From assembly GCF_900112175.1 (NCBI RefSeq), contig NZ_FOYT01000001.1:1302001-1366000 (forward strand): a DNA stretch of 64,000 nucleotides, read 5' to 3'. Position 1 is the first letter of the stretch; each line of letters starts with the position of its first letter. Position numbers and translations under genes: made by a program. The DNA is from Halogeometricum rufum. Lineage in GTDB: Archaea; Halobacteriota; Halobacteria; Halobacteriales; Haloferacaceae. The notes below the pieces were generated by a model. That model did not search any database. It was not told the origin of the DNA and saw only the letters and a list, made by a program, of their open reading frames with translations. Below, one piece after another: positions 1 to 64,000 of the stretch.

Positions 1-822
1 CTGCACCTTGTCGAACGGAATCGAGCCGTCGTACCGCTGGAGCAGGCCGCGTTCGTACTGGAGTTCGTCGGCCGACCGGACCAGTCGGAAGTCGTAGTAG
101 TTCACGACGGCGACGGCCGCACCGGCCACCCACGAGACGAGGACGGCGAGGAAGACTAGGACGAACACGCCGAGGACGACGACGAGCGGACCCATGCTCG
201 CGGGGAAGAACGAGGTGACGACGGTGAGCGAGCCCGAGAAGAGGACGAACAGGATGCCGGGCACGCGGAAGTCGAACGAGAGCGCGCCGAGGATGCCGAG
301 TTCGCGCCCCTCCAGTTCGAACAGCAGTTCGGAGGCCGGTTCGGCCGCCTCCTCGCCGGCCGCCTCGCCGCGTTTCAGCCGGCCGAGTTCTCGCTGGAGT
401 CGCTTGGCCTCCTCGAACGAGACGAACCGGAGTCGCGCCTCCGTCTGCCCCCCACCGGCCGTCTCGAAGGAGACGGCGGCGATACCCATGGCTCGCTGGA
501 CGACGTTGCGCGAGATGTCCACGTTCTGGATGCGTCGGAGGGGAATCTCGCGGTTCCGGCGGGCGAAGACGCCCGACTCGATGTCGAACGTGTCCGCCGT
601 GAGTTCGTAGGTGAACCGGCGGTAGTGGGCGAACTCGTAGGCGACGAAGACGATGGCGACGAGGCTCGCCAGTCCGAGGAGGACCAGCGGACCGGCGATG
701 CCGACGACGGGGAGGCTGAACCCGCCGGTGGCGAGGGCGAACGCGAGGGCGGCGATGATGCTCCCCCCTCGCTGGAGGACGCGGTAGGGAACCGAGAGCG
801 GGGAGAGGTGCTGGGCGACCAT
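1..822 (-). CDS. PH domain membrane protein, YdbT-like (C-terminus cut by window edge)
   Basis: The frame is open from the ATG at 822 to the left edge, so 274 codons are visible and the C-terminus is missing. Two hydrophobic hairpins (about residues 22-62 and 178-220) each precede a basic, beta-rich segment typical of bacterial PH domains (bPH2); the first has the family-like stretch IPLRRIQNVDIS. This is the YdbT arrangement of repeated membrane hairpin plus PH domain. The start overlaps the stop of the YdbS-like gene upstream by one base (TGATG), so the pair is a coupled operon. YdbS/YdbT proteins are membrane proteins of poorly known function, and nothing here adds a specific role. Confidence 0.85.
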   Translation of the reverse strand, partial: MVAQHLSPLSVPYRVLQRGGSIIAALAFALATGGFSLPVVGIAGPLVLLGLASLVAIVFVAYEFAHYRRFTYELTADTFDIESGVFARRNREIPLRRIQNVDISRNVVQRAMGIAAVSFETAGGGQTEARLRFVSFEEAKRLQRELGRLKRGEAAGEEAAEPASELLFELEGRELGILGALSFDFRVPGILFVLFSGSLTVVTSFFPASMGPLVVVLGVFVLVFLAVLVSWVAGAAVAVVNYYDFRLVRSADELQYERGLLQRYDGSIPFDKVQ

Positions 823-1289
823 CAGACGGCGTCTTCGCCCTCCGACCGGATGGCGAGGCGCTTCAGTCGTTCGCGGAGGTCGTCCGCGCCGTCGGCGGTG
901 AGTCCCGGCACAGACACGTCCGCGCCGCGCGACCCGGCGGTGTAGACGACGGTGCTCGCCAGTCCGACCAGACGCTCTACCGGACCGCGCGAGGAGTCGA
1001 CGTGCTGGATGCGGACGAACGGCACGACGGTCCGAACGCGCGTGAAGACGCCGCGTTCGAGGTACAGAGAGTCGTCGCGCACCTCGTAGCGCCACGAGCG
1101 GTAGCGGGCGACGGCGACGGTGGCGCCGAAGACGAACACGGCGGCGGCGGCGGCGTACGGGCTCCACGACGGGAGGAACGGCGGGGAGACGAACGTGACG
1201 ACGGCGAACAGCACCGCGCCGACGACGAGTGCACTCAGGGCCGCACTCCCGACCCAGAGCAGTTGGACGCGCGGGTCGAGCCGGTTCAT
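822..1289 (-). CDS. PH domain membrane protein, YdbS-like
   Basis: 155 residues. Two hydrophobic segments (about 10-33 and 39-60) are followed by one bPH2 domain with the motif VVPFVRIQHVDSSRGPVER, typical of YdbS-like proteins. It sits directly before the YdbT-like gene with a one-base overlap, the usual ydbST order, so the two products probably form one membrane complex. The ATG at 1289 is the only start in frame that keeps the first membrane segment. It overlaps the stop of a possible 21-codon leader frame by four bases (ATGA). Confidence 0.85.
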   Translation of the reverse strand: MNRLDPRVQLLWVGSAALSALVVGAVLFAVVTFVSPPFLPSWSPYAAAAAVFVFGATVAVARYRSWRYEVRDDSLYLERGVFTRVRTVVPFVRIQHVDSSRGPVERLVGLASTVVYTAGSRGADVSVPGLTADGADDLRERLKRLAIRSEGEDAV

Positions 1290-1351
1290 CGGTGGCGGCG
1301 GGCGGAGTCGGTCGACGGACGTGACGCCGGAGTGGAGCGGAGTCGCTTCAT
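1286..1351 (-). CDS. Possible 21-codon leader ORF of the ydbST-like operon
   Basis: ATG at 1351, stop TGA overlapping the start of the YdbS-like gene as ATGA. A TATA-like element (1374-1381) is centred 27 bases upstream of this ATG, the spacing expected if transcription starts at or next to it. The predicted peptide is basic (rich in R, S and P), unlike the acidic proteins of this genome, and resembles no family I know. It may be a real micro-protein, a coupling leader, or chance reading through a 62-base leader. Confidence 0.3.
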   Translation of the reverse strand: MKRLRSTPASRPSTDSARRHR

Positions 1352-1373
1352 GGTAGGGTCGTTCTCCGCCGGT

Positions 1374-1381
1374 GATAAATA
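1374..1381 (-). promoter_or_regulatory. TATA box of the ydbST-like operon
   Basis: The minus strand reads TATTTATC in an otherwise GC-rich region. Its centre is about 27 bases before the ATG at 1351 and about 89 before the YdbS-like ATG. Confidence 0.55.
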
Positions 1382-1451
1382 GGTGTGGCCACGCGACCGC
1401 GGTTCGGTGTGGGGGGTCGACGGAGCGGACCGGCGGCCGCCGCCGGCGAGT

Positions 1452-2225
1452 TCACAGCGACGCGATCAGGTGGGAGTCGACACGTCGGAGTGCCGTCTCG
1501 ACCACGTCGCGGAGGCGGGCGAGGGCGTCCAGCGCGGGGTACTCGACGGGGAGCGGCGCGTACAGGTAGGCGGTCACGTCGGGGACGTACCCCGTGAGTC
1601 GTTTGCGGTGGGTCTGCAGCGTCGCCTGCCGGTCGGCGGCCACCTCGTCCAGTCGGTCACGGACCGCGACTACCGACTCGCGGAGGCGGGCGAGTTCCGC
1701 GAACGACCGGTCCGACAGGGGCGTGTCGTCCAGCGACCGGAGCGTCTCCTCGGCCGACTCGACGGCCGTTCGCACCGCCGCAATCGACTCGGACTCCCCG
1801 TCGAGCAGCGAGCAGAACTCGTTTCGCTCGTCCATCGCCGCCGTCGCCCCGGCGACGAGCGCCTGTCGGAGGTTCGGCGTGAGCGCCCCCGTTCCCGCTC
1901 CGGTCAGCGCCGCGGCGATGTCGTCGCCGAACTCGGCGGCCACGCTCTCCTCGTACTCGTCGCCGTACTCCTCCTCGTAGTGGGGAACCGCCATCACGGT
2001 CCGCTCGTACTCGCGTCGAATCGCGGTGAGCGACGGTGACGCGCCGGACTGCCCGAGCGTCTTCGTCGCCAGCGGACCGCCGGTCCGACCGCCGGCGGCG
2101 GTGGGGTGAACGTCCGTGACGGCCGAGCGGAACGCGCGGAACGCTTGGAGTTCGTCCACGGAGCGTCGACGCTCCCGCCGTATCAGTTGCGCCGCGTCCG
2201 CGAGGTGCGTCTCGACTACCGCCAT
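1452..2225 (-). CDS. Haloarchaeal helical protein, DUF7260-like
   Basis: 257 residues, mostly charged helix with no membrane segment or signal peptide. The N-terminal stretch LIRRERRRSVDELQAFRAF and the later long alpha-helical runs match what I remember of the haloarchaeal DUF7260 proteins, but this was not checked. Function unknown. The ATG at 2225 lies inside the end of the upstream metallophosphoesterase gene (10-base overlap), so the two are likely translated from one message. Reading further upstream in this frame only produces an arginine-rich shadow of the phosphoesterase gene. Confidence 0.7.
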   Translation of the reverse strand: MAVVETHLADAAQLIRRERRRSVDELQAFRAFRSAVTDVHPTAAGGRTGGPLATKTLGQSGASPSLTAIRREYERTVMAVPHYEEEYGDEYEESVAAEFGDDIAAALTGAGTGALTPNLRQALVAGATAAMDERNEFCSLLDGESESIAAVRTAVESAEETLRSLDDTPLSDRSFAELARLRESVVAVRDRLDEVAADRQATLQTHRKRLTGYVPDVTAYLYAPLPVEYPALDALARLRDVVETALRRVDSHLIASL

Positions 2226-3244
2226 CGAACCGCCCCCGGCACGTCGGCGCCGACGTCGGCGCGCGCGTCCGTCGCCCACTCGCACTCGTCCACGAGGGGG
2301 AAGTCCGCGAGGACGCCCCGGTCGGCGTGCGCGGCGATGCTCTGTCCGTGCGCGTTGCCGTTTCGCGCCAACAAGTGCGCCTCGGCCATCCCGTTCGGAC
2401 CGGCGAGCGGGACCATCCGTATCTCCGTGCCGAGGGGGCCGACGTCCATCAGCAGCGCGGCCTGCGGGAACGAGCACGTCGCGGGGGCGATGACCTCGCG
2501 GACGCCGTCCCGGCGTGCGGTCGCGGGCCAGTGGATGTGTCCCGAGAGGACGAGCGACGCGCCGCCCCGGGAGAGCGTCTCGACCATCCGGTCGGCGTCT
2601 CTGAGTTGGTAGAAGTCGCCGTCGGCGAACTGGCCGGTGTGTTCGCGCGGGTGGAACACGTTGTGGTGCATCGCGACGATTGGCGTCTCCGCCGCGGCCA
2701 GTTTCTCGTCCAACCAGGCGCGGTGCGCCTCGGGGACGAGTCCCTCGTGGGAGTCGTACAGTTCGCCGTCGCCGCTGGCGCTGTCCAGACCGAGAACGTC
2801 CACGCCGCCGACGCTCACGTGGAACGGGAATTCGCCGCGGGCGTAGCGCTCGCCGAACGCCGTCGAGGACGGCGTCTCGTAGTCGTCCCACTTCTTCGGA
2901 ACGTCGTGGTTGCCGGGCACGGAGCAGAACGGCGCGTCCAGGCCGGCGAGGAGTTCGTCCGCGCAGTCGAACTCCTCGGGCCGGCCGTCCCTCGTCAGGT
3001 CGCCCAGACCGAGCGTCGCGTCCACGTTCAGGTCGTTGATGGCGTCGACGGCCGCCCGGAGGCGCGTCTCGGTCCGGTGGTACGCTTTCCACGTCCCCGT
3101 CGCCGTCGGCGTGAGATGGGGGTCGGAGACGACGGCGATTCGCGTCCGGGTGTGGGAGGCGGGCCGTCGAAGGCGCGCGAGGAGCGGACCTGCGTCCCGG
3201 CCGGCCGGCGTCCGGCCGGTCGCGTCGTCGAACCGGCCGGTCAT
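2216..3244 (-). CDS. Calcineurin-like metallophosphoesterase
   Basis: 342 residues. All signature metal-binding blocks of the calcineurin-like phosphoesterase fold are present: DPH (41-43), GDLT (81-84), GNHD (111-114), MHHN (192-195) and GHIH (235-238). The protein should be a soluble dinuclear-metal phosphodiesterase or phosphatase; the substrate cannot be told. The ATG overlaps the stop of a 42-codon gene upstream (ATGA), and the 3' end overlaps the DUF7260-like gene, giving a compact three-gene operon. The first 35 residues are rich in R, T and G and may be flexible. Confidence 0.9.
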   Translation of the reverse strand: MTGRFDDATGRTPAGRDAGPLLARLRRPASHTRTRIAVVSDPHLTPTATGTWKAYHRTETRLRAAVDAINDLNVDATLGLGDLTRDGRPEEFDCADELLAGLDAPFCSVPGNHDVPKKWDDYETPSSTAFGERYARGEFPFHVSVGGVDVLGLDSASGDGELYDSHEGLVPEAHRAWLDEKLAAAETPIVAMHHNVFHPREHTGQFADGDFYQLRDADRMVETLSRGGASLVLSGHIHWPATARRDGVREVIAPATCSFPQAALLMDVGPLGTEIRMVPLAGPNGMAEAHLLARNGNAHGQSIAAHADRGVLADFPLVDECEWATDARADVGADVPGAVRWR

Positions 3245-3369
3245 CGTTCGACGGTGCGGGTGACTGTTCCCAGCGCCGTGTCTCGATGGACGACGATGCG
3301 TCCGTCTCGCGCGCAGAACTCGATGGTCAGCGGGGCGTCTTCGTCGGCGGTGTGGTCGTCCCCTGGCAT
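3241..3369 (-). CDS. 42-residue protein coupled to the metallophosphoesterase
   Basis: Small frame from ATG 3369 to a TGA that overlaps the phosphoesterase ATG by four bases. The product is acidic at its N-terminus and has a core IEFCARDGRIVVHRD that looks like a short beta hairpin. An AT-rich TATA-like element lies about 32 bases before the ATG, so this would be the first gene of the operon. I do not recognise the family. The coupled overlap and the promoter position are the main support. Confidence 0.6.
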   Translation of the reverse strand: MPGDDHTADEDAPLTIEFCARDGRIVVHRDTALGTVTRTVER

Positions 3370-3396
3370 CTCGTCCGACGGTGCGACCGCTCTCGG

Positions 3397-3405
3397 AATA
3401 AAAAT
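3397..3405 (-). promoter_or_regulatory. TATA-like element of the phosphoesterase operon
   Basis: The minus strand reads TATTTTTAT at 3405-3397. It is centred about 32 bases before the ATG at 3369, giving a leader of only a few bases. A second AT tract (about 3413-3422) lies further upstream. Confidence 0.45.
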
Positions 3406-3466
3406 ACCGGACAGATTATATATTCTGTGCTATACTTCTATATCTTCTTGGTATCTCTCGGTAGTC

Positions 3467-3925
3467 TCAATAGAGAGCGACGTCGGAGGCGAGGAGGCCG
3501 GCGTCCACGAGGAGGAGGACGCCGACGACGGCCGCCGCGCGGAAGACGCCCATCGCGTTCCGTGCGGGCGACCGGACGCGCTTCTCCTGCAGGCCCTCGA
3601 CGAGGCGGCTCCGTCCGATTTCGACGAGTGCGGAGAGCACCAGCCACAGGAGGAGCATCGCGAGGACGAGGTGGCCGCGACTGGAGTTCAGGAGCAAGTC
3701 GAACGTGTAGCCGGTGCCGGCCATGTGGCCGCCGGTGAGGAACATCACGACGGACGCGGCGCGGGACCCGTAGACGAGTCTGTCGGCGAACGTCTCTAAC
3801 GGCGCGGCGTCGAGTGACCCGTCGAGTGCGGCGGGCAACACGACGCCGGCGACGAACACGACGCTTCCGACCCAGAGCGCTCCGGTGAGAACGTGCAACG
3901 TGGTCATCACGGTGTCGAGTACCAT
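3467..3925 (-). CDS. CopD-like four-helix membrane protein
   Basis: 152 residues with four hydrophobic helices. The start LHVLTGALWVGSVVFVAGVV and the later HMAGTGYTF region resemble haloarchaeal CopD/DUF2269-type proteins, which are linked by homology to copper uptake or cytochrome-related membrane proteins. There is no obvious copper chaperone partner nearby. A GGAGG-like ribosome site lies a few bases before the ATG at 3925; an internal ATG seven codons in is an alternative start. The ligand is unknown. Confidence 0.7.
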   Translation of the reverse strand: MVLDTVMTTLHVLTGALWVGSVVFVAGVVLPAALDGSLDAAPLETFADRLVYGSRAASVVMFLTGGHMAGTGYTFDLLLNSSRGHLVLAMLLLWLVLSALVEIGRSRLVEGLQEKRVRSPARNAMGVFRAAAVVGVLLLVDAGLLASDVALY

Positions 3926-4083
3926 ATCCTCCCCTGCGTCCGTCGTCGCTTGAAACCCGGCGGTTTCGCTCCGTCGTCGTCGGGTTCGAACGGGTACGGT
4001 GAGACGGTCGAAGCTACGTTCGAGGAGATGGCCGCGGAGACGGGTCGGGACTGAGTCCGCGACGCAGTCACCGTCGCGCGCCG

Positions 4084-4797
4084 TCAGTCTCCGACCCGGT
4101 GGATGCGGCCGGCGGTCACGTCCGTCCCGGGGGAGTAGTGCAGGACCGGGTCGCCGGCCGGTCGGTCGAACCCGTTGGCCGCGAACAGCGTGTTCGACCG
4201 GAGGTCGGCCGTCGCCTCCTGCAACGGCCACGGCGGGTGCGCGATGTCGCCGTAGTAGAGGCGGCGGCCGGCCGTGTAGAAGCGGTAGTTCTCCGTCAGG
4301 AAGTGTTCGAGCGTGCCGGGGTCCGGGACGAACGTCTCGCCGACGGGTTCGTACGTCGCGTCGAAGTGCGCCGGCGACGCGCCGCGGTGCGTGCGGTGAC
4401 TGACGAACTCGACGGCGTCGCCGTCGGTCCGGACGCGCATCTCCGCCCGGTAGTACGGCAGGGCGAACAGCCACCGCGCGACGGGGACGCCGACTCTGTC
4501 GTCGGCGTCGAGGTTGAAGAAGAACACCGCGTGGTCGTCCGCGCCCGGTCGTTCCACGTACGTCCGGAGGTTCAACTCCGGGAAGGAGAGCCCGAACGGC
4601 GCGCCGCGCGGGCGGATGTCCTCCATCACGAAGGCGACGACGCCCAACCACGCCCGGCCGTCGTACGTCGCGACGTCCAGTCCGGCGGGGAGGCGGTCGG
4701 CCACCGTCTCCGGAGGGACGTCCCAGTGGGCGAACAGGGCGTCGCGCCACCGCATCTGCAACAAGTCGCCGCCGAGGAGGGCGTCTCCAGAGCGCAT
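4084..4797 (-). CDS. DUF2071 (YqjF-like) family protein
   Basis: 237 residues. The family features are clear: an N-terminal segment with HWDVPPETVADRLPAGL, the block WLGVVAFVMEDIRP, and FPELNLRTYV. DUF2071/YqjF proteins have an acetoacetate-decarboxylase-like fold and no settled role. The gene stands alone on the minus strand, about 120 bases downstream of the inositol-phosphatase-family gene, so co-transcription is possible but not shown. Confidence 0.85.
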   Translation of the reverse strand: MRSGDALLGGDLLQMRWRDALFAHWDVPPETVADRLPAGLDVATYDGRAWLGVVAFVMEDIRPRGAPFGLSFPELNLRTYVERPGADDHAVFFFNLDADDRVGVPVARWLFALPYYRAEMRVRTDGDAVEFVSHRTHRGASPAHFDATYEPVGETFVPDPGTLEHFLTENYRFYTAGRRLYYGDIAHPPWPLQEATADLRSNTLFAANGFDRPAGDPVLHYSPGTDVTAGRIHRVGD

Positions 4798-4918
4798 GTT
4801 CGACGGTCAGGACCGCGCGCACTTGCCCCTTTCTCCGTCGTCGTCTCGTCGTCCTCTCGCATCTCGCCGCTCTCGTCGCTCTCACCGCTCCCGTCTGCTA
4901 GGGTCCTCGACACCCCCC

Positions 4919-5731
4919 TCAGTCGAGGACGGCCGCGGCGACGTCGTGGAGGGCCGTCGCCGTCTCCTCGTCCGTCGCGCCGACGTAGAGTCCGTCCGAC
5001 CCGTTCCCGTGCGAGACGACGCCGCTCTCGGCGGCGAGGAGTTCGCCCGCGTGCTGTTCGTACACGTCCGGGTGGAAGCAGACGATGCCCTCCAGTCCGC
5101 CGCGGGCGAGCAGTCCCCAGTCCACCGTCGGCGCCCACGTCGAGACGACGCGCTTGACCCGGTCGTCGACCGCCGACTCGATTCGCTCGGCCGTCGCCGT
5201 GAGGTCCGGGTCGCGGACGGCGGGGAGGCCGAGGACGAACGAGACGGTGCCGTGTTCGAGGGGTACGTCGCTGTCGGCCGAGAGGGGGGCGCCGTTCACC
5301 GTCGCGCCCGCGCCGCGGCGGGCGACGTAGGTGGAGTCCGGAAGGGGTTCGTGGATAGCCGCGACGACGGGGTCGCCGTCGCGGAGGACGGCCGCGGCGG
5401 TGGCGAACGCCGGGAGTCCGGAGGCGAAGTTGTTCGTGCCGTCGAGGGGGTCGACGACCCACTCGTACCGGTGGTCGCCGTTCCGCCCGGACTCCTCGCC
5501 GTGGACGGCGTGGTCCGGGAACGCCCCGCGGACCACGTCGAGGACGCGGGCCTCGGCCGCGCGGTCCGCGTCGGTCTTCACGTCGTCGTTGCCGTACTCG
5601 CCCGCGACGTGGCCGTCGCGGAAGGCGTCTTCGAGGTAGTCGCCGCCGGCGCGGACGGCGCGCGTGGCGACGTCCGCCAACGCGTCGAGGGTCGGGTCGT
5701 CCGCGTCGGAGGGGGTGGAGGAGTCGCTCAT
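4919..5731 (-). CDS. Inositol monophosphatase family phosphatase
   Basis: 270 residues. The metal-binding signatures of the Li-sensitive phosphatase superfamily are present: GEE (78-80) and DPLDGTN (94-100). Archaeal members hydrolyse inositol phosphate, fructose-1,6-bisphosphate or PAP; the sequence does not decide which. The ATG at 5731 gives the usual length. An in-frame start at 5890 would add an arginine-rich, unfamily-like extension that overlaps the divergent peptidase start, so I rejected it. Transcribed divergently from the S9 peptidase. Confidence 0.88.
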   Translation of the reverse strand: MSDSSTPSDADDPTLDALADVATRAVRAGGDYLEDAFRDGHVAGEYGNDDVKTDADRAAEARVLDVVRGAFPDHAVHGEESGRNGDHRYEWVVDPLDGTNNFASGLPAFATAAAVLRDGDPVVAAIHEPLPDSTYVARRGAGATVNGAPLSADSDVPLEHGTVSFVLGLPAVRDPDLTATAERIESAVDDRVKRVVSTWAPTVDWGLLARGGLEGIVCFHPDVYEQHAGELLAAESGVVSHGNGSDGLYVGATDEETATALHDVAAAVLD

Positions 5732-5888
5732 ACGCTCACTCCGCGGTGGGGGGGAAAGAGCCGTTCGGTTGCGCGGTGGCCGCGCCCTCTCGCCCGCCTC
5801 CCGTGACCGCCGCGGCACTCTCCCCGCCCCGGCGCGCACCTTCCGGTTGGCGAACGTACTTTGTCCGGGCGACGGCAGTTGACACGAC

Positions 5889-8150
5889 ATGGACCCGCTG
5901 CCAATCGAGACGTTCTACGACCTGACCGTCCTCTCGGACGTGGCGCTCTCGCCGTCGGGCGACCGGGCGGCGTTCGTCGCCGCCGAGTTCGACCCCGACG
6001 CGGACGAACGGCTCTCGTCGCTGTTCGTCGTCCCGACCGACGGGAGTCGCGACCCCCACCGACTCACCCGGGTCGCCTCGGCGTCGAGTCCGGCGTGGGG
6101 GCCGGACGGCGACCGACTCGCCTTCCTCGCCGCCCGCGAGGAGGACGCCGCCCGGCGCGTCGGCCGCGACGAGGAGAGCGAAGACGAGTCGACGGCCGAC
6201 GCGGACGACGCCGCCGCCGACGAAGACGCCGACGACGCCGAACCGCCCGCGGACGAGGAGGAGGAACCGAAGACGCGGGTGTGGCTGTTCGACCTCGCCC
6301 GCGGCGGCGACGCCCGGCAGGTGACCGACTTCGAGGAGGGGGCGTCGGAGTTCGACTGGTCGCCCGACGGCGACCGGATGGTTGTCGCCGCGCGCGACCC
6401 GACCGACGAGGAACGCGACTACCTCGACGACCGGCGGGACGGCGGCCCCGTCGAGACGGAGCGATTGCAGCACAAACTCGACGGGTCGGGATTCCTCGAC
6501 ACCGTGACGACGTACCTGTTCGTCGTGGACGTCGAGACCGGTGCGGCGGACCGACTGGACGAGGCCCGCGGCGGCGGCGCGTTCCACGAACTGTCGGGCA
6601 CGACGCCCGCGTGGGGGCCGAACGACCGCATCGCGTACGCGGCCTACGAGGGCGACGACGGGGACGACACGTTCGTCCGCGACGTCTACTCCGTCCGACC
6701 GGACGGGTCGGCGAAGCGACGCCACACCGACGGCGAACTCACGGCGACGCTTCCGGCGTGGTCGCCCGACGGGGACCGACTCGCGTTCGTCGGCGGCGAC
6801 CCGGAGAACTGGTGTATCCCACAGCAACTGTACGTCGCCGACGCCGACGCCGGGGTTGCTCTCGACGCCGACGCCGACGACACCGACGCGGGAGACGACC
6901 ACGGGGGCGCGAGCGACGGTACGGACGACGCCGACGCCGCGTACCGGAGCGTCTCGGCGTCGCTCGACCGGACGCTCGCTCGCGGCGCGGACCCCCACTG
7001 GGCCGACGACGACACGCTCTACGCCCTCGTCGGCGACGAGGGGAAGACGCGCCCGGTGCGGTTCGACGCCGACGCGGACGCGCCCGAACGGACGTTCCCG
7101 GCCCAGGGTGACGACCGGGCCTGCCTCGCGTTCGAGACGGCCGAGGGGACCGTTCTCGCCCACCTCTCGCACCCGGGCGAGGGGTCGGACCTGTACGCGT
7201 TCGCCACCGACGCGGCGGACGCGGACCCGGCCCTCACCCGACTCACGGACCTGAACGCCGAGATCCGAGACGCGTACGAGATGCCGCAGGTACGGCGCGT
7301 CTCCTACGACAGCGACGGCGCCGAAATCGACGGCATCGTCTACGCGCCGCCGTCGTTCGACTTCGACGACCCCGACCCGCGTCCGCTGGTGGTCGCCATC
7401 CACGGCGGGCCCATCTCCTACGACGAACCCGTGTTCGACTTCACGCACGCGGTGTTCACCTCCCGCGACTACCTCGTGTTCCGCCCGAACTACCGCGGCG
7501 GGTCCTCCTACGGCCGCGAGTTCGCGGAAGTGCTCCGCGGCGAGTGGGGCACCGTCGAGGTGGACGACGTCGCCGCCGGCGCGCGCGCACTCGTCTCGCG
7601 CGGGTGGGCCGACGAGGACCGCGTCTTCGGCCACGGCTTCTCCTACGGCGGCATCGCGCAGGGCTACCTCGTCACGCAGTATCCGGACCTGCTGACCGCC
7701 GCCGCGCCCGAACACGGCATCTACGACCTGCGGTCGGCGTTCGGCACCGACGACAGTCACGTCTGGACGACGAACGACTACGGCGTCCCGTGGGAGAACG
7801 CCGACGCCTACGACGCCTCGTCGGCCATCACCGACGTGGGGAACCTCCGGACGCCCCTGCTGGTCGTCGCCGGCGGCGAGGACTGGCGCTGTCCGCCGTC
7901 CCAGTCCGAGCAACTGTACGTCAGCGCCAAGAAGCAGGGCGTCGAGGCGCGCTTCGTCCTCTACCCCGACGAACACCACAACGTCGGCGACCCGGACAGA
8001 GCGATTCACCGGCTGGCGGAGATAACCTCGTGGTACGAACGGCACGACCCGGCGGTCGAGTCTGCCGACGGGGACGAGGATACGGACGTGGACGGAAACG
8101 AGGACGTGGACGGCGAAGACGGAGCAGGCGGCCCGGACGGCGACGAGTAG
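5889..8150 (+). CDS. S9 family serine peptidase (acylaminoacyl-peptidase type)
   Basis: 753 residues. An N-terminal beta-propeller-like region with repeated SPDGDR blocks (to about residue 460) is followed by an alpha/beta-hydrolase domain. The catalytic triad is readable: Ser585 in GHGFSYGG, Asp665 in AGGEDWR and a His in DEHHN (696 or 697). The protein has no signal peptide, so it should be cytoplasmic and digest short or blocked peptides. Long acid-rich insertions at about 95-130 and 320-350 and an acidic C-terminal tail look like halophile adaptations in loops. A TATA-like ACTTTG lies about 27 bases before the ATG. Confidence 0.93.
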   Translation: MDPLPIETFYDLTVLSDVALSPSGDRAAFVAAEFDPDADERLSSLFVVPTDGSRDPHRLTRVASASSPAWGPDGDRLAFLAAREEDAARRVGRDEESEDESTADADDAAADEDADDAEPPADEEEEPKTRVWLFDLARGGDARQVTDFEEGASEFDWSPDGDRMVVAARDPTDEERDYLDDRRDGGPVETERLQHKLDGSGFLDTVTTYLFVVDVETGAADRLDEARGGGAFHELSGTTPAWGPNDRIAYAAYEGDDGDDTFVRDVYSVRPDGSAKRRHTDGELTATLPAWSPDGDRLAFVGGDPENWCIPQQLYVADADAGVALDADADDTDAGDDHGGASDGTDDADAAYRSVSASLDRTLARGADPHWADDDTLYALVGDEGKTRPVRFDADADAPERTFPAQGDDRACLAFETAEGTVLAHLSHPGEGSDLYAFATDAADADPALTRLTDLNAEIRDAYEMPQVRRVSYDSDGAEIDGIVYAPPSFDFDDPDPRPLVVAIHGGPISYDEPVFDFTHAVFTSRDYLVFRPNYRGGSSYGREFAEVLRGEWGTVEVDDVAAGARALVSRGWADEDRVFGHGFSYGGIAQGYLVTQYPDLLTAAAPEHGIYDLRSAFGTDDSHVWTTNDYGVPWENADAYDASSAITDVGNLRTPLLVVAGGEDWRCPPSQSEQLYVSAKKQGVEARFVLYPDEHHNVGDPDRAIHRLAEITSWYERHDPAVESADGDEDTDVDGNEDVDGEDGAGGPDGDE

Positions 8151-8199
8151 GCACCGCGACGCGCCCCGACTTTTTCGTTCTCGGCTCCGAGTTCGAAGT

Positions 8200-8715
8200 A
8201 TGGAGTTTCGCGTCGTCCACGGAGACATCGCACAGCAGACGGCGGACGCACTCGTGAACGCCGCGGGGACGAGCCTCCGGATGGGGTCGGGCGTCGCGGG
8301 CGCCCTCAGACGCGGCGGCGGACAGGAGTTGAACGAGGCGGCGATGGCCGAAGGCCCCGTCGACCTGGGCGCGGTGGCCGTCACCGACGCGTTCGGACTC
8401 GACGCCGACTACGTGATTCACGCCGCCGCGATGCCGCACTACGGCGACGGGCGGGCGACGGCAGACAGCATCCGCGACGCCGCGCACAACGCGTTGGAAC
8501 GCGCGGACGAACTCGGCTGCGAGTCGCTGGTGATGCCGGCGCTCGGGTGCGGCGTCGCCGGGTTCGCCCTCGAAGACGGCGCGCGCATCATCTGCGAGGT
8601 CATCGACGAGTACGAACCCGACTCGCTGTCGGACGTTCGGTTCGTCGCCTACGACGAGAGCGAGTACGAGACGATTCGCCGCGTCGCCGACGAGGTTCGC
8701 GGAGGGGCCGATTGA
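8200..8715 (+). CDS. Macro domain ADP-ribose-binding protein
   Basis: 171 residues forming a single macro domain. Hallmarks are GDI (8-10), DALVNAAGTSLRMGSGVAGAL (about 16-36) and the later GCGVAGF phosphate loop. Macro domains bind ADP-ribose or remove it from proteins, or process O-acetyl-ADP-ribose. The gene follows the S9 peptidase by about 50 bases on the same strand but has its own TATA-like ACTTTTTC about 27 bases before the ATG, so it is probably transcribed separately, without a leader. Confidence 0.92.
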   Translation: MEFRVVHGDIAQQTADALVNAAGTSLRMGSGVAGALRRGGGQELNEAAMAEGPVDLGAVAVTDAFGLDADYVIHAAAMPHYGDGRATADSIRDAAHNALERADELGCESLVMPALGCGVAGFALEDGARIICEVIDEYEPDSLSDVRFVAYDESEYETIRRVADEVRGGAD

Positions 8716-8760
8716 CTGACGTGGCGCGTCCGTTCCGCCGGCAGTCGGAGAAAAGTTGCG

Positions 8761-8842
8761 TAATTACTCTTAATCGGGTTATTTCTGAAATATCTGTTGT
8801 ATTACCCGTCTAAGATAAATGTTATGATGTCGTACTCTACTC
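8761..8842 (+). promoter_or_regulatory. AT-rich promoter region of the SDR gene
   Basis: This is one of the most AT-rich stretches in the window. A TATA-like GATAAATG (8814-8821) is centred about 26 bases before the ATG at 8843, so the message is probably leaderless. Upstream, CGGGT (8776-8780 region) and ACCCG (8804-8808 region) form a short inverted pair that could be a regulator site; this part is inference. Confidence 0.5.
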
Positions 8843-9616
8843 ATGGTCGGATTACTGCAAGACAAGGTGGCGGTGGTGACCGGTGGTTCGAGCGGCAACG
8901 GACGCGCCATGGCGATGGCCTTCGCCCACGAGGGGGCGGACGTCGTCGTCGCGGACCTGCAGGCCGAACCCCGCGAGGGCGGCACGCCGACGCACGAACT
9001 CGTGATGGCGGAAACGGACCGTCGGGCCAAGTTCGTCCGGTGCGACGTGACGAACGTGGCGGACCTCGAAGCGGCCGTCGAGGAGGCCGATGAGTTCGGC
9101 GGCGTCGACGTCATGGTCAACAACGCCGGTATCTTCCGTGCGGAGGAGTTCCTCGACGTGACCGAAGAGGAGTACGACGCGCTGATGGACATCAACGTGA
9201 AGGGCGTCTTCTTCGGGTCGCAGGCGGCCGCGAAGAAGATGGTCGAGAAGGGCGGCGGGAACATCGTCAACATCTCCAGCGTCGCCGGACTTCAGGGGTC
9301 GGGCGAGTACGTCACCTACAACACCTCGAAGGGGGCCGTCCGCCTCATGACGTACGCGCTGGCGTCGAAGTTCGGACCGCAGGGCATCCGGGTCAACGCT
9401 ATCCACCCGGGTCTCATCGAGACGACGATGACGACGGAGGACGTGCCCATCTTCGGCACCGAACAGGAGGACGCGTTCGTCGAGACGATTCCGTCCCGCC
9501 GCGCCGGCACGCCCGAAGACGTCGCGAACGCCGCGGTGTTCCTCGCCTCGGACCTCGGCGGCTACGTCAACGGCGAATCGCTCGTCGTCGACGGCGGGAT
9601 GTCGAGCACGCTCTGA
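8843..9616 (+). CDS. SDR family oxidoreductase (glucose/3-oxoacyl dehydrogenase type)
   Basis: 257 residues, a classical short-chain dehydrogenase. The Rossmann motif TGGSSGNG (13-20), NNAG (93-96) and catalytic Tyr159-x3-Lys163 are intact, and the C-terminus ends with the usual NGESLVVDGG. It is a soluble NAD(P)H enzyme acting on a sugar, alcohol or keto substrate that cannot be named from sequence. It has its own AT-rich promoter and is not obviously in an operon. Confidence 0.93.
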   Translation: MVGLLQDKVAVVTGGSSGNGRAMAMAFAHEGADVVVADLQAEPREGGTPTHELVMAETDRRAKFVRCDVTNVADLEAAVEEADEFGGVDVMVNNAGIFRAEEFLDVTEEEYDALMDINVKGVFFGSQAAAKKMVEKGGGNIVNISSVAGLQGSGEYVTYNTSKGAVRLMTYALASKFGPQGIRVNAIHPGLIETTMTTEDVPIFGTEQEDAFVETIPSRRAGTPEDVANAAVFLASDLGGYVNGESLVVDGGMSSTL

Positions 9617-9665
9617 GCGTCCCTCGACCGTACTGTTTTGCCGAATCGGCCCTTCCCTCCGAGCG

Positions 9666-9887
9666 ATGCGCGTCCCCGAAGACGCCGCCGGCGTCTGCCC
9701 CGTCTGCGGCGTCGCGTACGACTCCGTCTCCGAACACGACGCCGGCCTCATGGTGAACCTCCTCGACAACGCCGTCTACCGCCGCGTCTGCTTCGACCCG
9801 GTCACGGAGGACGGGCGGGCGCAGGTCCGGTTCTACCACCACACGCACGAACAGGTGCGAGCGGGGAGCGAGTCCACCGACGGCTGA
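9666..9887 (+). CDS. Small CPxCG-type haloarchaeal protein
   Basis: 73 residues. It has one CPVCG zinc-knuckle-like pair at 13-17, one further Cys near residue 44, and two adjacent His in FYHHTHEQ (about 57-64). It may bind one zinc ion, but that is inference. A TATA-like GTTTTGCC lies about 27 bases before the ATG. It resembles the many tiny CPxCG proteins of haloarchaea; I do not know a function. Confidence 0.75.
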   Translation: MRVPEDAAGVCPVCGVAYDSVSEHDAGLMVNLLDNAVYRRVCFDPVTEDGRAQVRFYHHTHEQVRAGSESTDG

Positions 9888-9914
9888 CGCGCCCGCTCGA
9901 TTCGGGGCGACGAG

Positions 9915-9993
9915 ACGGCTCTCAGGACCACGGTCTCACACCCGACGACAGCGCTCGGGTCGGGCCGATGGAACGGCCCTCAGGACCACGGTC
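9915..9993. repeat. 21-bp direct repeat copying the hydrolase 3' end
   Basis: Two copies, 9915-9935 and 9973-9993, differ at one base and lie 58 bases apart. The right copy contains the last codons and stop of the minus-strand hydrolase (9980-11011); the left copy is in the gap beyond it. It looks like a small tandem duplication. Confidence 0.7.
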
Positions 9994-11011
9994 GTTCGGT
10001 AAACTCCCCGGCGTCTATCTGCCGCTCAATCTCGGCCAGCGTCTCGTCGCGCACGCTCACGAGGTGACACAGCGGGTGTCCCGGCGCGGCGACGGGGTTC
10101 TGGAGGACGCCGATGACGAGACCCGTGAACGGCGCGGCGACCCGCTTCTCGCGCTTCTTGAAGTGGTCCGTGATGGTGCAGATGGTGTCGTCCGCGTACA
10201 CGAGAGGCACGTCGCCGTACTGCATCTCCACCAGCCCGCCCGTGTCGGCGCGAAGCCACGCCTTGTCCGAGGCGTTCGCGACGACGCGCGTCCACCCGGG
10301 CCACGCCACCGGCCGGTCCGGGAGGAGACCGTACTCCGCGAGGACGCTCTCGACGCCCTCCAGCGCGCGTTCGACGAGGGGCGGTTGGAAGCGGTGCGCC
10401 CGCCCCATCTCCACCGTGATGGTGGGCATTCCCTCCCGCGTGGCGACGGTGCGGAGCGACCCCGCGTCCGCCTCGCCCGAGAGGACGAGATTCGAGCCGA
10501 ACGACCGGGCGAGGCGTTCCACCTCGGGGTTCGACATGTCCGCGCGGACGTGATACATCGTCGTCCGGTTCCGCGTCGAGGTGTGGAAGTCGATGCCGAC
10601 ATCGCACGGGCGGACGAACCGCTCGTATATCTGGTTCGCCATCCGCTCGGCCGTGTTCGCGGAGTCGCGCCCGGGGAACGAGCGGTTCAGGTCGAGGTCG
10701 TAGATGGGGATGTAGCGCTGCTGGGCGAGGTAGCCGGGGACGTTGGCGACGTGGACGCAGACGATGGTGCCGTGTATCTCCGCGGGGTCGTAGCGCGCCG
10801 ACACCTCCTGCAGGACCTTCACGCCGTTGAGTTCGTCGCCGTGGAGGGCGGCGGTCATGAACACCCGTGGACCGCCGTGTTCACCGTTTATCACCGTGAC
10901 CGGAATCTCGACGGGGTCGCCGAGGTACGTCTCGCTTATCTGGTACCGCAGGTGTCGCTTCTCGCCCGGCGGCACCTCGGTGTCGTACCGGAACGGTTTC
11001 GGGTCGCTCAC
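9980..11011 (-). CDS. Succinylglutamate desuccinylase/aspartoacylase family zinc hydrolase
   Basis: 343 residues from a GTG start. Zinc ligands of the M14-related AstE/AspA family are visible: His57 and Glu60 in HGDE, and His143 in DFHT, with DLNRSFPG at 107-114. The enzyme should hydrolyse an N-acyl amino acid or similar amide; the exact substrate is open. I chose GTG 11011 rather than an upstream TTG at 11038 because the TATA-like CTTTGACC (11034-11041) lies about 27 bases upstream and overlaps the longer form. Confidence 0.88.
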   Translation of the reverse strand: MSDPKPFRYDTEVPPGEKRHLRYQISETYLGDPVEIPVTVINGEHGGPRVFMTAALHGDELNGVKVLQEVSARYDPAEIHGTIVCVHVANVPGYLAQQRYIPIYDLDLNRSFPGRDSANTAERMANQIYERFVRPCDVGIDFHTSTRNRTTMYHVRADMSNPEVERLARSFGSNLVLSGEADAGSLRTVATREGMPTITVEMGRAHRFQPPLVERALEGVESVLAEYGLLPDRPVAWPGWTRVVANASDKAWLRADTGGLVEMQYGDVPLVYADDTICTITDHFKKREKRVAAPFTGLVIGVLQNPVAAPGHPLCHLVSVRDETLAEIERQIDAGEFTERPWS

Positions 11012-11033
11012 GCGGCGAGGTTGGTCGAGTCGG

Positions 11034-11041
11034 GTCAAAGC
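11034..11041 (-). promoter_or_regulatory. TATA-like element deciding the hydrolase start
   Basis: The minus strand reads CTTTGACC, centred about 27 bases before GTG 11011. This is the leaderless spacing seen across the window. Confidence 0.4.
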
Positions 11042-11122
11042 TCTTTGCGACCACCTGAACGGTCGTCGGGAGCGCCGCGCACCGACCCAGCACCTATACT
11101 CGCCCCCGCCCTCCCGTCGCGT

Positions 11123-12439
11123 ATGTCCCGTCTCGAATCACCGCTCCGAATCGGCGACGTGCGGGTACCGAACCGGCTCTATCGGTCGCCCCTGCTGGAG
11201 TGCGCGGGGAACGGACCCGAGGCGGTGGACCGCCTCGTCGCCGAGTTGGAACCGGCCGCGGCGTCTGGCGCGGGACTCGTCTGTCAGGGCGCGACTATCG
11301 TCCGCGGCGAGGGTGGCTGTGCCGCGCCGGGGATGACGCGCGTCCACGACCCCGACTTCGTCTCTCGGCTCTCCCGTCTCACCGACGCGATTCACCGCCA
11401 CGGCGGGCGCATCGCCGTCCAACTCGAACACGGCGGCCTCAGGAGCATGGAGACGTGGCACGCTGGCTACCGCGAGGACCACCCTGACCTCCGGCAACTC
11501 GCCGTCTCCGAACCGCCGCGACTCCTGCGTGCGATGGCCGCGACGGGGTTTCTCGACTACGACGCGCACGTCCTCTCCACCGAGGAGGTGTACGAACTCG
11601 CCGCCGACTTCGGCCGGTCGGCGAAGTGGTGCGCCGACGCGGGCTACGACGTGATTCACCTCGCGGGCGCGAACATGGGCCTCGTCCACCAGTTCCTCTC
11701 GCCGTTCTACAACCGCCGCGACGACGAGTTCCGCGACGGCGTTCGCTTTCTGGAAGTCGTACACGACGAGATTCGCTCGCGCGCGGGCGACGTGCCCGTG
11801 ATGACGAAGGTGCCCGCCGAGATGGCCGCCCCGCCCGTCGTCCGCCGCCGCCTCTCCGCCGACGACGTCGCGGGTATCTGCGCCCGCCTCGCCGACTACG
11901 GCTACGACGCTCTCGTCCCGGTCAACGGCTCGGTGTTCTGGGACGCCAGCATCGTGAAGGGGAACTACCCGGACCGCGCGTGGCGCGACGACCGGTTCGA
12001 AGCGGGGTACGCCGAAGCGTTCGGCGGGCGACTCCGCGCCCGACTCGTCGCTCTCGGCAACTGGCTGGAGTCGAAGGCGTACGACTTCGAACCGGCGTGG
12101 AACGCCGACCTGTGCCGGCGCGTCCGGCGCACGGTGGACGTGCCCGTCCTCTGCGAGGGCGGGATTCGCGGCCGCGCGGAGATGGACAGACTGCTCGGAG
12201 ACGCCTGCGACGCCGTCGGCCTCGGCCGCCCGTTCTACGCCGAACCGAGACTGCCCGCCCGACTGCTCGACGGCGACCCGAAGACGCGCGTCGTCTGCCG
12301 GAACTGCAACAACTGCGCCGTCCCGCAGGCCACCGGCGCCGACGGCGTCTGTCGGACGCCCGACGTTCTTCGCCGGGCGGGAGAACTGCGCCGGGCGGGG
12401 GCGTACGACCGCGAGGACGCCGAAGCCGACGGGTCGTAG
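11123..12439 (+). CDS. Old Yellow Enzyme-type flavin oxidoreductase with C-terminal cysteine cluster
   Basis: 438 residues, an FMN-binding TIM barrel of the NADH:flavin oxidoreductase family. It begins with the usual LRIGDVRVPNRLYRSP and has QLEHGG near 102. Four cysteines, Cys392, Cys395, Cys398 and Cys410, resemble the iron-sulfur site of the 2,4-dienoyl-CoA reductase branch (there C-x2-C-x3-C-x11-C; here C-x2-C-x2-C-x11-C). The protein stops soon after, so the FAD/NAD half of that branch is missing and a separate electron donor would be needed. The ATG at 11123 has a CTATACT TATA box 26 bases upstream. Confidence 0.88.
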   Translation: MSRLESPLRIGDVRVPNRLYRSPLLECAGNGPEAVDRLVAELEPAAASGAGLVCQGATIVRGEGGCAAPGMTRVHDPDFVSRLSRLTDAIHRHGGRIAVQLEHGGLRSMETWHAGYREDHPDLRQLAVSEPPRLLRAMAATGFLDYDAHVLSTEEVYELAADFGRSAKWCADAGYDVIHLAGANMGLVHQFLSPFYNRRDDEFRDGVRFLEVVHDEIRSRAGDVPVMTKVPAEMAAPPVVRRRLSADDVAGICARLADYGYDALVPVNGSVFWDASIVKGNYPDRAWRDDRFEAGYAEAFGGRLRARLVALGNWLESKAYDFEPAWNADLCRRVRRTVDVPVLCEGGIRGRAEMDRLLGDACDAVGLGRPFYAEPRLPARLLDGDPKTRVVCRNCNNCAVPQATGADGVCRTPDVLRRAGELRRAGAYDREDAEADGS

Positions 12440-12480
12440 CGTGGGCTAGTCCTTTCTTGTCAGGTGACGTACCGGCACGC

Positions 12481-13116
12481 ATGCACCGACGCGACGTGCT
12501 CGCCCTCTCCGGCGCTTCGCTGACCGGGTGCGTCGGGCGACCGGACGACGACTCGGCGGGCGCGGACGCCGCCGAGACGGCACAGACCGCCGATCGGGCG
12601 GCGAACCGTACACTCGCGACAGATGGGGGGACGGACCGCACGGCGGAGTCGCTGACGCTCTCCTCGTCGGCGTTCGACGCCGGCGCGACGTTGCCGACAC
12701 GGTTCTCCTGCGACGGCGAGGGCGTCTCACCGCCGCTCTCCGTCGCGGGCGTCCCCGACGATACCGCGGCGCTCGCAGTCGTCGCGGACGACCCGGACGC
12801 CCCCGGAAGCGAGCCGTTCGTCCACTGGTTGCTGTGGAACCTCCCGGCCGACACGGCGGAGATTCCGGCGGACGTGCCCGGCGAGGGGACGGTCCTCGGG
12901 GGCGCGCGGCAGGGGACGAACGGCGGAGGCGACGTGGGATACTACCCGGCGTGTCCGCCCGCCGGCGACGGCCCGCACACCTACCGGTTCACGCTGTTCG
13001 CCCTCGGCGACAGACTCGACGTGACGGCGGGGGCGCGACGCGACGCCGTCCAGCGAGCAACCGACGACGCGACGCTCGAACGGGCGCGACTGACGGCGAC
13101 GTACGAGCGTTCCTGA
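12481..13116 (+). CDS. Tat-exported PEBP (YbhB/YbcL) lipoprotein
   Basis: 211 residues. The N-terminus has twin arginines (MHRRDVLALSG) followed by a lipobox-like LTGC with Cys17, so the protein is probably exported by Tat and lipid-anchored. A threonine- and alanine-rich linker (18-55) leads to a phosphatidylethanolamine-binding-protein domain with DPDAP and HWLLWNLP, both family signatures. PEBP/YbhB proteins bind small ligands; the role in archaea is unknown. Confidence 0.9.
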   Translation: MHRRDVLALSGASLTGCVGRPDDDSAGADAAETAQTADRAANRTLATDGGTDRTAESLTLSSSAFDAGATLPTRFSCDGEGVSPPLSVAGVPDDTAALAVVADDPDAPGSEPFVHWLLWNLPADTAEIPADVPGEGTVLGGARQGTNGGGDVGYYPACPPAGDGPHTYRFTLFALGDRLDVTAGARRDAVQRATDDATLERARLTATYERS

Positions 13117-13168
13117 CGCGCGAGTGGCCCGGACCGGACCACGGGTCGGACGACGCTCCGATGTTCGC

Positions 13169-14335
13169 CTACTCCCGGGGGTCGAGTGCGTCCTGTAGCG
13201 CGTCGCCGAACAGGCCGAACGCGAGGATGGTGGCGACGAGGACGAGGATGGGCCACGTCGAAATCCACCAGAACAGCGGGAAGTAGTCGCTCATCCCCCA
13301 GCGAATCGTCTCGCCCCACGACGGCAGTTCGATGGCGTTCAGTTTCAGGAACGACAGCGACGCCTCCACGAGAATCAGGTAGGGAATCTGCTGGGCCGTC
13401 GAGACGACGACGGTGTCGGTGACGTTCGGCACGACGTGCTTGCGGAGGACGTCGAGGTTCGAGGCGCCCGCGCTCTTGGCCGCCGTGACGTAGTGTTCGT
13501 TTCGGAGCGACAGCACCTCGCCGCGGACGATGCGGGCGACGCCGCCCCACCCGAGGAGGCCGAACACGAGGACGATGAGAAAGAGGCTCCGGCCGAAGAC
13601 GAAGATGGCGATGAAGTAGATGACGATGGCGGGGACGGACTGCTGGACGTCGACGTACCGCATCAGGAGGGCGTCGACGGGGCCGCCGAAGTAGCCCGCC
13701 GTGACGCCGACGACGGTGGCGACAGGAACGATGATGACCGAGGATACGAGGGCGACTTGGAGCGCGATGCGCGCGCCCTGCACCGTCACCCACACCATGT
13801 CGCGGCCGAACGGGTCGGTGCCGAACGGGAACCGGGCCGTCCCGGCGCAGGCGCCGTCGGTCACCGGCCCCACGCAGTTGCCGACGATGAGGTCGTTGAT
13901 GGTCGTGAACACGGGCGGTTGCGCGGCGTGGAGGACGTCCGGCGTCGCCGGGCCGACGAGCAGGGGGCCGAACAGGCCGACGAGGAAGAAGCCGACGAGG
14001 TACGCGAGGCTTCCCGCCGCAACCGGGCGGCCGCGGAACTCCGCCAGCACCTCGGCGGCGCGTTCGGGCCGCGCGGTGACGGCGTGCGCGAGCGAGACGC
14101 CGAACGCGCCCAGCGAGAGTCCGAACAGCCAGTCCATCGCCGTCGGGTCGACGCCCGCGACGAACGGATTACCCGACGCGACGACGGCGTAGTCGTAGGC
14201 GAACGAGGCGGCGACGACGACGAGGAACGCGGCGAGGACCGCCGCCCGCACCGACCGCTCCGACTCGTCGGTCACGGCGTCCCAGTCGACCCGACCGGCC
14301 GCCGGTGCGCCCGGCGATTCGTCCGCGGGTGGCAC
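13169..14335 (-). CDS. Dipeptide/oligopeptide-type ABC transporter permease (DppC/OppC)
   Basis: 388 residues from GTG 14335. The C-terminal 270 residues are a binding-protein-dependent permease domain with GTDPFGRDMVW, the EAA-type loop SAGASNLDVLRKHV and the DALDPRE end typical of DppC. An ATG at 14404 would add 23 codons, but those codons have much lower GC at third positions than the rest, and a TATA-like AGTTTCTT lies about 29 bases before GTG 14335. The partner DppB-like gene is on the opposite strand. No binding protein or ATPase is in the window. Confidence 0.88.
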   Translation of the reverse strand: MPPADESPGAPAAGRVDWDAVTDESERSVRAAVLAAFLVVVAASFAYDYAVVASGNPFVAGVDPTAMDWLFGLSLGAFGVSLAHAVTARPERAAEVLAEFRGRPVAAGSLAYLVGFFLVGLFGPLLVGPATPDVLHAAQPPVFTTINDLIVGNCVGPVTDGACAGTARFPFGTDPFGRDMVWVTVQGARIALQVALVSSVIIVPVATVVGVTAGYFGGPVDALLMRYVDVQQSVPAIVIYFIAIFVFGRSLFLIVLVFGLLGWGGVARIVRGEVLSLRNEHYVTAAKSAGASNLDVLRKHVVPNVTDTVVVSTAQQIPYLILVEASLSFLKLNAIELPSWGETIRWGMSDYFPLFWWISTWPILVLVATILAFGLFGDALQDALDPRE

Positions 14336-14489
14336 GAGGTGGGCGACTGCGGCGACGGACAAGAAACTACCGTACGCTGGAATCGCGATTTGAGCAACGT
14401 TCATGTGTCATCGCCGGGACGCATCCCACCGTGCATCGCGCCGAACGGCACCGCCGCGGCCGAACGTCGCCCCCGCCCGGGAGGGTCGC

Positions 14490-15446
14490 GTGAGTCGCCT
14501 CGGCTTCCTCCTCCGGCGGAGCGTCTTCGCCGTCGTCGCCGCCGTCGGCGTCCTGACCGTGGTGTTCCTCCTCGTCACCGTCCCGGAGAATCCGAACGTC
14601 GCCAAGGTCGAGTTCGCCGCCGCGATGGCCGGTAACGACCCGCAGGCGGCGGCGGAGGCCTACCGCGCCACCCACAACCTCGACCGGTCGCTGTGGTGGC
14701 GGTGGACGCACTGGATGGGGAACGTCCTCCGGTTCCGGTGGGGCGTCTCCCAGAGCATGGGCGCGCCCGTCGTGGCGGTGCTGGCGCGCGCCACGCCGTA
14801 CACGCTCGGCTACCTCGTCCCCGGCGTTCTGGTGAGCGTCGTCGTGGGCGTCACCGCGGGCGTGGCGACGGCGCTTCGGCGGCGGAGTCCCGCGGACCGA
14901 CTGGGCGCGGCCGTCGCCTATCTCGGCTACGGCGTCCCCAACTTCTACCTCGCCACCTTCCTGCTCATCCTCGTCGGCACGCAGTTCGGCTGGGACGCGA
15001 CGGGCTTTCGGAACGAACTGCTGACCCCGAAGAACGCGAAGCGGTACGTCCTCCCAACCGTCGTCCTCGCGACGACGCTCACCGCCAGCCAACTGCGCTA
15101 CACCCGGTCGCTCTCGACGGACCTCCTCGGGCGCGACTTCGTCCGACTCGCCCGCGCGAAGGGCGCTCCCGTCTCCCGCGTCGCCCGCCACGTCGTCCGG
15201 AACGCCGCCGTCCCCCTGTTGACGCTCACGTTCGCGGACCTCCTCGGCGTGCTGATGTTGAACGTCTTCGTGCTGGAGTTCGTCTTCGGCATCCCCGGCA
15301 TCGGAACGGTGAGTCTGGCCGCGATTCGGGACCGCGACGTGCCACTCGTACTCGGGGCGACGGCGCTGTTCGTCCTCGTGGGCGTCGTCGGCAACTTCCT
15401 GCAGGACCTCGCCTACGCCGCTCTCGACCCGCGCGTCGAGGAGTGA
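14490..15446 (+). CDS. Dipeptide/oligopeptide-type ABC transporter permease (DppB/OppB)
   Basis: 318 residues from GTG 14490, preceded by a GGGAGGG ribosome site. The product has the DppB layout: an N-terminal membrane helix directly after RLGFLLRR, a periplasmic-side segment, then five helices with the EAA loop RAKGAPVSRVARHVVRN and FGIPGIG. It forms the inner-membrane pore with a DppC-type partner, here encoded divergently 154 bases away. An ATG at 14403 would add a basic 29-residue lead that does not look like the family. Confidence 0.88.
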   Translation: MSRLGFLLRRSVFAVVAAVGVLTVVFLLVTVPENPNVAKVEFAAAMAGNDPQAAAEAYRATHNLDRSLWWRWTHWMGNVLRFRWGVSQSMGAPVVAVLARATPYTLGYLVPGVLVSVVVGVTAGVATALRRRSPADRLGAAVAYLGYGVPNFYLATFLLILVGTQFGWDATGFRNELLTPKNAKRYVLPTVVLATTLTASQLRYTRSLSTDLLGRDFVRLARAKGAPVSRVARHVVRNAAVPLLTLTFADLLGVLMLNVFVLEFVFGIPGIGTVSLAAIRDRDVPLVLGATALFVLVGVVGNFLQDLAYAALDPRVEE

Positions 15447-15570
15447 CCGGCCGTGAGAACGGACGCGTTCGAGAGACTGGCCATAATCGAGCGACCGAGA
15501 GGCCGTCGGGGAACGAACACGGCGCGACGTTTCCGCGGGGATTATTGTCTCTCGCGGAGGAGTGAGTCCA

Positions 15571-15948
15571 ATGGCACGTGACCGGTCCGCCGAGGAGTCG
15601 CCCGAACTCCTCTCCGTCCTCGACGCCCTGGACGACGCGGACGCCCGAGCCATCATCAGAGCACTGGTAGAACCCATGACCGCAAGTGAACTCTCCGACG
15701 AGTGCGACATCCCACTCTCGACGACGTACCGCAAGTTGGACCTCCTGACCGACGCGGACTTGCTCGTCGAGGGCACGGAGATTCGCTCGGACGGACATCA
15801 CACGACGACGTACGAGGTGACGTTCGACGAGGTGCGCATCGAACTCACCGACGACCGAACCCTCGACGTGGACGTGGTCCGCCCCGAAGCGACGCCCGAA
15901 CAGCAACTCGCGGACATCTGGTCCGCGGTTCGGAGGGAGACGCAGTGA
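15571..15948 (+). CDS. Winged helix-turn-helix (ArsR-like) regulator
   Basis: 125 residues. Residues about 14-72 form an ArsR-like winged helix (ALVEPMTASELSDECDIPLSTTYRKL is the helix-turn-helix). A beta-strand-rich tail follows. A TATA-like GATTATTG lies about 27 bases before ATG 15571, which supports this start. The stop overlaps the GTG of the next gene (GTGA). This regulator plus DUF7521 pair is a recurrent haloarchaeal arrangement, so the regulator probably acts with or on the small membrane protein. Confidence 0.88.
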   Translation: MARDRSAEESPELLSVLDALDDADARAIIRALVEPMTASELSDECDIPLSTTYRKLDLLTDADLLVEGTEIRSDGHHTTTYEVTFDEVRIELTDDRTLDVDVVRPEATPEQQLADIWSAVRRETQ

Positions 15949-16238
15949 GTCACTTCGCCTCCGCCCCGGCCCTCGCCACCGCCCTCATCGTCGTGCAGAC
16001 GGGCATCCTCGTCATCGGGGGTCTCATCACCTACTTCAGCTTCAAGGCGTACCGCCGGACCGGCGAGTCGTCGCTCCGGGCGCTGACGCTCGGGTTCGGC
16101 ATCATCACCTTCGGCGCGACGATCGCCGGCGCTCTCGACGTAATCCTCGAACTGAACCTCGTCGTCGGCGTCCTCGTGGACTCCGTGCTCACGCTCATCG
16201 GGTTCGCCATCATCATGTACTCCCTCTACGTCGAGTAG
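15945..16238 (+). CDS. DUF7521 family small membrane protein
   Basis: 97 residues from a GTG inside the stop of the regulator gene. Three hydrophobic helices (about 8-30, 43-65 and 70-92) fill most of the protein, with a short basic loop FKAYRRTGE after the first. The position directly behind a winged-helix gene and the layout match the haloarchaeal family I remember as DUF7521. Possible roles are membrane sensing or anti-regulator activity; both are inference. Confidence 0.82.
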   Translation: MSHFASAPALATALIVVQTGILVIGGLITYFSFKAYRRTGESSLRALTLGFGIITFGATIAGALDVILELNLVVGVLVDSVLTLIGFAIIMYSLYVE

Positions 16239-16312
16239 GGGTTCCGAGCGGTGCGATATTATTGCTCGAAGCACACACAACTGTTATATCCGTCCGGTAC
16301 GAACATCCGCCG

Positions 16313-16744
16313 ATGAGCGAGAAGACATCCGACGCCGACGAACTCGACGAGATTCGTCGTCAGAAGCGCGAATCGCTCGAATCGAACATCGAAAACGGCT
16401 CGGAAGCCGAGTCTTCGGACGGGTCGCCGAGCGAACCGGTCCACGTGAACGGCGGCGACGAACTGAACTCCCTCGTCGCCGACGCGGGCGTCGTCCTCGT
16501 CGACTTCTACGCGGACTGGTGCGGTCCGTGCAAGATGCTCGAACCGACCGTGCAGACGCTCGCCGAGACGACGGACGCCACCGTCGCGAAGGTGGACATC
16601 GACCAGAACCAACCGCTCGCGTCGCAGTACCAGGTCCGCGGCGTCCCGACGCTGCTCCTGTTCAGCGACGGCGAACCCGTCGAACAGGTCGTCGGCGTCC
16701 GCGACGAGCAGACTCTCCGCGGCCTCGTCGAACAGTACACGTAA
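16313..16744 (+). CDS. trxA: Thioredoxin with acidic N-terminal extension
   Basis: 143 residues. The thioredoxin domain starts near residue 42 and has the active site WCGPC (Cys70, Cys73) and the cis-proline loop RGVPTL (Pro112). It should reduce disulfides in the cytoplasm. The first 41 residues are acidic, serine-rich and probably helical or disordered, which is longer than a standard thioredoxin of about 105 residues. ATG 16313 has a TATATC box about 26 bases upstream. A thioredoxin-reductase-like gene is in the same window but far away (61867-62973). Confidence 0.93.
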   Translation: MSEKTSDADELDEIRRQKRESLESNIENGSEAESSDGSPSEPVHVNGGDELNSLVADAGVVLVDFYADWCGPCKMLEPTVQTLAETTDATVAKVDIDQNQPLASQYQVRGVPTLLLFSDGEPVEQVVGVRDEQTLRGLVEQYT

Positions 16745-16800
16745 GCGTCGGACTCTGCCCCGACGCGACGGTTCTTTTCGCCTGACCGAACGGAGTTCCC

Positions 16801-17367
16801 CTAACCGAGCAGGTACGTCACCCGCGGGTACCGCTCCACGAGCGGTCGTCCGCCTATCTCGGCCCGTTCGACGAGGGCGTCGAGGCCGACGATGCGGCCC
16901 GCACCGAACGCCGCGACGGCGAGGAACACGAGCAGGTAGGCGAGGTCAGCGTTGACGAAGCCGTGGGCGACGTCCCAGTTCCCGAGGTAGAACAGGAGCA
17001 TCGTGACCGCCCCCCAGAACGCCGCCAGTCGGGTCAGCACGCCGAACACGAGTGCGAGGCCGATGGCGAGTTCGCCCCACGGGACGGCGACGTTCACGAA
17101 CGCCACGAACGGGCCGTTCGCGGCCATCGCGACGAAGGCGTCGGCCGCGGGCGACCCGTTCGACACCGTCTCGAACCGGAGGTAGCCCGTGGCGTCGAAC
17201 CCCGTCAGAAGCTTCTCGACGCCCGAGTGCGTGAAGGCGAGGCCCATCATGAGACGGAGTGCGAGGACGAACCACGCGCTCAGCGAGTGCGCCCGTCCGC
17301 GGACGGTGACGCCGGCGATGCTGCTCTCGAACGTGTTCGTCGCGTCGGTGGAAGTCGTCGTAGTCAC
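16801..17367 (-). CDS. DoxX family membrane protein
   Basis: 188 residues with four membrane helices. The block LRLMMGLAFTHSGVEKLL, then PWGELAIGLALVFGVLTRLA and the LLFYLGNWD region, are typical of the DoxX/DoxD family of quinone-linked membrane proteins. I start at GTG 17367 (MTTTTSTDATN), since the alternative GTG at 17400 adds a cysteine-containing lead not usual in the family. Convergent with the thioredoxin gene. A redox role alongside thioredoxin is only suggested by position. Confidence 0.85.
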   Translation of the reverse strand: MTTTTSTDATNTFESSIAGVTVRGRAHSLSAWFVLALRLMMGLAFTHSGVEKLLTGFDATGYLRFETVSNGSPAADAFVAMAANGPFVAFVNVAVPWGELAIGLALVFGVLTRLAAFWGAVTMLLFYLGNWDVAHGFVNADLAYLLVFLAVAAFGAGRIVGLDALVERAEIGGRPLVERYPRVTYLLG

Positions 17368-17522
17368 GGTGAAACACCCGATACCTGAACAGTCGGCCAC
17401 GGGTTCGATATAGCGGGTCGCTGGTTCTCGAACGCGGAGAACCGGAACGAACCCGGAGCGTCCGGTCCAATCCGGCGACTGCGGCGGCCCTCGGTCCCGG
17501 AGATACCACCGTTCGCGGACAC

Positions 17523-17529
17523 CACTATT
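17523..17529 (+). promoter_or_regulatory. TATA-like element of the AMP phosphorylase gene
   Basis: ACTATTA centred 27 bases before ATG 17553, so the message is probably leaderless. Confidence 0.45.
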
Positions 17530-17552
17530 ACTCCCTTGACCGTAGTCGGCCT

Positions 17553-19031
17553 ATGGAACTGACGACTGTCGACATCGACATCGGGACTCGGTCGCCGACG
17601 GTCCTGATGCACGGGAGCGACGCCGCCACGCTCGGCCTCCATCCCCTCGACCGGGTGCACATCGGGACGGACAGCGGAACCGTCGTCGGTATCGTCGAAC
17701 TGAGCGACGAACTCGTCGACCCCGGCGAGTTGGCCGTCACGCGCCGACTGGGCCACGTCGACGGCGTCGTCGAGGTGACGCCCGCGCCCCGTCCGGCGTC
17801 CGTCGAGTTCATCCGCAAGAAACTCGACGACGACGAACTCGAACGCGACGAACTCGACCGCATCGTCCACGACATCCGCGAGGACCGCCTCTCGGACGTC
17901 GAACTCGGCGCGTACGTCTGCGCCATGTACATCAACGACACGTCGCTCGCCGAGACGATGCATCTCTCGGAGTCGATGGCCAACGCGGGCGAGACGCTGT
18001 CGTGGCAGGAGGAAGTCGTCGCCGACAAACACTGCATCGGCGGCGTCAGCGGCAACCGAACCACGCCGATTCTCGTCGCCATCGTCGCCGCCGCGGGCGT
18101 CACCGTCCCGAAGACGTCCTCTCGCGCGGTTACCTCCGCGGCGGGCACGGCGGACACGATGGAGGTGTTCTGCCCCGTCGACCTCGACGCGAAGGCGATT
18201 CGCCGCGTCGTCACCGAGACGAACGGCTGCCTCGCGTGGGGCGGTGCGGTCAACCTCTCGCCCGTGGACGACAAGATAATCCGCGCGGAGACGCCGCTGT
18301 CGCTGGACCCGCACGGCCAACTCGTCGCCTCCGTCCTGTCGAAGAAGCAGAGCGCCGGGTCGACGCACGTCCTCGTGGACATCCCCTACGGCGAGGGCTC
18401 GAAGGTGTCGAGCCTAGCGGACGCGCGCGAACTCGCTCACGACTTCCGCCGCGTCGGCGACCACCTCGGGATGACCATCGACTGCGCCATCACCGACGGG
18501 GGCGCCCCCATCGGCCGCGGCGTCGGTCCCGTCCTCGAGGCCAGAGACGTGCTGTCGGTGCTGTCGGGGAGCGGTCCCGGTGACCTCCGACGCAAGAGCG
18601 TCCGCCTCGCGCAGATACTCCTCGAGTGCGCCGGCGCGGACGCCGACGCCGGCGAGATACTCGAATCCGGCCGCGCACTCGACCGGTTCCGCGACATCGT
18701 GGCCGCGCAGGGCGGCGACCCCGACGTGACGCTGTCGGAACTCGTCCCGGGGCGGCACGAACGGACCGTGACCGCCGGACGCGACGGCGTCGTCACCCAC
18801 GTCGACAACCGTCTGATAAACGAGGTGGCGCGGCGGGCGGGGGCCCCCCGCGCGCCCGGCGCGGGACTGGAACTCCACCACCGCGTCGGCGACGCCGTCG
18901 CGCGGGGCGACCCCCTCTGCACGATTCACGCCGAGGACGAGAGCCGACTCGCGGAGGCGACGGACCACGCCGAACGCGCCGAACCCGTCCGCATCCGACC
19001 GCCGGACGAGACGCTGGTCGAACGCGTCTGA
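17553..19031 (+). CDS. AMP phosphorylase
   Basis: 492 residues, the usual length of archaeal AMP phosphorylase, which exceeds bacterial thymidine phosphorylase by an N-terminal domain of about 80 residues; that domain is present here. The phosphate/nucleoside motif KHCIGGVSGNRTTP lies near residue 160-170, and GSGPGDLRRKS and DGGAPIGRGVGP follow. The enzyme releases the base from AMP (and other NMPs) with phosphate to give ribose-1,5-bisphosphate, the first step of the route completed by the next gene and by RuBisCO at 21937-23199. Confidence 0.94.
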   Translation: MELTTVDIDIGTRSPTVLMHGSDAATLGLHPLDRVHIGTDSGTVVGIVELSDELVDPGELAVTRRLGHVDGVVEVTPAPRPASVEFIRKKLDDDELERDELDRIVHDIREDRLSDVELGAYVCAMYINDTSLAETMHLSESMANAGETLSWQEEVVADKHCIGGVSGNRTTPILVAIVAAAGVTVPKTSSRAVTSAAGTADTMEVFCPVDLDAKAIRRVVTETNGCLAWGGAVNLSPVDDKIIRAETPLSLDPHGQLVASVLSKKQSAGSTHVLVDIPYGEGSKVSSLADARELAHDFRRVGDHLGMTIDCAITDGGAPIGRGVGPVLEARDVLSVLSGSGPGDLRRKSVRLAQILLECAGADADAGEILESGRALDRFRDIVAAQGGDPDVTLSELVPGRHERTVTAGRDGVVTHVDNRLINEVARRAGAPRAPGAGLELHHRVGDAVARGDPLCTIHAEDESRLAEATDHAERAEPVRIRPPDETLVERV

Positions 19032-19143
19032 GTCCCGTCACGCCGCCGGCGGCGGTGGGCCGGCCGTCGCCTGCGGACGGATAGCCTTCGACGACGTTCC
19101 GCTACGGCGGAGTCTTTTTTCGCCCGAACGCGAAGGTGACGGC

Positions 19144-20103
19144 ATGGACGACCCCGAATCCCGCGTCACCGAGGAGGTTCGACAGACCGCGGACGCAATC
19201 GGGAGGATGGAGATTCGCGGCGCGGCGACAATCGCCGACGCCGCGGCGAGAGCGCTCCGCGACCAGGCGGAAGCGAGCGCCGCCGAGACGCCCGACGCCC
19301 TCCGCGCGGAACTGCGCGCCGCCGCGCGCGTCCTCCACGACACCCGCCCCACGGCGGTGAGCCTGCCGAACGCCCTTCGGTACGTCCTGTTGAACGCCGA
19401 CGGCACCACCGCCGAGGACGTCCGCGCCGCCGTCGCCACCAGCGTCGCGGAGTTCCGCGACCGACTGGAGAACGCGCAGTCGGACCTCGGCCGCGTCGGC
19501 GCGAACCGCCTCCGCGACGGCGACACCGTCATGACGCACTGCCACTCGACGGACGTCCTCGCCTGCGTCGAGGCGGCCGTCGAACAGGGCAAGGAACTCT
19601 CGGCCATCGTCAAGGAGACGCGCCCCCGCATGCAGGGCCACATCACCGCGCGCGAACTGGACGAGATGGGCGTGGACGTGACGCTAATCGTCGACTCGGC
19701 GGCGCGCCGCTATCTGAACGACGTGAACCACGTCCTCGTCGGCGCGGACAGCATCGCCGCCGACGGGTCGGTGATAAACAAGATCGGCACCAGCGGACTG
19801 GCGGTCAACGCCCGCGACCGGGGGACGCCCATCGTCTGCGCGGCCCAGACCATCAAGCTCCACCCCGACACGCTCACGGGCCACACGGTGGACATCGAGA
19901 TGCGCGACGAGAGCGAGGTGATAGACGACGAGACGGCGGCGGACATCGGCGACCCGACGGTGTTGAACCCGGCGTTCGACGTGACGCCGCCGCGGTACGT
20001 GGACGCCATCGTCACCGAACGCGGGCAGTACCCGCCCGAGAGCATCGTCACGCTGATGCGCGAACTGTTCGGCGAGGCGACGGTGGAACCGTGGGTCGAG
20101 TGA
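19144..20103 (+). CDS. Ribose-1,5-bisphosphate isomerase (eIF2B-related)
   Basis: 319 residues. It converts ribose-1,5-bisphosphate to ribulose-1,5-bisphosphate. Cys133 in MTHCHST and Asp202 in VGADSI sit where the catalytic Cys/Asp pair of the Thermococcus enzyme lies, and NKIGTSGLAV follows. This separates it from true eIF2B subunits and, together with the neighbours, from methylthioribose-phosphate isomerase. It lies 112 bases after AMP phosphorylase on the same strand and has a T-rich promoter-like element about 27 bases before the ATG. Confidence 0.94.
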   Translation: MDDPESRVTEEVRQTADAIGRMEIRGAATIADAAARALRDQAEASAAETPDALRAELRAAARVLHDTRPTAVSLPNALRYVLLNADGTTAEDVRAAVATSVAEFRDRLENAQSDLGRVGANRLRDGDTVMTHCHSTDVLACVEAAVEQGKELSAIVKETRPRMQGHITARELDEMGVDVTLIVDSAARRYLNDVNHVLVGADSIAADGSVINKIGTSGLAVNARDRGTPIVCAAQTIKLHPDTLTGHTVDIEMRDESEVIDDETAADIGDPTVLNPAFDVTPPRYVDAIVTERGQYPPESIVTLMRELFGEATVEPWVE

Positions 20104-20106
20104 CCC

Positions 20107-21183
20107 TCAGTCGTTCGGCCTGACGAGAATCTTCACGTGGTCGCTCTCGGGGTCGACGAGTCGGTCGAACCCCTCCTCGACGAGCGATTCGAGCCCGATT
20201 CGACCGGTGACGAACGGTTCGGGGTCGAGCCGACCGTCCCCGAGCATCTCGATGACCATGCCGTACTCCTCGTCCGACCGGGGGCCGCCGAGGTACGCGA
20301 GCGTCCCGGTCAGCGTCCGCTCTCCGAGGACGAGGTTGTTCAGGTGCGTGCTCACCTCCTCCTCCCAGATGCTCACGACCGTCGTCCGGCCGCCCGGTAC
20401 CGTGCTCTCGACGGCGTCGTTGAACGAGGCTTCGACGCCCGCGACTTCGAAGGCGACGTCGACGCCGCCGTCGGTGTGCGACCGGACGTACTCGACGGCG
20501 TCCGTCGCGGACGGGTCTATCAACTCGTCTGCGCCGCAGTCGGCGGCGCGTTCGCGTCTGGCGTCGCGCGGTTCGGAGACGAATATCGTCCCGGCGCCGG
20601 CCGCCCTCGCACACTGTATCACCGCCAGTCCGATGGGACCGCTCCCGAAGACGGCCACCGCGTCGCCGGCCTGCAGGCCGGACCGGCGGACCGCGTGGAG
20701 GGCGACGCTCAGCGGTTCGACCAGCGCGCCGTACTCGACGGGGACGTCGTCACCGAGGGGAACCGCCTGCTCCGCGTCGACGACGACGCTCTCGGCGAAC
20801 CCGCCGTTGCCGCCGGAGAGGCCGAGGAACCCGATGGAATCGCAGATGTGGTAGTTCCCGCTCCGGCACTGCCGACACTCCCCGCAGCACAGAATCGGGT
20901 TGATTGCGACGGCGTCTCCCTCTCGGAGCGTCGTCACGCCGTCGCCGACTTCGGAGACGAGGCCGCTGAACTCGTGTCCCATGCGAATCGGCGCCGTCTC
21001 GCCGGAGACGGGGTGCGGTTCGTCCGCGGGGACGAATATCGGCCCCGCCGTGTACTCGTGCAGGTCGGACCCGCAGATTCCGCAGGCGTCGACGTCGACG
21101 CGGACCTCGCCCGCACCGACCGTCCCGCGCTCGACGTCCTCGACGCGGATGTCTCTCCTGTCGTGATAGGTTGCTGCTCGCAT
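20107..21183 (-). CDS. Zinc-dependent alcohol dehydrogenase, 2,3-butanediol dehydrogenase-like
   Basis: 358 residues of the medium-chain dehydrogenase family. Catalytic zinc ligands are readable (Cys34 in ACGICGSD, His70-Glu71 in GHEF). The structural zinc set Cys100, Cys103, Cys106 and Cys114 is complete, and a GSGPIG nucleotide motif follows. The stretch CDSIGFLGLSGGNGGFAE is typical of 2,3-butanediol dehydrogenases; other sugar or polyol substrates are possible. It is convergent with the isomerase gene, three bases apart. An ATG three codons upstream (21192) is the alternative start. Confidence 0.9.
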   Translation of the reverse strand: MRAATYHDRRDIRVEDVERGTVGAGEVRVDVDACGICGSDLHEYTAGPIFVPADEPHPVSGETAPIRMGHEFSGLVSEVGDGVTTLREGDAVAINPILCCGECRQCRSGNYHICDSIGFLGLSGGNGGFAESVVVDAEQAVPLGDDVPVEYGALVEPLSVALHAVRRSGLQAGDAVAVFGSGPIGLAVIQCARAAGAGTIFVSEPRDARRERAADCGADELIDPSATDAVEYVRSHTDGGVDVAFEVAGVEASFNDAVESTVPGGRTTVVSIWEEEVSTHLNNLVLGERTLTGTLAYLGGPRSDEEYGMVIEMLGDGRLDPEPFVTGRIGLESLVEEGFDRLVDPESDHVKILVRPND

Positions 21184-21209
21184 CGTGTACATAGTGAACC
21201 CATCTCACG

Positions 21210-21298
21210 ATAAATGCGTACTCTCAGTAACTGACACCACTGTCCTCTACTCTCGCCGCCGCCGGTGACGAACACAAGAGATTTAATCGACTGAGAGT
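21210..21298. promoter_or_regulatory. Divergent promoter with a shared CTGAGAGT element
   Basis: The gap between the dehydrogenase (minus) and the membrane protein (plus) carries two TATA-like boxes: TTTAT on minus near 21210-21214 and ATTTAAT on plus at 21281-21287, the latter 28 bases before ATG 21312. CTGAGAGT occurs once for each gene in its own reading direction, at 21220-21227 (minus) and 21291-21298 (plus), making a wide dyad. Co-regulation is inference. Confidence 0.45.
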
Positions 21299-21311
21299 TC
21301 GTTTCGGTGAG

Positions 21312-21935
21312 ATGTCCTCGCTTCCGCACACCTCCACGCGACTCGTCGTCGGCGTCGGGTCCCTCCTCCTCGCCGTCGTCGCGACGTACGTCGCCGTCTC
21401 TGCGCCGGGGTTCCCCGGTCGCGTCAGGTCGTGGCCGCGGACGCTCGTCGGGCGCCTCCGGCGCGACGTACCGCGCGGCGACCGCGCGACGGCGGCGTGG
21501 TTCGGCGTCGCACTCTGGTCCGTCCTCGTCACCGGCCTCCACTTCGGCGGCCTCCACTACCGCGTCTACACGACGCTCCCGTGGTGGGACCTCCTGACGC
21601 ACGCGATGGGCGGCGTCGGCGTCGCCGCCGTCCTCGCGATGACGCACCGTCGGACGCCGGCCGCCGACTCGTCGTGGTGGCTGATACCGGCCGTCCTCGC
21701 CATCGGCGCCGGGTTCGAGGTGTACGAGTTCGTTTTCAAGACGTTCTGGTACGACTGGACGCTCCGCTTCTACGTCGTGGACACGGCGATAGACCTCGTC
21801 ATCAACACCTCCGGCGCCGTCGTCGTCGCCGTCGCCCTCGCGGGCTATCGTCGCCTCGCGGAGTCGACGGACGCGGACCGCGCCGACGAGGCGACGGCGG
21901 ACGACGCGGCGGCGGGCCTCGACGCGGCGGAGTAG
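21312..21935 (+). CDS. YjdF/DUF2238-like membrane protein
   Basis: 207 residues with about five membrane helices. The block PWWDLLTHAMGGVGVAA and the later FEVYEFVF and DTAIDLVINTSGA are the conserved pattern of the YjdF/DUF2238 family; the acidic residues in the helices (D in WWDLLTH, E in FEVYEF, D in DTAIDL) may bind something. Function unknown. The C-terminal 35 residues are an acidic soluble tail. It ends one base before the end of the RuBisCO gene (convergent). Confidence 0.78.
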   Translation: MSSLPHTSTRLVVGVGSLLLAVVATYVAVSAPGFPGRVRSWPRTLVGRLRRDVPRGDRATAAWFGVALWSVLVTGLHFGGLHYRVYTTLPWWDLLTHAMGGVGVAAVLAMTHRRTPAADSSWWLIPAVLAIGAGFEVYEFVFKTFWYDWTLRFYVVDTAIDLVINTSGAVVVAVALAGYRRLAESTDADRADEATADDAAAGLDAAE

Positions 21936-21936
21936 C

Positions 21937-23199
21937 CTACCGCGGCGTCTCCGTCCCCCACTCCTCGACGGCGGCCGCGAGTTCGGGGCTGTCTTCGGCC
22001 GCCGCTTCCAGCGACTTCCCGGCGGCGTAGCCGTCGACGGCCGCGCGGAGGGCCGCCGCGCCCGCCCGCGTGCCGTCCGGGTGGCCGTGGATGCCGCCGC
22101 CGGCCTGCACGCAGACGTTCGTCCCCGTCGCGTCCAACAGGTCGGGGACGAGGCCGGGGTGGAGTCCGCCGGAGGCGACGGGGAGCACGTCCGTCGTGCC
22201 GTACAGGTCCGAGCGGAGCCAGTCGTTTATGCCGACCGTGTCCTCGTTGGCGAGTTTGCCGAGTCCGGCGGTCCCCGTGTGGAGTTGGTCGACGCCGCAG
22301 AGGCGCGCTATCTGCGCGAGGACGCGCATCGAGACGCCGTGGTCGGGGAGGCGGTCGAACGCCGCGTGCATCGCGCGGTGGGCGTGGATGGCGATGCCGT
22401 GGTCCTCGCAGCGTTCGCGGACCGTCTGGACCGCGCCCCACCCGGTGGTTATCACGTCCACCATCACGTACTCACAGCCCTCCTCGGCCGCCAGGTCGAC
22501 GCGTTCGAGCATCGTGTTCGTGTCGGCGGTGACGTTGATCAGGTAGGACTTCGTCTCGCCCGTCTCGTCCTCGGCGTCGTCGCGGAACGACAGGCTCTCG
22601 ACGAGGCGGTCGTGGTAGGGGTTGAACGATTGGTCGGTGAGGTTCTCGTCGTCCTTCAACAGGTCGACGCCGCCGACCCACGCCTCGTAGCCGACTTCGG
22701 CGTGTCGTTCCGTCGAGAGGCCGACCTTCGGCTTGGGGACGGTGGCGAGGATGGGACGGTCGCCCTCGATGCCGAATATCTCCTCGCGGACCGAGGACCC
22801 GAACTGCGGCCCGGCGAACGCCTCGACGGTCGCCTCGGGCCACTCGCAGTCGAGGAGACGGATGGTGTCGACCGCTTTCATCCCCATGATGTTGCCCGCG
22901 ATGCAGGAGAGAATCTGGGGCATGTTGCCGGGTTCGAACAGGCCCGCGGGGTAGGCCACGTCCACCTCGGCGTCGTCGTCGTCGCCGCGGATGGCGAACG
23001 CCGTCGCGCCCATGTCGGTGAAGCCCTCGCCCGTCGGGAGGGCGGCCCACGTCCCGTTGGAGGACTCCGAGGCGACCCGCGAGGCGGCCGCTTCGGCGTC
23101 CATCCCCTCGGCGGGAGCGATGCGGAACGTACACACGAGGTCCGACTCGTCCGGTTCGTACGACAGGTCGAGAAAGTCCTCGTAGGTGATTCCAGCCAT
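21937..23199 (-). CDS. rbcL: Type III ribulose-1,5-bisphosphate carboxylase large subunit
   Basis: 420 residues. The carbamylated lysine and magnesium ligands are intact: Lys182, Asp184 and Glu185 in GVDLLKDDE. KPKVG (155-159) and the loop GTAGLGKL are also present. The length and sequence fit archaeal form III, which uses CO2 and ribulose-1,5-bisphosphate made from AMP rather than a Calvin cycle; no phosphoribulokinase is visible. ATG 23199 is chosen over GTG 23205 because the TATA box at 23224-23231 places transcription start just after 23205. Confidence 0.95.
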   Translation of the reverse strand: MAGITYEDFLDLSYEPDESDLVCTFRIAPAEGMDAEAAASRVASESSNGTWAALPTGEGFTDMGATAFAIRGDDDDAEVDVAYPAGLFEPGNMPQILSCIAGNIMGMKAVDTIRLLDCEWPEATVEAFAGPQFGSSVREEIFGIEGDRPILATVPKPKVGLSTERHAEVGYEAWVGGVDLLKDDENLTDQSFNPYHDRLVESLSFRDDAEDETGETKSYLINVTADTNTMLERVDLAAEEGCEYVMVDVITTGWGAVQTVRERCEDHGIAIHAHRAMHAAFDRLPDHGVSMRVLAQIARLCGVDQLHTGTAGLGKLANEDTVGINDWLRSDLYGTTDVLPVASGGLHPGLVPDLLDATGTNVCVQAGGGIHGHPDGTRAGAAALRAAVDGYAAGKSLEAAAEDSPELAAAVEEWGTETPR

Positions 23200-23223
23200 G
23201 CCCACGACGTACGTCGCGGGGGG

Positions 23224-23231
23224 TAATAAAG
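23224..23231 (-). promoter_or_regulatory. TATA box of rbcL
   Basis: The minus strand reads CTTTATTA, centred about 27-28 bases before ATG 23199. This gives a leaderless or nearly leaderless message. Confidence 0.6.
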
Positions 23232-23284
23232 TCGGGCGGGGAGACGGGTGGCCGTCGCCGCACGGGCGTCCGATTCGCGGTCGG

Positions 23285-23364
23285 ATTCGCGTCCCGGCCG
23301 GGGTCGACTCACGGTCGATTCGCGTCCCGGTCGGATTCTGGTCTCGGCCGGGTTCGCGTCCCGG
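23285..23364. repeat. Degenerate 33-34 bp tandem repeat
   Basis: TTCGCGTCCCGG occurs at 23286-23297, 23319-23330 and 23353-23364, with spacings of 33 and 34 bases; the sequence between copies is related but not identical. It lies in the gap just downstream of the helicase gene and upstream of the rbcL promoter. The function is unknown. Confidence 0.65.
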
Positions 23365-25329
23365 TCAGATTCGGTCGCGCACCTCGCGGAACACCGGCAG
23401 GTCCGCGTCCACGACGGCGGCGACGGCGTCCGCCGCGCCGAGCAACCACTCGACGCGTTCGAGGCGGGCCTCCAGGTCCCCCGGCCCGATGCGGTAGCGG
23501 TCGACGATGGTCTCGACGGACTCGCCGGCGGTCCAGTCCGCGAAGATGCGCGCGAGTTTGACCGCGCACAGCCACTCCTCGAAGTCGTCGGCGTCGTTCA
23601 GACCGGTCGTGAACTCCGCGGCGTGCGTGCTGGCGAAGCGGTACATCGCGGCGCGTTCGCGGTTGCCGAGGTACGTCCCCTGCATGTCCGGCGTGTCGCA
23701 GACGACTTCCAGCGCCGTCAGTTCGGTCACGTTCGCGGCGTCCATCGCCGCCGCCGTCTCCACGCCCGCGACCAGTCGCGCCCCCGTCTCGGGCGTGACG
23801 TACTGCCGCGAGACGACCCCGCCGAGTTCCGTCGCCGCCAGTCGGTCCGTGCCGTCGGCCCCGTCGCCCGTCCCGCCGCCGGCGTCGAGCATCTCCATCT
23901 CGGCGAGTTCCGCGACCACCGAGTCGACGAGACGGGCGCGGTCCACGTCGGGCGACTGGTGGGCGAAGAACGTCGCGTCCAGCAGGTCCACCACGCCCGC
24001 GCGGGAGTCGGCGAACCCCGAGGCGACGACGGAGAGCACGTGCGTCCGCAGGGCGTCGCGCGCGGCGAGTTTCGACTGGACGGCCTCCGGCCCGGCGGTG
24101 ACGTACCGGTCCCACAGTTCGTCGGCGTCCGGGCCGCCGTCGGTTCCGCTCACGAGGACCGCCTCGCCGTACGGGTCGAGGTGGGGTCGGCCCGCCCGCC
24201 CGCACATCTGGTGGACTTCGAGGACGGGGAGCCACGCCATGCGCTCGCCGGTGTAGCGCTTCAGGTCGCGGACGACGACGCGACGCGCGGGGACGTTCAC
24301 GCCGGCGGCCAGCGTCGGCGTCGCGCAGATGACCTTCAGCCGTCGCTCGCGGAACGCCGACTCGACGAGGGCGCGGTGTTCGCTCCGGACGCCCGCGTGG
24401 TGGAACGCGACGCCGGACTCGACGGTCCCGGCCAACCGCGAACAGGTCTCCGTCGCGCCGAGTTCGCGCACCTCCTCGGCGAGGGCGTCGCAGTCGGCGG
24501 GCGACGCGCCGGTCAGTTCCTCGCGCGCGAGGCGGTCCGCCAGCGACTCGGCCTCCCGACGGGAGCGGACGAACGCGAGACACTGCCCGCCGTTCGCGAC
24601 GGCGTCGGCGACGAGTGCCGCCGTCGCCTCCGTCTCGTCCTCGCCGTCCGGTCCGGCGGCGTCCGCGTCCACGCCGAGGGTCGAGTCGTCGTCGAACGTC
24701 ACGTCGCCGTCGGCGTAGACGCCCGTCCGGAGCGAGACGGGACGCCACGTCGTCTCGACCAGTTCGGCGTCCAACCAGTCGGCGATGTCCTCGGGGTTGT
24801 CCACCGTCGCAGAGAGGGCGACTATCTGGAGGCCGGGCGCCCGCCGTTGCAACGTCGCCAGCGTGACTTCCAGCGTCGGCCCGCGACCCTCCGACCCGAG
24901 GAGGTGGACCTCGTCCACGACGACGCAGGCCAGCGACTCGACCCACGAGGCGCCGTTCCGGATGGCCGAGTCGACCTTCTCGGCGGTGGCGACGACGATG
25001 TCCTCCTCGACCAGGTCCTCGTCCGTCGCGTCGAAGTCGCCCGTCGAGATGCCGACGCTCACCCCCGGCAACTCGGCGAACGTCTCGTACTTCTCGCGGG
25101 CGAGGGCGCGGAGCGGAACGATGTAGAGGGCGGGTCCGTCGGCCGTGAGCATCGCGAGTTCCGCGATGAACGTCTTGCCGGACGCGGTGGGGATGGCGGC
25201 GACGAGGCGTTCGCCCTCCGTGACGCCCGCCTCGACGGCGGCGACCTGCGGCGGGTACAGCGTCTCGATACCGCCGGACTCGTAGTGCTCCAGTATCGGG
25301 CCGGGGAGGGGGAGGTCCCGGACGTGCAT
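23365..25329 (-). CDS. Hel308-type DEAD/DEAH helicase
   Basis: 654 residues. The N-terminus HVRDLPLPGPILEHYESGGIE and LYPPQ Q-motif region, Walker A PTASGKT (47-53), DEVH (139-142), SAT in LSATVDN and motif VI QMCGRAGRP mark a superfamily 2 Ski2/Hel308 helicase. Classic haloarchaeal Hel308 is longer; this one is probably the shorter paralogue and lacks part of the C-terminal ratchet/HLH region, which I infer from length only. It should unwind forked DNA or RNA. ATG 25329 has a perfect TATA box 27 bases upstream; a longer in-frame start at 25440 runs through it. Confidence 0.87.
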   Translation of the reverse strand: MHVRDLPLPGPILEHYESGGIETLYPPQVAAVEAGVTEGERLVAAIPTASGKTFIAELAMLTADGPALYIVPLRALAREKYETFAELPGVSVGISTGDFDATDEDLVEEDIVVATAEKVDSAIRNGASWVESLACVVVDEVHLLGSEGRGPTLEVTLATLQRRAPGLQIVALSATVDNPEDIADWLDAELVETTWRPVSLRTGVYADGDVTFDDDSTLGVDADAAGPDGEDETEATAALVADAVANGGQCLAFVRSRREAESLADRLAREELTGASPADCDALAEEVRELGATETCSRLAGTVESGVAFHHAGVRSEHRALVESAFRERRLKVICATPTLAAGVNVPARRVVVRDLKRYTGERMAWLPVLEVHQMCGRAGRPHLDPYGEAVLVSGTDGGPDADELWDRYVTAGPEAVQSKLAARDALRTHVLSVVASGFADSRAGVVDLLDATFFAHQSPDVDRARLVDSVVAELAEMEMLDAGGGTGDGADGTDRLAATELGGVVSRQYVTPETGARLVAGVETAAAMDAANVTELTALEVVCDTPDMQGTYLGNRERAAMYRFASTHAAEFTTGLNDADDFEEWLCAVKLARIFADWTAGESVETIVDRYRIGPGDLEARLERVEWLLGAADAVAAVVDADLPVFREVRDRI

Positions 25330-25353
25330 CGTACGATGCTGGGGCCGTGACGG

Positions 25354-25360
25354 TATAAAA
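25354..25360 (-). promoter_or_regulatory. TATA box of the Hel308-type gene
   Basis: TTTTATA on the minus strand, centred about 28 bases before ATG 25329. This is one of the clearest TATA boxes here and rules out the longer reading of the gene. Confidence 0.65.
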
Positions 25361-25488
25361 ACCCGCGCCCGTCTGACGGCCGACGTTCCCGTCTCCGAAC
25401 CTGTTAGTAGTATCCTGACACCGCCTGACGGCGGTGCCATTCGACGGCAGGTTTTTGCTGTCCGCGCGTCAGGTATGAATCAGATTAC

Positions 25489-26934
25489 ATGAGACGCGCA
25501 GCCGCCCTCGCCCTCCTCGTGGTGTGCTCGACGTTCGCCGGCATCGGACTCGTCGACGCCGCGACGACGGCGTACATCTCGGACGTGACCGTCTCGCCGG
25601 AGCAACCCGTCCCCGGCGAACGGTTCGTCGTCCAGACGACCATCCAGAACAGCCAGCAGAGCGACGGCGACTTCCAGATAACGGACGTCTACCTCCGCGG
25701 ACGGGGGCGACCCCAGGACATCGGCCGCGTCGAGAACCCGGGGAGCATCCCGCCGGGCGCGAGCATCTCCGTCCCCCTGACGGCGCGGTTCGACAGTCCG
25801 GGGACGCGCGAACTCCGCGTCCACGTCGTCGGCCGAAAACCCGGCGGCGAACTCGTCCAACTGCAGTACCCCGTCGTCGTCACGGTCCGGCAGGGCGGCC
25901 CGCAGATAGGCCTCTCCGCCGGCGACGCCGTCGTCGGAACCCAGGGGCGGGTGCAGGTGACGGCCGTCAACGGCGAGGACAGCCCCGCCCGCAACGTCCG
26001 TGTCTCGGTGTCCGGACGCGACGTCAGCGTGAAGAACGACACCCGCGTGGTGGCGACACTGGGTGCCGGCGCCTCGCAGACGTTCAACTTCGCCGTGACG
26101 CCCACCTCGCAGGAGGCGGAACTGCAGGCCCGTCTGCAGTACACCTCGGCCGCCGGCAACACCCGCGTCGTCAACGACAACGTCACGCTCGACGCCGAAC
26201 CCCTCCGCGAGAACGTCCAACTCGCGGTGGACACCGTCGGCACCGGCGCGCAACCCCCCGTCGCCGTGGACGTCTCGAACCTCGGGAACGCACCGCTGGA
26301 GAACCCGGTGGTCGAACTCTCGCGGGACGGCACCGTGGTGGTGCGCCGACCGGCGAACGAGATAGCGCCCGACCGGACGCGGACCGTCAGGCTCAACGTC
26401 ACCGACCTGGAGTCCGGCCCGGTGGACGTCCGCGTCGGCTACCGGACGGGCGACCGGTCCGGCGAGGCGACGACGTCGTTCCGGTACGCCGCCAACCCCG
26501 GCCGGGTCGAACTCACCGGCGTCGACTACGAGATGGAGGAGGGGCGACTCCACGTCTCGGGGAGCACGAGCAACGTCGGCCTCGGCGCCGTCGACAGCGT
26601 CGTCGTCCGCGTCGTGGAGACGGAGACGGTGACGCCCGCGCGACCCAACCCCGAGTACTTCGTCGGGAGCATCCCGTCCAGCGACTTCGCCTCGTTCGAC
26701 CTCTACGCCGAGGTGACGCCGGGGACGGAGACGGTCCCAATCGAGGTGACCTACCTGACGAACGGGCGGGAGCGAACGACGCGCACCGAAATCGACGTGA
26801 GCGACCTGAACGCCGGGGCGGACGACGAGAACTCCGGCGGGAGCGGACTCCCGTCGCTACCGCTCCTCGTCGGCGGCGTGCTGGCGGTTCTGCTCGTCGT
26901 CGGACTCGGCGCGTTCGCCTACACGCGGCGGTGA
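25489..26934 (+). CDS. CARDB-like surface protein of an ABC transporter operon
   Basis: 481 residues. A signal peptide (about 1-25, ending near DAAT) and a C-terminal membrane helix (about 455-478) followed by RR anchor it outside the cell. Between them are three or four beta-sandwich repeats of the CARDB/NEW3 or COG1361 S-layer type, each with an N-x-G or SNLGN-like turn. It is followed by an ABC ATPase after five bases and a MacB-like permease, so the three form one operon. By analogy with MacA-like adaptors it could pass a substrate out of the membrane; this is inference. Confidence 0.83.
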   Translation: MRRAAALALLVVCSTFAGIGLVDAATTAYISDVTVSPEQPVPGERFVVQTTIQNSQQSDGDFQITDVYLRGRGRPQDIGRVENPGSIPPGASISVPLTARFDSPGTRELRVHVVGRKPGGELVQLQYPVVVTVRQGGPQIGLSAGDAVVGTQGRVQVTAVNGEDSPARNVRVSVSGRDVSVKNDTRVVATLGAGASQTFNFAVTPTSQEAELQARLQYTSAAGNTRVVNDNVTLDAEPLRENVQLAVDTVGTGAQPPVAVDVSNLGNAPLENPVVELSRDGTVVVRRPANEIAPDRTRTVRLNVTDLESGPVDVRVGYRTGDRSGEATTSFRYAANPGRVELTGVDYEMEEGRLHVSGSTSNVGLGAVDSVVVRVVETETVTPARPNPEYFVGSIPSSDFASFDLYAEVTPGTETVPIEVTYLTNGRERTTRTEIDVSDLNAGADDENSGGSGLPSLPLLVGGVLAVLLVVGLGAFAYTRR

Positions 26935-26939
26935 CGACG

Positions 26940-27635
26940 ATGTCCATCATCGAACTCGAACACGTGTGGAAGCGGTACGAGAGCGGGACGGAGACCGTCG
27001 AGGCTCTGAAGGACGTGAACTTCGCGGCCGAACCCGGGGAGTTCGTCACCATCATGGGGCCGTCCGGGAGCGGGAAGTCCACCATGCTGAACGTCCTCGG
27101 CCTCCTCGACACGCCCTCGGAGGGCGTCGTCCGCATCGACGGCAGCGACGTGACCGACCTCTCCGACGCCGAGATGACGACGCAGCGGAAGCGCTCCATC
27201 GGGTTCGTCTTCCAGAGCTACTTCCTCATCCCGACGCTGTCGGCCGTCGAGAACGTCGAGGTGCCGACGCTGTTCGGCACCGACCCCACCGCGCACGAAC
27301 GCGCGACGGAACTGCTCGAACGGGTCGGTCTCGGCGACAGACTCGACCACCGCCCCGACCAGCTCTCGGGCGGGCAGAAACAGCGCGTCGCCATCGCGCG
27401 CGCACTCGTCAACGAACCGCGCATCCTCCTCGCGGACGAACCGACGGGGAACCTCGACCGGAAGACCGGTCGCGACGTTCTCGAACTGTTCTCCGAACTG
27501 AAGACCGAGGAGGACGTGGCCATCATCGCCGTGACGCACGACGACCAACTGCGCAGTTACTCCGACCGGGTCGTCAACCTCGTCGACGGGCGGTTGACCG
27601 AAGAGGGCGCGACGGCGGAGGGATACGGAAAGTGA
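26940..27635 (+). CDS. ABC transporter ATP-binding protein (LolD/MacB type)
   Basis: 231 residues. Walker A GPSGSGKST (about 41-49), the Q-loop FVFQSYFLIP, signature LSGGQKQR and Walker B ILLADEPTGNLD are all present. FQxYFLIPTLSAVENVEVP is characteristic of LolD/MacB exporters rather than importers. The stop overlaps the GTG of the permease gene (GTGA), so the two subunits are made together. Confidence 0.93.
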   Translation: MSIIELEHVWKRYESGTETVEALKDVNFAAEPGEFVTIMGPSGSGKSTMLNVLGLLDTPSEGVVRIDGSDVTDLSDAEMTTQRKRSIGFVFQSYFLIPTLSAVENVEVPTLFGTDPTAHERATELLERVGLGDRLDHRPDQLSGGQKQRVAIARALVNEPRILLADEPTGNLDRKTGRDVLELFSELKTEEDVAIIAVTHDDQLRSYSDRVVNLVDGRLTEEGATAEGYGK

Positions 27636-28777
27636 GCCTCCTCGAGCGGCTCTACCGCCGGTTTCCCGCCCTCGTCATGGCGCGGCGGAACCTCTCGCGG
27701 AACCGTCTCCGCTCCGGGCTGGCCGCCCTCGGAATCATCATCGGCGTCCTCGCCATCGCCTCGCTGGGGATGTTCGGGACGACGCTCCGCGCGGGCGCGA
27801 CCGAGCAACTCGGCGACATCGGCAACGAAATAAGCGTCTCGCCGAACGCGCAGGAAGGCTACGAACGCCTCAGCGAACGCGACGTGGCGGACATCCGGCG
27901 CGTCACCGACGAGGGGACGGTGGTCCCCGTCAGGCAGCGGTCGGCGACGCTGACACGCGGGCAGGACCGGACGATAACGACGGTGTACGGCATCGAGAAC
28001 CCGGGGGTGCTGTACGAGGCGACGGAGGGCCGGTCGCCGGAACGCCTCCGACAGGGCGCACTCGTCGGGGCGACGCTCGCGGACCGACTGGACGTCGAAC
28101 CCGGCAACCGCATCACGCTGGACAACCAGTCGTTCCGCGTCGTGGGCGTCCTCGAAGAACAGGGCGGTATCTCGCTTCTCAACCCGAACAACGCCGTCAT
28201 CGTCCCGATGGAGTCGTTCGACGAGTCTGGCTACTCGCAGGTGGTCGTCAGGTCGCCGACGGGCACCGCGGCGAACCAGACGGCGATAGCCATCCGCGAG
28301 GAACTGAACGACCGCGAGGAGAAGGTGACCCTGTTCGAGTTGGGCTCCATCACGCAGGGCATCAACCAGTTCTTCGGTATCCTCAACGCCTTCCTCGTCG
28401 GCATCGGCTCCATCTCGCTCGTCGTCGCCGGCGTCAGCATCCTGAACGTGATGCTGATGAGCACCATCGAACGGCGGCAGGAGATAGGCGTCCTCCGCGC
28501 CGTCGGCGTGCAGAAACTCGACGTGGTCCGGATGATTCTCGCCGAGGCGGGACTGCTGGGTCTGGTCGGCGGCTTCTTCGGCGCCGTCCTCGCCGTCCTC
28601 GCCGGACTCGTCCTGAACCAGGTGGTCATCTCCGACCCCCTGCTGACGTTCGCGCCGACGAACCTGCTCTACATCGGCCTCGCCGTCGTCTTCGGCATCG
28701 TCACGAGCGTCCTGAGCGGCCTCTACCCGGCGTGGAAGGCGGCGACCGAACGCCCGGTCGAGGCGTTGCGGAAGTGA
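27632..28777 (+). CDS. ABC transporter permease, MacB/FtsX type
   Basis: 381 residues from a GTG coupled to the ATPase stop. One N-terminal helix (about 29-50), a large extracellular MacB-PCD-like domain (about 55-245), then three C-terminal helices with SILNVMLMSTIERRQEIGVLRAVG, the hallmark of the FtsX domain. These exporters work as dimers driven by the ATPase and often act on lipoproteins, peptides or drugs using force. The CARDB-like gene at the head of the operon is the probable outer partner. Confidence 0.92.
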   Translation: MSLLERLYRRFPALVMARRNLSRNRLRSGLAALGIIIGVLAIASLGMFGTTLRAGATEQLGDIGNEISVSPNAQEGYERLSERDVADIRRVTDEGTVVPVRQRSATLTRGQDRTITTVYGIENPGVLYEATEGRSPERLRQGALVGATLADRLDVEPGNRITLDNQSFRVVGVLEEQGGISLLNPNNAVIVPMESFDESGYSQVVVRSPTGTAANQTAIAIREELNDREEKVTLFELGSITQGINQFFGILNAFLVGIGSISLVVAGVSILNVMLMSTIERRQEIGVLRAVGVQKLDVVRMILAEAGLLGLVGGFFGAVLAVLAGLVLNQVVISDPLLTFAPTNLLYIGLAVVFGIVTSVLSGLYPAWKAATERPVEALRK

Positions 28778-28823
28778 CATCCCCCCGCACCGTCTCACCC
28801 CGGCAATGGTTTCGCCCACGGCG

Positions 28824-30158
28824 ATGGTCTCTCGACGCCGGTTCCTGACCGCGGCCGCGGGAGCCGCGACGCTCTCGCTCGCGGGCTGTCTCGACGGTCC
28901 TTCTCCGCCCGTCGCCGACGCGCGCGGTTCGTTCGCCGTCCCCGCCGGCGACGGCCACGTCCACCTACACGCCTCCGCGAACCCCGTCGTCGCCGGGACG
29001 ACGGCCCTCCGGGCGGCCCGCCGAACGGTCGCCTACCTCGGCGGCACGCCGCGGTGGGTGGCGGGCGTCCCCGACGGAAACGCGTCGCTGTGGGCCGTCG
29101 TCCTCGACGACGAGAGCGTCCTCGGATTTCGCGTCACAGACGACGGCGTCGAACGCGTGCCGGCGTCGCCCTCGCGCCTGCAGTACGGGACGCTCCCCGT
29201 CGTCTCCGGGGACGCGTCGGGCGTCGAACTCCGCACGGACCCGTGGACGACGGACCACTCGCACCCGGTCCGCGTCGGCGACGCCGTCGCCACCGTCCTC
29301 GGGGACGGCCGAGTGAGCGTCCGCCGCGGCGACGACAGGCGACTCGCGGACGTGGACGCCCTCCCCGACGCTCGACCCGTCGCCGCCGACGGGCGCGTCG
29401 CGGTTCTCGCCGGACGTACCACCGACTACCCGCACGGCGCACTCGGCGACGACGTCGAGGCGGAGTCGGTCGCACTCGTCTCCGCGGCGGGCGAGGAAGT
29501 CGCGCGACTGACGCCGCCCGGTGCGGACGCCGTCCTCGAAGGCACCGGCCCGATAGCCGCGGACGTGGACGGCGACGGCGAGGCGGAGTTCGTGACGACG
29601 GCGGCGGACGCCGCGGACGGCGCGCGAATCGTCGCCCTCGACGCCTCGGGCGACCACCGCGTCGGCCCCGCCGTCGGCGACGGCTTCCGCTGGCGGCACC
29701 CCCTCGCCGTCGCACCGTTCGGGCCGAACGGCGAACTCGAAATCGCCGCCGTGAAGACGCCGCACGTCGGCGGCGTCGCCGAGTTCTACCGCCCCGACTC
29801 CGCGGACGACGGCCTCGAACTGGTCGCCGAGTCGGCCGGCGGGTACGGCACGCACGCCTTCGGCAGTCGGAACCTCGGCGGCGCCGTCGCCGGCCGTCTC
29901 GCGGGCGACGACCGGTGGTGTCTGCTCGTCCCGGCGGGGTTCGGCGGCGACCTGACCGTCCTCCGGCGGACCCGCGACGGCGTCGAGTCCGTCGGGGCGG
30001 TGTCGCCGCTGGCGGCGCGGACGACGAACCTCGCGGCAGTCGGCGTGAGTGGCGGAGACGACGCTGGCGATGACGACGGAGGAGACGCGGACGGCGCCGG
30101 CGGCGACGTCCACCTCGTCGTCGGGACGGACGACGGACTCGCGGTGTGGACGGGGTAG
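28824..30158 (+). CDS. Tat lipoprotein with FG-GAP/VCBS-like repeats
   Basis: 444 residues from ATG 28824 (ATG 28806 adds six). The N-terminus VSRRRFLTAAAGAA and LAGC give a Tat signal with a lipobox. The mature part looks like a beta-propeller; DVDGDGEAEF is an FG-GAP/VCBS calcium-binding motif. It is surface-attached and has no clear catalytic site. The gene follows the ABC permease by 46 bases on the same strand with no obvious TATA box between them, so it may belong to the same transcript. An acidic, glycine-rich loop lies near residue 410-425. Confidence 0.8.
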   Translation: MVSRRRFLTAAAGAATLSLAGCLDGPSPPVADARGSFAVPAGDGHVHLHASANPVVAGTTALRAARRTVAYLGGTPRWVAGVPDGNASLWAVVLDDESVLGFRVTDDGVERVPASPSRLQYGTLPVVSGDASGVELRTDPWTTDHSHPVRVGDAVATVLGDGRVSVRRGDDRRLADVDALPDARPVAADGRVAVLAGRTTDYPHGALGDDVEAESVALVSAAGEEVARLTPPGADAVLEGTGPIAADVDGDGEAEFVTTAADAADGARIVALDASGDHRVGPAVGDGFRWRHPLAVAPFGPNGELEIAAVKTPHVGGVAEFYRPDSADDGLELVAESAGGYGTHAFGSRNLGGAVAGRLAGDDRWCLLVPAGFGGDLTVLRRTRDGVESVGAVSPLAARTTNLAAVGVSGGDDAGDDDGGDADGAGGDVHLVVGTDDGLAVWTG

Positions 30159-30224
30159 CTCGGCGCGCCCTGTTGCGACGCCGGCGAGAGCGACAGCTAA
30201 TATCTGAGCGCGCGTCTGAACGGT

Positions 30225-30743
30225 ATGGCATCGAGTATCAGAGCGACGGCGTCGGCGAGCGTCGCGTGCGGCGTCGACGAGGCGTTCGCGTACGTCTCGG
30301 ACGTCGAAGCGATGGCCGAGTGGGTCGACGGCGTCTCGAACGTGCAGCCGGTGTCCGGTAGCGACGCCAGAGCCGGCACTGACGTCGGCGACGTGTACGA
30401 GTACGACTACGCGTACAACGGCCGGACGGCACCGGTCCGGGTGGAGATTACCGCGTGCGAGCGCCCGACGCGCCTCGCGATGCGTTCGCTCTCGGGCCCC
30501 TTCCCGTTCGAGAGCGAGATACGACTCGCGGGGGACGGCCGGGAGACGAGACTGACGCACGCCGTCGAGTCCGGCGCGGACGGCCGGTTCACCGCGGCGG
30601 CGTTCACGCTCTTCGGTCCGGTACTGCGTCGACTGGCGGCGCGACGGTTGCAGAGAGAACTGGCTGACCTGACGGCGATACTCGAATCGCGGGACGCTGA
30701 CGGGGAGTCGCCCGCAGACCCAGAATCCGCCGTCTCGGCGTGA
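30225..30743 (+). CDS. SRPBCC (START-like) family protein
   Basis: 172 residues. The first 150 form a polyketide-cyclase/CoxG-like SRPBCC fold: an early strand, then ACGVDEAFAYVSDVEAMAEW, and a long C-terminal helix after FTAAAFTLFGPVLRRLAARR. These proteins bind hydrophobic ligands in a deep pocket; the ligand is unknown. A TAATAT box about 26 bases before the ATG suggests separate, leaderless transcription. Confidence 0.83.
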   Translation: MASSIRATASASVACGVDEAFAYVSDVEAMAEWVDGVSNVQPVSGSDARAGTDVGDVYEYDYAYNGRTAPVRVEITACERPTRLAMRSLSGPFPFESEIRLAGDGRETRLTHAVESGADGRFTAAAFTLFGPVLRRLAARRLQRELADLTAILESRDADGESPADPESAVSA

Positions 30744-30780
30744 GAACCGAGAGATCGGGCCGAAACCCGTCGGTTCGGCG

Positions 30781-31929
30781 TCAGATGTAGTCGTGTTCGG
30801 CGAGTCGCTCGACGGCCTCGCGCAGGCGTTCCTCGCTCGCGGCGTAGGAGATGCGGGCGTAGCCGGGCGACCCGAACGCCGACCCGGGGACGGTGGCGAC
30901 GTGGGCGTCCTCGATTGCGCCCTCGCACCACGTCGTGTCGTCCTCGTCCACGGGGAGCATCATGTAGAACGCCCCGTCGCCGACGGGGACGTCCACGCCG
31001 TGTTCGGCGAACAGGTCGGTCAGCATGTCGCGGCGTTCGCGGAACGCGTCGCGCATCTCGGTGACGGCCTCGTCGGTGTTCGTCATGGCCTCGATACCCG
31101 CGCGCTGGACGAAGTTGACCGCGCAGGAGACCGAGTGCGAGTGGAGTTTCGCCGCCTGCGAGACGAGTTCCTCGGGCGCGTGGAAGTAGCCGAGGCGCCA
31201 GCCGGTCATCGAGTACGCCTTCGAGAAGCCGTTGACGGTGACCGTCCGGTCGGCCATCCCGTCGAGCGACGCCAGACTCGTCGGCTCGACGCCGTACGTT
31301 ATCTGCTGGTATATCTCGTCGGAGATGACCGTCACGTCGTGTTCGACGGCGAGGTCACGGACGCCCTCGAGGGCGGCGTCGGAGTAGACGGCGCCCGTCG
31401 GGTTCGACGGCGAGTTGACGACCAGCAGTTCGGTGTCGTCGGAGACGGCCTCTGACAGGTCGTCGAGCGCGGGTTCGAGTTGGAAGTCGTACGGCGCGAG
31501 GTCCACGCGGTTCAGCGACCCGTCCGAGAGCTTCGTCATCGCTTCGTAGGACACCCACGCGGGGTCGAGGAGGACGACTTCGTCGCCGTCGTCGATGAGC
31601 GACTGGAACGTCTCGAACAGCGCCTGCTTGCCGCCCGGCGTGACGATGACCTCGTCGGCTTCGGCGTCGATGCCGTCGCCGCGCAGTTTCTCGGCGATGG
31701 CCTCGCGGAGTTCGCGGATGCCGTTCGACGAGGTGTAGCCGGTGTGGCCGGCGTCCATCGCGTCCTTCCCGGCCTCCACGACGTTCTCCGGCGTCGGGAA
31801 GTCGGGTTCGCCGACCGAGAGGTCCACCACGTCTACGCCCTGTGCCTCCAGCTCGCTCGCCTTGTTGCTGATGGCGAGTGTCGCGCTGGGTTCGACCCGC
31901 TCGACGCGGGCTGCAAAGTCGAAGCTCAT
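30781..31929 (-). CDS. PLP-dependent class I aminotransferase (aspartate type)
   Basis: 382 residues. Hallmarks are NPTG (176-179), the SDEIY loop (203-207) and Lys237 in NGFSKAYSMTGWRLG, which binds pyridoxal phosphate. The protein belongs to the class I gamma group that includes archaeal aspartate and aromatic aminotransferases; which amino acid it prefers is not readable. It starts four bases inside the ribH gene (ATGA), so the two are coupled. Confidence 0.93.
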   Translation of the reverse strand: MSFDFAARVERVEPSATLAISNKASELEAQGVDVVDLSVGEPDFPTPENVVEAGKDAMDAGHTGYTSSNGIRELREAIAEKLRGDGIDAEADEVIVTPGGKQALFETFQSLIDDGDEVVLLDPAWVSYEAMTKLSDGSLNRVDLAPYDFQLEPALDDLSEAVSDDTELLVVNSPSNPTGAVYSDAALEGVRDLAVEHDVTVISDEIYQQITYGVEPTSLASLDGMADRTVTVNGFSKAYSMTGWRLGYFHAPEELVSQAAKLHSHSVSCAVNFVQRAGIEAMTNTDEAVTEMRDAFRERRDMLTDLFAEHGVDVPVGDGAFYMMLPVDEDDTTWCEGAIEDAHVATVPGSAFGSPGYARISYAASEERLREAVERLAEHDYI

Positions 31930-32330
31930 GCCAACACCTCTACCATGTCGACCGCCGCGTTTACCGCTTCCGCACCTTTCCCGACGCGCTCTCTCGCCTC
32001 GGCACCGCTCTGCCCGGGGCCGGAGACGCCGAACGTGACCGGAACGTCGCGTTCGAGGCTCACGTCGGTGAGCGACTGCGCCGTGGCGTCGCCGATGACC
32101 CGGTCGTGCGCGGTGTCGCCGGTGACGATTGCGCCGACGACGGCGACGGCTTCCACGTCCGCGCGGCGAGCGAGCCGGTCCGCGGCCAGCGGCGAGTCGT
32201 AGACGCCCGGGACGCGGAGGACCTCCACCACGTCGGCGTCGCGTTCGGCGGCCGCCTCGCGCGCGGCCTCCTCCATCCTGTCGGTGACCGACGAGTTGAA
32301 CTCGGCGACCACCAGTCCGAGAGTGACCAT
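31926..32330 (-). CDS. ribH: 6,7-dimethyl-8-ribityllumazine synthase
   Basis: 134 residues, close to the usual archaeal length. VAEFNSSVTDRM near the start, VLRVPGVYDSPLA and the GAIVTGDTAHDRVIG loop with the catalytic-type His are typical of lumazine synthase, the penultimate step of riboflavin synthesis. A TATA-like CTTTTATC (32352-32359) is centred about 26 bases before the ATG. It heads a two-gene unit with the aminotransferase, an order I recall from other Haloferacales. Confidence 0.93.
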   Translation of the reverse strand: MVTLGLVVAEFNSSVTDRMEEAAREAAAERDADVVEVLRVPGVYDSPLAADRLARRADVEAVAVVGAIVTGDTAHDRVIGDATAQSLTDVSLERDVPVTFGVSGPGQSGAEARERVGKGAEAVNAAVDMVEVLA

Positions 32331-32401
32331 ACCGTCCCGGTGCCTCGCTCCGATAAAAGAACTACCGAAGCGCGCAGGTACGGCCGCGCGGCCGGGCGAA
32401 C

Positions 32402-32493
32402 GGGACGCGTCGAGTTGCGAGGACGGAGCGCGTCGGGCCCCGGCGACGGAGCGCGTCGAACCGCAGCGATGGAGCGCGTCCGAGAGGAGGAGA
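32402..32493. repeat. 23-bp tandem repeat upstream of agl23
   Basis: The core GGAGCGCGTC recurs at 32425, 32448 and 32471, exactly 23 bases apart, and a weaker copy starts at 32402. Copies vary in their second half. The period is not a multiple of three and no good frame crosses it, so it is non-coding, between ribH (minus) and agl23 (plus). Confidence 0.75.
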
Positions 32494-32570
32494 GTGGGAC
32501 CGGACGAGTAAGTAAAGCGACCGTATGAGAGACCGTAACCGTTCTAACCACGGGGGCGGTTGGGTGTCAC

Positions 32571-34421
32571 ATGAGTTCGGACGACGCCGCCTCCGGGCCG
32601 TCCTCAGCGTCCGCGGCGACGGACGGGTCAGTCGCGACCCGTTCGGAGACGGACGCGACGACGCCCACCTCCACGCGAACCACCGTCGCCTACCGGCGTG
32701 CCCTGCTCGGCGTACTCGCCATCTCCGCCCTCGCCGTCGGGATGCGACTGGTCGCGCTCGGCGGCCGCATCTTCCACTGGGACGAAGGCCGCGTCGGCTA
32801 CTGGATACTCCGCTACCACGACTCGGGCTACCACGTCTACCGCCCCATCGTCCACGGGCCGTTCCTCCCCGTCGTCAACGACTGGCTGTTCGCGCTCGCG
32901 CCGGCGTCGGACTTCCTCGCGCGGTTCCCCGTCGCCCTCGTCGGCGGGCTCCTCCCCCTCGGCGCGTGGCTGTTCCGCGAACGCCTCTCGAACGTCGAAG
33001 TCCTCGCGTTCGCCGGCGTCCTCGCCCTGAACCCGCTCCTCGTCTACTACTCGCGGTTCATGCGCAACGACGTGCTCGTGGCGGCGTTCGCGCTGTTCGC
33101 GCTCGGCTTCGTCGTCCGCGGGTTCGACACCGGACGCCTCCGCTACGCCTTCCCGGCGGCGTTCTCACTGGGGCTCGCGTTCACGACGAAGGAGAACGCC
33201 CTCGTCTACGTCCTCTGCTTCCTCGGCGCGGGCGCGCTCTTGGCCGACCACCGCCTCCTGAAGGCGACGGCCCGCGGCACGCCCGCCCGCGACGTGGTGT
33301 TCGGTCGCTGGCCCGCCGCCGTCCGCCGGCGCGTGCGGAACCACGACACCGCCGACCGGTCGGGGTGGCTGCGCGTCGGCGGCACTCTCGTCGGCGCGTT
33401 CGTCCTGTTCTGGGCCGTCTTCGTCTTCTTCTACGCGCCGCGGCCGGACCTCTGGCAGGCGCTCGGCGACCCGAGTCGCCTCCCGGGCGTCGTCGAAGCC
33501 GGGTCCGTCGGCTCGGTGGAGAAGTTCCTCGACACGTGGGCCGGCGGCGGCCACCAGGACCACGCCTACCTCCCGTACCTCCACGACCTGCTGGAGACGC
33601 TGGTGTACGGCGCGCCCGCCGTCCTCGGCTTCACGCTCGTCGGCGTCGTCGTGGACCGCTACGGGTTCTCCACGGGCGGGACGTACCGCGAACTCGTCGC
33701 GTTCGCCACCTACTGGGGACTGGCCTCGCTGGCGGGCTACCCCATCGCCACCGACATCGAGGCGCCGTGGGCCGCCGTCCACGTCGTGGTCCCCCTCGCC
33801 ATCCCCGCCGCCGTCGGCGTCGCGTTCGTCGTGCAGGCCGCCCGGAGCGCACTCGCCTCCGACGACGCCGTCAGCGTCGGCCTCGTCGCCGTCATCGTCA
33901 TCGCGTCCGTCGGCGGCGTCGCGTTCGCGAACGTCGAGTACTTCAACTCCACGTCGAACGACGACAGGCAGATTCTCCAGTGGGCCCAGCCCGGCAACGA
34001 CCTGAAGCCGACGATGGGGAAAGTCGGGGCCGTGGCCGAGAGCCACGAGGGGACGGACGTGCTGTTCTTCAGCAGACCGGACCCCGGCAACCCCGACAGG
34101 GAACTGTTCTACGTCGAGAACGAGTCCGAACTGTTGCGGCCGCCGCCGCCGGGCGGAACCCACTGGCACGACCGCTTGCCCCTCCCGTGGTACCTCGCGA
34201 AGTACGACGCCGAGGTGGCGAGCACGTCCCCGGACGCGCCCGCCGAAGAGGCCCTCGCGGACGCGCCGCCGGTGGTCATCGTCCGCGAGTTCAGCCGCGA
34301 GGAGGCGGAGGCGCACCTCGACGGCTACGTCGCCTACGAACACGACTGGCGCCTCCGCAGCGAACACGTCGTGGTCTTCATCGACCGGGACGCCCTCGAA
34401 CGGGCGGGCGTCGAACCGTAG
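32571..34421 (+). CDS. agl23: Agl23-type membrane protein (TIGR03663)
   Basis: 616 residues. A serine- and threonine-rich cytoplasmic lead (1-40) is followed by about 10 membrane helices and a C-terminal soluble domain (about 460-616). The motif FHWDEGRVGYWILRY at the first outer loop and YYSRFMRNDVLV resemble the acidic catalytic loop and following segment of GT-C glycosyltransferases such as PMT and AglB relatives. The family is annotated as flippase activity-associated Agl23, thought to act with dolichol-linked sugars in N-glycosylation. No other agl gene is in the window. Confidence 0.85.
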   Translation: MSSDDAASGPSSASAATDGSVATRSETDATTPTSTRTTVAYRRALLGVLAISALAVGMRLVALGGRIFHWDEGRVGYWILRYHDSGYHVYRPIVHGPFLPVVNDWLFALAPASDFLARFPVALVGGLLPLGAWLFRERLSNVEVLAFAGVLALNPLLVYYSRFMRNDVLVAAFALFALGFVVRGFDTGRLRYAFPAAFSLGLAFTTKENALVYVLCFLGAGALLADHRLLKATARGTPARDVVFGRWPAAVRRRVRNHDTADRSGWLRVGGTLVGAFVLFWAVFVFFYAPRPDLWQALGDPSRLPGVVEAGSVGSVEKFLDTWAGGGHQDHAYLPYLHDLLETLVYGAPAVLGFTLVGVVVDRYGFSTGGTYRELVAFATYWGLASLAGYPIATDIEAPWAAVHVVVPLAIPAAVGVAFVVQAARSALASDDAVSVGLVAVIVIASVGGVAFANVEYFNSTSNDDRQILQWAQPGNDLKPTMGKVGAVAESHEGTDVLFFSRPDPGNPDRELFYVENESELLRPPPPGGTHWHDRLPLPWYLAKYDAEVASTSPDAPAEEALADAPPVVIVREFSREEAEAHLDGYVAYEHDWRLRSEHVVVFIDRDALERAGVEP

Positions 34422-34518
34422 CCGTCGCCTCGCCGCCACCCGCCGTGGACGCATCGTTCCCTCACCGACCCCTCGAACGATACACGGACGTGCGCATTCT
34501 CCGGGTCTGTTCGGTAAC

Positions 34519-34526
34519 GTTTATGC
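34519..34526 (+). promoter_or_regulatory. TATA-like element of purK
   Basis: GTTTATGC centred about 27 bases before GTG 34550, supporting that non-ATG start and a leaderless message. Confidence 0.5.
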
Positions 34527-34549
34527 AGTAATCTCCACAACCGCCGACC

Positions 34550-35716
34550 GTGACAGTCACCGTACCCGGTCCCACGCTCGGCGTCGTGGGCGGCGGCCAA
34601 CTCGGGCGGATGCTCGCCGAGGCGGCCGCGCCCCTCGGCGTCGAGGTGGTCGTCCTCGACCCCACCCCGGACTGCCCCGCCGCGCCCGTCGCGCGCGACC
34701 ACGTCGTCGGCGACTTCGACGACCCCGAGGCGTTCCGCGAACTCGCCGCGCGGACGGACGCGCTCACGTTCGAGATAGAACTCGCCGACTCCGACCTGCT
34801 GGACGAGGTGGCCGACGAGTACGGTCTCACGGTCAACCCCGCGCCCGAGACGCTCTCGCTCATCGAGGACAAACTCGTCCAGAAGGAAGCGCTCGCCGAC
34901 GCCGGCGTCCCCGTCCCGCCGTTCCGCCGCGTGGACGACGCGGACGACCTGCGCGACGCCCTCGACGAGTTCGGCGCGGTGATGCTGAAGGCGCGAACCG
35001 GCGGCTACGACGGCCGCGGCAACGTCCCCGTCCGCGACGAGAGCGAGGTCGAAGAGGCCCTCGACGCCGTCGGCGGCCCGGCGATGGCCGAGGCGTTCGT
35101 CGACTTCGCGCGCGAACTGTCGGTCATCGCGGTGCAGGGCGACGGGGAAGTGCGGACGTTTCCGGTGGGCGAGAACGTCCACGAGGCGGAGATTCTGCGC
35201 GAGACGGTCGTCCCCGCCCGGACGACGGACGCGGTCCGCGCGCGCGCCGACGAGGTGGCCCGCGACGTGCTCTCGGTGCTGGACGGCCGCGGGGTGTTCG
35301 GCGTCGAACTGTTCGAGACGCCCGACGGCGACGTCTCGGTGAACGAGATAGCGCCGCGCCCGCACAACTCGGGTCACTGGACCATCGAGGGGGCGCGCAC
35401 CTCGCAGTTCGAACAGCACGTCCGCGCGGTCCTCGGGTGGCCCCTCGGGTCCACCGCGCGCCGGGCGCCGACCGCGATGGCGAACGTCCTCGGAACCGTC
35501 GAGGAGACGCGCCCGGCGACGCTGGGCAACGTCGAGTCCGTCCTCGCCGCCGAGGAGGCGTCGCTGCACTGGTACGGCAAGGACGACGTGCGCCCCCTGC
35601 GGAAGATGGGCCACCTGACGCTGACGGGCGCGGACGGGGCGGCCGACGACGAGGCCGACGTAGACGGACTGCTGGCGCGGGCGCGGGACCTGCGCGACGG
35701 ACTGACGTTCGACTGA
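34550..35716 (+). CDS. purK: N5-carboxyaminoimidazole ribonucleotide synthase
   Basis: 388 residues from a GTG start. GGGQLGRMLAEAAAPLG at the N-terminus, KARTGGYDGRGN and NEIAPRPHNSGHWT are purK signatures; the enzyme is an ATP-grasp ligase that joins bicarbonate to AIR in purine synthesis. The product is used by PurE, encoded 20 bases downstream. The length is in the usual range. Confidence 0.95.
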   Translation: MTVTVPGPTLGVVGGGQLGRMLAEAAAPLGVEVVVLDPTPDCPAAPVARDHVVGDFDDPEAFRELAARTDALTFEIELADSDLLDEVADEYGLTVNPAPETLSLIEDKLVQKEALADAGVPVPPFRRVDDADDLRDALDEFGAVMLKARTGGYDGRGNVPVRDESEVEEALDAVGGPAMAEAFVDFARELSVIAVQGDGEVRTFPVGENVHEAEILRETVVPARTTDAVRARADEVARDVLSVLDGRGVFGVELFETPDGDVSVNEIAPRPHNSGHWTIEGARTSQFEQHVRAVLGWPLGSTARRAPTAMANVLGTVEETRPATLGNVESVLAAEEASLHWYGKDDVRPLRKMGHLTLTGADGAADDEADVDGLLARARDLRDGLTFD

Positions 35717-35736
35717 CGACGACGCTCGGAGCTATC

Positions 35737-36372
35737 ATGACAGACGACACAGACGACGTGACCGTCGAATCGCTCATCGACCGACTCCGCGCCGAGGCCG
35801 ACGCCGACGCAGACCCCGAGACGACGCCGGACGTGGGCGTCATCATGGGGTCGGACTCGGACCTCGACGTGATGCGCGGCGCGCACGAGGCCCTCGACGA
35901 ACTCGGCTTCGCCGAGCAGACCGACTTCCACGACGCCCCCGACGCGCGCTTCACCTACGAGACGTACGTCGTCTCCGCGCACCGGACGCCCGACCTGATG
36001 TACGCCTACGGCGAGACGGCGGCGGAGCGAGGCCTCGACGTGATAATCGCCGGGGCGGGCGGCAAGTCCGCCGACCTGCCGAACATGACCGCCTCCATCG
36101 CGTACCCGCTCCCGGTGGTCGGCGTCCCGGTGCAGGAGAAGTCCGTCGACTCGGTCATCGGTATGCCGACGGGCGCGCCCATCGTCGCCGTGGACGCGGG
36201 CAAGTCGTTCAACGCCGCCCTCTCGGCGGTGCAGATGCTCGCGCGCGAACACGAGGTGCTGGAGGACCGACTCGTGGCGTACCACGAGTCGCTGACGGGC
36301 GGCGTCGCGCGCGACTCGCGTGACCTGCACGACATGGGCGTCGCGGGGTACGTCGCGTCCCGCGAGGAGTAA
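35737..36372 (+). CDS. purE: N5-carboxyaminoimidazole ribonucleotide mutase
   Basis: 211 residues. The catalytic core begins near residue 35 with VGVIMGSDSDLDVM and includes VSAHRTPD and the GAGGKSADLPNM phosphate loop, the active-site blocks of class I PurE. It converts N5-CAIR to CAIR, directly after PurK. The first 34 residues are acidic and extra compared with bacterial PurE (about 165 residues), a halophile-like extension. Twenty bases separate it from purK, so the two should be one transcript. Confidence 0.95.
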   Translation: MTDDTDDVTVESLIDRLRAEADADADPETTPDVGVIMGSDSDLDVMRGAHEALDELGFAEQTDFHDAPDARFTYETYVVSAHRTPDLMYAYGETAAERGLDVIIAGAGGKSADLPNMTASIAYPLPVVGVPVQEKSVDSVIGMPTGAPIVAVDAGKSFNAALSAVQMLAREHEVLEDRLVAYHESLTGGVARDSRDLHDMGVAGYVASREE

Positions 36373-36472
36373 CACTCGCGGCGGTTGAAAGTCGCTCGCA
36401 GGAGAATTTTACGGTCTTCGGTGATTTCCGGATAGTTACCCGGTATAACCGCCGGACGCACACAAATCAACG

Positions 36473-36510
36473 CTTATAGGGGGCCGCTTCTAACCGGGGA
36501 ACGTCAGGAG
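36473..36510 (+). promoter_or_regulatory. Promoter and ribosome site of the nuo operon
   Basis: A TATA-like CTTATAGG (36473-36480) predicts transcription start near 36503. CAGGAG (36505-36510) lies eight bases before ATG 36519. Unlike most genes here, nuoA therefore seems to have a short leader with a Shine-Dalgarno site. Confidence 0.5.
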
Positions 36511-36518
36511 ACTACGGA

Positions 36519-36935
36519 ATGAGCGAATGGATCGCAATCGGTGCGTTGGCCGTCGTCGCAGTCGGCATCCCGCTCGGGATGATGGCTGTCTCGGCGATTC
36601 TACGGCCAAGCGTGCCGGAACAGGGAAAAAGTGCCACGTACGAGAGCGGTGAGATACCGACGGGTTCGGCGCGCGTCCAGTTCAATATCCAGTACTACAT
36701 GGTCGCGCTGCTGTTCGTCGTGTTCGACATCGAAACCGTGCTCATCTTCCCGTGGACCGTCATCTACCGGTCCGCGCTGAGCCAGGGTGCGAGTCTGACG
36801 GAGGTCCTGCTGCCGATGCTCGTTTTCATCGGCGTGCTGGTCGTCGGCCTCGCCTGGGCGTGGCGCAACGGCGCCGTCGAGTGGGTCAAAAGCCCGCTGG
36901 CGAAGCGTCGGAAGACAGAGAGACAAGACGCATGA
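36519..36935 (+). CDS. nuoA: NADH-quinone oxidoreductase subunit A
   Basis: 138 residues with three membrane helices. YESGEIPTGSARVQFNIQYY and the next helix FVVFDIETVLIFPW are the conserved NuoA pattern with the buried acidic residues. It is part of the membrane arm of respiratory complex I and heads the operon. Its stop overlaps the nuoB start by four bases (ATGA). Confidence 0.96.
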   Translation: MSEWIAIGALAVVAVGIPLGMMAVSAILRPSVPEQGKSATYESGEIPTGSARVQFNIQYYMVALLFVVFDIETVLIFPWTVIYRSALSQGASLTEVLLPMLVFIGVLVVGLAWAWRNGAVEWVKSPLAKRRKTERQDA

Positions 36936-37642
36936 GTAGCGAACAGAACCAACCATTTGTCACGGACGACACACAGGTACAGACCAAGACCCGCGACGCC
37001 CGGATGACGGGGTCGGGGACGGACAACCGGTTCAACTCCAAGCTTCGCGAGGCGTTCGGCTCCTCGCCGTTCATCCTCACGAAGTTCGACAACTTCATGA
37101 ACTGGGTCCGCGGGTCCTCGATGTTCATGCTGCAGTTCGGTATCGCGTGCTGCAGCATCGAGATGATGCACACCTACTCGGTGAAACACGACCTCGACCG
37201 GTTCCACGCCGGGGTCCCGCGCGCGTCGCCGCGACAGGCGGACGTCATCATCGTGCCGGGGACCATCGTCTCGAAGTTCGCGCCGCGCATGAAGCGCGTG
37301 TACGACCAGATGCCCGAGCCGAAGTTCGTCATCGGCATGGGTTCGTGCACCATCTCGGGCGGCCCGTTCCAGGAGGGGTACAACGTCATCAAGGGCGCCG
37401 AGGAGGTCATCCCGGTGGACATCCACGTCCCGGGCTGTCCCCCGCGCCCCGAGGCACTCGTCTACGGCGTCGCCAAACTGCAACAGCGCATCGCGCAGGG
37501 CGAGTCGAGTCCGGTGACGGTCAAGCCGTACGAACTGGAGCAGTTCGGGGACCTCGAACAGGACGAACTCATCGACCACCTCGCGGACCAGATCGACGAG
37601 GACGACCTGGTCATGCGGTACAACTGGGCTGATTCGCCATGA
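36932..37642 (+). CDS. nuoB: NADH-quinone oxidoreductase subunit B
   Basis: 236 residues. The four cysteines that hold the N2 iron-sulfur cluster are present: Cys73 and Cys74 in FGIACCSIEM, Cys139 in GSCTISGG and Cys169 in PGCPPRPE. An N-terminal lead of about 45 residues and an acidic C-terminal tail of about 45 residues lengthen it relative to bacterial NuoB. It sits at the electron exit to quinone. Overlaps nuoCD by four bases. Confidence 0.97.
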   Translation: MSSEQNQPFVTDDTQVQTKTRDARMTGSGTDNRFNSKLREAFGSSPFILTKFDNFMNWVRGSSMFMLQFGIACCSIEMMHTYSVKHDLDRFHAGVPRASPRQADVIIVPGTIVSKFAPRMKRVYDQMPEPKFVIGMGSCTISGGPFQEGYNVIKGAEEVIPVDIHVPGCPPRPEALVYGVAKLQQRIAQGESSPVTVKPYELEQFGDLEQDELIDHLADQIDEDDLVMRYNWADSP

Positions 37643-39318
37643 GCTTAGAGGAACGACGCGACCAGGACGAACGCACCGACGTCCCGGTGACCAAACCGAC
37701 GACGGCCGAAGAGATAGCCGACCTGCTCGGTGACCTCGTCATCGGGCGCGAACAGCACATGAACGCACCCGGGTTCGTCATCCGACCCGACGACGTTCAG
37801 GAGACGCTGTTCCGCCTGCGCGACGAGGCCGGGTTCGACCACCTGTCGAACGTCACCGCCGAGGAACGCGAGGACCGGTACGAGACCATCTACCACCTCA
37901 CGAGCTACGACGACCGGACGCGCGAGGTCAGCGTCGTCGTCCCGGCGGCGAAGGACGCCCCGGTCAGTCAGTCGGCCGCCCCCGTGTTCGACACCGCGGA
38001 CTGGCACGAACGCGAGGCGTACGACCTGATCGGCATCCAGTACGAGGGCCACCCGGACCCGCGCCGCATCCTCCTGCCGGACACGTGGCAAGGGCACCCG
38101 CTGTCGATGAACTACGATCAGGACCGGCCGCAGATAGTCACGCTCAAAGAGTGGGCGAACCCGCTCGAGGGCGACAAGCGGAGCGAGGAGGGCGACACGA
38201 TGTACCTCAACATCGGGCCGCACCACCCCGCGACGCACGGCGTCCTCCACGTGCGGACGGTCCTCGACGGCGAACAGGTCGCCGACGTGGACCCGGACAT
38301 CGGCTACCTCCACCGCTGCGAGGAGCAGATGTGCCAGACGAAGACGTACCGCCACCAGATCATGCCGTACCCCGACCGCTGGGACTACGGCTCCTCCGGT
38401 CTCCTCAACGAGTGGGCGTACGCCCGCGCGGCCGAGGACCTCAACGACATCGACGTCCCCGAGTACGCGCAGATCATCCGGACGATGGGCGCGGAACTGT
38501 GCCGCATCGCCTCGCACATGCTGGCGCTCGGGACGTTCGCGCTCGACATCTACGGCGACTTCACGGCCATCTTCATGTACGCCATGCGCGACCGGGAGAT
38601 CATCCAGAACATCCTGGAGGACCTCACGGGCCAGCGCATGATGTTCAACTACTTCCGCCTCGGCGGCGTCGTCTGGGACCTGCCCGAACCGCGCGAGGAG
38701 TTCTTCGAGAAGATCCGCGACTTCCTCGACGACCTGCCGGAGGCGCTCGAGGAGTACCACGACATGATCACCTCGAACGAGATTCTGCAGGTCCGGACCA
38801 TCGACACGGGCGTCCTGCCGCCGGAGGTCGCCAAGTCGTACGGTGCGACCGGCCCCGTGGCGCGCGGGTCGGGCATCGACTACGACCTGCGCCGCGACGA
38901 CTCCTACGGCTACTACGACGAACTCGACTGGGACGTCGTCACCGAGGACGGCTGTGACAACTTCAGCCGCCTCCTCGTTCGCATGCGCGAGGTCGAGGAG
39001 TCCGCGAAGATCATCCAGCAGTGCGTGGACCTGCTGGAGGACTGGCCCGAGGACGAGCGCACCATCCAGTCGAACGTCCCGCGGACCCTGCGTCCCGAGG
39101 ACGACACCGAAATCTACCGCGCCGTCGAGGGCGCGAAGGGCGAACTGGGAATCTACATCCGCGCCGACGGCACCGACAAGCCCGGCCGGTTCAAGATTCG
39201 CAGTCCGTGCTTCTCGAACCTCCAGACGCTCGGCGAGATGTCCAACGGTGAGTACATCCCGGACCTCATCGCCTCCCTCGGGAGCCTCGACATCATCCTC
39301 GGCGAGGTGGACCGGTGA
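37639..39318 (+). CDS. nuoCD: Fused NADH-quinone oxidoreductase subunit C/D
   Basis: 559 residues. Residues about 1-170 are the NuoC 30-kDa domain (DLIGIQYEGHPDPRRILLPD is its signature). From about 185 on it is NuoD, related to the large subunit of NiFe hydrogenases, with YLNIGPHHPATHGVLH and HRCEEQMCQTKTYRH at the quinone site. The fusion is also known from other Nuo complexes. Its stop overlaps the nuoH ATG by one base (TGATG). Confidence 0.96.
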   Translation: MSLEERRDQDERTDVPVTKPTTAEEIADLLGDLVIGREQHMNAPGFVIRPDDVQETLFRLRDEAGFDHLSNVTAEEREDRYETIYHLTSYDDRTREVSVVVPAAKDAPVSQSAAPVFDTADWHEREAYDLIGIQYEGHPDPRRILLPDTWQGHPLSMNYDQDRPQIVTLKEWANPLEGDKRSEEGDTMYLNIGPHHPATHGVLHVRTVLDGEQVADVDPDIGYLHRCEEQMCQTKTYRHQIMPYPDRWDYGSSGLLNEWAYARAAEDLNDIDVPEYAQIIRTMGAELCRIASHMLALGTFALDIYGDFTAIFMYAMRDREIIQNILEDLTGQRMMFNYFRLGGVVWDLPEPREEFFEKIRDFLDDLPEALEEYHDMITSNEILQVRTIDTGVLPPEVAKSYGATGPVARGSGIDYDLRRDDSYGYYDELDWDVVTEDGCDNFSRLLVRMREVEESAKIIQQCVDLLEDWPEDERTIQSNVPRTLRPEDDTEIYRAVEGAKGELGIYIRADGTDKPGRFKIRSPCFSNLQTLGEMSNGEYIPDLIASLGSLDIILGEVDR

Positions 39319-40394
39319 TGGTGCCGCTGCCGTTACAGTCCGGCGGAGGCGGCCCGACGCTGCTGCCGGAGACGATCGCCAACCTGCTCGGCCTCTCCGG
39401 AACGGTGGGTCAGATAGTCGGCGGTCTGCTCGGCGCCTTTCTCATCGCCAACATCCTGCTGCTGCAGACGGCCGTCGCCGGCCCGTGGGCCAAGCGGAAG
39501 ATAACCGCCGCGTTCACGGACCGCATCTCGGTCAACCGCGTCGGTCCGTTCGGCCTGCTCACCATCGTGGTGGACGCCGTTCGCCTGCTCTCGAAGGAAC
39601 TCGTCATCCCCGACCAGGTCGACCGACCGGCGTACGACCTCGGACCGCTTCTCATCCCGTTCTCGGCGCTGCTGGGCTTCGCCGTCATCCCCATGGGGAA
39701 CGGCATCCACCTCGCCGACCCCGAGACGGGGCTCGCGTTCGCGTTCGCCGCGTCCTCCATCGCCTCGCTCGGACTGGTGATGATGGGGTACGGGTCGAAC
39801 AACAAGTACTCGCTGCTCGGCGGCCTCCGCGCCATCGCGGCGAACCTCGCCTACGAGATTCCGCTCGTCATCACGGGCGCGTCGGTGGTCATCTTCACCG
39901 GTTCGCTCCAGATGAGCGAAATCGTCGCCGCGCAGGCTGAGCCGCTTCTCAGCGTCGCGGGCGTGACGATTCCGCAGTGGTTCGCGTTCGTCAACCCGTT
40001 CGCGTTCGCGCTGTTCGTTCTGGCGAACCTCGCCGAAGTCGGCCGGAACCCGTTCGACATCCCCGAGGCGCCGACCGAAATCGTCGCCGGATACCAGACG
40101 GAGTACTCCTCGGTGTACTTCGTCCTCATCTACCTCGGCGAGTTCGTCCACATCTTCTTCGGCGGCGCCATCGCGGCGACGCTGTTCCTCGGCGGTCCCG
40201 CCGGGCCGATTCTGCCGGGATTCGTCTGGTTCCTCGCGAAGATATGGGCGTTCTACTTCTTCACGCAGTGGATGCGCTCTGCGATTCCGCGGCTCCGAGT
40301 GGACCAGTTCCTCGACGTCGGCTGGAAGGGGATGCTCGTCCTCTCGTTCGCTAACCTGGTGCTCACGGCCATCATCGTGGGAGTGATAGCATGA
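39318..40394 (+). CDS. nuoH: NADH-quinone oxidoreductase subunit H
   Basis: 358 residues, eight predicted membrane helices. TDRISVNRVGPFGLL and EVGRNPFDIPEAPTEIVAGYQTEYS carry the conserved charged residues that link quinone reduction to proton movement. I start at ATG 39318; GTG 39315, one codon earlier, is equally placed relative to the nuoCD stop. Overlaps nuoI by four bases. Confidence 0.96.
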   Translation: MVPLPLQSGGGGPTLLPETIANLLGLSGTVGQIVGGLLGAFLIANILLLQTAVAGPWAKRKITAAFTDRISVNRVGPFGLLTIVVDAVRLLSKELVIPDQVDRPAYDLGPLLIPFSALLGFAVIPMGNGIHLADPETGLAFAFAASSIASLGLVMMGYGSNNKYSLLGGLRAIAANLAYEIPLVITGASVVIFTGSLQMSEIVAAQAEPLLSVAGVTIPQWFAFVNPFAFALFVLANLAEVGRNPFDIPEAPTEIVAGYQTEYSSVYFVLIYLGEFVHIFFGGAIAATLFLGGPAGPILPGFVWFLAKIWAFYFFTQWMRSAIPRLRVDQFLDVGWKGMLVLSFANLVLTAIIVGVIA

Positions 40395-40852
40395 TCGGAC
40401 TGCTCAAATCCATGGCGACGACGATGAAGCACGCGCTGGACGGCGAGACGTTCACGGTGGAGTATCCGGACGTCGCGCCCGAAGTGAGTCCCCGGTTCCG
40501 CGGGGTCCACAAGTTCAGTCAGGAACGCTGCATCTGGTGCCGCCAGTGCGAGAACGTCTGCCCGAACGACACGATTCAGATCGTGCAGGACGACCAGCGC
40601 AACGGCGAGCAGTACAACCTCCACATCGGACAGTGCATCTACTGCCGCCTGTGCGAGGAGGTCTGTCCGGTGGACGCGATTCTGCTGACGCAGAACTTCG
40701 AGTTCACCGCCGACACGAAAGACGAGTTCGTCTACAACAAAGAGCAGTTGAAGAACGTCCCGTGGTACAAGGACATCGACCCGCTGAACTCCCGAGAACC
40801 CGACCGCGACGCGTGGATCGGCGAGGGAGACGGCGAAGTCGACTACCAGTGA
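40391..40852 (+). CDS. nuoI: NADH-quinone oxidoreductase subunit I, two 4Fe-4S clusters
   Basis: 153 residues. Two ferredoxin-like cluster motifs are complete: Cys47, Cys50, Cys53, Cys57 and Cys82, Cys85, Cys88, Cys92. It carries electrons to NuoB. Because no NuoE, F or G is encoded here, this subunit is the likely entry point for electrons from an unknown donor such as ferredoxin. A 112-base gap follows, the only real gap in the operon. Confidence 0.96.
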   Translation: MIGLLKSMATTMKHALDGETFTVEYPDVAPEVSPRFRGVHKFSQERCIWCRQCENVCPNDTIQIVQDDQRNGEQYNLHIGQCIYCRLCEEVCPVDAILLTQNFEFTADTKDEFVYNKEQLKNVPWYKDIDPLNSREPDRDAWIGEGDGEVDYQ

Positions 40853-40948
40853 GGTGACGCACGGGAGTGGACGAACCGCTCGGTCGTCCGCGGCGGGGTC
40901 GAGACGACTCGGCCGCCGGACGTTCTCGAAATGTTCAAAGGGATACCT

Positions 40949-40956
40949 CAAGGAGA
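40949..40956 (+). promoter_or_regulatory. Shine-Dalgarno site of nuoJ1
   Basis: CAAGGAGA lies eight to nine bases before ATG 40965 after the 112-base gap. Translation of the second half of the operon appears to restart here rather than by coupling. Confidence 0.65.
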
Positions 40957-40964
40957 CACACACA

Positions 40965-41225
40965 ATGGTTTATGAAACCATCGCGTTCGCGCTGTTCGCC
41001 CTCGTGACCGTGGGCTGCAGCCTGGGCGTCGTCCTCGTGCGGGACATCTGGCATTCCGCACTCCTGCTCGGGGGCGCGCTCTTGAGCGTCGCGGTGCACT
41101 ACGTGATGCTGCAAGCGGAGTTTCTCGCCGCGATGCAGATCCTCGTCTACGTGGGCGGGGTGTTGATTCTCGTCACGTTCGCCGTGATGCTGACGCACGT
41201 ACGACCGGAGGGGAGTAGCACATGA
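40965..41225 (+). CDS. nuoJ1: NADH-quinone oxidoreductase subunit J, N-terminal half
   Basis: 86 residues with three membrane helices. LVRDIWHSALLLGGALLSVAV and the helix LQAEFLAAMQILVYVGGVLILVTF match the first half of NuoJ; the rest is made by the next gene. ATG 40965 follows a clear ribosome site. Splitting of nuoJ into two genes is usual in haloarchaea. Overlaps the second half by four bases. Confidence 0.93.
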   Translation: MVYETIAFALFALVTVGCSLGVVLVRDIWHSALLLGGALLSVAVHYVMLQAEFLAAMQILVYVGGVLILVTFAVMLTHVRPEGSST

Positions 41226-41608
41226 CAACCAAACCGGAGCTGAATCTCGGTTCGCATCTCGTACCGGGACTCGCGGCCGTCGCGCTGTTCGTGGTGATGG
41301 TGGCGGCGTTCCTCAGCGCGTCGCTTCCGGACCCGACGGGGTTCGGCGCCGACGCGAACATCACTGCCAGCATCGGCTACGCGATGTTCAACCTCGACTT
41401 CGGCGACGTGGCCTCGGAGAGCTTCCTCGTCGCCTTCATCGTCATCGCGGTGGCGCTGGACGTGGCACTCGACGGTGCGGTTCTGCTGGCGCGGCGGGAA
41501 TCCAGCGAACCAGGCAGCACCGAAGGCGGGCTGGTCTCGGACGGCGGGCGGCGACTGAAGCAGACGCTCACCGGGTCCGGAGACGACGAGACGGAGGGTG
41601 AGAACTGA
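41222..41608 (+). CDS. nuoJ2: NADH-quinone oxidoreductase subunit J, C-terminal half
   Basis: 128 residues. Two membrane helices (about 13-33 and 57-85) are joined by an outer loop; the C-terminal 40 residues are soluble and acidic. It corresponds to the end of bacterial NuoJ and belongs to the membrane arm. It is coupled at both ends, by ATGA to nuoJ1 and TGATG to nuoK. Confidence 0.88.
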
Positions 41609-41910
41609 TGGTTCCACCGGAGTACTACCTGGTGCTCTCGGCGGCCATCTTCTGCATCGGCCTGTTCGGCATCCTGACGCGGCGGAACGCGCTGCTGTTC
41701 CTGATGTCGGTCGAGCTGATGCTGAACGCTGCCAACATCAACCTCGTCGCGTTCTCCTACGTCTGGGGGAACGTCACCGGCCAGACGTTCGCGCTGTTCA
41801 CGATGGCGCTCGCGGCCGCAGAGGTCGCGATCGGACTCGGTATCATCATGGTGTTGTACCGTAACTTCGGCGGCGTCGACGTCACCGACGCGACGACGAT
41901 GAAGTGGTAA
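41608..41910 (+). CDS. nuoK: NADH-quinone oxidoreductase subunit K
   Basis: 100 residues, three membrane helices. [18 protein letters not shown] holds the conserved glutamate in the second helix and [19 protein letters not shown] the one in the third, both needed for proton transfer in the family. Length is standard. Confidence 0.96.
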
Positions 41911-41911
41911 G

Positions 41912-43936
41912 ATGGCAGGGATATTTGACTTCACTCCGGCGATCGTACTGCTACCGTTCGTCTCGTTCCTGGTCGCCCTGTTCGCGGGCAAGTACATGCC
42001 CAAGGGCGGCGCGTTCGCCGGCATCGTCGCGACGGCGGGGTCGTTCCTCCTGTCCATCGCGACGTTCTTCACGGTGAGCGGGGGACAGACGTACAACCAG
42101 ACCATCTACACGTGGGCCAACGGGCTCGACGGGGCCGTCACGCTGACGTTCGGCCTGCTCATCGACCCGCTGTCGGCGATGATGCTCATCATCGTGACGC
42201 TCATCGCCCTGCTCGTCCACGTGTTCAGTCTCGGCTACATGAACGACGAGGGCGAGACGGGCCTGCCGCGCTACTACGCCGGCCTCGGCCTGTTCACCGC
42301 CTCCATGCTCGGGTTCGTCGTCGCCGACAACCTGCTCATGGCGTTCATGTTCTTCGAGCTGGTGGGCCTCTGCTCGTACCTGCTCATCGGCTTCTGGTTC
42401 CGCGAACCCGGCCCGCCGTCGGCGGCGAAGAAGGCGTTCCTCGTCACCCGCTTCGGTGACTACTTCTTCCTCGTCGGCGTCGTCGCCGTCTTCGCGACGT
42501 TCGGGACGGCGGCGTTCGCCGGGTCCGAGTCGTTCCCGCACCTCGCCGAACAGGCGCTCGCGGGCGAACACTCGGTGAACACGTTCGGCTTCGCGCCGGA
42601 GACGTGGTTCACCATCGTCGGCCTCCTCGTCCTCGGCGGCGTCGTCGGGAAGTCCGCGCAGTTCCCGCTGCACACGTGGCTGCCCGACGCGATGGAGGGC
42701 CCGACGCCCGTCTCCGCGCTCATCCACGCCGCGACGATGGTCGCCGCCGGCGTCTACCTCGTCGCGCGGATGTACGGCTTCTACGCGCTGTCGCCGACGG
42801 CGCTGGCCATCATCGCCCTCATCGGCGGCTTCACGGCCCTGTTCGCGGCGACGATGGGCGTCGTCAAGCGCGAGATAAAGCAGGTGCTGGCGTACTCGAC
42901 CATCTCGCAGTACGGCTACATGATGCTCGGACTGGGCGCCGGTGGCTACGTCGCGGCGACGTTCCACCTCATGACGCACGCGTTCTTCAAGGCGCTCCTG
43001 TTCCTCGGTGCCGGGTCGGTCATCATCGCGATGCACCACAACGAGAACATGTGGGACATGGGCGGCCTGAAGGACGAGATGCCCGTGACCTACTACACGT
43101 TCCTCTCGGGGTCGCTGGCGCTGGCCGGCATCTTCCCGTTCGCCGGCTTCTGGTCGAAGGACGAGGTGCTGTACGAGACGCTCATCCACGGACTGGGCGG
43201 CAGCCCCGTCCTGCTGGTCGCCTACGCGATGGGTCTGCTCGCCGTCTTCTTCACCGGGTTCTACACGTTCCGGATGGTGCTTCTCACCTTCCACGGCGAA
43301 CCGCGGACGGAGACGGCCCGAGACCCGCACGGCGTCCGCTGGAACGTGAAGGGACCGCTCGCCGTCCTCGGCGTCCTCGCCGCGACGGCCGGCGTCGTCA
43401 ACATGGTGCCCGTCGAGAAGCTCCTCGGCATCAAGGGCATCGACTTCCTGCACCAGTGGCTTGACGGGAGCCTCGAAGGACTGAACGCGCACCACTACGG
43501 TGAGCTGCTCCCGTACAGTTCCGCCTACATCGGCGGCGGCGAGACGGCGACGGTGGCCATCGGGGCCGCCGTCTCGCTCGGCCTCGCCCTCGCCGGCGCG
43601 GGACTCGCCTACTTCCTGTACCGCGGCCCCGAGCCGACGGAACACACCGACAAGCTCGGCGGCATCAAGACGCTGCTCTACAACAACTACTACCAGGACG
43701 AGTACCAGGTGTGGCTGGCCAACAGCGTCGTTCGCCCCATCTCGCGCGGGGCGGACAAGTTCGACCAGGGCGTCGTCGACGGCGTCGTCAACGGCGTCTC
43801 CAGCGTCAGCCTGTTCTCGGGGAGCCGGGTCCGCCGCCTCCAGTCGGGCGTCGTGAGTAACTACGCGATGCTCCTCACGCTGGGGCTGACGGCCCTGCTT
43901 CTCGGCTTCGGTCTGCTCGGAGGGTGGTTCGCATGA
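41912..43936 (+). CDS. nuoL: NADH-quinone oxidoreductase subunit L
   Basis: 674 residues, about 16 membrane helices. The antiporter-like core has FMFFELVGLCSYLLIGFW, then GKSAQFPLHTWLPDAMEGPTPVSALIHAATMV, with the lysine and histidine of the proton path. The C-terminal part carries the long lateral helix region and NNYYQDEYQVW. Overlaps nuoM by four bases. Confidence 0.97.
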   Translation: MAGIFDFTPAIVLLPFVSFLVALFAGKYMPKGGAFAGIVATAGSFLLSIATFFTVSGGQTYNQTIYTWANGLDGAVTLTFGLLIDPLSAMMLIIVTLIALLVHVFSLGYMNDEGETGLPRYYAGLGLFTASMLGFVVADNLLMAFMFFELVGLCSYLLIGFWFREPGPPSAAKKAFLVTRFGDYFFLVGVVAVFATFGTAAFAGSESFPHLAEQALAGEHSVNTFGFAPETWFTIVGLLVLGGVVGKSAQFPLHTWLPDAMEGPTPVSALIHAATMVAAGVYLVARMYGFYALSPTALAIIALIGGFTALFAATMGVVKREIKQVLAYSTISQYGYMMLGLGAGGYVAATFHLMTHAFFKALLFLGAGSVIIAMHHNENMWDMGGLKDEMPVTYYTFLSGSLALAGIFPFAGFWSKDEVLYETLIHGLGGSPVLLVAYAMGLLAVFFTGFYTFRMVLLTFHGEPRTETARDPHGVRWNVKGPLAVLGVLAATAGVVNMVPVEKLLGIKGIDFLHQWLDGSLEGLNAHHYGELLPYSSAYIGGGETATVAIGAAVSLGLALAGAGLAYFLYRGPEPTEHTDKLGGIKTLLYNNYYQDEYQVWLANSVVRPISRGADKFDQGVVDGVVNGVSSVSLFSGSRVRRLQSGVVSNYAMLLTLGLTALLLGFGLLGGWFA

Positions 43937-45462
43937 TAATAGAAGCGCTCATCGCCGCGACGTTCGTCGCCGCGCTGGTCGTGTTCGTCGCTCCCGACGA
44001 GTACGCCGGCCGGCTGGCGGCCGCGCTCAGTCTGGTCCCGGTTCTCGGGAGCCTCTGGATGTGGGCACAGTACGACGCGAGCGGGAACGCCCTTCTGGGC
44101 GGGTCCATCGCGTTCGAGACGGACTTCGTCTGGCTCGCGCTGGGCGGACTCGACGTGCACTGGTTCGTGGGCGTCGACGGCATCAGCCTCCCGCTCGTCG
44201 TCCTCACGACGATTCTCACGACGCTGGCGATCGTCAGCGCGTGGACGCCCATCGACGTGCGGCAGTCGCAGTTCTTCGGCCTGATGCTGTTCATGGAGGC
44301 GAACCTCATCGGCGTGTTCACCGCGCTGGACTTCTTCGTCTGGTTCATCTTCTGGGAGGCCGTGCTGGTGCCGATGTACTTCCTCATCGGCGTCTGGGGC
44401 GGCGCCCGCCGCAAGTACGCGGCTATCAAGTTCTTCGTCTACACGAACATCGCGTCGCTCGTGATGTTCATCGGCTTCATCGCGCTCGTGTTCGGCCTCG
44501 GCGACTCCGTGTCGTCGCTGCGCCTGCCCGAAATCGCGATGGCCTTGCGGGGCGGCGAACTCGGGAGCTTCGCGGGGCTGAACGCCGAGACGCTGAAACT
44601 CGTCGCCTTCGTGGCGATGTTCGTCGGCTTCGCCGTGAAGGTGCCCGTCGCGCCGCTTCACACGTGGCTGCCGGACGCTCACGTCGAAGCCCCGACGCCG
44701 GCGTCCGTGATGCTGGCCGGCGTCCTCCTGAAGATGGGGACGTACGCGCTGCTGCGGTTCAACTTCACGATGATGCCGGACGTGGCGAAGGCGCTCGTCG
44801 TCCCCATCGCGGTCATCGCGGTCATCAGCGTCATCTACGGCGCGGTGCTCGCGTTGGCCCAGCAGGACCTCAAGCGCATCGTCGCCTACTCGTCCGTGTC
44901 GTCGATGGGCTACGTCATCCTCGGACTCGTCGCGTACACGACGTACGGCGTCGGCGGCGCGACGTTCCAGATGGTCGCACACGGCCTCATCTCCGGACTG
45001 ATGTTCATGGCCGTCGGCGTCATCTACAACACGACGCACACGCGGATGGTCGGCGACATGTCGGGCATGGCCGACCGGATGCCCGTCACCGCGGGCATCT
45101 TCGTGGCGGGCGCGTTCGGCTACATGGGGCTGCCCCTGATGGCCGGCTTCGCCGGGGAGTTCTTCATCTTCCAGGGCGCGTTCGCCTCCACCGTCCACTC
45201 CGCGATGCCGCTGTTCACGGCGGCGGCGATGTTCGGCATCGTCATCGTCGCGGGCTACCTGCTGTTCGCGATGCAGCGCACGCTGTTCGGGCCGTTCCGG
45301 TTCGACGGCGACTACGAGGTCACCGAGGCGCCCGTCCACGACGTGGCGCCGCTTGCGGTGCTCCTCCTCCTCGTCATCGTCCTCGGCGTGGCGCCGGACC
45401 TGTTCTTCCAGATGATTCAACAGGCAGTTAATCCGATTCTCGAGACGGGAGGTGGCGTCTGA
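43933..45462 (+). CDS. nuoM: NADH-quinone oxidoreductase subunit M
   Basis: 509 residues, about 14 membrane helices. GVDGISLPLVVLTTILT, FWEAVLVPMYFLIGVWGG and KVPVAPLHTWLPDAHVEAPTP are the NuoM antiporter motifs. ATG 43933 lies in the nuoL stop; the stop overlaps nuoN by one base. Confidence 0.97.
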   Translation: MIIEALIAATFVAALVVFVAPDEYAGRLAAALSLVPVLGSLWMWAQYDASGNALLGGSIAFETDFVWLALGGLDVHWFVGVDGISLPLVVLTTILTTLAIVSAWTPIDVRQSQFFGLMLFMEANLIGVFTALDFFVWFIFWEAVLVPMYFLIGVWGGARRKYAAIKFFVYTNIASLVMFIGFIALVFGLGDSVSSLRLPEIAMALRGGELGSFAGLNAETLKLVAFVAMFVGFAVKVPVAPLHTWLPDAHVEAPTPASVMLAGVLLKMGTYALLRFNFTMMPDVAKALVVPIAVIAVISVIYGAVLALAQQDLKRIVAYSSVSSMGYVILGLVAYTTYGVGGATFQMVAHGLISGLMFMAVGVIYNTTHTRMVGDMSGMADRMPVTAGIFVAGAFGYMGLPLMAGFAGEFFIFQGAFASTVHSAMPLFTAAAMFGIVIVAGYLLFAMQRTLFGPFRFDGDYEVTEAPVHDVAPLAVLLLLVIVLGVAPDLFFQMIQQAVNPILETGGGV

Positions 45463-46982
45463 TGGTCGACGCAGTCGCGCTCCAGTCCGGTGCGCTCCCC
45501 GACTGGACGGCCGTCGCTCCGGCGCTCATCCTCGCGCTGACGGGCCTCCTGCTGCTCGTCGTCGACAGCATCAAGCCCGGCGAGTCGGAGAACAGCGCGC
45601 TCTTGGCGTCGGTCGCGACGGCGGGGTCGCTATTCGCGTTCGGCGTGGCCGGCTGGTTCCTCATCCAGGGGACCGGACAGGCCCGGACGGGCGGCGCCAT
45701 CACGCTGTACGGTGACGCTCTCGTCGTCGACGGGATGAGCCTGTTCTTCACGCTCATCTTCACCATCGTCGCGGCGATGGTCTCCATCGCCTCGCTCGAC
45801 TACCTGGCCGACCAGGAGTATCAGGGCGAGTTCTACTCGCTGGTGGTGTTCGCCGCCACCGGCATGACGCTGATGTCGATGTCGAACTCGCTGGCGACGG
45901 CGTTCGTCAGCCTCGAACTCGCGTCGCTGCCGTCGTACGCCCTCGTGGCGTTCCTGAAGAAGAACAGAGGCAGCGTCGAGGCGGGCCTGAAGTACTTCCT
46001 CATCGGCGCGCTCTCCTCGGCGGTGTTCGCGTTCGGTATCAGTCTCGTGTACGCCGCCACCGGCTCGCTGCTGCTCCCGGAAATCGCGGCGGCCGTCGGC
46101 GGCGCGAGCGAGATGGCCGGCGTCCTCGGTATCGGCGTGCTGATGCTCCTCGGCGGCTTCGCGTTCAAGACGGCCTCCGTCCCGTTCCACTTCTGGGCGC
46201 CGGAGGCGTACGAGGGCGCGCCCGCGCCCGTCTCGGCGTTCCTCTCGTCGGCCTCGAAGGCCGCCGGGTTCGCCATCGCGTTCCGCGTCTTCGTCGAGGC
46301 GTTCCCGCTGGGTCAACTCCCCGCGGGCGTCGAGTGGGTCGTCGCGTTCCAGATTCTCGCCGTCGTCACGATGACGCTCGGGAACTTCGCCGCGGCCACG
46401 CAGGAGAACGTCAAGCGCATGCTGGCGTACTCCTCCATCGGTCACGCGGGCTACGCGCTCATCGGTCTCGCGGCCCTCACGGCCAACGGACCGAACGGCG
46501 ACGTCCTCGGCGCGTCGATGGCGCACCTCATGGTGTACGGCTTCATGAACACCGGCGCGTTCCTGTTCGTCGCGCTGGTCGAACACTGGGGCGTCGGCAA
46601 GACGTTCGAGGACTACAACGGCCTCGGCGCCCGCGCGCCGATGGCGAGCGTCGCCATGAGCGTGTTCATGTTCAGCCTCGCCGGCCTGCCACCGTTCGGC
46701 GGCTTCTTCTCGAAGTACGCCCTGTTCTACTCGGCCATCGAGTCCGGGTTCTGGTGGCTCGCCGCCGTCGGCGCGATAAACAGCGCGCTGTCGCTGTTCT
46801 ACTACAGTCGCGTCGTCAAGGCGCTGTGGATAGAGGACGCGTCGCCGTCGCTCGAACTCGGGTCGAAACCGGTCGGGCTGTACACGGCCGTCATCTTCGC
46901 CGCCGTCGGGACGCTGCTTCTGCTCCCGGCGTTCCAGCCCGTCATCGAGACGGCACAGACCGTCGCCACCGCGCTGTTCTGA
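45462..46982 (+). CDS. nuoN: NADH-quinone oxidoreductase subunit N
   Basis: 506 residues, about 14 membrane helices. SLELASLPSYALVAFLK, FKTASVPFHFWAPEAYEGAPAP and AYSSIGHAGYALIG are the NuoN antiporter signatures. It ends the operon; the following gene is on the opposite strand. Confidence 0.97.
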   Translation: MVDAVALQSGALPDWTAVAPALILALTGLLLLVVDSIKPGESENSALLASVATAGSLFAFGVAGWFLIQGTGQARTGGAITLYGDALVVDGMSLFFTLIFTIVAAMVSIASLDYLADQEYQGEFYSLVVFAATGMTLMSMSNSLATAFVSLELASLPSYALVAFLKKNRGSVEAGLKYFLIGALSSAVFAFGISLVYAATGSLLLPEIAAAVGGASEMAGVLGIGVLMLLGGFAFKTASVPFHFWAPEAYEGAPAPVSAFLSSASKAAGFAIAFRVFVEAFPLGQLPAGVEWVVAFQILAVVTMTLGNFAAATQENVKRMLAYSSIGHAGYALIGLAALTANGPNGDVLGASMAHLMVYGFMNTGAFLFVALVEHWGVGKTFEDYNGLGARAPMASVAMSVFMFSLAGLPPFGGFFSKYALFYSAIESGFWWLAAVGAINSALSLFYYSRVVKALWIEDASPSLELGSKPVGLYTAVIFAAVGTLLLLPAFQPVIETAQTVATALF

Positions 46983-47040
46983 GCGCGGCCGGCGAACGAT
47001 TTCGTTCGGTTCGCGGTCCGTTCTCCCGTTCGCTCTCGTC

Positions 47041-47439
47041 TTACGCCGTCTCCGAAATCGGCTCGGCGAGGAGTTCGCTGAGCGCGCTCGCGACTTCCTC
47101 GGAGTGTCGCTCCGTGATGCTGTCCGTCGTGACGAACACGCCGTGTTGGTTCCGCGTGACTCGCGTCATGTAACCGTTCTCGAACGCCCGCACCGTGTAC
47201 TCGTAGTTGCCGAGTTCCGACCCTCGGTACGCCCGCGCGGCGCGGAACCCGTCCGTCTCGTGCTCGACGAATCCGGCCAGATCGGCGTCGGATTCGAGGT
47301 CAGACCGGAGATAGATCTGTTGGAATCTGGTGGGAGTGAAGTAGGTGATACTCCTGAGACTGTCTCCGACGGCCGTCCGGCAGGCGGCCCGAATCGACTC
47401 GGACAGGTCGGACGACACGAGGTCAGGGTCGGCATCCAT
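47041..47439 (-). CDS. Conserved small haloarchaeal protein (DUF7522-like)
   Basis: 132 residues, no membrane segment. GDSLRSITYFTPTRFQQIYLRSDLESDADLAGF and YEYTVRAFENGY resemble a haloarchaeal family that I believe is DUF7522, recalled and not checked. Function unknown. I start at ATG 47439, which has an AATTATG box about 30 bases upstream; ATG 47469 would add ten codons. Convergent with nuoN. Confidence 0.7.
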   Translation of the reverse strand: MDADPDLVSSDLSESIRAACRTAVGDSLRSITYFTPTRFQQIYLRSDLESDADLAGFVEHETDGFRAARAYRGSELGNYEYTVRAFENGYMTRVTRNQHGVFVTTDSITERHSEEVASALSELLAEPISETA

Positions 47440-47540
47440 GACGTGCGTTACCACACGTGCGTCGGGCATAATTCCATCGCCGGACGAGGGCCGAACCACA
47501 GGACGGTAGGGTTTTGCCGGGCGGGGCCGACAGACGAGGT

Positions 47541-49010
47541 ATGCAACGGCGGTTGGTCCTCGGGTGCGGGTCGGCCGCGGAACGGGCCGTCGAACGGTTG
47601 GCCGAGTGGCCCGGCGAGTTGACCGTCCTCTCCCGGCGGACGGACGTCGTCGACTCGTTCCGAGAGGACGGCGTCGCCGCCGAACGGTGCGTGCCCGACG
47701 AGGAGGAGGAGTACCCCGACGCGGTGGACGTGGTGTTCGTCGCCAGCGACGACGCGGCCACGAACCTCGACGCCGCACGTTCGGCGCGGGCGCGGTTCCC
47801 CGACGCCTACGTCGTCGCCTACGTCGGCAGCGACGCCAACGCCGACACGCGGGCCGAACTCACGGCCGCCGCGGACCGACTCGTGGACGCGCGGACGATT
47901 CTCGTGGACCGACTCGGCGAACTGACCGAGGGGACGGCGGCCGACCGACTCCACCGACTGTTCCGCATCCTCAAGAGCCTGAACGGCCCGCTCGCCGTCG
48001 TCATGCACGACAACCCCGACCCGGACGCCATCGCGAGCGCCCTCGCCCTCGTCCGAATCGCAGAGAGCGTCGGCGTCGACGCCGACCCGTGCTACTACGG
48101 CGACATCTCCCACCAGGAGAACCGTGCGCTGGTGAACCTGCTCGACATCGACCTGGTGAACCTCGAACGCGGGGGGAACGTCGACGGCTACGACGGCGTC
48201 GCCCTCGTGGACCACTCCCGCCCGGGCGTGAACGACGGCCTGCCGGCGGACACCGCGGTGGACATCGTGGTGGACCACCACCCGCCGCGGGCGCCCGTGG
48301 AGGCCCGGTTTCTCGACCTCCGGCGGGAAATCGGCGCGACGAGTACGCTGATGACCGACTACCTGCGCCGCCTCGACGTCGAACCGGGCGCGACGGTGGC
48401 GACGGCGCTCCTGTTCGGCATCCGCATCGACACGCGCGACTTCACCCGCGAGGTGTCGCCGTCGGACTTCGAGGCGGCGGCCTGGCTGGTACCGCACGCC
48501 GACCTCTCGACGCTCCAGCGAGTGGAGTCGCCGAGCATGAGTCCGGAGGTGCTGGAGACGCTGGCGCGCGCCATCCAGAACCGCGACGTGCGCGGCGACG
48601 CGTTGGCGACGAACGTCGGCGAGATTCGGGACCGGGACGCCCTCGCGCAGGCGTCCGACCGCCTGCTCGACATGGACGGCATCCGTCTGGTCGTCGTCTA
48701 CGGCTTCAAGGACGGCACCGTCTACGTCTCCGGACGGGCGCGCGGGACGGACGTGGACCTCGGCGAGACGCTCCGCGACGCCCTCGGCCCCATCGGGAGC
48801 GCGGGCGGCCACGCGGACATGGCGGGCGCGCAGATTCCGCTCGGCATCCTCGCGGACGTGGGCGAGGACTCCCGCGAGTCGCTGTCCCGCGTCGTCACGG
48901 ACGTCATCTCCGGGCGCGTGTTCGAGACGCTCGAAGACGCCACGCGAACGCTCGACGTGGACGAGGGCGGGACCGACCTCGCGTTCGAGTTCCCGATGGA
49001 CGAGTGGTGA
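47541..49010 (+). CDS. DHH family phosphoesterase with nucleotide-binding-like N-terminal domain
   Basis: 489 residues. Residues 1-110 look like a Rossmann TrkA-N-type domain (LVLGCGSAAERAVERL). The DHH phosphoesterase part has DNPDPDA (157-163) and DHH (245-247), followed by a DHHA1-like end with GSAGGHADMAGAQIP. The enzyme probably cleaves a nucleotide, cyclic dinucleotide or nanoRNA with Mn or Co. ATG 47541 has a GTTTTGCC box 27 bases upstream; the earlier in-frame ATG at 47514 overlaps that box. Confidence 0.88.
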   Translation: MQRRLVLGCGSAAERAVERLAEWPGELTVLSRRTDVVDSFREDGVAAERCVPDEEEEYPDAVDVVFVASDDAATNLDAARSARARFPDAYVVAYVGSDANADTRAELTAAADRLVDARTILVDRLGELTEGTAADRLHRLFRILKSLNGPLAVVMHDNPDPDAIASALALVRIAESVGVDADPCYYGDISHQENRALVNLLDIDLVNLERGGNVDGYDGVALVDHSRPGVNDGLPADTAVDIVVDHHPPRAPVEARFLDLRREIGATSTLMTDYLRRLDVEPGATVATALLFGIRIDTRDFTREVSPSDFEAAAWLVPHADLSTLQRVESPSMSPEVLETLARAIQNRDVRGDALATNVGEIRDRDALAQASDRLLDMDGIRLVVVYGFKDGTVYVSGRARGTDVDLGETLRDALGPIGSAGGHADMAGAQIPLGILADVGEDSRESLSRVVTDVISGRVFETLEDATRTLDVDEGGTDLAFEFPMDEW

Positions 49011-49055
49011 GCGGCGGGGGTCACCCTTTTGCCGCCACCCGCCGTACGGACGACG

Positions 49056-49844
49056 ATGAGCGGGAAGGCTGCCGTCGAAGACTACATGACGAGAGAAGTA
49101 CAGACGGTGTCTCCCACGGACTCCGTCGCAGACGTGGCGAAACGCATCGTCGAGAGCGACGGACACAACGGCTTTCCGGTGTGTGAGGGTCGGAAGGTCA
49201 AGGGATTCGTGACCGCTCGTGACCTCCTCCTGGCGGACGACGAAGCGCTCATCTTCACCGTCATGTCCGAGGACATCATCGTCGCCCACCCCGACATGGG
49301 GGTGAACGAAGCCGCGCGCGTCATCCTCCGGTCGGGCATCCAGAAACTCCCCGTCGTGGACGACGCGGGCAACCTCGTCGGCATCATCTCCAACACCGAC
49401 GTCATCCGCTCGCAGATAGAGCGGGCGACGCCGGAGAAGGTGGGGAAACTGATGCGGACGCTCGAACAGATTCACGGCATCACGGTCCACCAGGAGCGCG
49501 ACGCCGTCGAGTTGAGCGACCTCATCCCGACGCAGGCCCGCGTCTACGCCGACGAACTCGAGGGCCGACAGTACGAACTCGAACGCGGGCTGGCGGAACC
49601 GCTCGTCGTCATCGACAACGAGGGCACCCTCCTCCTCGCCGACGGCCACCACCGGGTGATGGCCGCCGACCGACTCGGCATCGAGGAGATGGACGCCTAC
49701 GTCATCGTCGTCGACGACCCCATCGAACTCGGGATGCAGCGAACCGCCGAGAAGGAGGGGTTGGAGTCCATCGCGGACATCGACGTGGTGGACTACGCCC
49801 GACACCCGCTGGTGGAGACGACGAAGCGACTGCAACAGGACTGA
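49056..49844 (+). CDS. CBS domain plus ParB-like (SerK-related) protein
   Basis: 262 residues. Two CBS domains (about 7-60 and 67-122) bind adenine nucleotides in related proteins. A ParB/sulfiredoxin-fold domain follows (about 145-225) with the loop LLADGHHRVMAADRLG. Archaeal free-serine kinase (SerK) shares this ParB fold, so a small-molecule kinase is a real alternative to a chromosome-partition role, despite the usual ParB name. It follows the DHH gene by 45 bases with its own CTTTTGC box. Confidence 0.83.
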   Translation: MSGKAAVEDYMTREVQTVSPTDSVADVAKRIVESDGHNGFPVCEGRKVKGFVTARDLLLADDEALIFTVMSEDIIVAHPDMGVNEAARVILRSGIQKLPVVDDAGNLVGIISNTDVIRSQIERATPEKVGKLMRTLEQIHGITVHQERDAVELSDLIPTQARVYADELEGRQYELERGLAEPLVVIDNEGTLLLADGHHRVMAADRLGIEEMDAYVIVVDDPIELGMQRTAEKEGLESIADIDVVDYARHPLVETTKRLQQD

Positions 49845-49874
49845 ACGGCGGTCATCGGCGGCGCGGCGCGTCCG

Positions 49875-50105
49875 TCAGCCGTCGACGTCGTACTCGTCCT
49901 GCCACGCGGCGACGGCGTCTCGCGCGTCGGCTTCGGTGTCGAACCGCTCCCGCCGGTAGCCGCGCCCCTCGGGCGACTGGTGGAGACGGTCTAATCGGAC
50001 CGTCCAGGTGTCGTCCGGACTGCGCCGGAGTCGGACGGTCACGACGCCGTCGCTTCGCTCCCACTCCGTGACTCGGTCGTCCGCGCGGACTTCCTGCCAA
50101 CTCAT
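49875..50105 (-). CDS. Small haloarchaeal protein (DUF7543-like)
   Basis: 76 residues, soluble. SWQEVRADDRVTEWERSDG, the strand WTVRLDRLHQSPEG and an end helix AVAAWQDEYDV resemble a conserved small family I remember as DUF7543. The role is unknown. It is transcribed away from the zinc-ribbon gene upstream, about 100 bases apart on the same strand. Confidence 0.72.
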   Translation of the reverse strand: MSWQEVRADDRVTEWERSDGVVTVRLRRSPDDTWTVRLDRLHQSPEGRGYRRERFDTEADARDAVAAWQDEYDVDG

Positions 50106-50203
50106 GCGTTCTCGTCCGCCGCGAGCGCACCTGATTCTTGCTCTCCGTCCCCGGGGCGCGGTGCGTACGGCCGCGTCGTCGGTGCGCCGAACGGGCCGCC
50201 GAG

Positions 50204-50380
50204 TCAGTCGAGCGCTCTCGTCGTCGTCCGCGCCGACGAGTCGGCGCCCGCGAGCGGGCCGGTTCGGGCGCCACAGCCCGGGCACTCGGGGTAACCGAGC
50301 GAGTCGTAACTGAGCGCGTCCGCACGTTCGAGTTCGCCGCAGGCCACACACTCGAAGTACGAGGTCCATTCGAACGTCAT
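50204..50380 (-). CDS. 58-residue zinc-ribbon micro-protein
   Basis: Two CxxC pairs, ECVACGE (10-16) and ECPGCGA (35-41), space as a rubredoxin-like zinc ribbon of about 45 residues. The tail is short and threonine-rich. ATG 50380 to TGA 50204; an AT-rich tract lies about 20-30 bases upstream. Haloarchaea encode many such CPxCG micro-proteins with roles in stress and swarming, but no family name can be given from sequence. Confidence 0.72.
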   Translation of the reverse strand: MTFEWTSYFECVACGELERADALSYDSLGYPECPGCGARTGPLAGADSSARTTTRALD

Positions 50381-50519
50381 GTGGTATCATTCGTGGTGAT
50401 AGTCTTTGTTAGCGACCGCTTACCACGGCGTTCGCGGCGGGTCGCGCTCCCCTCACGGCGGGCCGGCGTCCCCGGGCGTACCGGTGGGTTCATCCTCGAT
50501 TCGTCCTCAGGTGGGAGTA

Positions 50520-51854
50520 ATGAGCGTGGACAGCTCCCGCCGGGCGCTCGCCGTCGTCTTCGTCATCGTCTTCGTCGACCTGCTGGGGTTCGGCATCCTC
50601 ATCCCGGTCATCCCGCTGTACGCGCTCTCGTTCGGCGCGACGGAGTTCGTCGGGAGCCTCCTCATCGCCTCCTACTCCGCGATGCAGTTCGTCGCCGCGC
50701 CGTTCCTCGGCCGCCTCTCGGACGCGCGCGGCCGCCGGCCCGTCCTCCTGCTGTCACTCACGGGGTCGGTGCTCGCGTGGACGATGTTCGGCCTCGCCGG
50801 GTCGCTGGCGGTGCTGTTCGCCGCCCGGATGCTCGCGGGCGCGATGGGCGGCAACATCGCGACGGCGCAGGCGTACATCGCCGACGTGACGCCCCCGGAG
50901 GACCGCGCCCGCGGCCTCGGACTGCTCGGCGCGGCGTTCGGTCTCGGCTTCATCTTCGGGCCGGCGCTGGGCGGGTTCTTCGCCAGCGAGTTCGCCGTCG
51001 CCGCCGCCGGGTCGGTGTTCCCGGCGTGGCTCCCCGCGACGGAGTTCTCCCTGCCCAGTTTCGCCGCCGCCGCCATCACGGGCGCGAACCTCGTCGCCGC
51101 GTACTTCCTGTTGCCCGAGTCCCGGCCGCCGGAGGCGCGCGCGGCGTCCCGCGAGGCCGACGGCGAGTCGCGTCTGGCCGAGTTGGCCGACGCCCTCCGC
51201 ACGCGCGGACTCGGGACGCTCGTCGTCTCCTTCTTCCTCGTCTCCTTCGCGTTCTCCGCGCTGGAGAGTCAGTTCATCTTCCTCACGAACGACCAGTACG
51301 GCTACGGCGCGACGGAGAACGCCGTCCTGCTCACCTACTTCGGCGTCGTCATCGCCGTCGTGCAGGGCGGGCTCATCGGCCCGCTCACGGACCGCTACGG
51401 CGAGTACCGCATCGCCATCGTCGGCGCGGCGATACAGGTGTTCACGCTCGCGGCCGTGCCGTTCGCCCCCCTCCTCGGCGAGTATCTCCCGTCGGTCGGT
51501 CCGCTGCTCCCCGTCGGCCCGACGCTCCCGGCGGCCGTCGTCGCCCTCGCGTTCGTCGTCACGCCGCTTGCCTTCGGCAACGCCGTGACGAACGTCTCGC
51601 TGAACACCCTCGTCTCGCGCTCCGCGGCCGCGGACGAACAGGGCGGCGCGTTCGGCCTGACGCAGAGCGCGGGCAGCCTCGCGCGGACGTTCGGCCCCGC
51701 CCTCGCGGGACTGCTCTACACCGCCGTCGACTTCTGGGCGCCGTTCGTCCTCGGCGGCGCGCTCATGATTCCCATCGTCGTCCTCCTCGCGCGACTCGAC
51801 GTGTCGCTGCTGTCCGGGGCGGGAGAGACGACGCCCGCCGAGACGCCGGAGTGA
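50520..51854 (+). CDS. MFS transporter
   Basis: 444 residues, about 12 membrane helices. GRLSDARGRRPVLLL is the classic loop 2-3 motif, and RMLAGAMGGNIATAQAYIADVTPPEDRARGLG shows a TetA/Bmr-like drug-H+ antiporter subfamily. Substrate unknown. The acidic or charged central loop (about 205-222) is short. ATG 50520 lies after GGGAGT, a weak ribosome site. No regulator neighbours it. Confidence 0.9.
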   Translation: MSVDSSRRALAVVFVIVFVDLLGFGILIPVIPLYALSFGATEFVGSLLIASYSAMQFVAAPFLGRLSDARGRRPVLLLSLTGSVLAWTMFGLAGSLAVLFAARMLAGAMGGNIATAQAYIADVTPPEDRARGLGLLGAAFGLGFIFGPALGGFFASEFAVAAAGSVFPAWLPATEFSLPSFAAAAITGANLVAAYFLLPESRPPEARAASREADGESRLAELADALRTRGLGTLVVSFFLVSFAFSALESQFIFLTNDQYGYGATENAVLLTYFGVVIAVVQGGLIGPLTDRYGEYRIAIVGAAIQVFTLAAVPFAPLLGEYLPSVGPLLPVGPTLPAAVVALAFVVTPLAFGNAVTNVSLNTLVSRSAAADEQGGAFGLTQSAGSLARTFGPALAGLLYTAVDFWAPFVLGGALMIPIVVLLARLDVSLLSGAGETTPAETPE

Positions 51855-51917
51855 GTCGCCGGACAGAGCGGGTGGACGGTTCCGCCGGACGGCGGACGGT
51901 GCTGCGACGGCCGAGAC

Positions 51918-53006
51918 TCAGGCCGCGACGGCACCGTCCGGGCCGTCGTCGTCGCTCTCGCCGTCGCCGTCGTCGCTCCCCTCGCCCACTCCCTGTGAGG
52001 ACGCGCCGACGAGGTCCAGTCCGGGGTCCAGTCGCCCGAGGACGTACAGCGCGTAGTACCGGAGGAAGACGACGACGGGGACGAGGACGAACGCGCTGGC
52101 GAGGGCGACGGTGGCGAGGTAGCCGACGGCGACGACGCCGAGCAGCGCCCACCCGAGGAGCGAGAGGCCGCCCGCAGACGCGGCGGCGACGGCTATCGCG
52201 CCGCCGACGAGGACGAACGGCAGGGCGACGAGGACGGCGACGAACAGCGTCGCGGCGGCGAACACCGCGCCGACGATGACGCCGGCGGAGACGCGAATCA
52301 CGACGTACAGCGCGAACTCCTCCCACTCCGTGCGGAGCGTCGGGGCGAGTCGCCGCCAGCCGTCGACGACGCCGCAGTCCGCCGCGAGCATCGTCGGCAC
52401 GACGAAGTCGGCGGTCAGGCGGAACAGGAGGGCAACGAGGAGGGCGACGGCGACGCCGAGGAGGAGAACGGGCAGGAGAGCCACGAGGGCGGCCGGGCCG
52501 AGCGAGACGCCGCCGAGGAGGACCACGGCGGCGGGCGCGCCGACGACGAGGAGTGCGAGGAGGAGGACGCCCGCCTCGAAGCCGAACAGGCGGAGGCCCT
52601 TCCCGAACCGCTCGCGGAACGGGCGGCGGACGCGCACCGTCCGGTCGGCGAGGGCGGTGACGAGGACGAACTCCATCACCGCGGCGACGAGCGAGAACAC
52701 GAGGGCGAGGAGGACGACGACGGCGGCGACGGCCGCGACGCCGTACGCGAGCGTCCGCGCGTCGGGGAGCGTCCCCGGGTCTATCGGCGGCATCCCGTCG
52801 AGGAAGCCGTCGAACGCGCCGAACGCCGGCGCGCCCGGGGTGACGGAGCCACCGACGTTGGCGTTCACCGAGACGTTGCTCGCGCCGGCGCCGACGAAGA
52901 CGACGACGAGGGCGAGGCGGAGCCACGTCCCGAGGGCGAACGGGAGGAGGAGGTCCGCCGTCGCCTCGCGCGCGTCGTCCAGCGAGTCGATGGCGTGCCA
53001 CGACAT
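51918..53006 (-). CDS. DUF7544-like haloarchaeal membrane protein
   Basis: 362 residues with about seven membrane helices. It begins with a short amphipathic start WHAIDSLDDAREATADLLLPF, like a haloarchaeal family I recall as DUF7544. The C-terminal 30 residues are acidic and probably cytoplasmic. Function unknown. A GTTTTATC box (53031-53038) is centred about 28 bases before ATG 53006, shared with the divergent M24 gene promoter region. Confidence 0.78.
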   Translation of the reverse strand: MSWHAIDSLDDAREATADLLLPFALGTWLRLALVVVFVGAGASNVSVNANVGGSVTPGAPAFGAFDGFLDGMPPIDPGTLPDARTLAYGVAAVAAVVVLLALVFSLVAAVMEFVLVTALADRTVRVRRPFRERFGKGLRLFGFEAGVLLLALLVVGAPAAVVLLGGVSLGPAALVALLPVLLLGVAVALLVALLFRLTADFVVPTMLAADCGVVDGWRRLAPTLRTEWEEFALYVVIRVSAGVIVGAVFAAATLFVAVLVALPFVLVGGAIAVAAASAGGLSLLGWALLGVVAVGYLATVALASAFVLVPVVVFLRYYALYVLGRLDPGLDLVGASSQGVGEGSDDGDGESDDDGPDGAVAA

Positions 53007-53106
53007 ACGCGTCGCTGCGTCGGGTGAGGGGATAAAACGCCGGGACCGCGCCTCCGCGGGCGGCCGGTCCCCGCACGTTCTTTAGCGGAGACGCGGAACG
53101 TCCGGT

Positions 53107-54222
53107 ATGGCGACGACACCGTACGAACGCCGGACGCGCGACGCGCAGGCCGCCCTCGCCGAGGCGGACGCGGACGCGCTGGTCTGCTTCCCCAGCCGAA
53201 ACCTCTCGTACCTCTCGGGGTTCGCCGAGGAACCGGGCGAACGCCACCTGTTCCTCCTCGTCCCCGCCGCGGGCGACCCGACGTTCCTCGTCCCCGCCCT
53301 CTACGAGTCGCAGGTCCGCGCGGCGACGTGGGTGGAGGACGTGCGCACGTGGGCCGACGACGACGACCCGGTGGCGGCCACGGCGGCGGCCGTGGAATCG
53401 CTCGGACTGCCCGAGAACCCGCGCGTCCTCGTGGACGACACGATGTGGGCGACGTTCACGCAGGATCTCCGGGCGGTCCTGCCCGACGCGACGTTCGGAC
53501 TGGCCAGCGAGGTGGTCGCTCCGCTCCGAATCCGCAAGGACGACGCCGAACTCGACGCCCTCCGGCGCGCGGCCGACGCGGCGGACGAGGCGATGGCCGC
53601 CGTCCGGGCACTCGGCGCCGACGCCGTCGGACTGACCGAGTCCGAACTGGCCGCCCGCGTCGAGTCGTTCCTCGCCGACGCCGGCGGGCAGGGCGTCTCG
53701 TTCGAGACGGTGGTCGGGTCCGGTCCGAACGGCGCGATGCCGCACTACCGCCACGGCGACCGGACGATAGAACCGGGTGACCCCGTCGTCCTCGACTTCG
53801 GGACGCGCGTGGACGGCTACCCGAGCGACCAGACGCGGACCGTCGTCTTCGACGGCGACCCCTCCGAGACGGTCCGCGAGGTTCACGAGGTGGTCCGGGC
53901 GGCACAGGAGGCGGCCGTCGACGCCGTCGAACCCGGCGTGACCGCCGCGTCGGTGGACCGCGCGGCCCGCGAGGTCATCGCGGACGCGGGCTACGGCGAC
54001 GCGTTCGTCCACCGGACGGGCCACGGCGTCGGACTCGACGTCCACGAGGAACCGTACATCGTCGCCGGCAACGACCGCGAAATCGAACCGGGGATGGTGT
54101 TCAGCGTCGAACCCGGCGTCTACCTCGACGGCGAGTTCGGCGTGCGAATCGAGGACCTCGTCGTCGTCACCGCGGACGGGTGCGAGCGACTGAACGACAG
54201 CGACCGCGGGTGGGAGTGCTGA
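53107..54222 (+). CDS. M24 family metallopeptidase (Xaa-Pro peptidase type)
   Basis: 371 residues. A creatinase-like N-terminal domain (1-145) is followed by the pita-bread domain with all five metal ligands: Asp230, Asp241, His306, Glu335 and Glu349. It should remove the residue before a proline, or a related bond. CTTTAGC about 26 bases before ATG 53107 suggests a leaderless message. Confidence 0.93.
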   Translation: MATTPYERRTRDAQAALAEADADALVCFPSRNLSYLSGFAEEPGERHLFLLVPAAGDPTFLVPALYESQVRAATWVEDVRTWADDDDPVAATAAAVESLGLPENPRVLVDDTMWATFTQDLRAVLPDATFGLASEVVAPLRIRKDDAELDALRRAADAADEAMAAVRALGADAVGLTESELAARVESFLADAGGQGVSFETVVGSGPNGAMPHYRHGDRTIEPGDPVVLDFGTRVDGYPSDQTRTVVFDGDPSETVREVHEVVRAAQEAAVDAVEPGVTAASVDRAAREVIADAGYGDAFVHRTGHGVGLDVHEEPYIVAGNDREIEPGMVFSVEPGVYLDGEFGVRIEDLVVVTADGCERLNDSDRGWEC

Positions 54223-54324
54223 CGGCCGCCGTCTCGTTCTCGGGCGTCGCTGCCGCCTCGCTCCCGGGCGTCGTCGCCGTCGCGGACGCGACAGGGGTTT
54301 GACCCCCGGGCACGGAGGAGACGT

Positions 54325-54504
54325 ATGGTCACGAGAGAACAGCGGGTGGTGCTGACGGGCGTCGTCCTCTCGATACCCGCGACGTACCTCGTCTACACGC
54401 TCACCGGGTCGTTCCCGCTGGCGGGCGCGACGCTCCTCGGTCTCGGGTTCGTCATCCCGTCGGGCATCAACGGCTACCGCGACGAGGAAACGACGAGAGG
54501 ATAG
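54325..54504 (+). CDS. 59-residue small membrane protein
   Basis: ATG 54325, stop TAG 54504. Two hydrophobic helices (about 9-27 and 31-48) with a short turn and charged ends (VTREQR at the start, NGYRDEETTRG at the end) form a small hairpin. I do not recognise it. Codon use with G or C in the third position and the amphipathic ends favour a real gene. It stands between the M24 peptidase and the end of the phosphotransacetylase-family gene. Confidence 0.62.
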   Translation: MVTREQRVVLTGVVLSIPATYLVYTLTGSFPLAGATLLGLGFVIPSGINGYRDEETTRG

Positions 54505-54527
54505 GCGGTGCGACGGCGCGAGGGGGC

Positions 54528-55637
54528 CTACTCGTCGGCGGCGTCGTCGCTCGCGTCGTCGCTCGCGTCGTCGCTCTTCTCGGGACCGATCAGCGAGTCC
54601 ACGTCCGTGTGCTCGAAGAGGAGGTCACGCATCAGCGACACCGTCTTCTCGTCGCGGGTGCGGCCCGTGTGGACGACGTCTTCGGCGCGGTCCACCACCG
54701 ACAGCGTGTCGCCGTTGACGAGCATCACGGGCACGCCCTTCTCCTTGGCCTTGCCGAGGACGGCGGCGGGCGGGCGATGCCCGCCGGTGAGGATGATGGT
54801 CTTGACCCCCGGCGCTTCGAGGGCGGCCGTGATTATCTCCGAGCGGTCGCCGCCGGTGATGACGGCGGCGTTCTTCGTCCGGCGGAAGTAGCGCAGGGCG
54901 GTGTCGCCGCCCATCGCGCCGACGAGGAACCGTTCGACGTAGGCGTCCTCGTCGCCGTCGGTGACGACGTCCGCGCCGAGTTCGTCGGCGAGGTCCTCGA
55001 CGGTGACGCCCGCGAGTTGCTGTTCGCGCGGGACGACGCCGAGGACGGGCACGCCGCGCCCCTCGAGGAACGGGACGACTTCCTGTTCGAGTTCGTCGAA
55101 GACGGCGTCTGTGACGCCGTTGAACAGGACGCCCGCGAGTCGGTCGCCGAACTGTTCGGCCGCGGCGAGGACGTCGTCCACGTCGCCGGGTTTCTCGTAG
55201 CTAGAGACGAGGAGGACGCCCGCGTCCAGTCGGTCGGCGACGTCCACGTCGGTCAGGTCGACGATGCCGCCCGTGCTCCAGACGCCGCCGCCCTCGACGA
55301 ACATGAGGTCCTTGCCCTCGGCGAGTTGGCCGAAGTACTCCTCGACGATTTCGCCGAGTTCGTCGCCGTCCTCCTGCCCGCGAATCGCGCCGTCGATGAA
55401 CGTCGGCGAGTAGATGACGGGCTCCATCTGGTGCATCTCGGCGTCGAGGCCGAGAATCTCTCGGGCGAGCATCGGGTCCTCGTCGAGCGTCTTGCCGACG
55501 TTCGACTGCAGGCGCGTGCCCTTCGGCTTCATGTAGCCGACGGACTGGCCGCGTTCCTGCGCGAGTTTGCCGAGTGCGAGCGTGACTGCCGTCTTGCCGG
55601 TGCTTTCGTGGGTCGAGGTGACGAGTAACGTGTTCAT
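54528..55637 (-). CDS. BioD/DRTGG protein (phosphotransacetylase regulatory half)
   Basis: 369 residues. The N-terminal BioD-like P-loop domain has STHESTGKT (8-16) and EGGGVWSTGG; a DRTGG domain follows from about 215. These are the N-terminal domains of long bacterial phosphotransacetylases, but the catalytic C-terminal half is absent, so it is unlikely to have that activity. It begins three bases after the end of the ADP-forming acetyl-CoA synthetase gene, so it probably acts with or on that enzyme. The acidic C-terminal tail comes from a triple 12-bp repeat. Confidence 0.85.
   Translation of the reverse strand: MNTLLVTSTHESTGKTAVTLALGKLAQERGQSVGYMKPKGTRLQSNVGKTLDEDPMLAREILGLDAEMHQMEPVIYSPTFIDGAIRGQEDGDELGEIVEEYFGQLAEGKDLMFVEGGGVWSTGGIVDLTDVDVADRLDAGVLLVSSYEKPGDVDDVLAAAEQFGDRLAGVLFNGVTDAVFDELEQEVVPFLEGRGVPVLGVVPREQQLAGVTVEDLADELGADVVTDGDEDAYVERFLVGAMGGDTALRYFRRTKNAAVITGGDRSEIITAALEAPGVKTIILTGGHRPPAAVLGKAKEKGVPVMLVNGDTLSVVDRAEDVVHTGRTRDEKTVSLMRDLLFEHTDVDSLIGPEKSDDASDDASDDAADE
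54541..54576. repeat. Three exact 12-bp tandem copies within coding sequence
   Basis: GCGTCGTCGCTC is present three times head to tail. On the minus strand each copy encodes SDDA, so slippage would lengthen or shorten the acidic tail without a frameshift. Confidence 0.85.
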
Positions 55638-55640
55638 GGC

Positions 55641-57734
55641 TTACAGTTGGTCGGGGTCCACCGTCAATCGCACGTCCACCGCTTGGACGCCGTCGGGGGT
55701 GGCGACGAGGGGGTTGATGTCCAGTTCGAGGATGGCCGGGAAGTCCGTGACGAGTTGCGAGAGGCGCTGGATGGTCTCCGTGACGCCCTCGACGTCGACG
55801 GGGTCGCGGCCGCGCGCGCCGCGGAGTAGCGGCGCGGAGTCTATCTCTTCGGTCATCTCGTGGGCTTCGGACTCGGCGACGGGCGCGACGCGGAACGTCG
55901 TGTCTTCGAGCACCTCCACGAAGATGCCGCCGAGGCCGAACATGAGGAGGGGCCCGAACTGCGGGTCCCGGTTCATGCCGACGATGGTCTCGACGCCGGC
56001 GTCGAGGTCCACCATCTCCTGCACCTGCACGCCGATGATGTTGGCGTCGGGCTGGTAGTTCCGCGCGCGCGTCACGAGGTCCTCGTAGGCGTCGTACACC
56101 TCCTCGTTCGGCACGCCAACCTTGACGCCCCCGATGTCGGACTTGTGCAGGATGTCGGGGCTGACTATCTTCATCACGACGTCGCCCTCGATGCGTTCTG
56201 CGACTTCCAGCGCGTCCGCCGGCGCGTCCACGATGTCGCCGTCGGGGGTGGAGATGCCGTAGGCGTCCAGCAGGTCCATCGCCTCCACGCCGAGGCGGTT
56301 GTCGCCGCGGCCCTCCACGGCGGAGAGAATCTCGCGGGCGCGTTCTTCGTCCACGTCGAACGTCGTCGGCGCGTCGTACTCGCGTTCGGATATCTCCTTG
56401 AACCGCGAGAGCGCGTCGAGTCCGTCCACCGCGCGGGCGGGGTCGAAGTAGTTCGGGATGCCGGCGTCCGAGAGCGCTTCGGCCGCCGGTTCGACGCGTT
56501 CGCCGCCCATGAAGCAGGCCGCGACCGGCTTGTCGTACTCCTCCTGCAGTTCGACGGTGTCGGCCGCCAGTTGCTCGTAGTCGAGGACGGCCGTCGGCGC
56601 CGAGAGGACGACGGCGCAACCGACGTTGTCGTCGCCGAGGGCGAGGTCCAACGCCTCGCGGAACCGGTCGTTGTCGGCGTCGCCGACGATGTCGACGGGG
56701 TTGTAGATGTTGCCCTCGGCCGGGAGTTTCTCGGAGAACGCGTCGAGCGTCTCGTCGGTGAACGTCGCCATCGAGAGCCGCGAGGAGCCGACGGCGTCGG
56801 TGGTCATCACGCCCGGACCGCCCGCGTTCGTGATGACCGCCACGTCGTCGGTGTCGGGGAGCGGTTGGCTCTCCAGCACGCGCGCGGCGTCGAACAGCGA
56901 CTGGACGGAGTCCGCGCGGATGACGCCCGCCTGTTCGAGGCCGGCCTCGTACGCCTCGTCCGACCCGGCGATGGTGCCGGTGTGACTGGAGGCGGCCTGC
57001 GCGCCGGCGTCGGTGCGGCCCGACTTGACGAGGACGATAGGGGTGTCCTGCGTCACCTCGCGGGCCGTGTCGATGAACGTGCGGCCCTCGGAGATGCCTT
57101 CGAGGTAGCCGATGATGACCTCCGTGTCGTCGTCTTCGCCCCACGTCTCGACGAAGTCAGACTCGTCGAGGACGGCCTTGTTCCCGAGCGAGACCACGTC
57201 TTTGAAGCCGATTCCCTGGTCGTTCGCCCAGTCCAGCACCGCGGTGATGAACGCCCCGGACTGGCTCATGAACGACATGTTGCCCGAACGGGCGTTGTCG
57301 GGGCCGAACGTGGCGTTCAGTCCCGTCGGCGTCGACATGATGCCGAGGCTGTTGGGCCCGACGAGGTTGATGTCGTACGACTCCGCAACCTCGACGAGTT
57401 CCTGTTCGCGCGACGCGCCTTCGCTTCCGGTCTCGCCGAACCCGGCGGTGATGACGACGACGTTGCGGATGCCCGCCTCGCCGGCCTCGCGAACCGCGTC
57501 CACCGCGATGTGCGGGGGGACGACGATTATCGCGAGGTCGGCGTCGGACTCGCCGACGCCCGCCACCGCCGGCACGCCGAACACCTCGTCGTAGTTCGGG
57601 TTTACGGGGACCACCTCCCCGTCGAAGTCCTCGACGAGGTTCTCCATGATGGCGCGACCGACTGAACCTTCGCGCTCTGTCGCCCCGACGACGGCCACGC
57701 GTCGCGGGACGAACAACTCGGATAACTCTCCCAT
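55641..57734 (-). CDS. acd: ADP-forming acetyl-CoA synthetase, fused alpha-beta
   Basis: 697 residues. The alpha part (1-450) has a CoA-binding Rossmann start and His251 in SSHTGTIAG, the residue phosphorylated in the family; the beta part (about 460-697) is an ATP-grasp domain. The enzyme turns acetyl-CoA (or other acyl-CoA), ADP and phosphate into acid, CoA and ATP, the archaeal acetate-forming energy step. ATG 57734 has a GTTTTAAG box about 30 bases upstream. Confidence 0.95.
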   Translation of the reverse strand: MGELSELFVPRRVAVVGATEREGSVGRAIMENLVEDFDGEVVPVNPNYDEVFGVPAVAGVGESDADLAIIVVPPHIAVDAVREAGEAGIRNVVVITAGFGETGSEGASREQELVEVAESYDINLVGPNSLGIMSTPTGLNATFGPDNARSGNMSFMSQSGAFITAVLDWANDQGIGFKDVVSLGNKAVLDESDFVETWGEDDDTEVIIGYLEGISEGRTFIDTAREVTQDTPIVLVKSGRTDAGAQAASSHTGTIAGSDEAYEAGLEQAGVIRADSVQSLFDAARVLESQPLPDTDDVAVITNAGGPGVMTTDAVGSSRLSMATFTDETLDAFSEKLPAEGNIYNPVDIVGDADNDRFREALDLALGDDNVGCAVVLSAPTAVLDYEQLAADTVELQEEYDKPVAACFMGGERVEPAAEALSDAGIPNYFDPARAVDGLDALSRFKEISEREYDAPTTFDVDEERAREILSAVEGRGDNRLGVEAMDLLDAYGISTPDGDIVDAPADALEVAERIEGDVVMKIVSPDILHKSDIGGVKVGVPNEEVYDAYEDLVTRARNYQPDANIIGVQVQEMVDLDAGVETIVGMNRDPQFGPLLMFGLGGIFVEVLEDTTFRVAPVAESEAHEMTEEIDSAPLLRGARGRDPVDVEGVTETIQRLSQLVTDFPAILELDINPLVATPDGVQAVDVRLTVDPDQL

Positions 57735-57759
57735 CAACGTGGGAGTACTCCCCCGCACC

Positions 57760-57768
57760 GCTTAAAAC
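57760..57768 (-). promoter_or_regulatory. TATA-like element of acd
   Basis: The minus strand reads GGTTTTAAG, about 30 bases before ATG 57734. It probably drives acd and the BioD/DRTGG gene together. Confidence 0.5.
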
Positions 57769-57875
57769 CGGGTACGTACGGTCTCACGTGGGTCGTGCGG
57801 CCGTATCTCGCTCACGATTGTTGGTCACAGACGGGGCGGTGGCGGCGACAGGTTCGCCCCGACGACCGACGCCGC

Positions 57876-58178
57876 TCAGATGGCGTCGTCCGGGTCGTAC
57901 CGCTCCCGCGTCCGGTCGGCCGCCTCCGCGTACTGCGCTCTCTGGTCCGGGTCGTCCACGTCGCCGAGGCTGCTCGCCTCGACGTCGAGGGCGGCCGTCG
58001 TCTCCCGCACGTCGTCGAAACTGGTCAGCGACCGCTCCTTGCGCAGGTAGCGCGACCCGTCCGGCGTCGCGTAGACGAGGATGATGATGTTCTGTTCGTC
58101 GTCGGAGTACGTCCGTTCGACCAGCCAGACGCGCGTCGTGGCCGCGCCGTCGGCCGGTGCGTCGGTGTCCGTGTCCAT
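57876..58178 (-). CDS. Small haloarchaeal protein, family not recognised
   Basis: 100 residues, acidic. A central beta hairpin (RVWLVERTYSDDEQNIIILVYATPDG) and an acidic helix at the end; no membrane segment and no cysteine. An AGCTATCC box lies about 27 bases before ATG 58178, supporting a real leaderless gene. It follows the transporter at 58220-59434 on the same strand, 41 bases away. I have no function to offer. Confidence 0.7.
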   Translation of the reverse strand: MDTDTDAPADGAATTRVWLVERTYSDDEQNIIILVYATPDGSRYLRKERSLTSFDDVRETTAALDVEASSLGDVDDPDQRAQYAEAADRTRERYDPDDAI

Positions 58179-58219
58179 ACTGTGACGTTCGCGGACGAGG
58201 GGGATAGCTGTTGGCCGGT

Positions 58220-59434
58220 TCAGAGGACGCCGAACCCGAACTGTGGCAGACCGAAGACGGCCGTCCAGACGTAGTGGAGGGCGACGCCGACGACGAGGGC
58301 GGGAATCGTCGTGTAGATGCTGGCGACGACGGCCGCCGTCTTGTCGATGGCGATGAGGGGGAACAGGGCGTCGCCGTCCTGACTGATGGCGTTCGCCACG
58401 AGCGCGGAGAACGGAATCGCGCCCCCGGCGTAGGCGGTGGCGAGGACGATCTGCGGCCCGCACCCGGGGACGAGTCCGACGAGGGCGCCCGCGACGGGCG
58501 CGAGGACGCCGGCGGCCGCCGCGGCCGCGGCGACGTCGAACCCGGTGAAGGCGATGCCGTACTCGTAGAGCAGGTACGCCGCGACGACCCAGACGGTGAC
58601 GAACGACGTCTCCATCGCGGCGTGCGTCAGCGTCTCGGAGACGCTCCCGAACGTGTCGCGCGCGCGGCCCACGTCGCCGTGGCCGACGTACTTGCGGCCG
58701 ACGAAGTAGAGGTACGCCGAGAGCGTCGTCCCGAGGAGGCCGGCGACGGTGAACGCGCCCGCGAACGTCGGGCCGGCGACCATCGGCACCTCCGGTGCCC
58801 CGCGCAGGAGGTAGAGGACGCCCGCGCCCAGGCCGACGGCGGCGGCGACCCACCACGCGGCGAGGGCGGCGCGCGTGACCGTCCGCATCAGTTCGGAGTC
58901 GCGGACCGGCCCGTCGCGGGCGTCGCATCCGGCGGCCTCGTCGTAGTGGTGGACCTGATTCCCGGCCAACGGCGCTGCGACGCCGCCGTCGGTGAGGGCC
59001 GGATGGAGGCGCTTGACCGCGCTGTCGACGCGCGAGACGCCGAGGCCGAACGTGTCGATGGCGTAGCCGAACAGGACGGCCGCGACGAACGCGATTCCGT
59101 ACGCGTACAGCGCCGCCTCGGGAGCGAGAACGAGGATGACGAACGCGGCGTCGCCGGCGGTGGCGACGAGCGTCGCCACGACGGTGCCGAAGGAGACGGA
59201 CCCGCGGACGTACAGCGGCATCACGACGATGGCGCCGCCGCATCCCGGCGTGAGCCCCAAGACGGCACCGACGAGTGGGCCGGCGCGCCGGTTCTCCTCC
59301 AGTCGCCGCACGAGTCGGCCGTCCGTCCGGTACTGGAGGTAACTGAAGGCGAGGACGGTCACGGCGACGAACGCGCTCACCTGCACGAACCCGTCGCGAA
59401 CCGACCCGAGGAAGATATCGAAGAGTTCAGTCAT
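58220..59434 (-). CDS. Putative manganese/arsenic-type transporter (ArsP_2-like)
   Basis: 404 residues, about 10 membrane helices in two halves. Each half has the conserved turn PGCG: LGLTPGCGGAIVVMPL (about 58-73) and VGLVPGCGPQIVLA. This duplicated pattern marks the family first called arsenic efflux and now annotated as putative manganese transporter. A histidine-rich loop VHHYDEAAGCD joins the halves. The promoter holds a DtxR-like palindrome, which favours a metal such as Mn or Fe over arsenic. Confidence 0.85.
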   Translation of the reverse strand: MTELFDIFLGSVRDGFVQVSAFVAVTVLAFSYLQYRTDGRLVRRLEENRRAGPLVGAVLGLTPGCGGAIVVMPLYVRGSVSFGTVVATLVATAGDAAFVILVLAPEAALYAYGIAFVAAVLFGYAIDTFGLGVSRVDSAVKRLHPALTDGGVAAPLAGNQVHHYDEAAGCDARDGPVRDSELMRTVTRAALAAWWVAAAVGLGAGVLYLLRGAPEVPMVAGPTFAGAFTVAGLLGTTLSAYLYFVGRKYVGHGDVGRARDTFGSVSETLTHAAMETSFVTVWVVAAYLLYEYGIAFTGFDVAAAAAAAGVLAPVAGALVGLVPGCGPQIVLATAYAGGAIPFSALVANAISQDGDALFPLIAIDKTAAVVASIYTTIPALVVGVALHYVWTAVFGLPQFGFGVL

Positions 59435-59489
59435 CGTTCGCTCCGCGCGGACGACGGTCTCTCGCCGCCACCGCGGTTATGTGGTACAT

Positions 59490-59515
59490 CTAAATAATAT
59501 ATTAGGCGCGTCTAA
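59490..59515 (-). promoter_or_regulatory. DtxR/MntR-like operator overlapping the transporter TATA box
   Basis: TTAGGCGCGTCTAA (59502-59515) is a 14-bp palindrome with one mismatch. A further CTAA at 59490-59493 pairs with the TTAG at 59502, so the half-sites repeat across the AT-rich TATA region (TAAATAATATATTA). TTAG...CTAA half-sites are typical of DtxR-family metal repressors. The minus strand also has an oligo-T run here (CTTTATTTTTAG), which may end the upstream YbaK message. Confidence 0.5.
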
Positions 59516-59542
59516 AAATAAAGGTATGCTAATCGAATTGCG

Positions 59543-60064
59543 TCACTCGGAGACAGTAATCGTCTCCGCGTCGGCCAACCGGCGGAGTTCCGCGGGCGAG
59601 ACGGGGAACACCGCCTCCGGCGTCCCCGCGGCGGCCCAGACGGTGTCGTACCGCGAGAGCGACTCGTCGAACAGGACGGGGACGGCCGTCTCGTGACAGA
59701 ACGGGGGAACGCCGCCGATGGACCACCCGAGGCGGGCGCGAACGTCGTCAGGGTCGGCCATCGAGACGTCCGCCGGGGCGACGCCGAGGTGCGCGGCGAG
59801 TCTCGACTCGTCCACGCGGTTGGCACCGCTGGTGACGACGACGACGAGCGATTCGGCGGCGTCGCGAGGCGGCGTCCCGTCGCCCTCCGAACCGGGTTCG
59901 GAGACCTCGAAGACGAGACTGCTGGCTATCTGTCCGACGTCGCACCCGACGGCCGCCGCGGCGTCCTCGGCCGTCTTCGTCCCCTCGGGGAACTCCTCAA
60001 CGGTCACCTCGAAGTCGTACCGGTCCCGCGCGGCCGCGGCGAACTCGCTGGCTCTCCGATGCAT
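59543..60064 (-). CDS. YbaK/EbsC-type aminoacyl-tRNA deacylase
   Basis: 173 residues. TAEDAAAAVGCDVGQIASSLVF, the LVVVVTSGANRVD strand and the GGVPPFCHE loop are family features; related proteins hydrolyse mischarged Cys-tRNA(Pro) or Ala-tRNA(Pro). ATG 60064 is preferred to GTG 60079, because GAGTTTTTAG (60089-60098) lies about 29 bases before it and too close to the GTG. Confidence 0.9.
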   Translation of the reverse strand: MHRRASEFAAAARDRYDFEVTVEEFPEGTKTAEDAAAAVGCDVGQIASSLVFEVSEPGSEGDGTPPRDAAESLVVVVTSGANRVDESRLAAHLGVAPADVSMADPDDVRARLGWSIGGVPPFCHETAVPVLFDESLSRYDTVWAAAGTPEAVFPVSPAELRRLADAETITVSE

Positions 60065-60099
60065 GCTGTCGAACCGCACGCGGCCGGGGGGCTAAAAAC

Positions 60100-60417
60100 T
60101 CACTCCGTCGCGTCGGACCCCGGTGCGCCGGCGTCGTCGATGCGCGCCTCGTACTTGGCTATCGACTCCTCCAATGCCGCCCCCGCGTCCACGTCGAGTT
60201 CGTCGGCGAGGGCGTACAGGCAGAACAGGGCGTCGCCGAGTTCGTCGCGGTTCACCTGCAGGTCGTCGGGACGCGCGCCGTACTCGCTGGACTTCGTGGC
60301 GTCCGCGGCGAGTTCGCCGACTTCGGCGGCGAGGTCGAGGAGGCGGTAGGCGGGCGGGGCGTGCAACTCGTGCGCGTCCAGAAACGCGGCCACGCGATGT
60401 TGTCTGTCGTCTGTCAC
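60100..60417 (-). CDS. MazG-like nucleotide pyrophosphohydrolase
   Basis: 105 residues from a GTG start. AAEVGELAAD (29-38) and ELGDALFCLYALADELDVD (58-76) supply the E-x2-E and E-x2-D magnesium ligands of the MazG fold. It should cleave nucleoside triphosphates, perhaps damaged ones. A GTTAAG box lies about 28 bases before the GTG. The YbaK gene follows on the same strand but with its own promoter. Confidence 0.88.
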   Translation of the reverse strand: MTDDRQHRVAAFLDAHELHAPPAYRLLDLAAEVGELAADATKSSEYGARPDDLQVNRDELGDALFCLYALADELDVDAGAALEESIAKYEARIDDAGAPGSDATE

Positions 60418-60579
60418 AGTTTCGCTGCCCGAGCGAGCGTCTTAACTGTTCAGACTCGACGCCGCCGGCGAGGACTGCCCCGTCGCCCGCGCGCCGCCGG
60501 CGACGAATCCGCGGTTTAGGTCCGCCGAAAGCATCAGAAATCTGGAATGTTTATCTCCGTCCGGCACGTACGTTCGAGC

Positions 60580-61422
60580 ATGGCCCTCGGCAACTTCGTC
60601 TTCGTCTTCGTCGCCGGCTTCGTCACCGCGTTGGCGACCGGTCTCGGCGCGATACCGTTCTTCTTCGTCGACGACGTGAGCGACCGCTGGAACGTCGCGC
60701 TGTGGGGTCTCGCGTCGGGCATCATGCTGTCGGCGTCCGTCTTCGGACTCGTGCTGGAGGCACTCGGCGAGTACGTCTCCGTGTCGCTGAACGGCGTCTC
60801 GGCGTCGCCGGTTCCGACGCGGACGTACGCCCTCCTCGCCGTCGGCCTCCTCGCGGGCGTCGCCCTCGTCGTCGTCGCCCACCGGGTCATCGACGGCGCG
60901 GAGGTGAACCCGCGGCGGTACGAGGAGGCCGACTTCCGCAAACTGCTCCTCATCCTCGGCGTCCTCACCGTCCACAGTTTCCCCGAGGGCGTCGCCGTCG
61001 GCGTCTCGTTCGCGGACCTCGGACTGGAGGGTGGTCTGCAACTGTTCGGCGTCGCCGTCCCCCTGTTGGCCGTCTTCATGACCGTCGCCATCTCCATCCA
61101 CAACGTCCCCGAGGGCGTCGCCATCTCCATCCCCCTGCGGGCGATGGGCGTGCCGAACTGGAAACTCGTCTGGTGGGCGGTGTTCTCCAGTCTCCCGCAA
61201 CCCATCGGGGCGGTCATCGCCTTCTACTTCGTCCGACTGGCGCGGGAGTTCCTGCCCGTCGGCTTCGGCTTCGCCGCGGGCGCGATGATATACCTCGTCC
61301 TCACCGAGTTCATCCCCGAGGCACTCGAACTGGGCGAGGGCCTCCCGCGCGGCGGCCGGCGCGAACTCGTCGCCGGCATCACGGGCGGCGTCCTCGTGAT
61401 GATACCGCTCGCGTTCCTCTGA
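60580..61422 (+). CDS. ZIP family metal transporter
   Basis: 280 residues, eight membrane helices. HSFPEGVAVG and HNVPEGVAIS hold the paired metal-binding residues of the ZIP transport site, in helices 4 and 5. The usual long histidine-rich loop is replaced by a short acidic one. The metal could be zinc, iron or manganese. ATG 60580 follows a GTTTATC box by about 27 bases. It lies in a neighbourhood with another metal transporter but not in its operon. Confidence 0.93.
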   Translation: MALGNFVFVFVAGFVTALATGLGAIPFFFVDDVSDRWNVALWGLASGIMLSASVFGLVLEALGEYVSVSLNGVSASPVPTRTYALLAVGLLAGVALVVVAHRVIDGAEVNPRRYEEADFRKLLLILGVLTVHSFPEGVAVGVSFADLGLEGGLQLFGVAVPLLAVFMTVAISIHNVPEGVAISIPLRAMGVPNWKLVWWAVFSSLPQPIGAVIAFYFVRLAREFLPVGFGFAAGAMIYLVLTEFIPEALELGEGLPRGGRRELVAGITGGVLVMIPLAFL

Positions 61423-61427
61423 CCGGC

Positions 61428-61469
61428 GAGAGAAGAGGAGAGACGGAGGAGAAGAGAAGAGAACGAAAC
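61428..61469 (+). repeat. Homopurine tract between convergent genes
   Basis: About 40 bases of A and G with only two or three pyrimidines, ending the ZIP gene region. Read on the other strand it is a pyrimidine run that could help end the message of the gene at 61489-61773. No coding potential. Confidence 0.5.
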
Positions 61470-61488
61470 GGCCGCTCGGATTCGTCGC

Positions 61489-61773
61489 TCAGTGACTGTG
61501 GCCCATCGCTTCGGCCATCGAGATACCGAAGCGCTCCTCGAATATCTCCTCCATCTTCTCGTTGAGTTCCGCCAGGTCGCCCGGCGTCTCGCCGTCGCTG
61601 TGGTGGGTGGCGACGTGCGCTTGCTGTGCGAACGACTGCACCACCAGGTCGGCGACGACGGCCGTCGGATCCTCGCCCTGTTCGGTGAAGACGTCGACGA
61701 GGCCCTCGGGCAGTTCCACGTCTTCGGTGTCGCCGTCGGGTCCCGCTATCGTATAGGTCTCGGTTTCGACCAT
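61489..61773 (-). CDS. Small haloarchaeal protein (DUF7545-like)
   Basis: 94 residues. TYTIAGPDGDTEDVELPEGLVDVFTEQGEDP and VVADLVVQSFAQQAHVATHH resemble a haloarchaeal family I remember as DUF7545 (not checked). The C-terminus MAEAMGHSH has two His but no clear metal site. A CTTAAGC box lies about 25 bases before ATG 61773. Function unknown. Confidence 0.75.
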   Translation of the reverse strand: MVETETYTIAGPDGDTEDVELPEGLVDVFTEQGEDPTAVVADLVVQSFAQQAHVATHHSDGETPGDLAELNEKMEEIFEERFGISMAEAMGHSH

Positions 61774-61866
61774 GTCCCCTCTGGGTCCTCTCGGCTTAAG
61801 GGTCTGTGGGAATCTGACTGTCGGCCGACGGAACCGAAATACGGTGAAAAGCGGCGTCTTCGGTCG

Positions 61867-62973
61867 TCAGTCGTCGGACTCGGCGGCCGCGGGTTCGGGT
61901 TCCGCCGCCTTCGACTCGCGTTCGAGGTCCTCGAGGTAGTCGTCGGCGTCGAGGGCGGCCTTCACGCCGTCGCCGCCGGCCGTCGCCGCCTGCTGATAGT
62001 GGTAGTCCACCACGTCGCCGGCCCCGAAGATGCCGGGCACGTCGGTGGCCGTCTGGCCGCCGCCCTCGCCGCCCTTGGCCTTCACGTAGCCCTCGTCGTC
62101 TCGTTCGACGCCCGTGCCTTCGAGGAAGTCGGCGTTCGGCGTGTGGCCGATGGCGTAGAACACCGCGCCCACGTCGAAGTCGAACTCCTCCGTCTCGGGG
62201 TCGTCGAGTTTGTCCGTCGGGTGGCCCTCGGGGTTCCGAACCATCGTCACGTGGTCGACGCCCTCCTCGGGGGTCCCGTGGAGTTCGGTCACCTCGGTGT
62301 TGCGCATGATTTCTATCTCGCCGTCTTCGACTTTCTCCATCACGCGGTCGATCCAGTAGTCCTCCGCGCGGAACTCCTCGCGCCGGTGGGCGATGTACAC
62401 CTTCGAGGCGAACTTCGTGAGGAAACTCGCCTCCTCCATCGCGGCGTCGCCCCCGCCGACGACCAGAATCTTCTCGTCGCGGAAGAACGCGCCGTCGCAC
62501 GTCGCACACGTCGACAGACCGTACCCCATCAGTTCGTCCTCGCCGGGGATGCCGAGCGTCCGCGCGGAGGCGCCCGAGGCGGCGATGATGGCGTCGGCGG
62601 TGTAGACGTCGCCGTTCTTCATCGTCACCGTGAACGGTCGCTCGGAGGCGTCACCAGACTGCGTCTGGTTGCCCGCCGAGGTTCCCTCGGCGACGTCCAC
62701 GTCCGCGACGATGCCGTGGTCTATCTCCGCGCCGAACCGTTCGGCCTGCTTCTTCATCCGCTGGATGAGTTCGGGGCCGGAGATGCCCTCCGGGAAGCCC
62801 GGGTAGTTCTCGACTTCCGTCGTCAGCGTCAACTGTCCGCCGGGTTCGTCGCCCTCGAACACGAGCGGTTCGTTGTTCGACCGACCGGCGTAGATGGCCG
62901 CGGAGAGCCCGGAGATGCCGGACCCGGCGATGATGAGTTTCCGATGTTCCACGAACGCGTCGTCCTCGCTCAT
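61867..62973 (-). CDS. trxB: Thioredoxin reductase-like FAD/NAD(P) oxidoreductase
   Basis: 368 residues. FAD site GSGISG (17-22), the redox pair Cys156-x2-Cys159 in CATC and a second nucleotide site GGGDAA (173-178) give the low-molecular-weight thioredoxin reductase layout. It is about 50 residues longer than usual, owing to a polar insertion (about 94-112) and an acidic C-terminal tail. It should reduce a thioredoxin such as the one at 16313-16744. A CTAAAAGG box lies 27 bases before ATG 62973. Confidence 0.92.
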   Translation of the reverse strand: MSEDDAFVEHRKLIIAGSGISGLSAAIYAGRSNNEPLVFEGDEPGGQLTLTTEVENYPGFPEGISGPELIQRMKKQAERFGAEIDHGIVADVDVAEGTSAGNQTQSGDASERPFTVTMKNGDVYTADAIIAASGASARTLGIPGEDELMGYGLSTCATCDGAFFRDEKILVVGGGDAAMEEASFLTKFASKVYIAHRREEFRAEDYWIDRVMEKVEDGEIEIMRNTEVTELHGTPEEGVDHVTMVRNPEGHPTDKLDDPETEEFDFDVGAVFYAIGHTPNADFLEGTGVERDDEGYVKAKGGEGGGQTATDVPGIFGAGDVVDYHYQQAATAGGDGVKAALDADDYLEDLERESKAAEPEPAAAESDD

Positions 62974-63206
62974 GCCTCGACGTTCGCTAGTCCGGACCTT
63001 TTAGGTTCCGCTGTCGTGCGCGAGAGCCGTCGCAACCGCCACGCGCTACCGCGGTACGGAGCCGCACGCGGCCGCCGCGACGGGCGACCGGTCGGTCGAC
63101 TCACCGTGTCCGACGGCGGCCGGGCGTCGCGCCGGCCGGCGGTCCGACGCGTCTCACCACCGGTCGAACGGCGGGCTTCATACGCCCGCGCCGCCGAGGT
63201 GTTCGC

Positions 63207-63494
63207 ATGCCCGCGGACTTAGAGGAGAAGACCGACCGCTACGGTCGGATGCTCGCAGACGCACTCGCGGCGGCGACGGTGGCCGTCCCGCCGGGAACGC
63301 CCCTCGGCGACGCCGCGACGGAGATAGAGGAGATGGCCGTCTCCTACCTCGAGGACGGCCGGCACTTCCGCGAGACGGACGACCCGGTGAACGCCCTCGC
63401 GTCGTTCTCGTACGGGTACGGCTGGCTGGACGCCGGCGTCAGGATGGGGCTGTTCGAGGTGCCCGACGACACGGACCTGTTCACGACGGAGTGA
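63207..63494 (+). CDS. DUF357 family protein
   Basis: 95 residues, all helical. LEEKTDRYGRMLADAL, the central AVSYLEDGRHFRETDD and NALASFSYGYGWLDAGVRMG are the DUF357 signature. Archaeal family of unknown role, often beside tRNA or replication genes. A TCATAC box lies about 27 bases before the ATG. Convergent with cysS. Confidence 0.9.
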   Translation: MPADLEEKTDRYGRMLADALAAATVAVPPGTPLGDAATEIEEMAVSYLEDGRHFRETDDPVNALASFSYGYGWLDAGVRMGLFEVPDDTDLFTTE

Positions 63495-63533
63495 GGCGTC
63501 CGTCTCGCCGTCCTCGGCGCGGTCCGCGTCCGC

Positions 63534-64000
63534 CTACTCGAACCGGAACGACGGGCCGTCGTCGGAGTCCTGCACCTCGACGCCGAGCGCTTCGAGTTCG
63601 TCGCGGAGTTCGTCGGCGCGGTCGTAGTTGCCGGCCTCGCGTTCGGTCTCGCGCACGTCCAACAGGAGCGTCACGAGGTCCTCGGCCACCGTCACGTCGC
63701 CGCCGTCGGCCGGGCCGCCGAAGCCGAGGCCGAACACGTCGCCGCCGAGGTCCTCGAACGCCTCGGCGGCCTCGCGCAGGCCGCGGTAGTCGTACTCGTC
63801 GGCGTCGCCGACGTGCGTGTTCACCGCCCGCGCGAGTTCGATGAGCGCGGCCATCGCCTCGCGGACGTTGAAGTCGTCGTTCATCGCCTCGCGGAACTCC
63901 TCGCGGGTGGTCTCCACGGCGTCCCGCAGGTCGTCGTCGGTCACGGTGGCGTAGGCGTCGGGACTGTCGCACGCCTCGACGGCCGCCTCGTAGGCGCGTT
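63534..64000 (-). CDS. cysS: Cysteinyl-tRNA synthetase, C-terminal part (cut by window edge)
   Basis: The last 155 residues, with the N-terminal catalytic part outside the window. AMNDDFNVREAMAALIELARAVN is the helix-bundle signature of the anticodon-side region of class I CysRS, and the GNYDRADELRDELEALGVEVQD end with SFRFE is typical. It charges tRNA(Cys). Upstream codons continue past 64000 without a stop, so the visible part is not a separate gene. Confidence 0.93.
   Translation of the reverse strand, partial: RAYEAAVEACDSPDAYATVTDDDLRDAVETTREEFREAMNDDFNVREAMAALIELARAVNTHVGDADEYDYRGLREAAEAFEDLGGDVFGLGFGGPADGGDVTVAEDLVTLLLDVRETEREAGNYDRADELRDELEALGVEVQDSDDGPSFRFE

Follow-up and report, generated by a model that had tools for sequence, protein, structure and literature searches.

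The locus examined here in Halogeometricum rufum in all likelihood encodes the carboxylating (classical) archaeal pentose bisphosphate pathway, and the dehydrogenase and membrane protein genes interposed in it are bystanders, a reading to which we assign a probability of about 0.93. In the 64,000-nucleotide stretch of contig NZ_FOYT01000001.1 that was analysed (the window), the genes for AMP (NMP) phosphorylase, ribose-1,5-bisphosphate (R15P) isomerase and the form III Rubisco large subunit lie within less than 6 kb, and all three products score above the cut-offs of their curated equivalog families (Table 1), so that the complete AMP-to-3-phosphoglycerate set proposed for this locus in a preliminary description is borne out. 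The arrangement itself was already known, since this neighbourhood has been published for Haloferax volcanii (PMC8576121, in the part available to us); the preliminary description was right about the arrangement but missed this precedent.

Table 1. Genes of the locus and of the surrounding chromosomal frame (window positions).
Feature	Coordinates	Strand	Basis
HTH transcriptional regulator, left edge of frame	15562..15948	+	PF12840, 43.8 bits vs 27; conserved order
DUF7521 protein, 97 aa, frame gene	15945..16238	+	PF24365, 106.3 bits vs 27; conserved order
Thioredoxin, tentatively a possible accessory	16313..16744	+	TIGR01068, 103.4 bits vs cut-off 96.8
DoxX-family membrane protein, frame gene	16801..17400	-	PF07681, 40.1 bits vs 23.6
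AMP (NMP) phosphorylase	17553..19031	+	TIGR03327 equivalog, 616.8 bits vs cut-off 535
Ribose-1,5-bisphosphate isomerase	19144..20103	+	TIGR00511 equivalog, 458.9 bits vs cut-off 314.1
Zinc alcohol dehydrogenase, butanediol-dehydrogenase-like	20107..21192	-	Pfam ADH_N/ADH_zinc_N; best solved relative 6ie0
Small membrane protein, no assigned family	21312..21935	+	no family above cut-off
Form III Rubisco large subunit	21937..23205	-	TIGR03326 equivalog, 638.1 bits vs cut-off 497.45
Hel308-like helicase, right edge of frame	23365..25440	-	NF002654, 775.5 bits, under cut-off 887; conserved order

Active-site residues of the three enzymes

Residues 10-483 of the AMP phosphorylase aligned to the solved structure 4ga5. 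In the isomerase, Cys133 and Asp202 (the window's own numbering) are intact, and the sequence stretch around each is the same as in 5yfj, a solved isomerase. For Rubisco, the ATG at 23199 gives a protein of 420 aa, and a start at the upstream GTG (23205) would lengthen it by two residues; counted from the ATG, the K-D-D-E motif is intact, with Lys182, Asp184 and Glu185 in place. Both sets of residues had been listed as intact beforehand, and both stand. A set of nine motifs of the Rubisco active site was found complete in 79 of 81 sequences, that of the window included.

In Rubisco of A. fulgidus, Ser-363, the residue preceding the catalytic Ser, affects oxygen sensitivity, according to the accessible part of PMC4575112. 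The corresponding residue was Ala in 80 of the 81 sequences and unresolved in one, and Met-295 was unchanged in all 81. The solved Rubisco 2cwx, which we take to be that of the anaerobe P. horikoshii, also has Ala at this position, indicating that Ala before the catalytic Ser is not aerobe-specific. An aerobic adaptation of Rubisco through this position was therefore rejected.

Pathway entry and competing routes in the genome

By analogy with published enzymes, AMP phosphorylase would convert an NMP and phosphate into the base and R15P, the isomerase would convert R15P into ribulose-1,5-bisphosphate (RuBP), and form III Rubisco would combine RuBP with CO2 to yield two 3-phosphoglycerate; the flux in this organism, and its direction, are likewise inferred from those enzymes. 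Three haloarchaeal variants, of which the classical pentose bisphosphate pathway is one, are described in the available part of PMC9700705, together with demonstrated activity of one haloarchaeal isomerase and ribose-1-phosphate (R1P) kinase, and with the full three-gene set in 14 of 63 haloarchaea.

The H. rufum genome (completeness 99.82%) agrees with the carboxylating variant i of that paper, as far as its text was accessible. In addition to the three enzymes over cut-off with their residues intact, it encodes an ATP-dependent R1P kinase (NF053626, 419.9 vs cut-off 330) and a putative nucleoside phosphorylase, which lie 1.9 kb apart on a common strand of contig C2, not the Rubisco contig. 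The phosphorylase scored 472.7 bits with the Urdpase1 profile and 218.1 with TIGR01718 (uridine phosphorylase), under the cut-off of 280.3; a reference phosphorylase from locus L037 was likewise under this cut-off (210.3). The preliminary account of the pathway thus holds for the three-gene set, but it overlooked this second entry on another contig. The enzyme set is identical to that of variant i, with the ATP-dependent R1P kinase replacing the ADP-dependent one; the species differs, and no biochemical difference is visible.

The non-carboxylating pathway of Halobacterium and others, again following the part of PMC9700705 at hand, has the nucleoside phosphorylase, R1P kinase and isomerase in common with H. 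rufum. On the other hand, its two further enzymes had no match in the H. rufum genome, as examined at E<=1e-30 for RuBP 5-phosphatase (NF053830-like) and at E<=1e-20 for ribulose-1-phosphate (Ru1P) aldolase (NF053831-like).

A PF00485 search of the genome gave a single PRK-family match, which is a uridine kinase (294.7 vs cut-off 180), and no phosphoribulokinase, so that a Calvin cycle closed by Rubisco is not expected; the absence claimed beforehand for the window extends to the whole genome. A role for Rubisco in fixing CO2 through a Calvin-type or reductive-hexulose-phosphate-type route, for which one could invoke the form III enzyme itself and the Rubisco-mediated pathway of methanogenic archaea (PMC5241800, in part), is contradicted by the nature of this lone match and is extremely improbable.

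Co-occurrence of the enzymes in haloarchaea

We surveyed 146 genomes of the order, in which related genomes are non-independent samples. AMP phosphorylase was accompanied by Rubisco in 19 of 21 genomes (p=3.5e-10) and occurred without it in the other two. Rubisco was found without AMP phosphorylase over cut-off in 24 of 43 genomes, one of which (G048) has a partial gene. Among named Rubisco loci (80 in all), the isomerase gene was convergent to that of Rubisco in all 37 that have it nearby. The gene order is common to Halogeometricum, Haloferax and Halogranum, and it recurs in Halobellus minus AMP phosphorylase. The co-occurrence of AMP phosphorylase and Rubisco, together with this shared order, indicates that the grouping is more than chance.

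The isomerase was present in 37 of the 43 Rubisco genomes, and in 22 genomes the two occur together with no AMP phosphorylase that passes its cut-off. Neither observation would be explained if the set served mainly for salvage, with nucleosides passing through R1P and R15P to NMPs by a reversed AMP phosphorylase and Rubisco acting as an overflow. Although such a scheme gains some support from the R1P kinase and the nucleoside phosphorylase that this genome encodes, and from the reversible route proposed for Thermococcus (PMC9700705, in part), we consider it unlikely. Among genomes with the isomerase, Rubisco and RuBP phosphatase avoided each other, both being present in 3 of 74 (p=5e-7). In genus g25 of f17, neither of the two known RuBP-consuming enzymes was found.

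Some published observations count against the carboxylating pathway, as does the incomplete co-occurrence of AMP phosphorylase and Rubisco given above. In the pathway literature, as far as it was available to us, we found no biochemical assay of Rubisco or AMP phosphorylase from a haloarchaeon. In H. volcanii, each of the three genes has its own promoter, and the proteins co-isolated with the isomerase homologue included translation initiation factors but neither AMP phosphorylase nor Rubisco (PMC8576121, accessible part). The same source reports aIF2 binding and a role in initiation for this homologue, HVO_0966, places it as a hub of the initiation-factor network, and proposes renaming it aIF2B-alpha, which would make its neighbourhood incidental or the protein a moonlighting one. 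However, the equivalog was over cut-off in just 74 of the 146 genomes, which is odd for a core factor, and the R1P kinase accompanied it in 73 of the 74 (p=1e-23). Furthermore, the H. rufum genome has two more IF-2B-family matches of lower score, which are candidates for the translation factors, and the haloarchaeal homologue Htur_0571 has isomerase activity (PMC9700705, in part). A main or additional function as aIF2B-alpha is thus improbable for the H. rufum protein.

The interposed dehydrogenase and membrane protein

The dehydrogenase matches families of medium-chain zinc ADHs. Among solved structures its best relative is 6ie0, an (R,R)-butanediol dehydrogenase, so that the earlier label of butanediol-dehydrogenase-like is fair. 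The label YjdF-like for the membrane protein is, by comparison, unsupported: the profile search gave no NCBIfam match, and Pfam at E<=1 returned DUF4184 only (E=0.016, under cut-off), with no match to YjdF or to DUF2238, the family with which we assume YjdF is paired.

It had also been suggested that both genes might be linked to the pathway, for example in handling a reduced by-product or in nucleoside transport. Gaps of 3 bp and 1 bp to the adjoining pathway genes speak for such a link, as do a membrane protein gene beside Rubisco in Halogeometricum limi and six Halobellus genomes, and a dehydrogenase homologue (67%) about 19 kb from Rubisco on a common contig in G109. However, the distribution of the two genes at this locus in relatives, which had been proposed beforehand as the check, argues against it. 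The dehydrogenase was found at this position in the window's locus only, and at none of the Rubisco loci of 80 named relatives, the congener H. limi included, some of these loci ending at contig ends. Over the 146 genomes it was associated neither with Rubisco (p=1) nor with the isomerase (p=0.32), in a survey that scored up to 13 candidates per genome and may miss weak homologues. Homologues of 82% occur in G067 and G062, both without Rubisco and isomerase over cut-off, and in G043, G090 and G144 the dehydrogenase and Rubisco are on different contigs. We therefore rejected the dehydrogenase as a pathway member; it is most likely a bystander.

The membrane protein persists at the site in three congeners, picked through the helicase, from which the pathway genes are missing there, and in three further pathway-free loci, which were picked for carrying it. 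Of the 18 loci with the pathway, 10 do not have it, namely those of Haloferax and Halogranum, and it showed no association with Rubisco over the 146 genomes (p=0.12). This test counted only the nine genomes with a match of at least 76 bits, whereas 68 genomes gave some match at E<=0.001. It was rejected as a pathway member as well, and is most likely a bystander that belongs to the chromosomal frame. A pathway function for the interposed genes is accordingly very unlikely.

The chromosomal frame and thioredoxin

As in H. volcanii (HVO_0965, HVO_0966 and HVO_0970; PMC8576121, in part), the AMP phosphorylase gene of the window adjoins that of the isomerase, with Rubisco nearby. The window also has a frame in common with eight Haloferax loci, H. 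volcanii itself not among them, comprising the HTH, DUF7521, thioredoxin and Hel308-like genes; note that in L083 the HTH gene is beyond the fetched edge. Unlike in the window, the gap between isomerase and Rubisco genes is about 5.7-5.9 kb in five of these loci; in the remaining three it ranges from 27 bp to 2.5 kb. The filling also differs, being a Complex I 49/30-kDa fusion and a chemotaxis transducer in Haloferax L002, as against the dehydrogenase and membrane protein in the window.

In the three congeners, thioredoxin, AMP phosphorylase, isomerase and Rubisco are all missing at the site, and the DoxX and membrane-protein genes, which lie among them, are kept. For AMP phosphorylase and the isomerase in these genomes, G147, G148 and G149, the check covered the site; for Rubisco it covered the whole genome. 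These congeners form one clade and thus represent one event. Over 24 loci, 16 of the 18 with the pathway also have thioredoxin, as does 1 of the 6 without it (Fisher p=0.0027); of these six, L126-L128 had been picked by the helicase and L040, L041 and L129 for the membrane protein, with L056 excluded because its contig ends. The exceptions are the pathway-free G060, which has thioredoxin there, and two Halogranum pathway loci without it. One may speculate that the pathway is a dispensable module at a conserved frame whose parts are jointly absent in some lineages, and that thioredoxin is an unrecognised fourth member. In an aerobe it would then preserve the activity of the isomerase, which depends on a thiol (Cys133), or of form III Rubisco, which is sensitive to oxygen. 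This idea is unlikely, and thioredoxin is only a tentative candidate for a fourth member because of the few independent events and one counter-example.

The minor new points are the lack of pathway genes at a conserved site in three congeners, AMP phosphorylase without Rubisco, and the imperfect tracking by thioredoxin. A natural comparison is available within the genus, in which some species have the pathway genes at this site and others do not, and the evidence separates, as far as sequence allows, the pathway genes of this neighbourhood from the non-members. More broadly, the survey indicates that haloarchaea mix RuBP-using routes in combinations unlike those of the published account, as given in the available part of PMC9700705.

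Results

The preliminary description had placed three enzymes of an AMP-to-3-phosphoglycerate pathway in the window, and its positions and names held for all three genes, each of which exceeded its curated equivalog cut-off. Isomerase Cys133 and Asp202 and Rubisco Lys182, Asp184 and Glu185 (counted from the ATG) were all present, the former in parts of the sequence that align with solved isomerase 5yfj and the latter in parts that align with archaeal-type Rubiscos of known structure. Among 81 Rubiscos (the window and 80 named loci, the best 80 of 216), 79 carried all nine motifs that we take to be active-site motifs, and those of loci L073 and L082 each lacked one exact motif. In the same set (window and L042-L121), Met-295 was kept in 81/81, and Ala occupied the position of Archaeoglobus fulgidus Ser-363 in 80, one being ambiguous. 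Ser-363 is described in PMC4575112 as a position influencing oxygen sensitivity.

Pathway genes and neighbouring features in the window
Feature	Position	Strand	Score (bits) vs curated equivalog cut-off
Thioredoxin	16313-16744		
AMP phosphorylase	17553-19031	+	616.8 vs 535
Ribose-1,5-bisphosphate isomerase	19144-20103	+	458.9 vs 314.1
Butanediol-dehydrogenase-like gene	20107-21192	-	
Membrane-protein gene	21312-21935	+	
Form III Rubisco	21937-23205 (ATG at 23199)	-	638.1 vs 497.45

The lack of a visible phosphoribulokinase, noted earlier, extended to the whole H. rufum assembly (99.82% complete): none was found in a PF00485 profile search, because the single match is a uridine kinase (294.7 bits vs a cut-off of 180). 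With profiles made from genes neighbouring other haloarchaeal isomerases, a ribose-1-phosphate (R1P) kinase was found on another contig, C2 (402 bits; 419.9 vs the NF053626 cut-off of 330), with a nucleoside phosphorylase ~1.9 kb away on the same strand and deoC close by. The genome gave no match to ribulose-1,5-bisphosphate (RuBP) phosphatase at E ≤ 1e-30 or to Ru1P aldolase, a rival-route enzyme, at E ≤ 1e-20, and Rubisco is therefore its sole recognised RuBP consumer. These gene identities and this genome content were observed directly and are best explained by a route that degrades NMPs and nucleosides to 3-phosphoglycerate, adding CO2 on the way. By analogy with published enzymes, we infer the reactions and their direction: NMPs and nucleosides would be converted to ribose-1,5-bisphosphate, this to RuBP, and RuBP plus CO2 to 3-phosphoglycerate.

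At the C2 locus (L122), a DUF63 membrane protein adjoins the R1P kinase (9956-10774; 88.5 bits vs 25) and is a candidate transporter for the pathway; look-alikes, judged by eye, adjoin isomerase or R1P kinase in loci L027, L029, L031, L035, L037 and L137. A small protein (L122:6924-7673) between R1P kinase and nucleoside phosphorylase weakly resembles (22 bits) the membrane protein interposed in the window.

Across a sample of 146 genomes of the order, Rubisco was over cut-off in 43 (four weaker matches, in G013, G047, G073 and G104, excluded), isomerase in 74 and AMP phosphorylase in 21 (a partial gene in G048 excluded). R1P kinase was matched in 90 genomes (E ≤ 1e-45) and RuBP phosphatase in 28 (E ≤ 1e-30), of which 27 were counted; the match in G019, spanning roughly half the profile, was excluded. 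FucA-type aldolases were matched in 60 genomes (E ≤ 1e-20); Ru1P aldolase, called at at least 293 bits, occurred in 27, identical to the 27 with RuBP phosphatase. Rubisco was present in 19 of the 21 AMP phosphorylase genomes (p=3.5e-10), isomerase in 37 of the 43 Rubisco genomes (p=2e-8) and R1P kinase in 73 of the 74 isomerase genomes (p=1e-23), while Rubisco and RuBP phosphatase avoided each other among isomerase genomes (both in 3/74, p=5e-7); kinship among the genomes means that these p values overstate independence. Three of the six Rubisco genomes without an isomerase over cut-off (G009, G025, G037) carry a divergent below-cut-off isomerase-family gene beside AMP phosphorylase and Rubisco.

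As the main rival, the isomerase homologue may be, or moonlight as, a translation initiation factor: PMC8576121 describes the Haloferax volcanii homologue as a hub among such factors and proposes renaming it. However, its absence over cut-off from 72/146 genomes and its close tie to R1P kinase favour an enzyme role.

Genomes G036 (loci L027, L028, L140) and G100 (L029, L030) hold AMP phosphorylase, R1P kinase, isomerase, RuBP phosphatase and Ru1P aldolase together, and neither gave a Rubisco match. This departs from the statement in PMC9700705 that NMP phosphorylase occurs solely alongside Rubisco.

Several further gene sets were observed. Rubisco adjoins AMP phosphorylase in the small-genome lineages G009 (L019), G011 (L020), G025 and G037, the divergent isomerase of L019 being at 35% and below cut-off. 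Three of the 74 isomerase genomes (G056, G072, G113; L036, L037) combine Rubisco with RuBP phosphatase/Ru1P aldolase, and 13 have neither Rubisco nor RuBP phosphatase: G002, G119 and, in the genus f17 g25 (L131-L138), G017, G041, G058, G066, G074, G097, G102, G118, G124, G136 and G142. Of the 11 f17 g25 genomes, five were fetched; in these, ~4-5 kb separates a FucA-like gene, 60-62% to Ru1P aldolase, from a gene judged HAD-like by eye, which is possibly an unrecognised RuBP phosphatase. The Rubisco-like proteins of G104 (L021:7155-8417) and G013 (L034:6987-8264) score best against OiaX decarboxylases, at 496.3 and 504.2 bits, below that family's cut-off of 700, and likewise fall below the form III Rubisco cut-off.

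The window and 17 named loci have their pathway genes in one and the same chromosomal frame (L056 was excluded, its contig ending; in L083 the HTH gene lies beyond the fetched edge). Its order is HTH, DUF7521, thioredoxin (not in Halogranum), sometimes DoxX, AMP phosphorylase (not in Halobellus), isomerase, a variable filling, Rubisco on the opposite strand, and a Hel308-like helicase. Among the best 80 of 216 loci, isomerase was convergent to Rubisco in all 37 with a nearby isomerase; outside the frame genera, R1P kinase instead of AMP phosphorylase stood beside isomerase in 20/80, and both together in none. In the congeners G147-G149, picked by helicase, the site lacks thioredoxin, AMP phosphorylase, isomerase and Rubisco, and retains DoxX and the membrane protein; Rubisco was found nowhere in these three genomes (present in 2/5 of the genus), the other absences applying to the site only. 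In a helicase tree built without three Haloferax rows, which were too short, these congeners form a single clade (100/99) beside the window and Halogeometricum limi (90/92). Thioredoxin occurred in 16/18 pathway-bearing vs 1/6 pathway-free loci.

The most likely reading of the two interposed genes, suggested earlier as possibly linked to the pathway, is that they are bystanders. The dehydrogenase belongs to the medium-chain zinc ADHs, and its best match among solved structures is an (R,R)-butanediol dehydrogenase (6ie0). It was found at 0/80 named Rubisco loci (the best 80 of 216, some ending at contig ends), H. limi included, where 42 bp separate the isomerase and membrane-protein genes. Its nearest homologues, at 82%, come from G067 and G062, both without Rubisco or isomerase over cut-off, and in the 146 genomes it showed no association with Rubisco (5/18 dehydrogenase genomes, p=1); in the other four genomes with both, the genes lie on different contigs in three and ~19 kb apart in G109. 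The membrane protein matched no family above cut-off, leaving its YjdF label without profile support. It adjoins Rubisco in H. limi and six Halobellus loci, not in Haloferax or Halogranum loci, and it is kept without the pathway at the G147-G149 site, which together speak against a link. It also stands at a similar site in pathway-free G115, G138 and G060, loci selected for carrying it; that of G060 has just thioredoxin, the membrane protein and a long-branch helicase, with no HTH or DUF7521.

Discussion

The finding is already known in kind and arrangement, since PMC9700705 describes three haloarchaeal pathway variants, with the full set in 14/63 species, and PMC8576121 describes the first two H. 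volcanii genes as adjacent and the third as nearby, with independent promoters. The survey's additions are minor, namely a module that occupies a fixed site but is dispensable, and the mixed gene sets; in G036 and G100, NMP phosphorylase would supply a non-carboxylating route.
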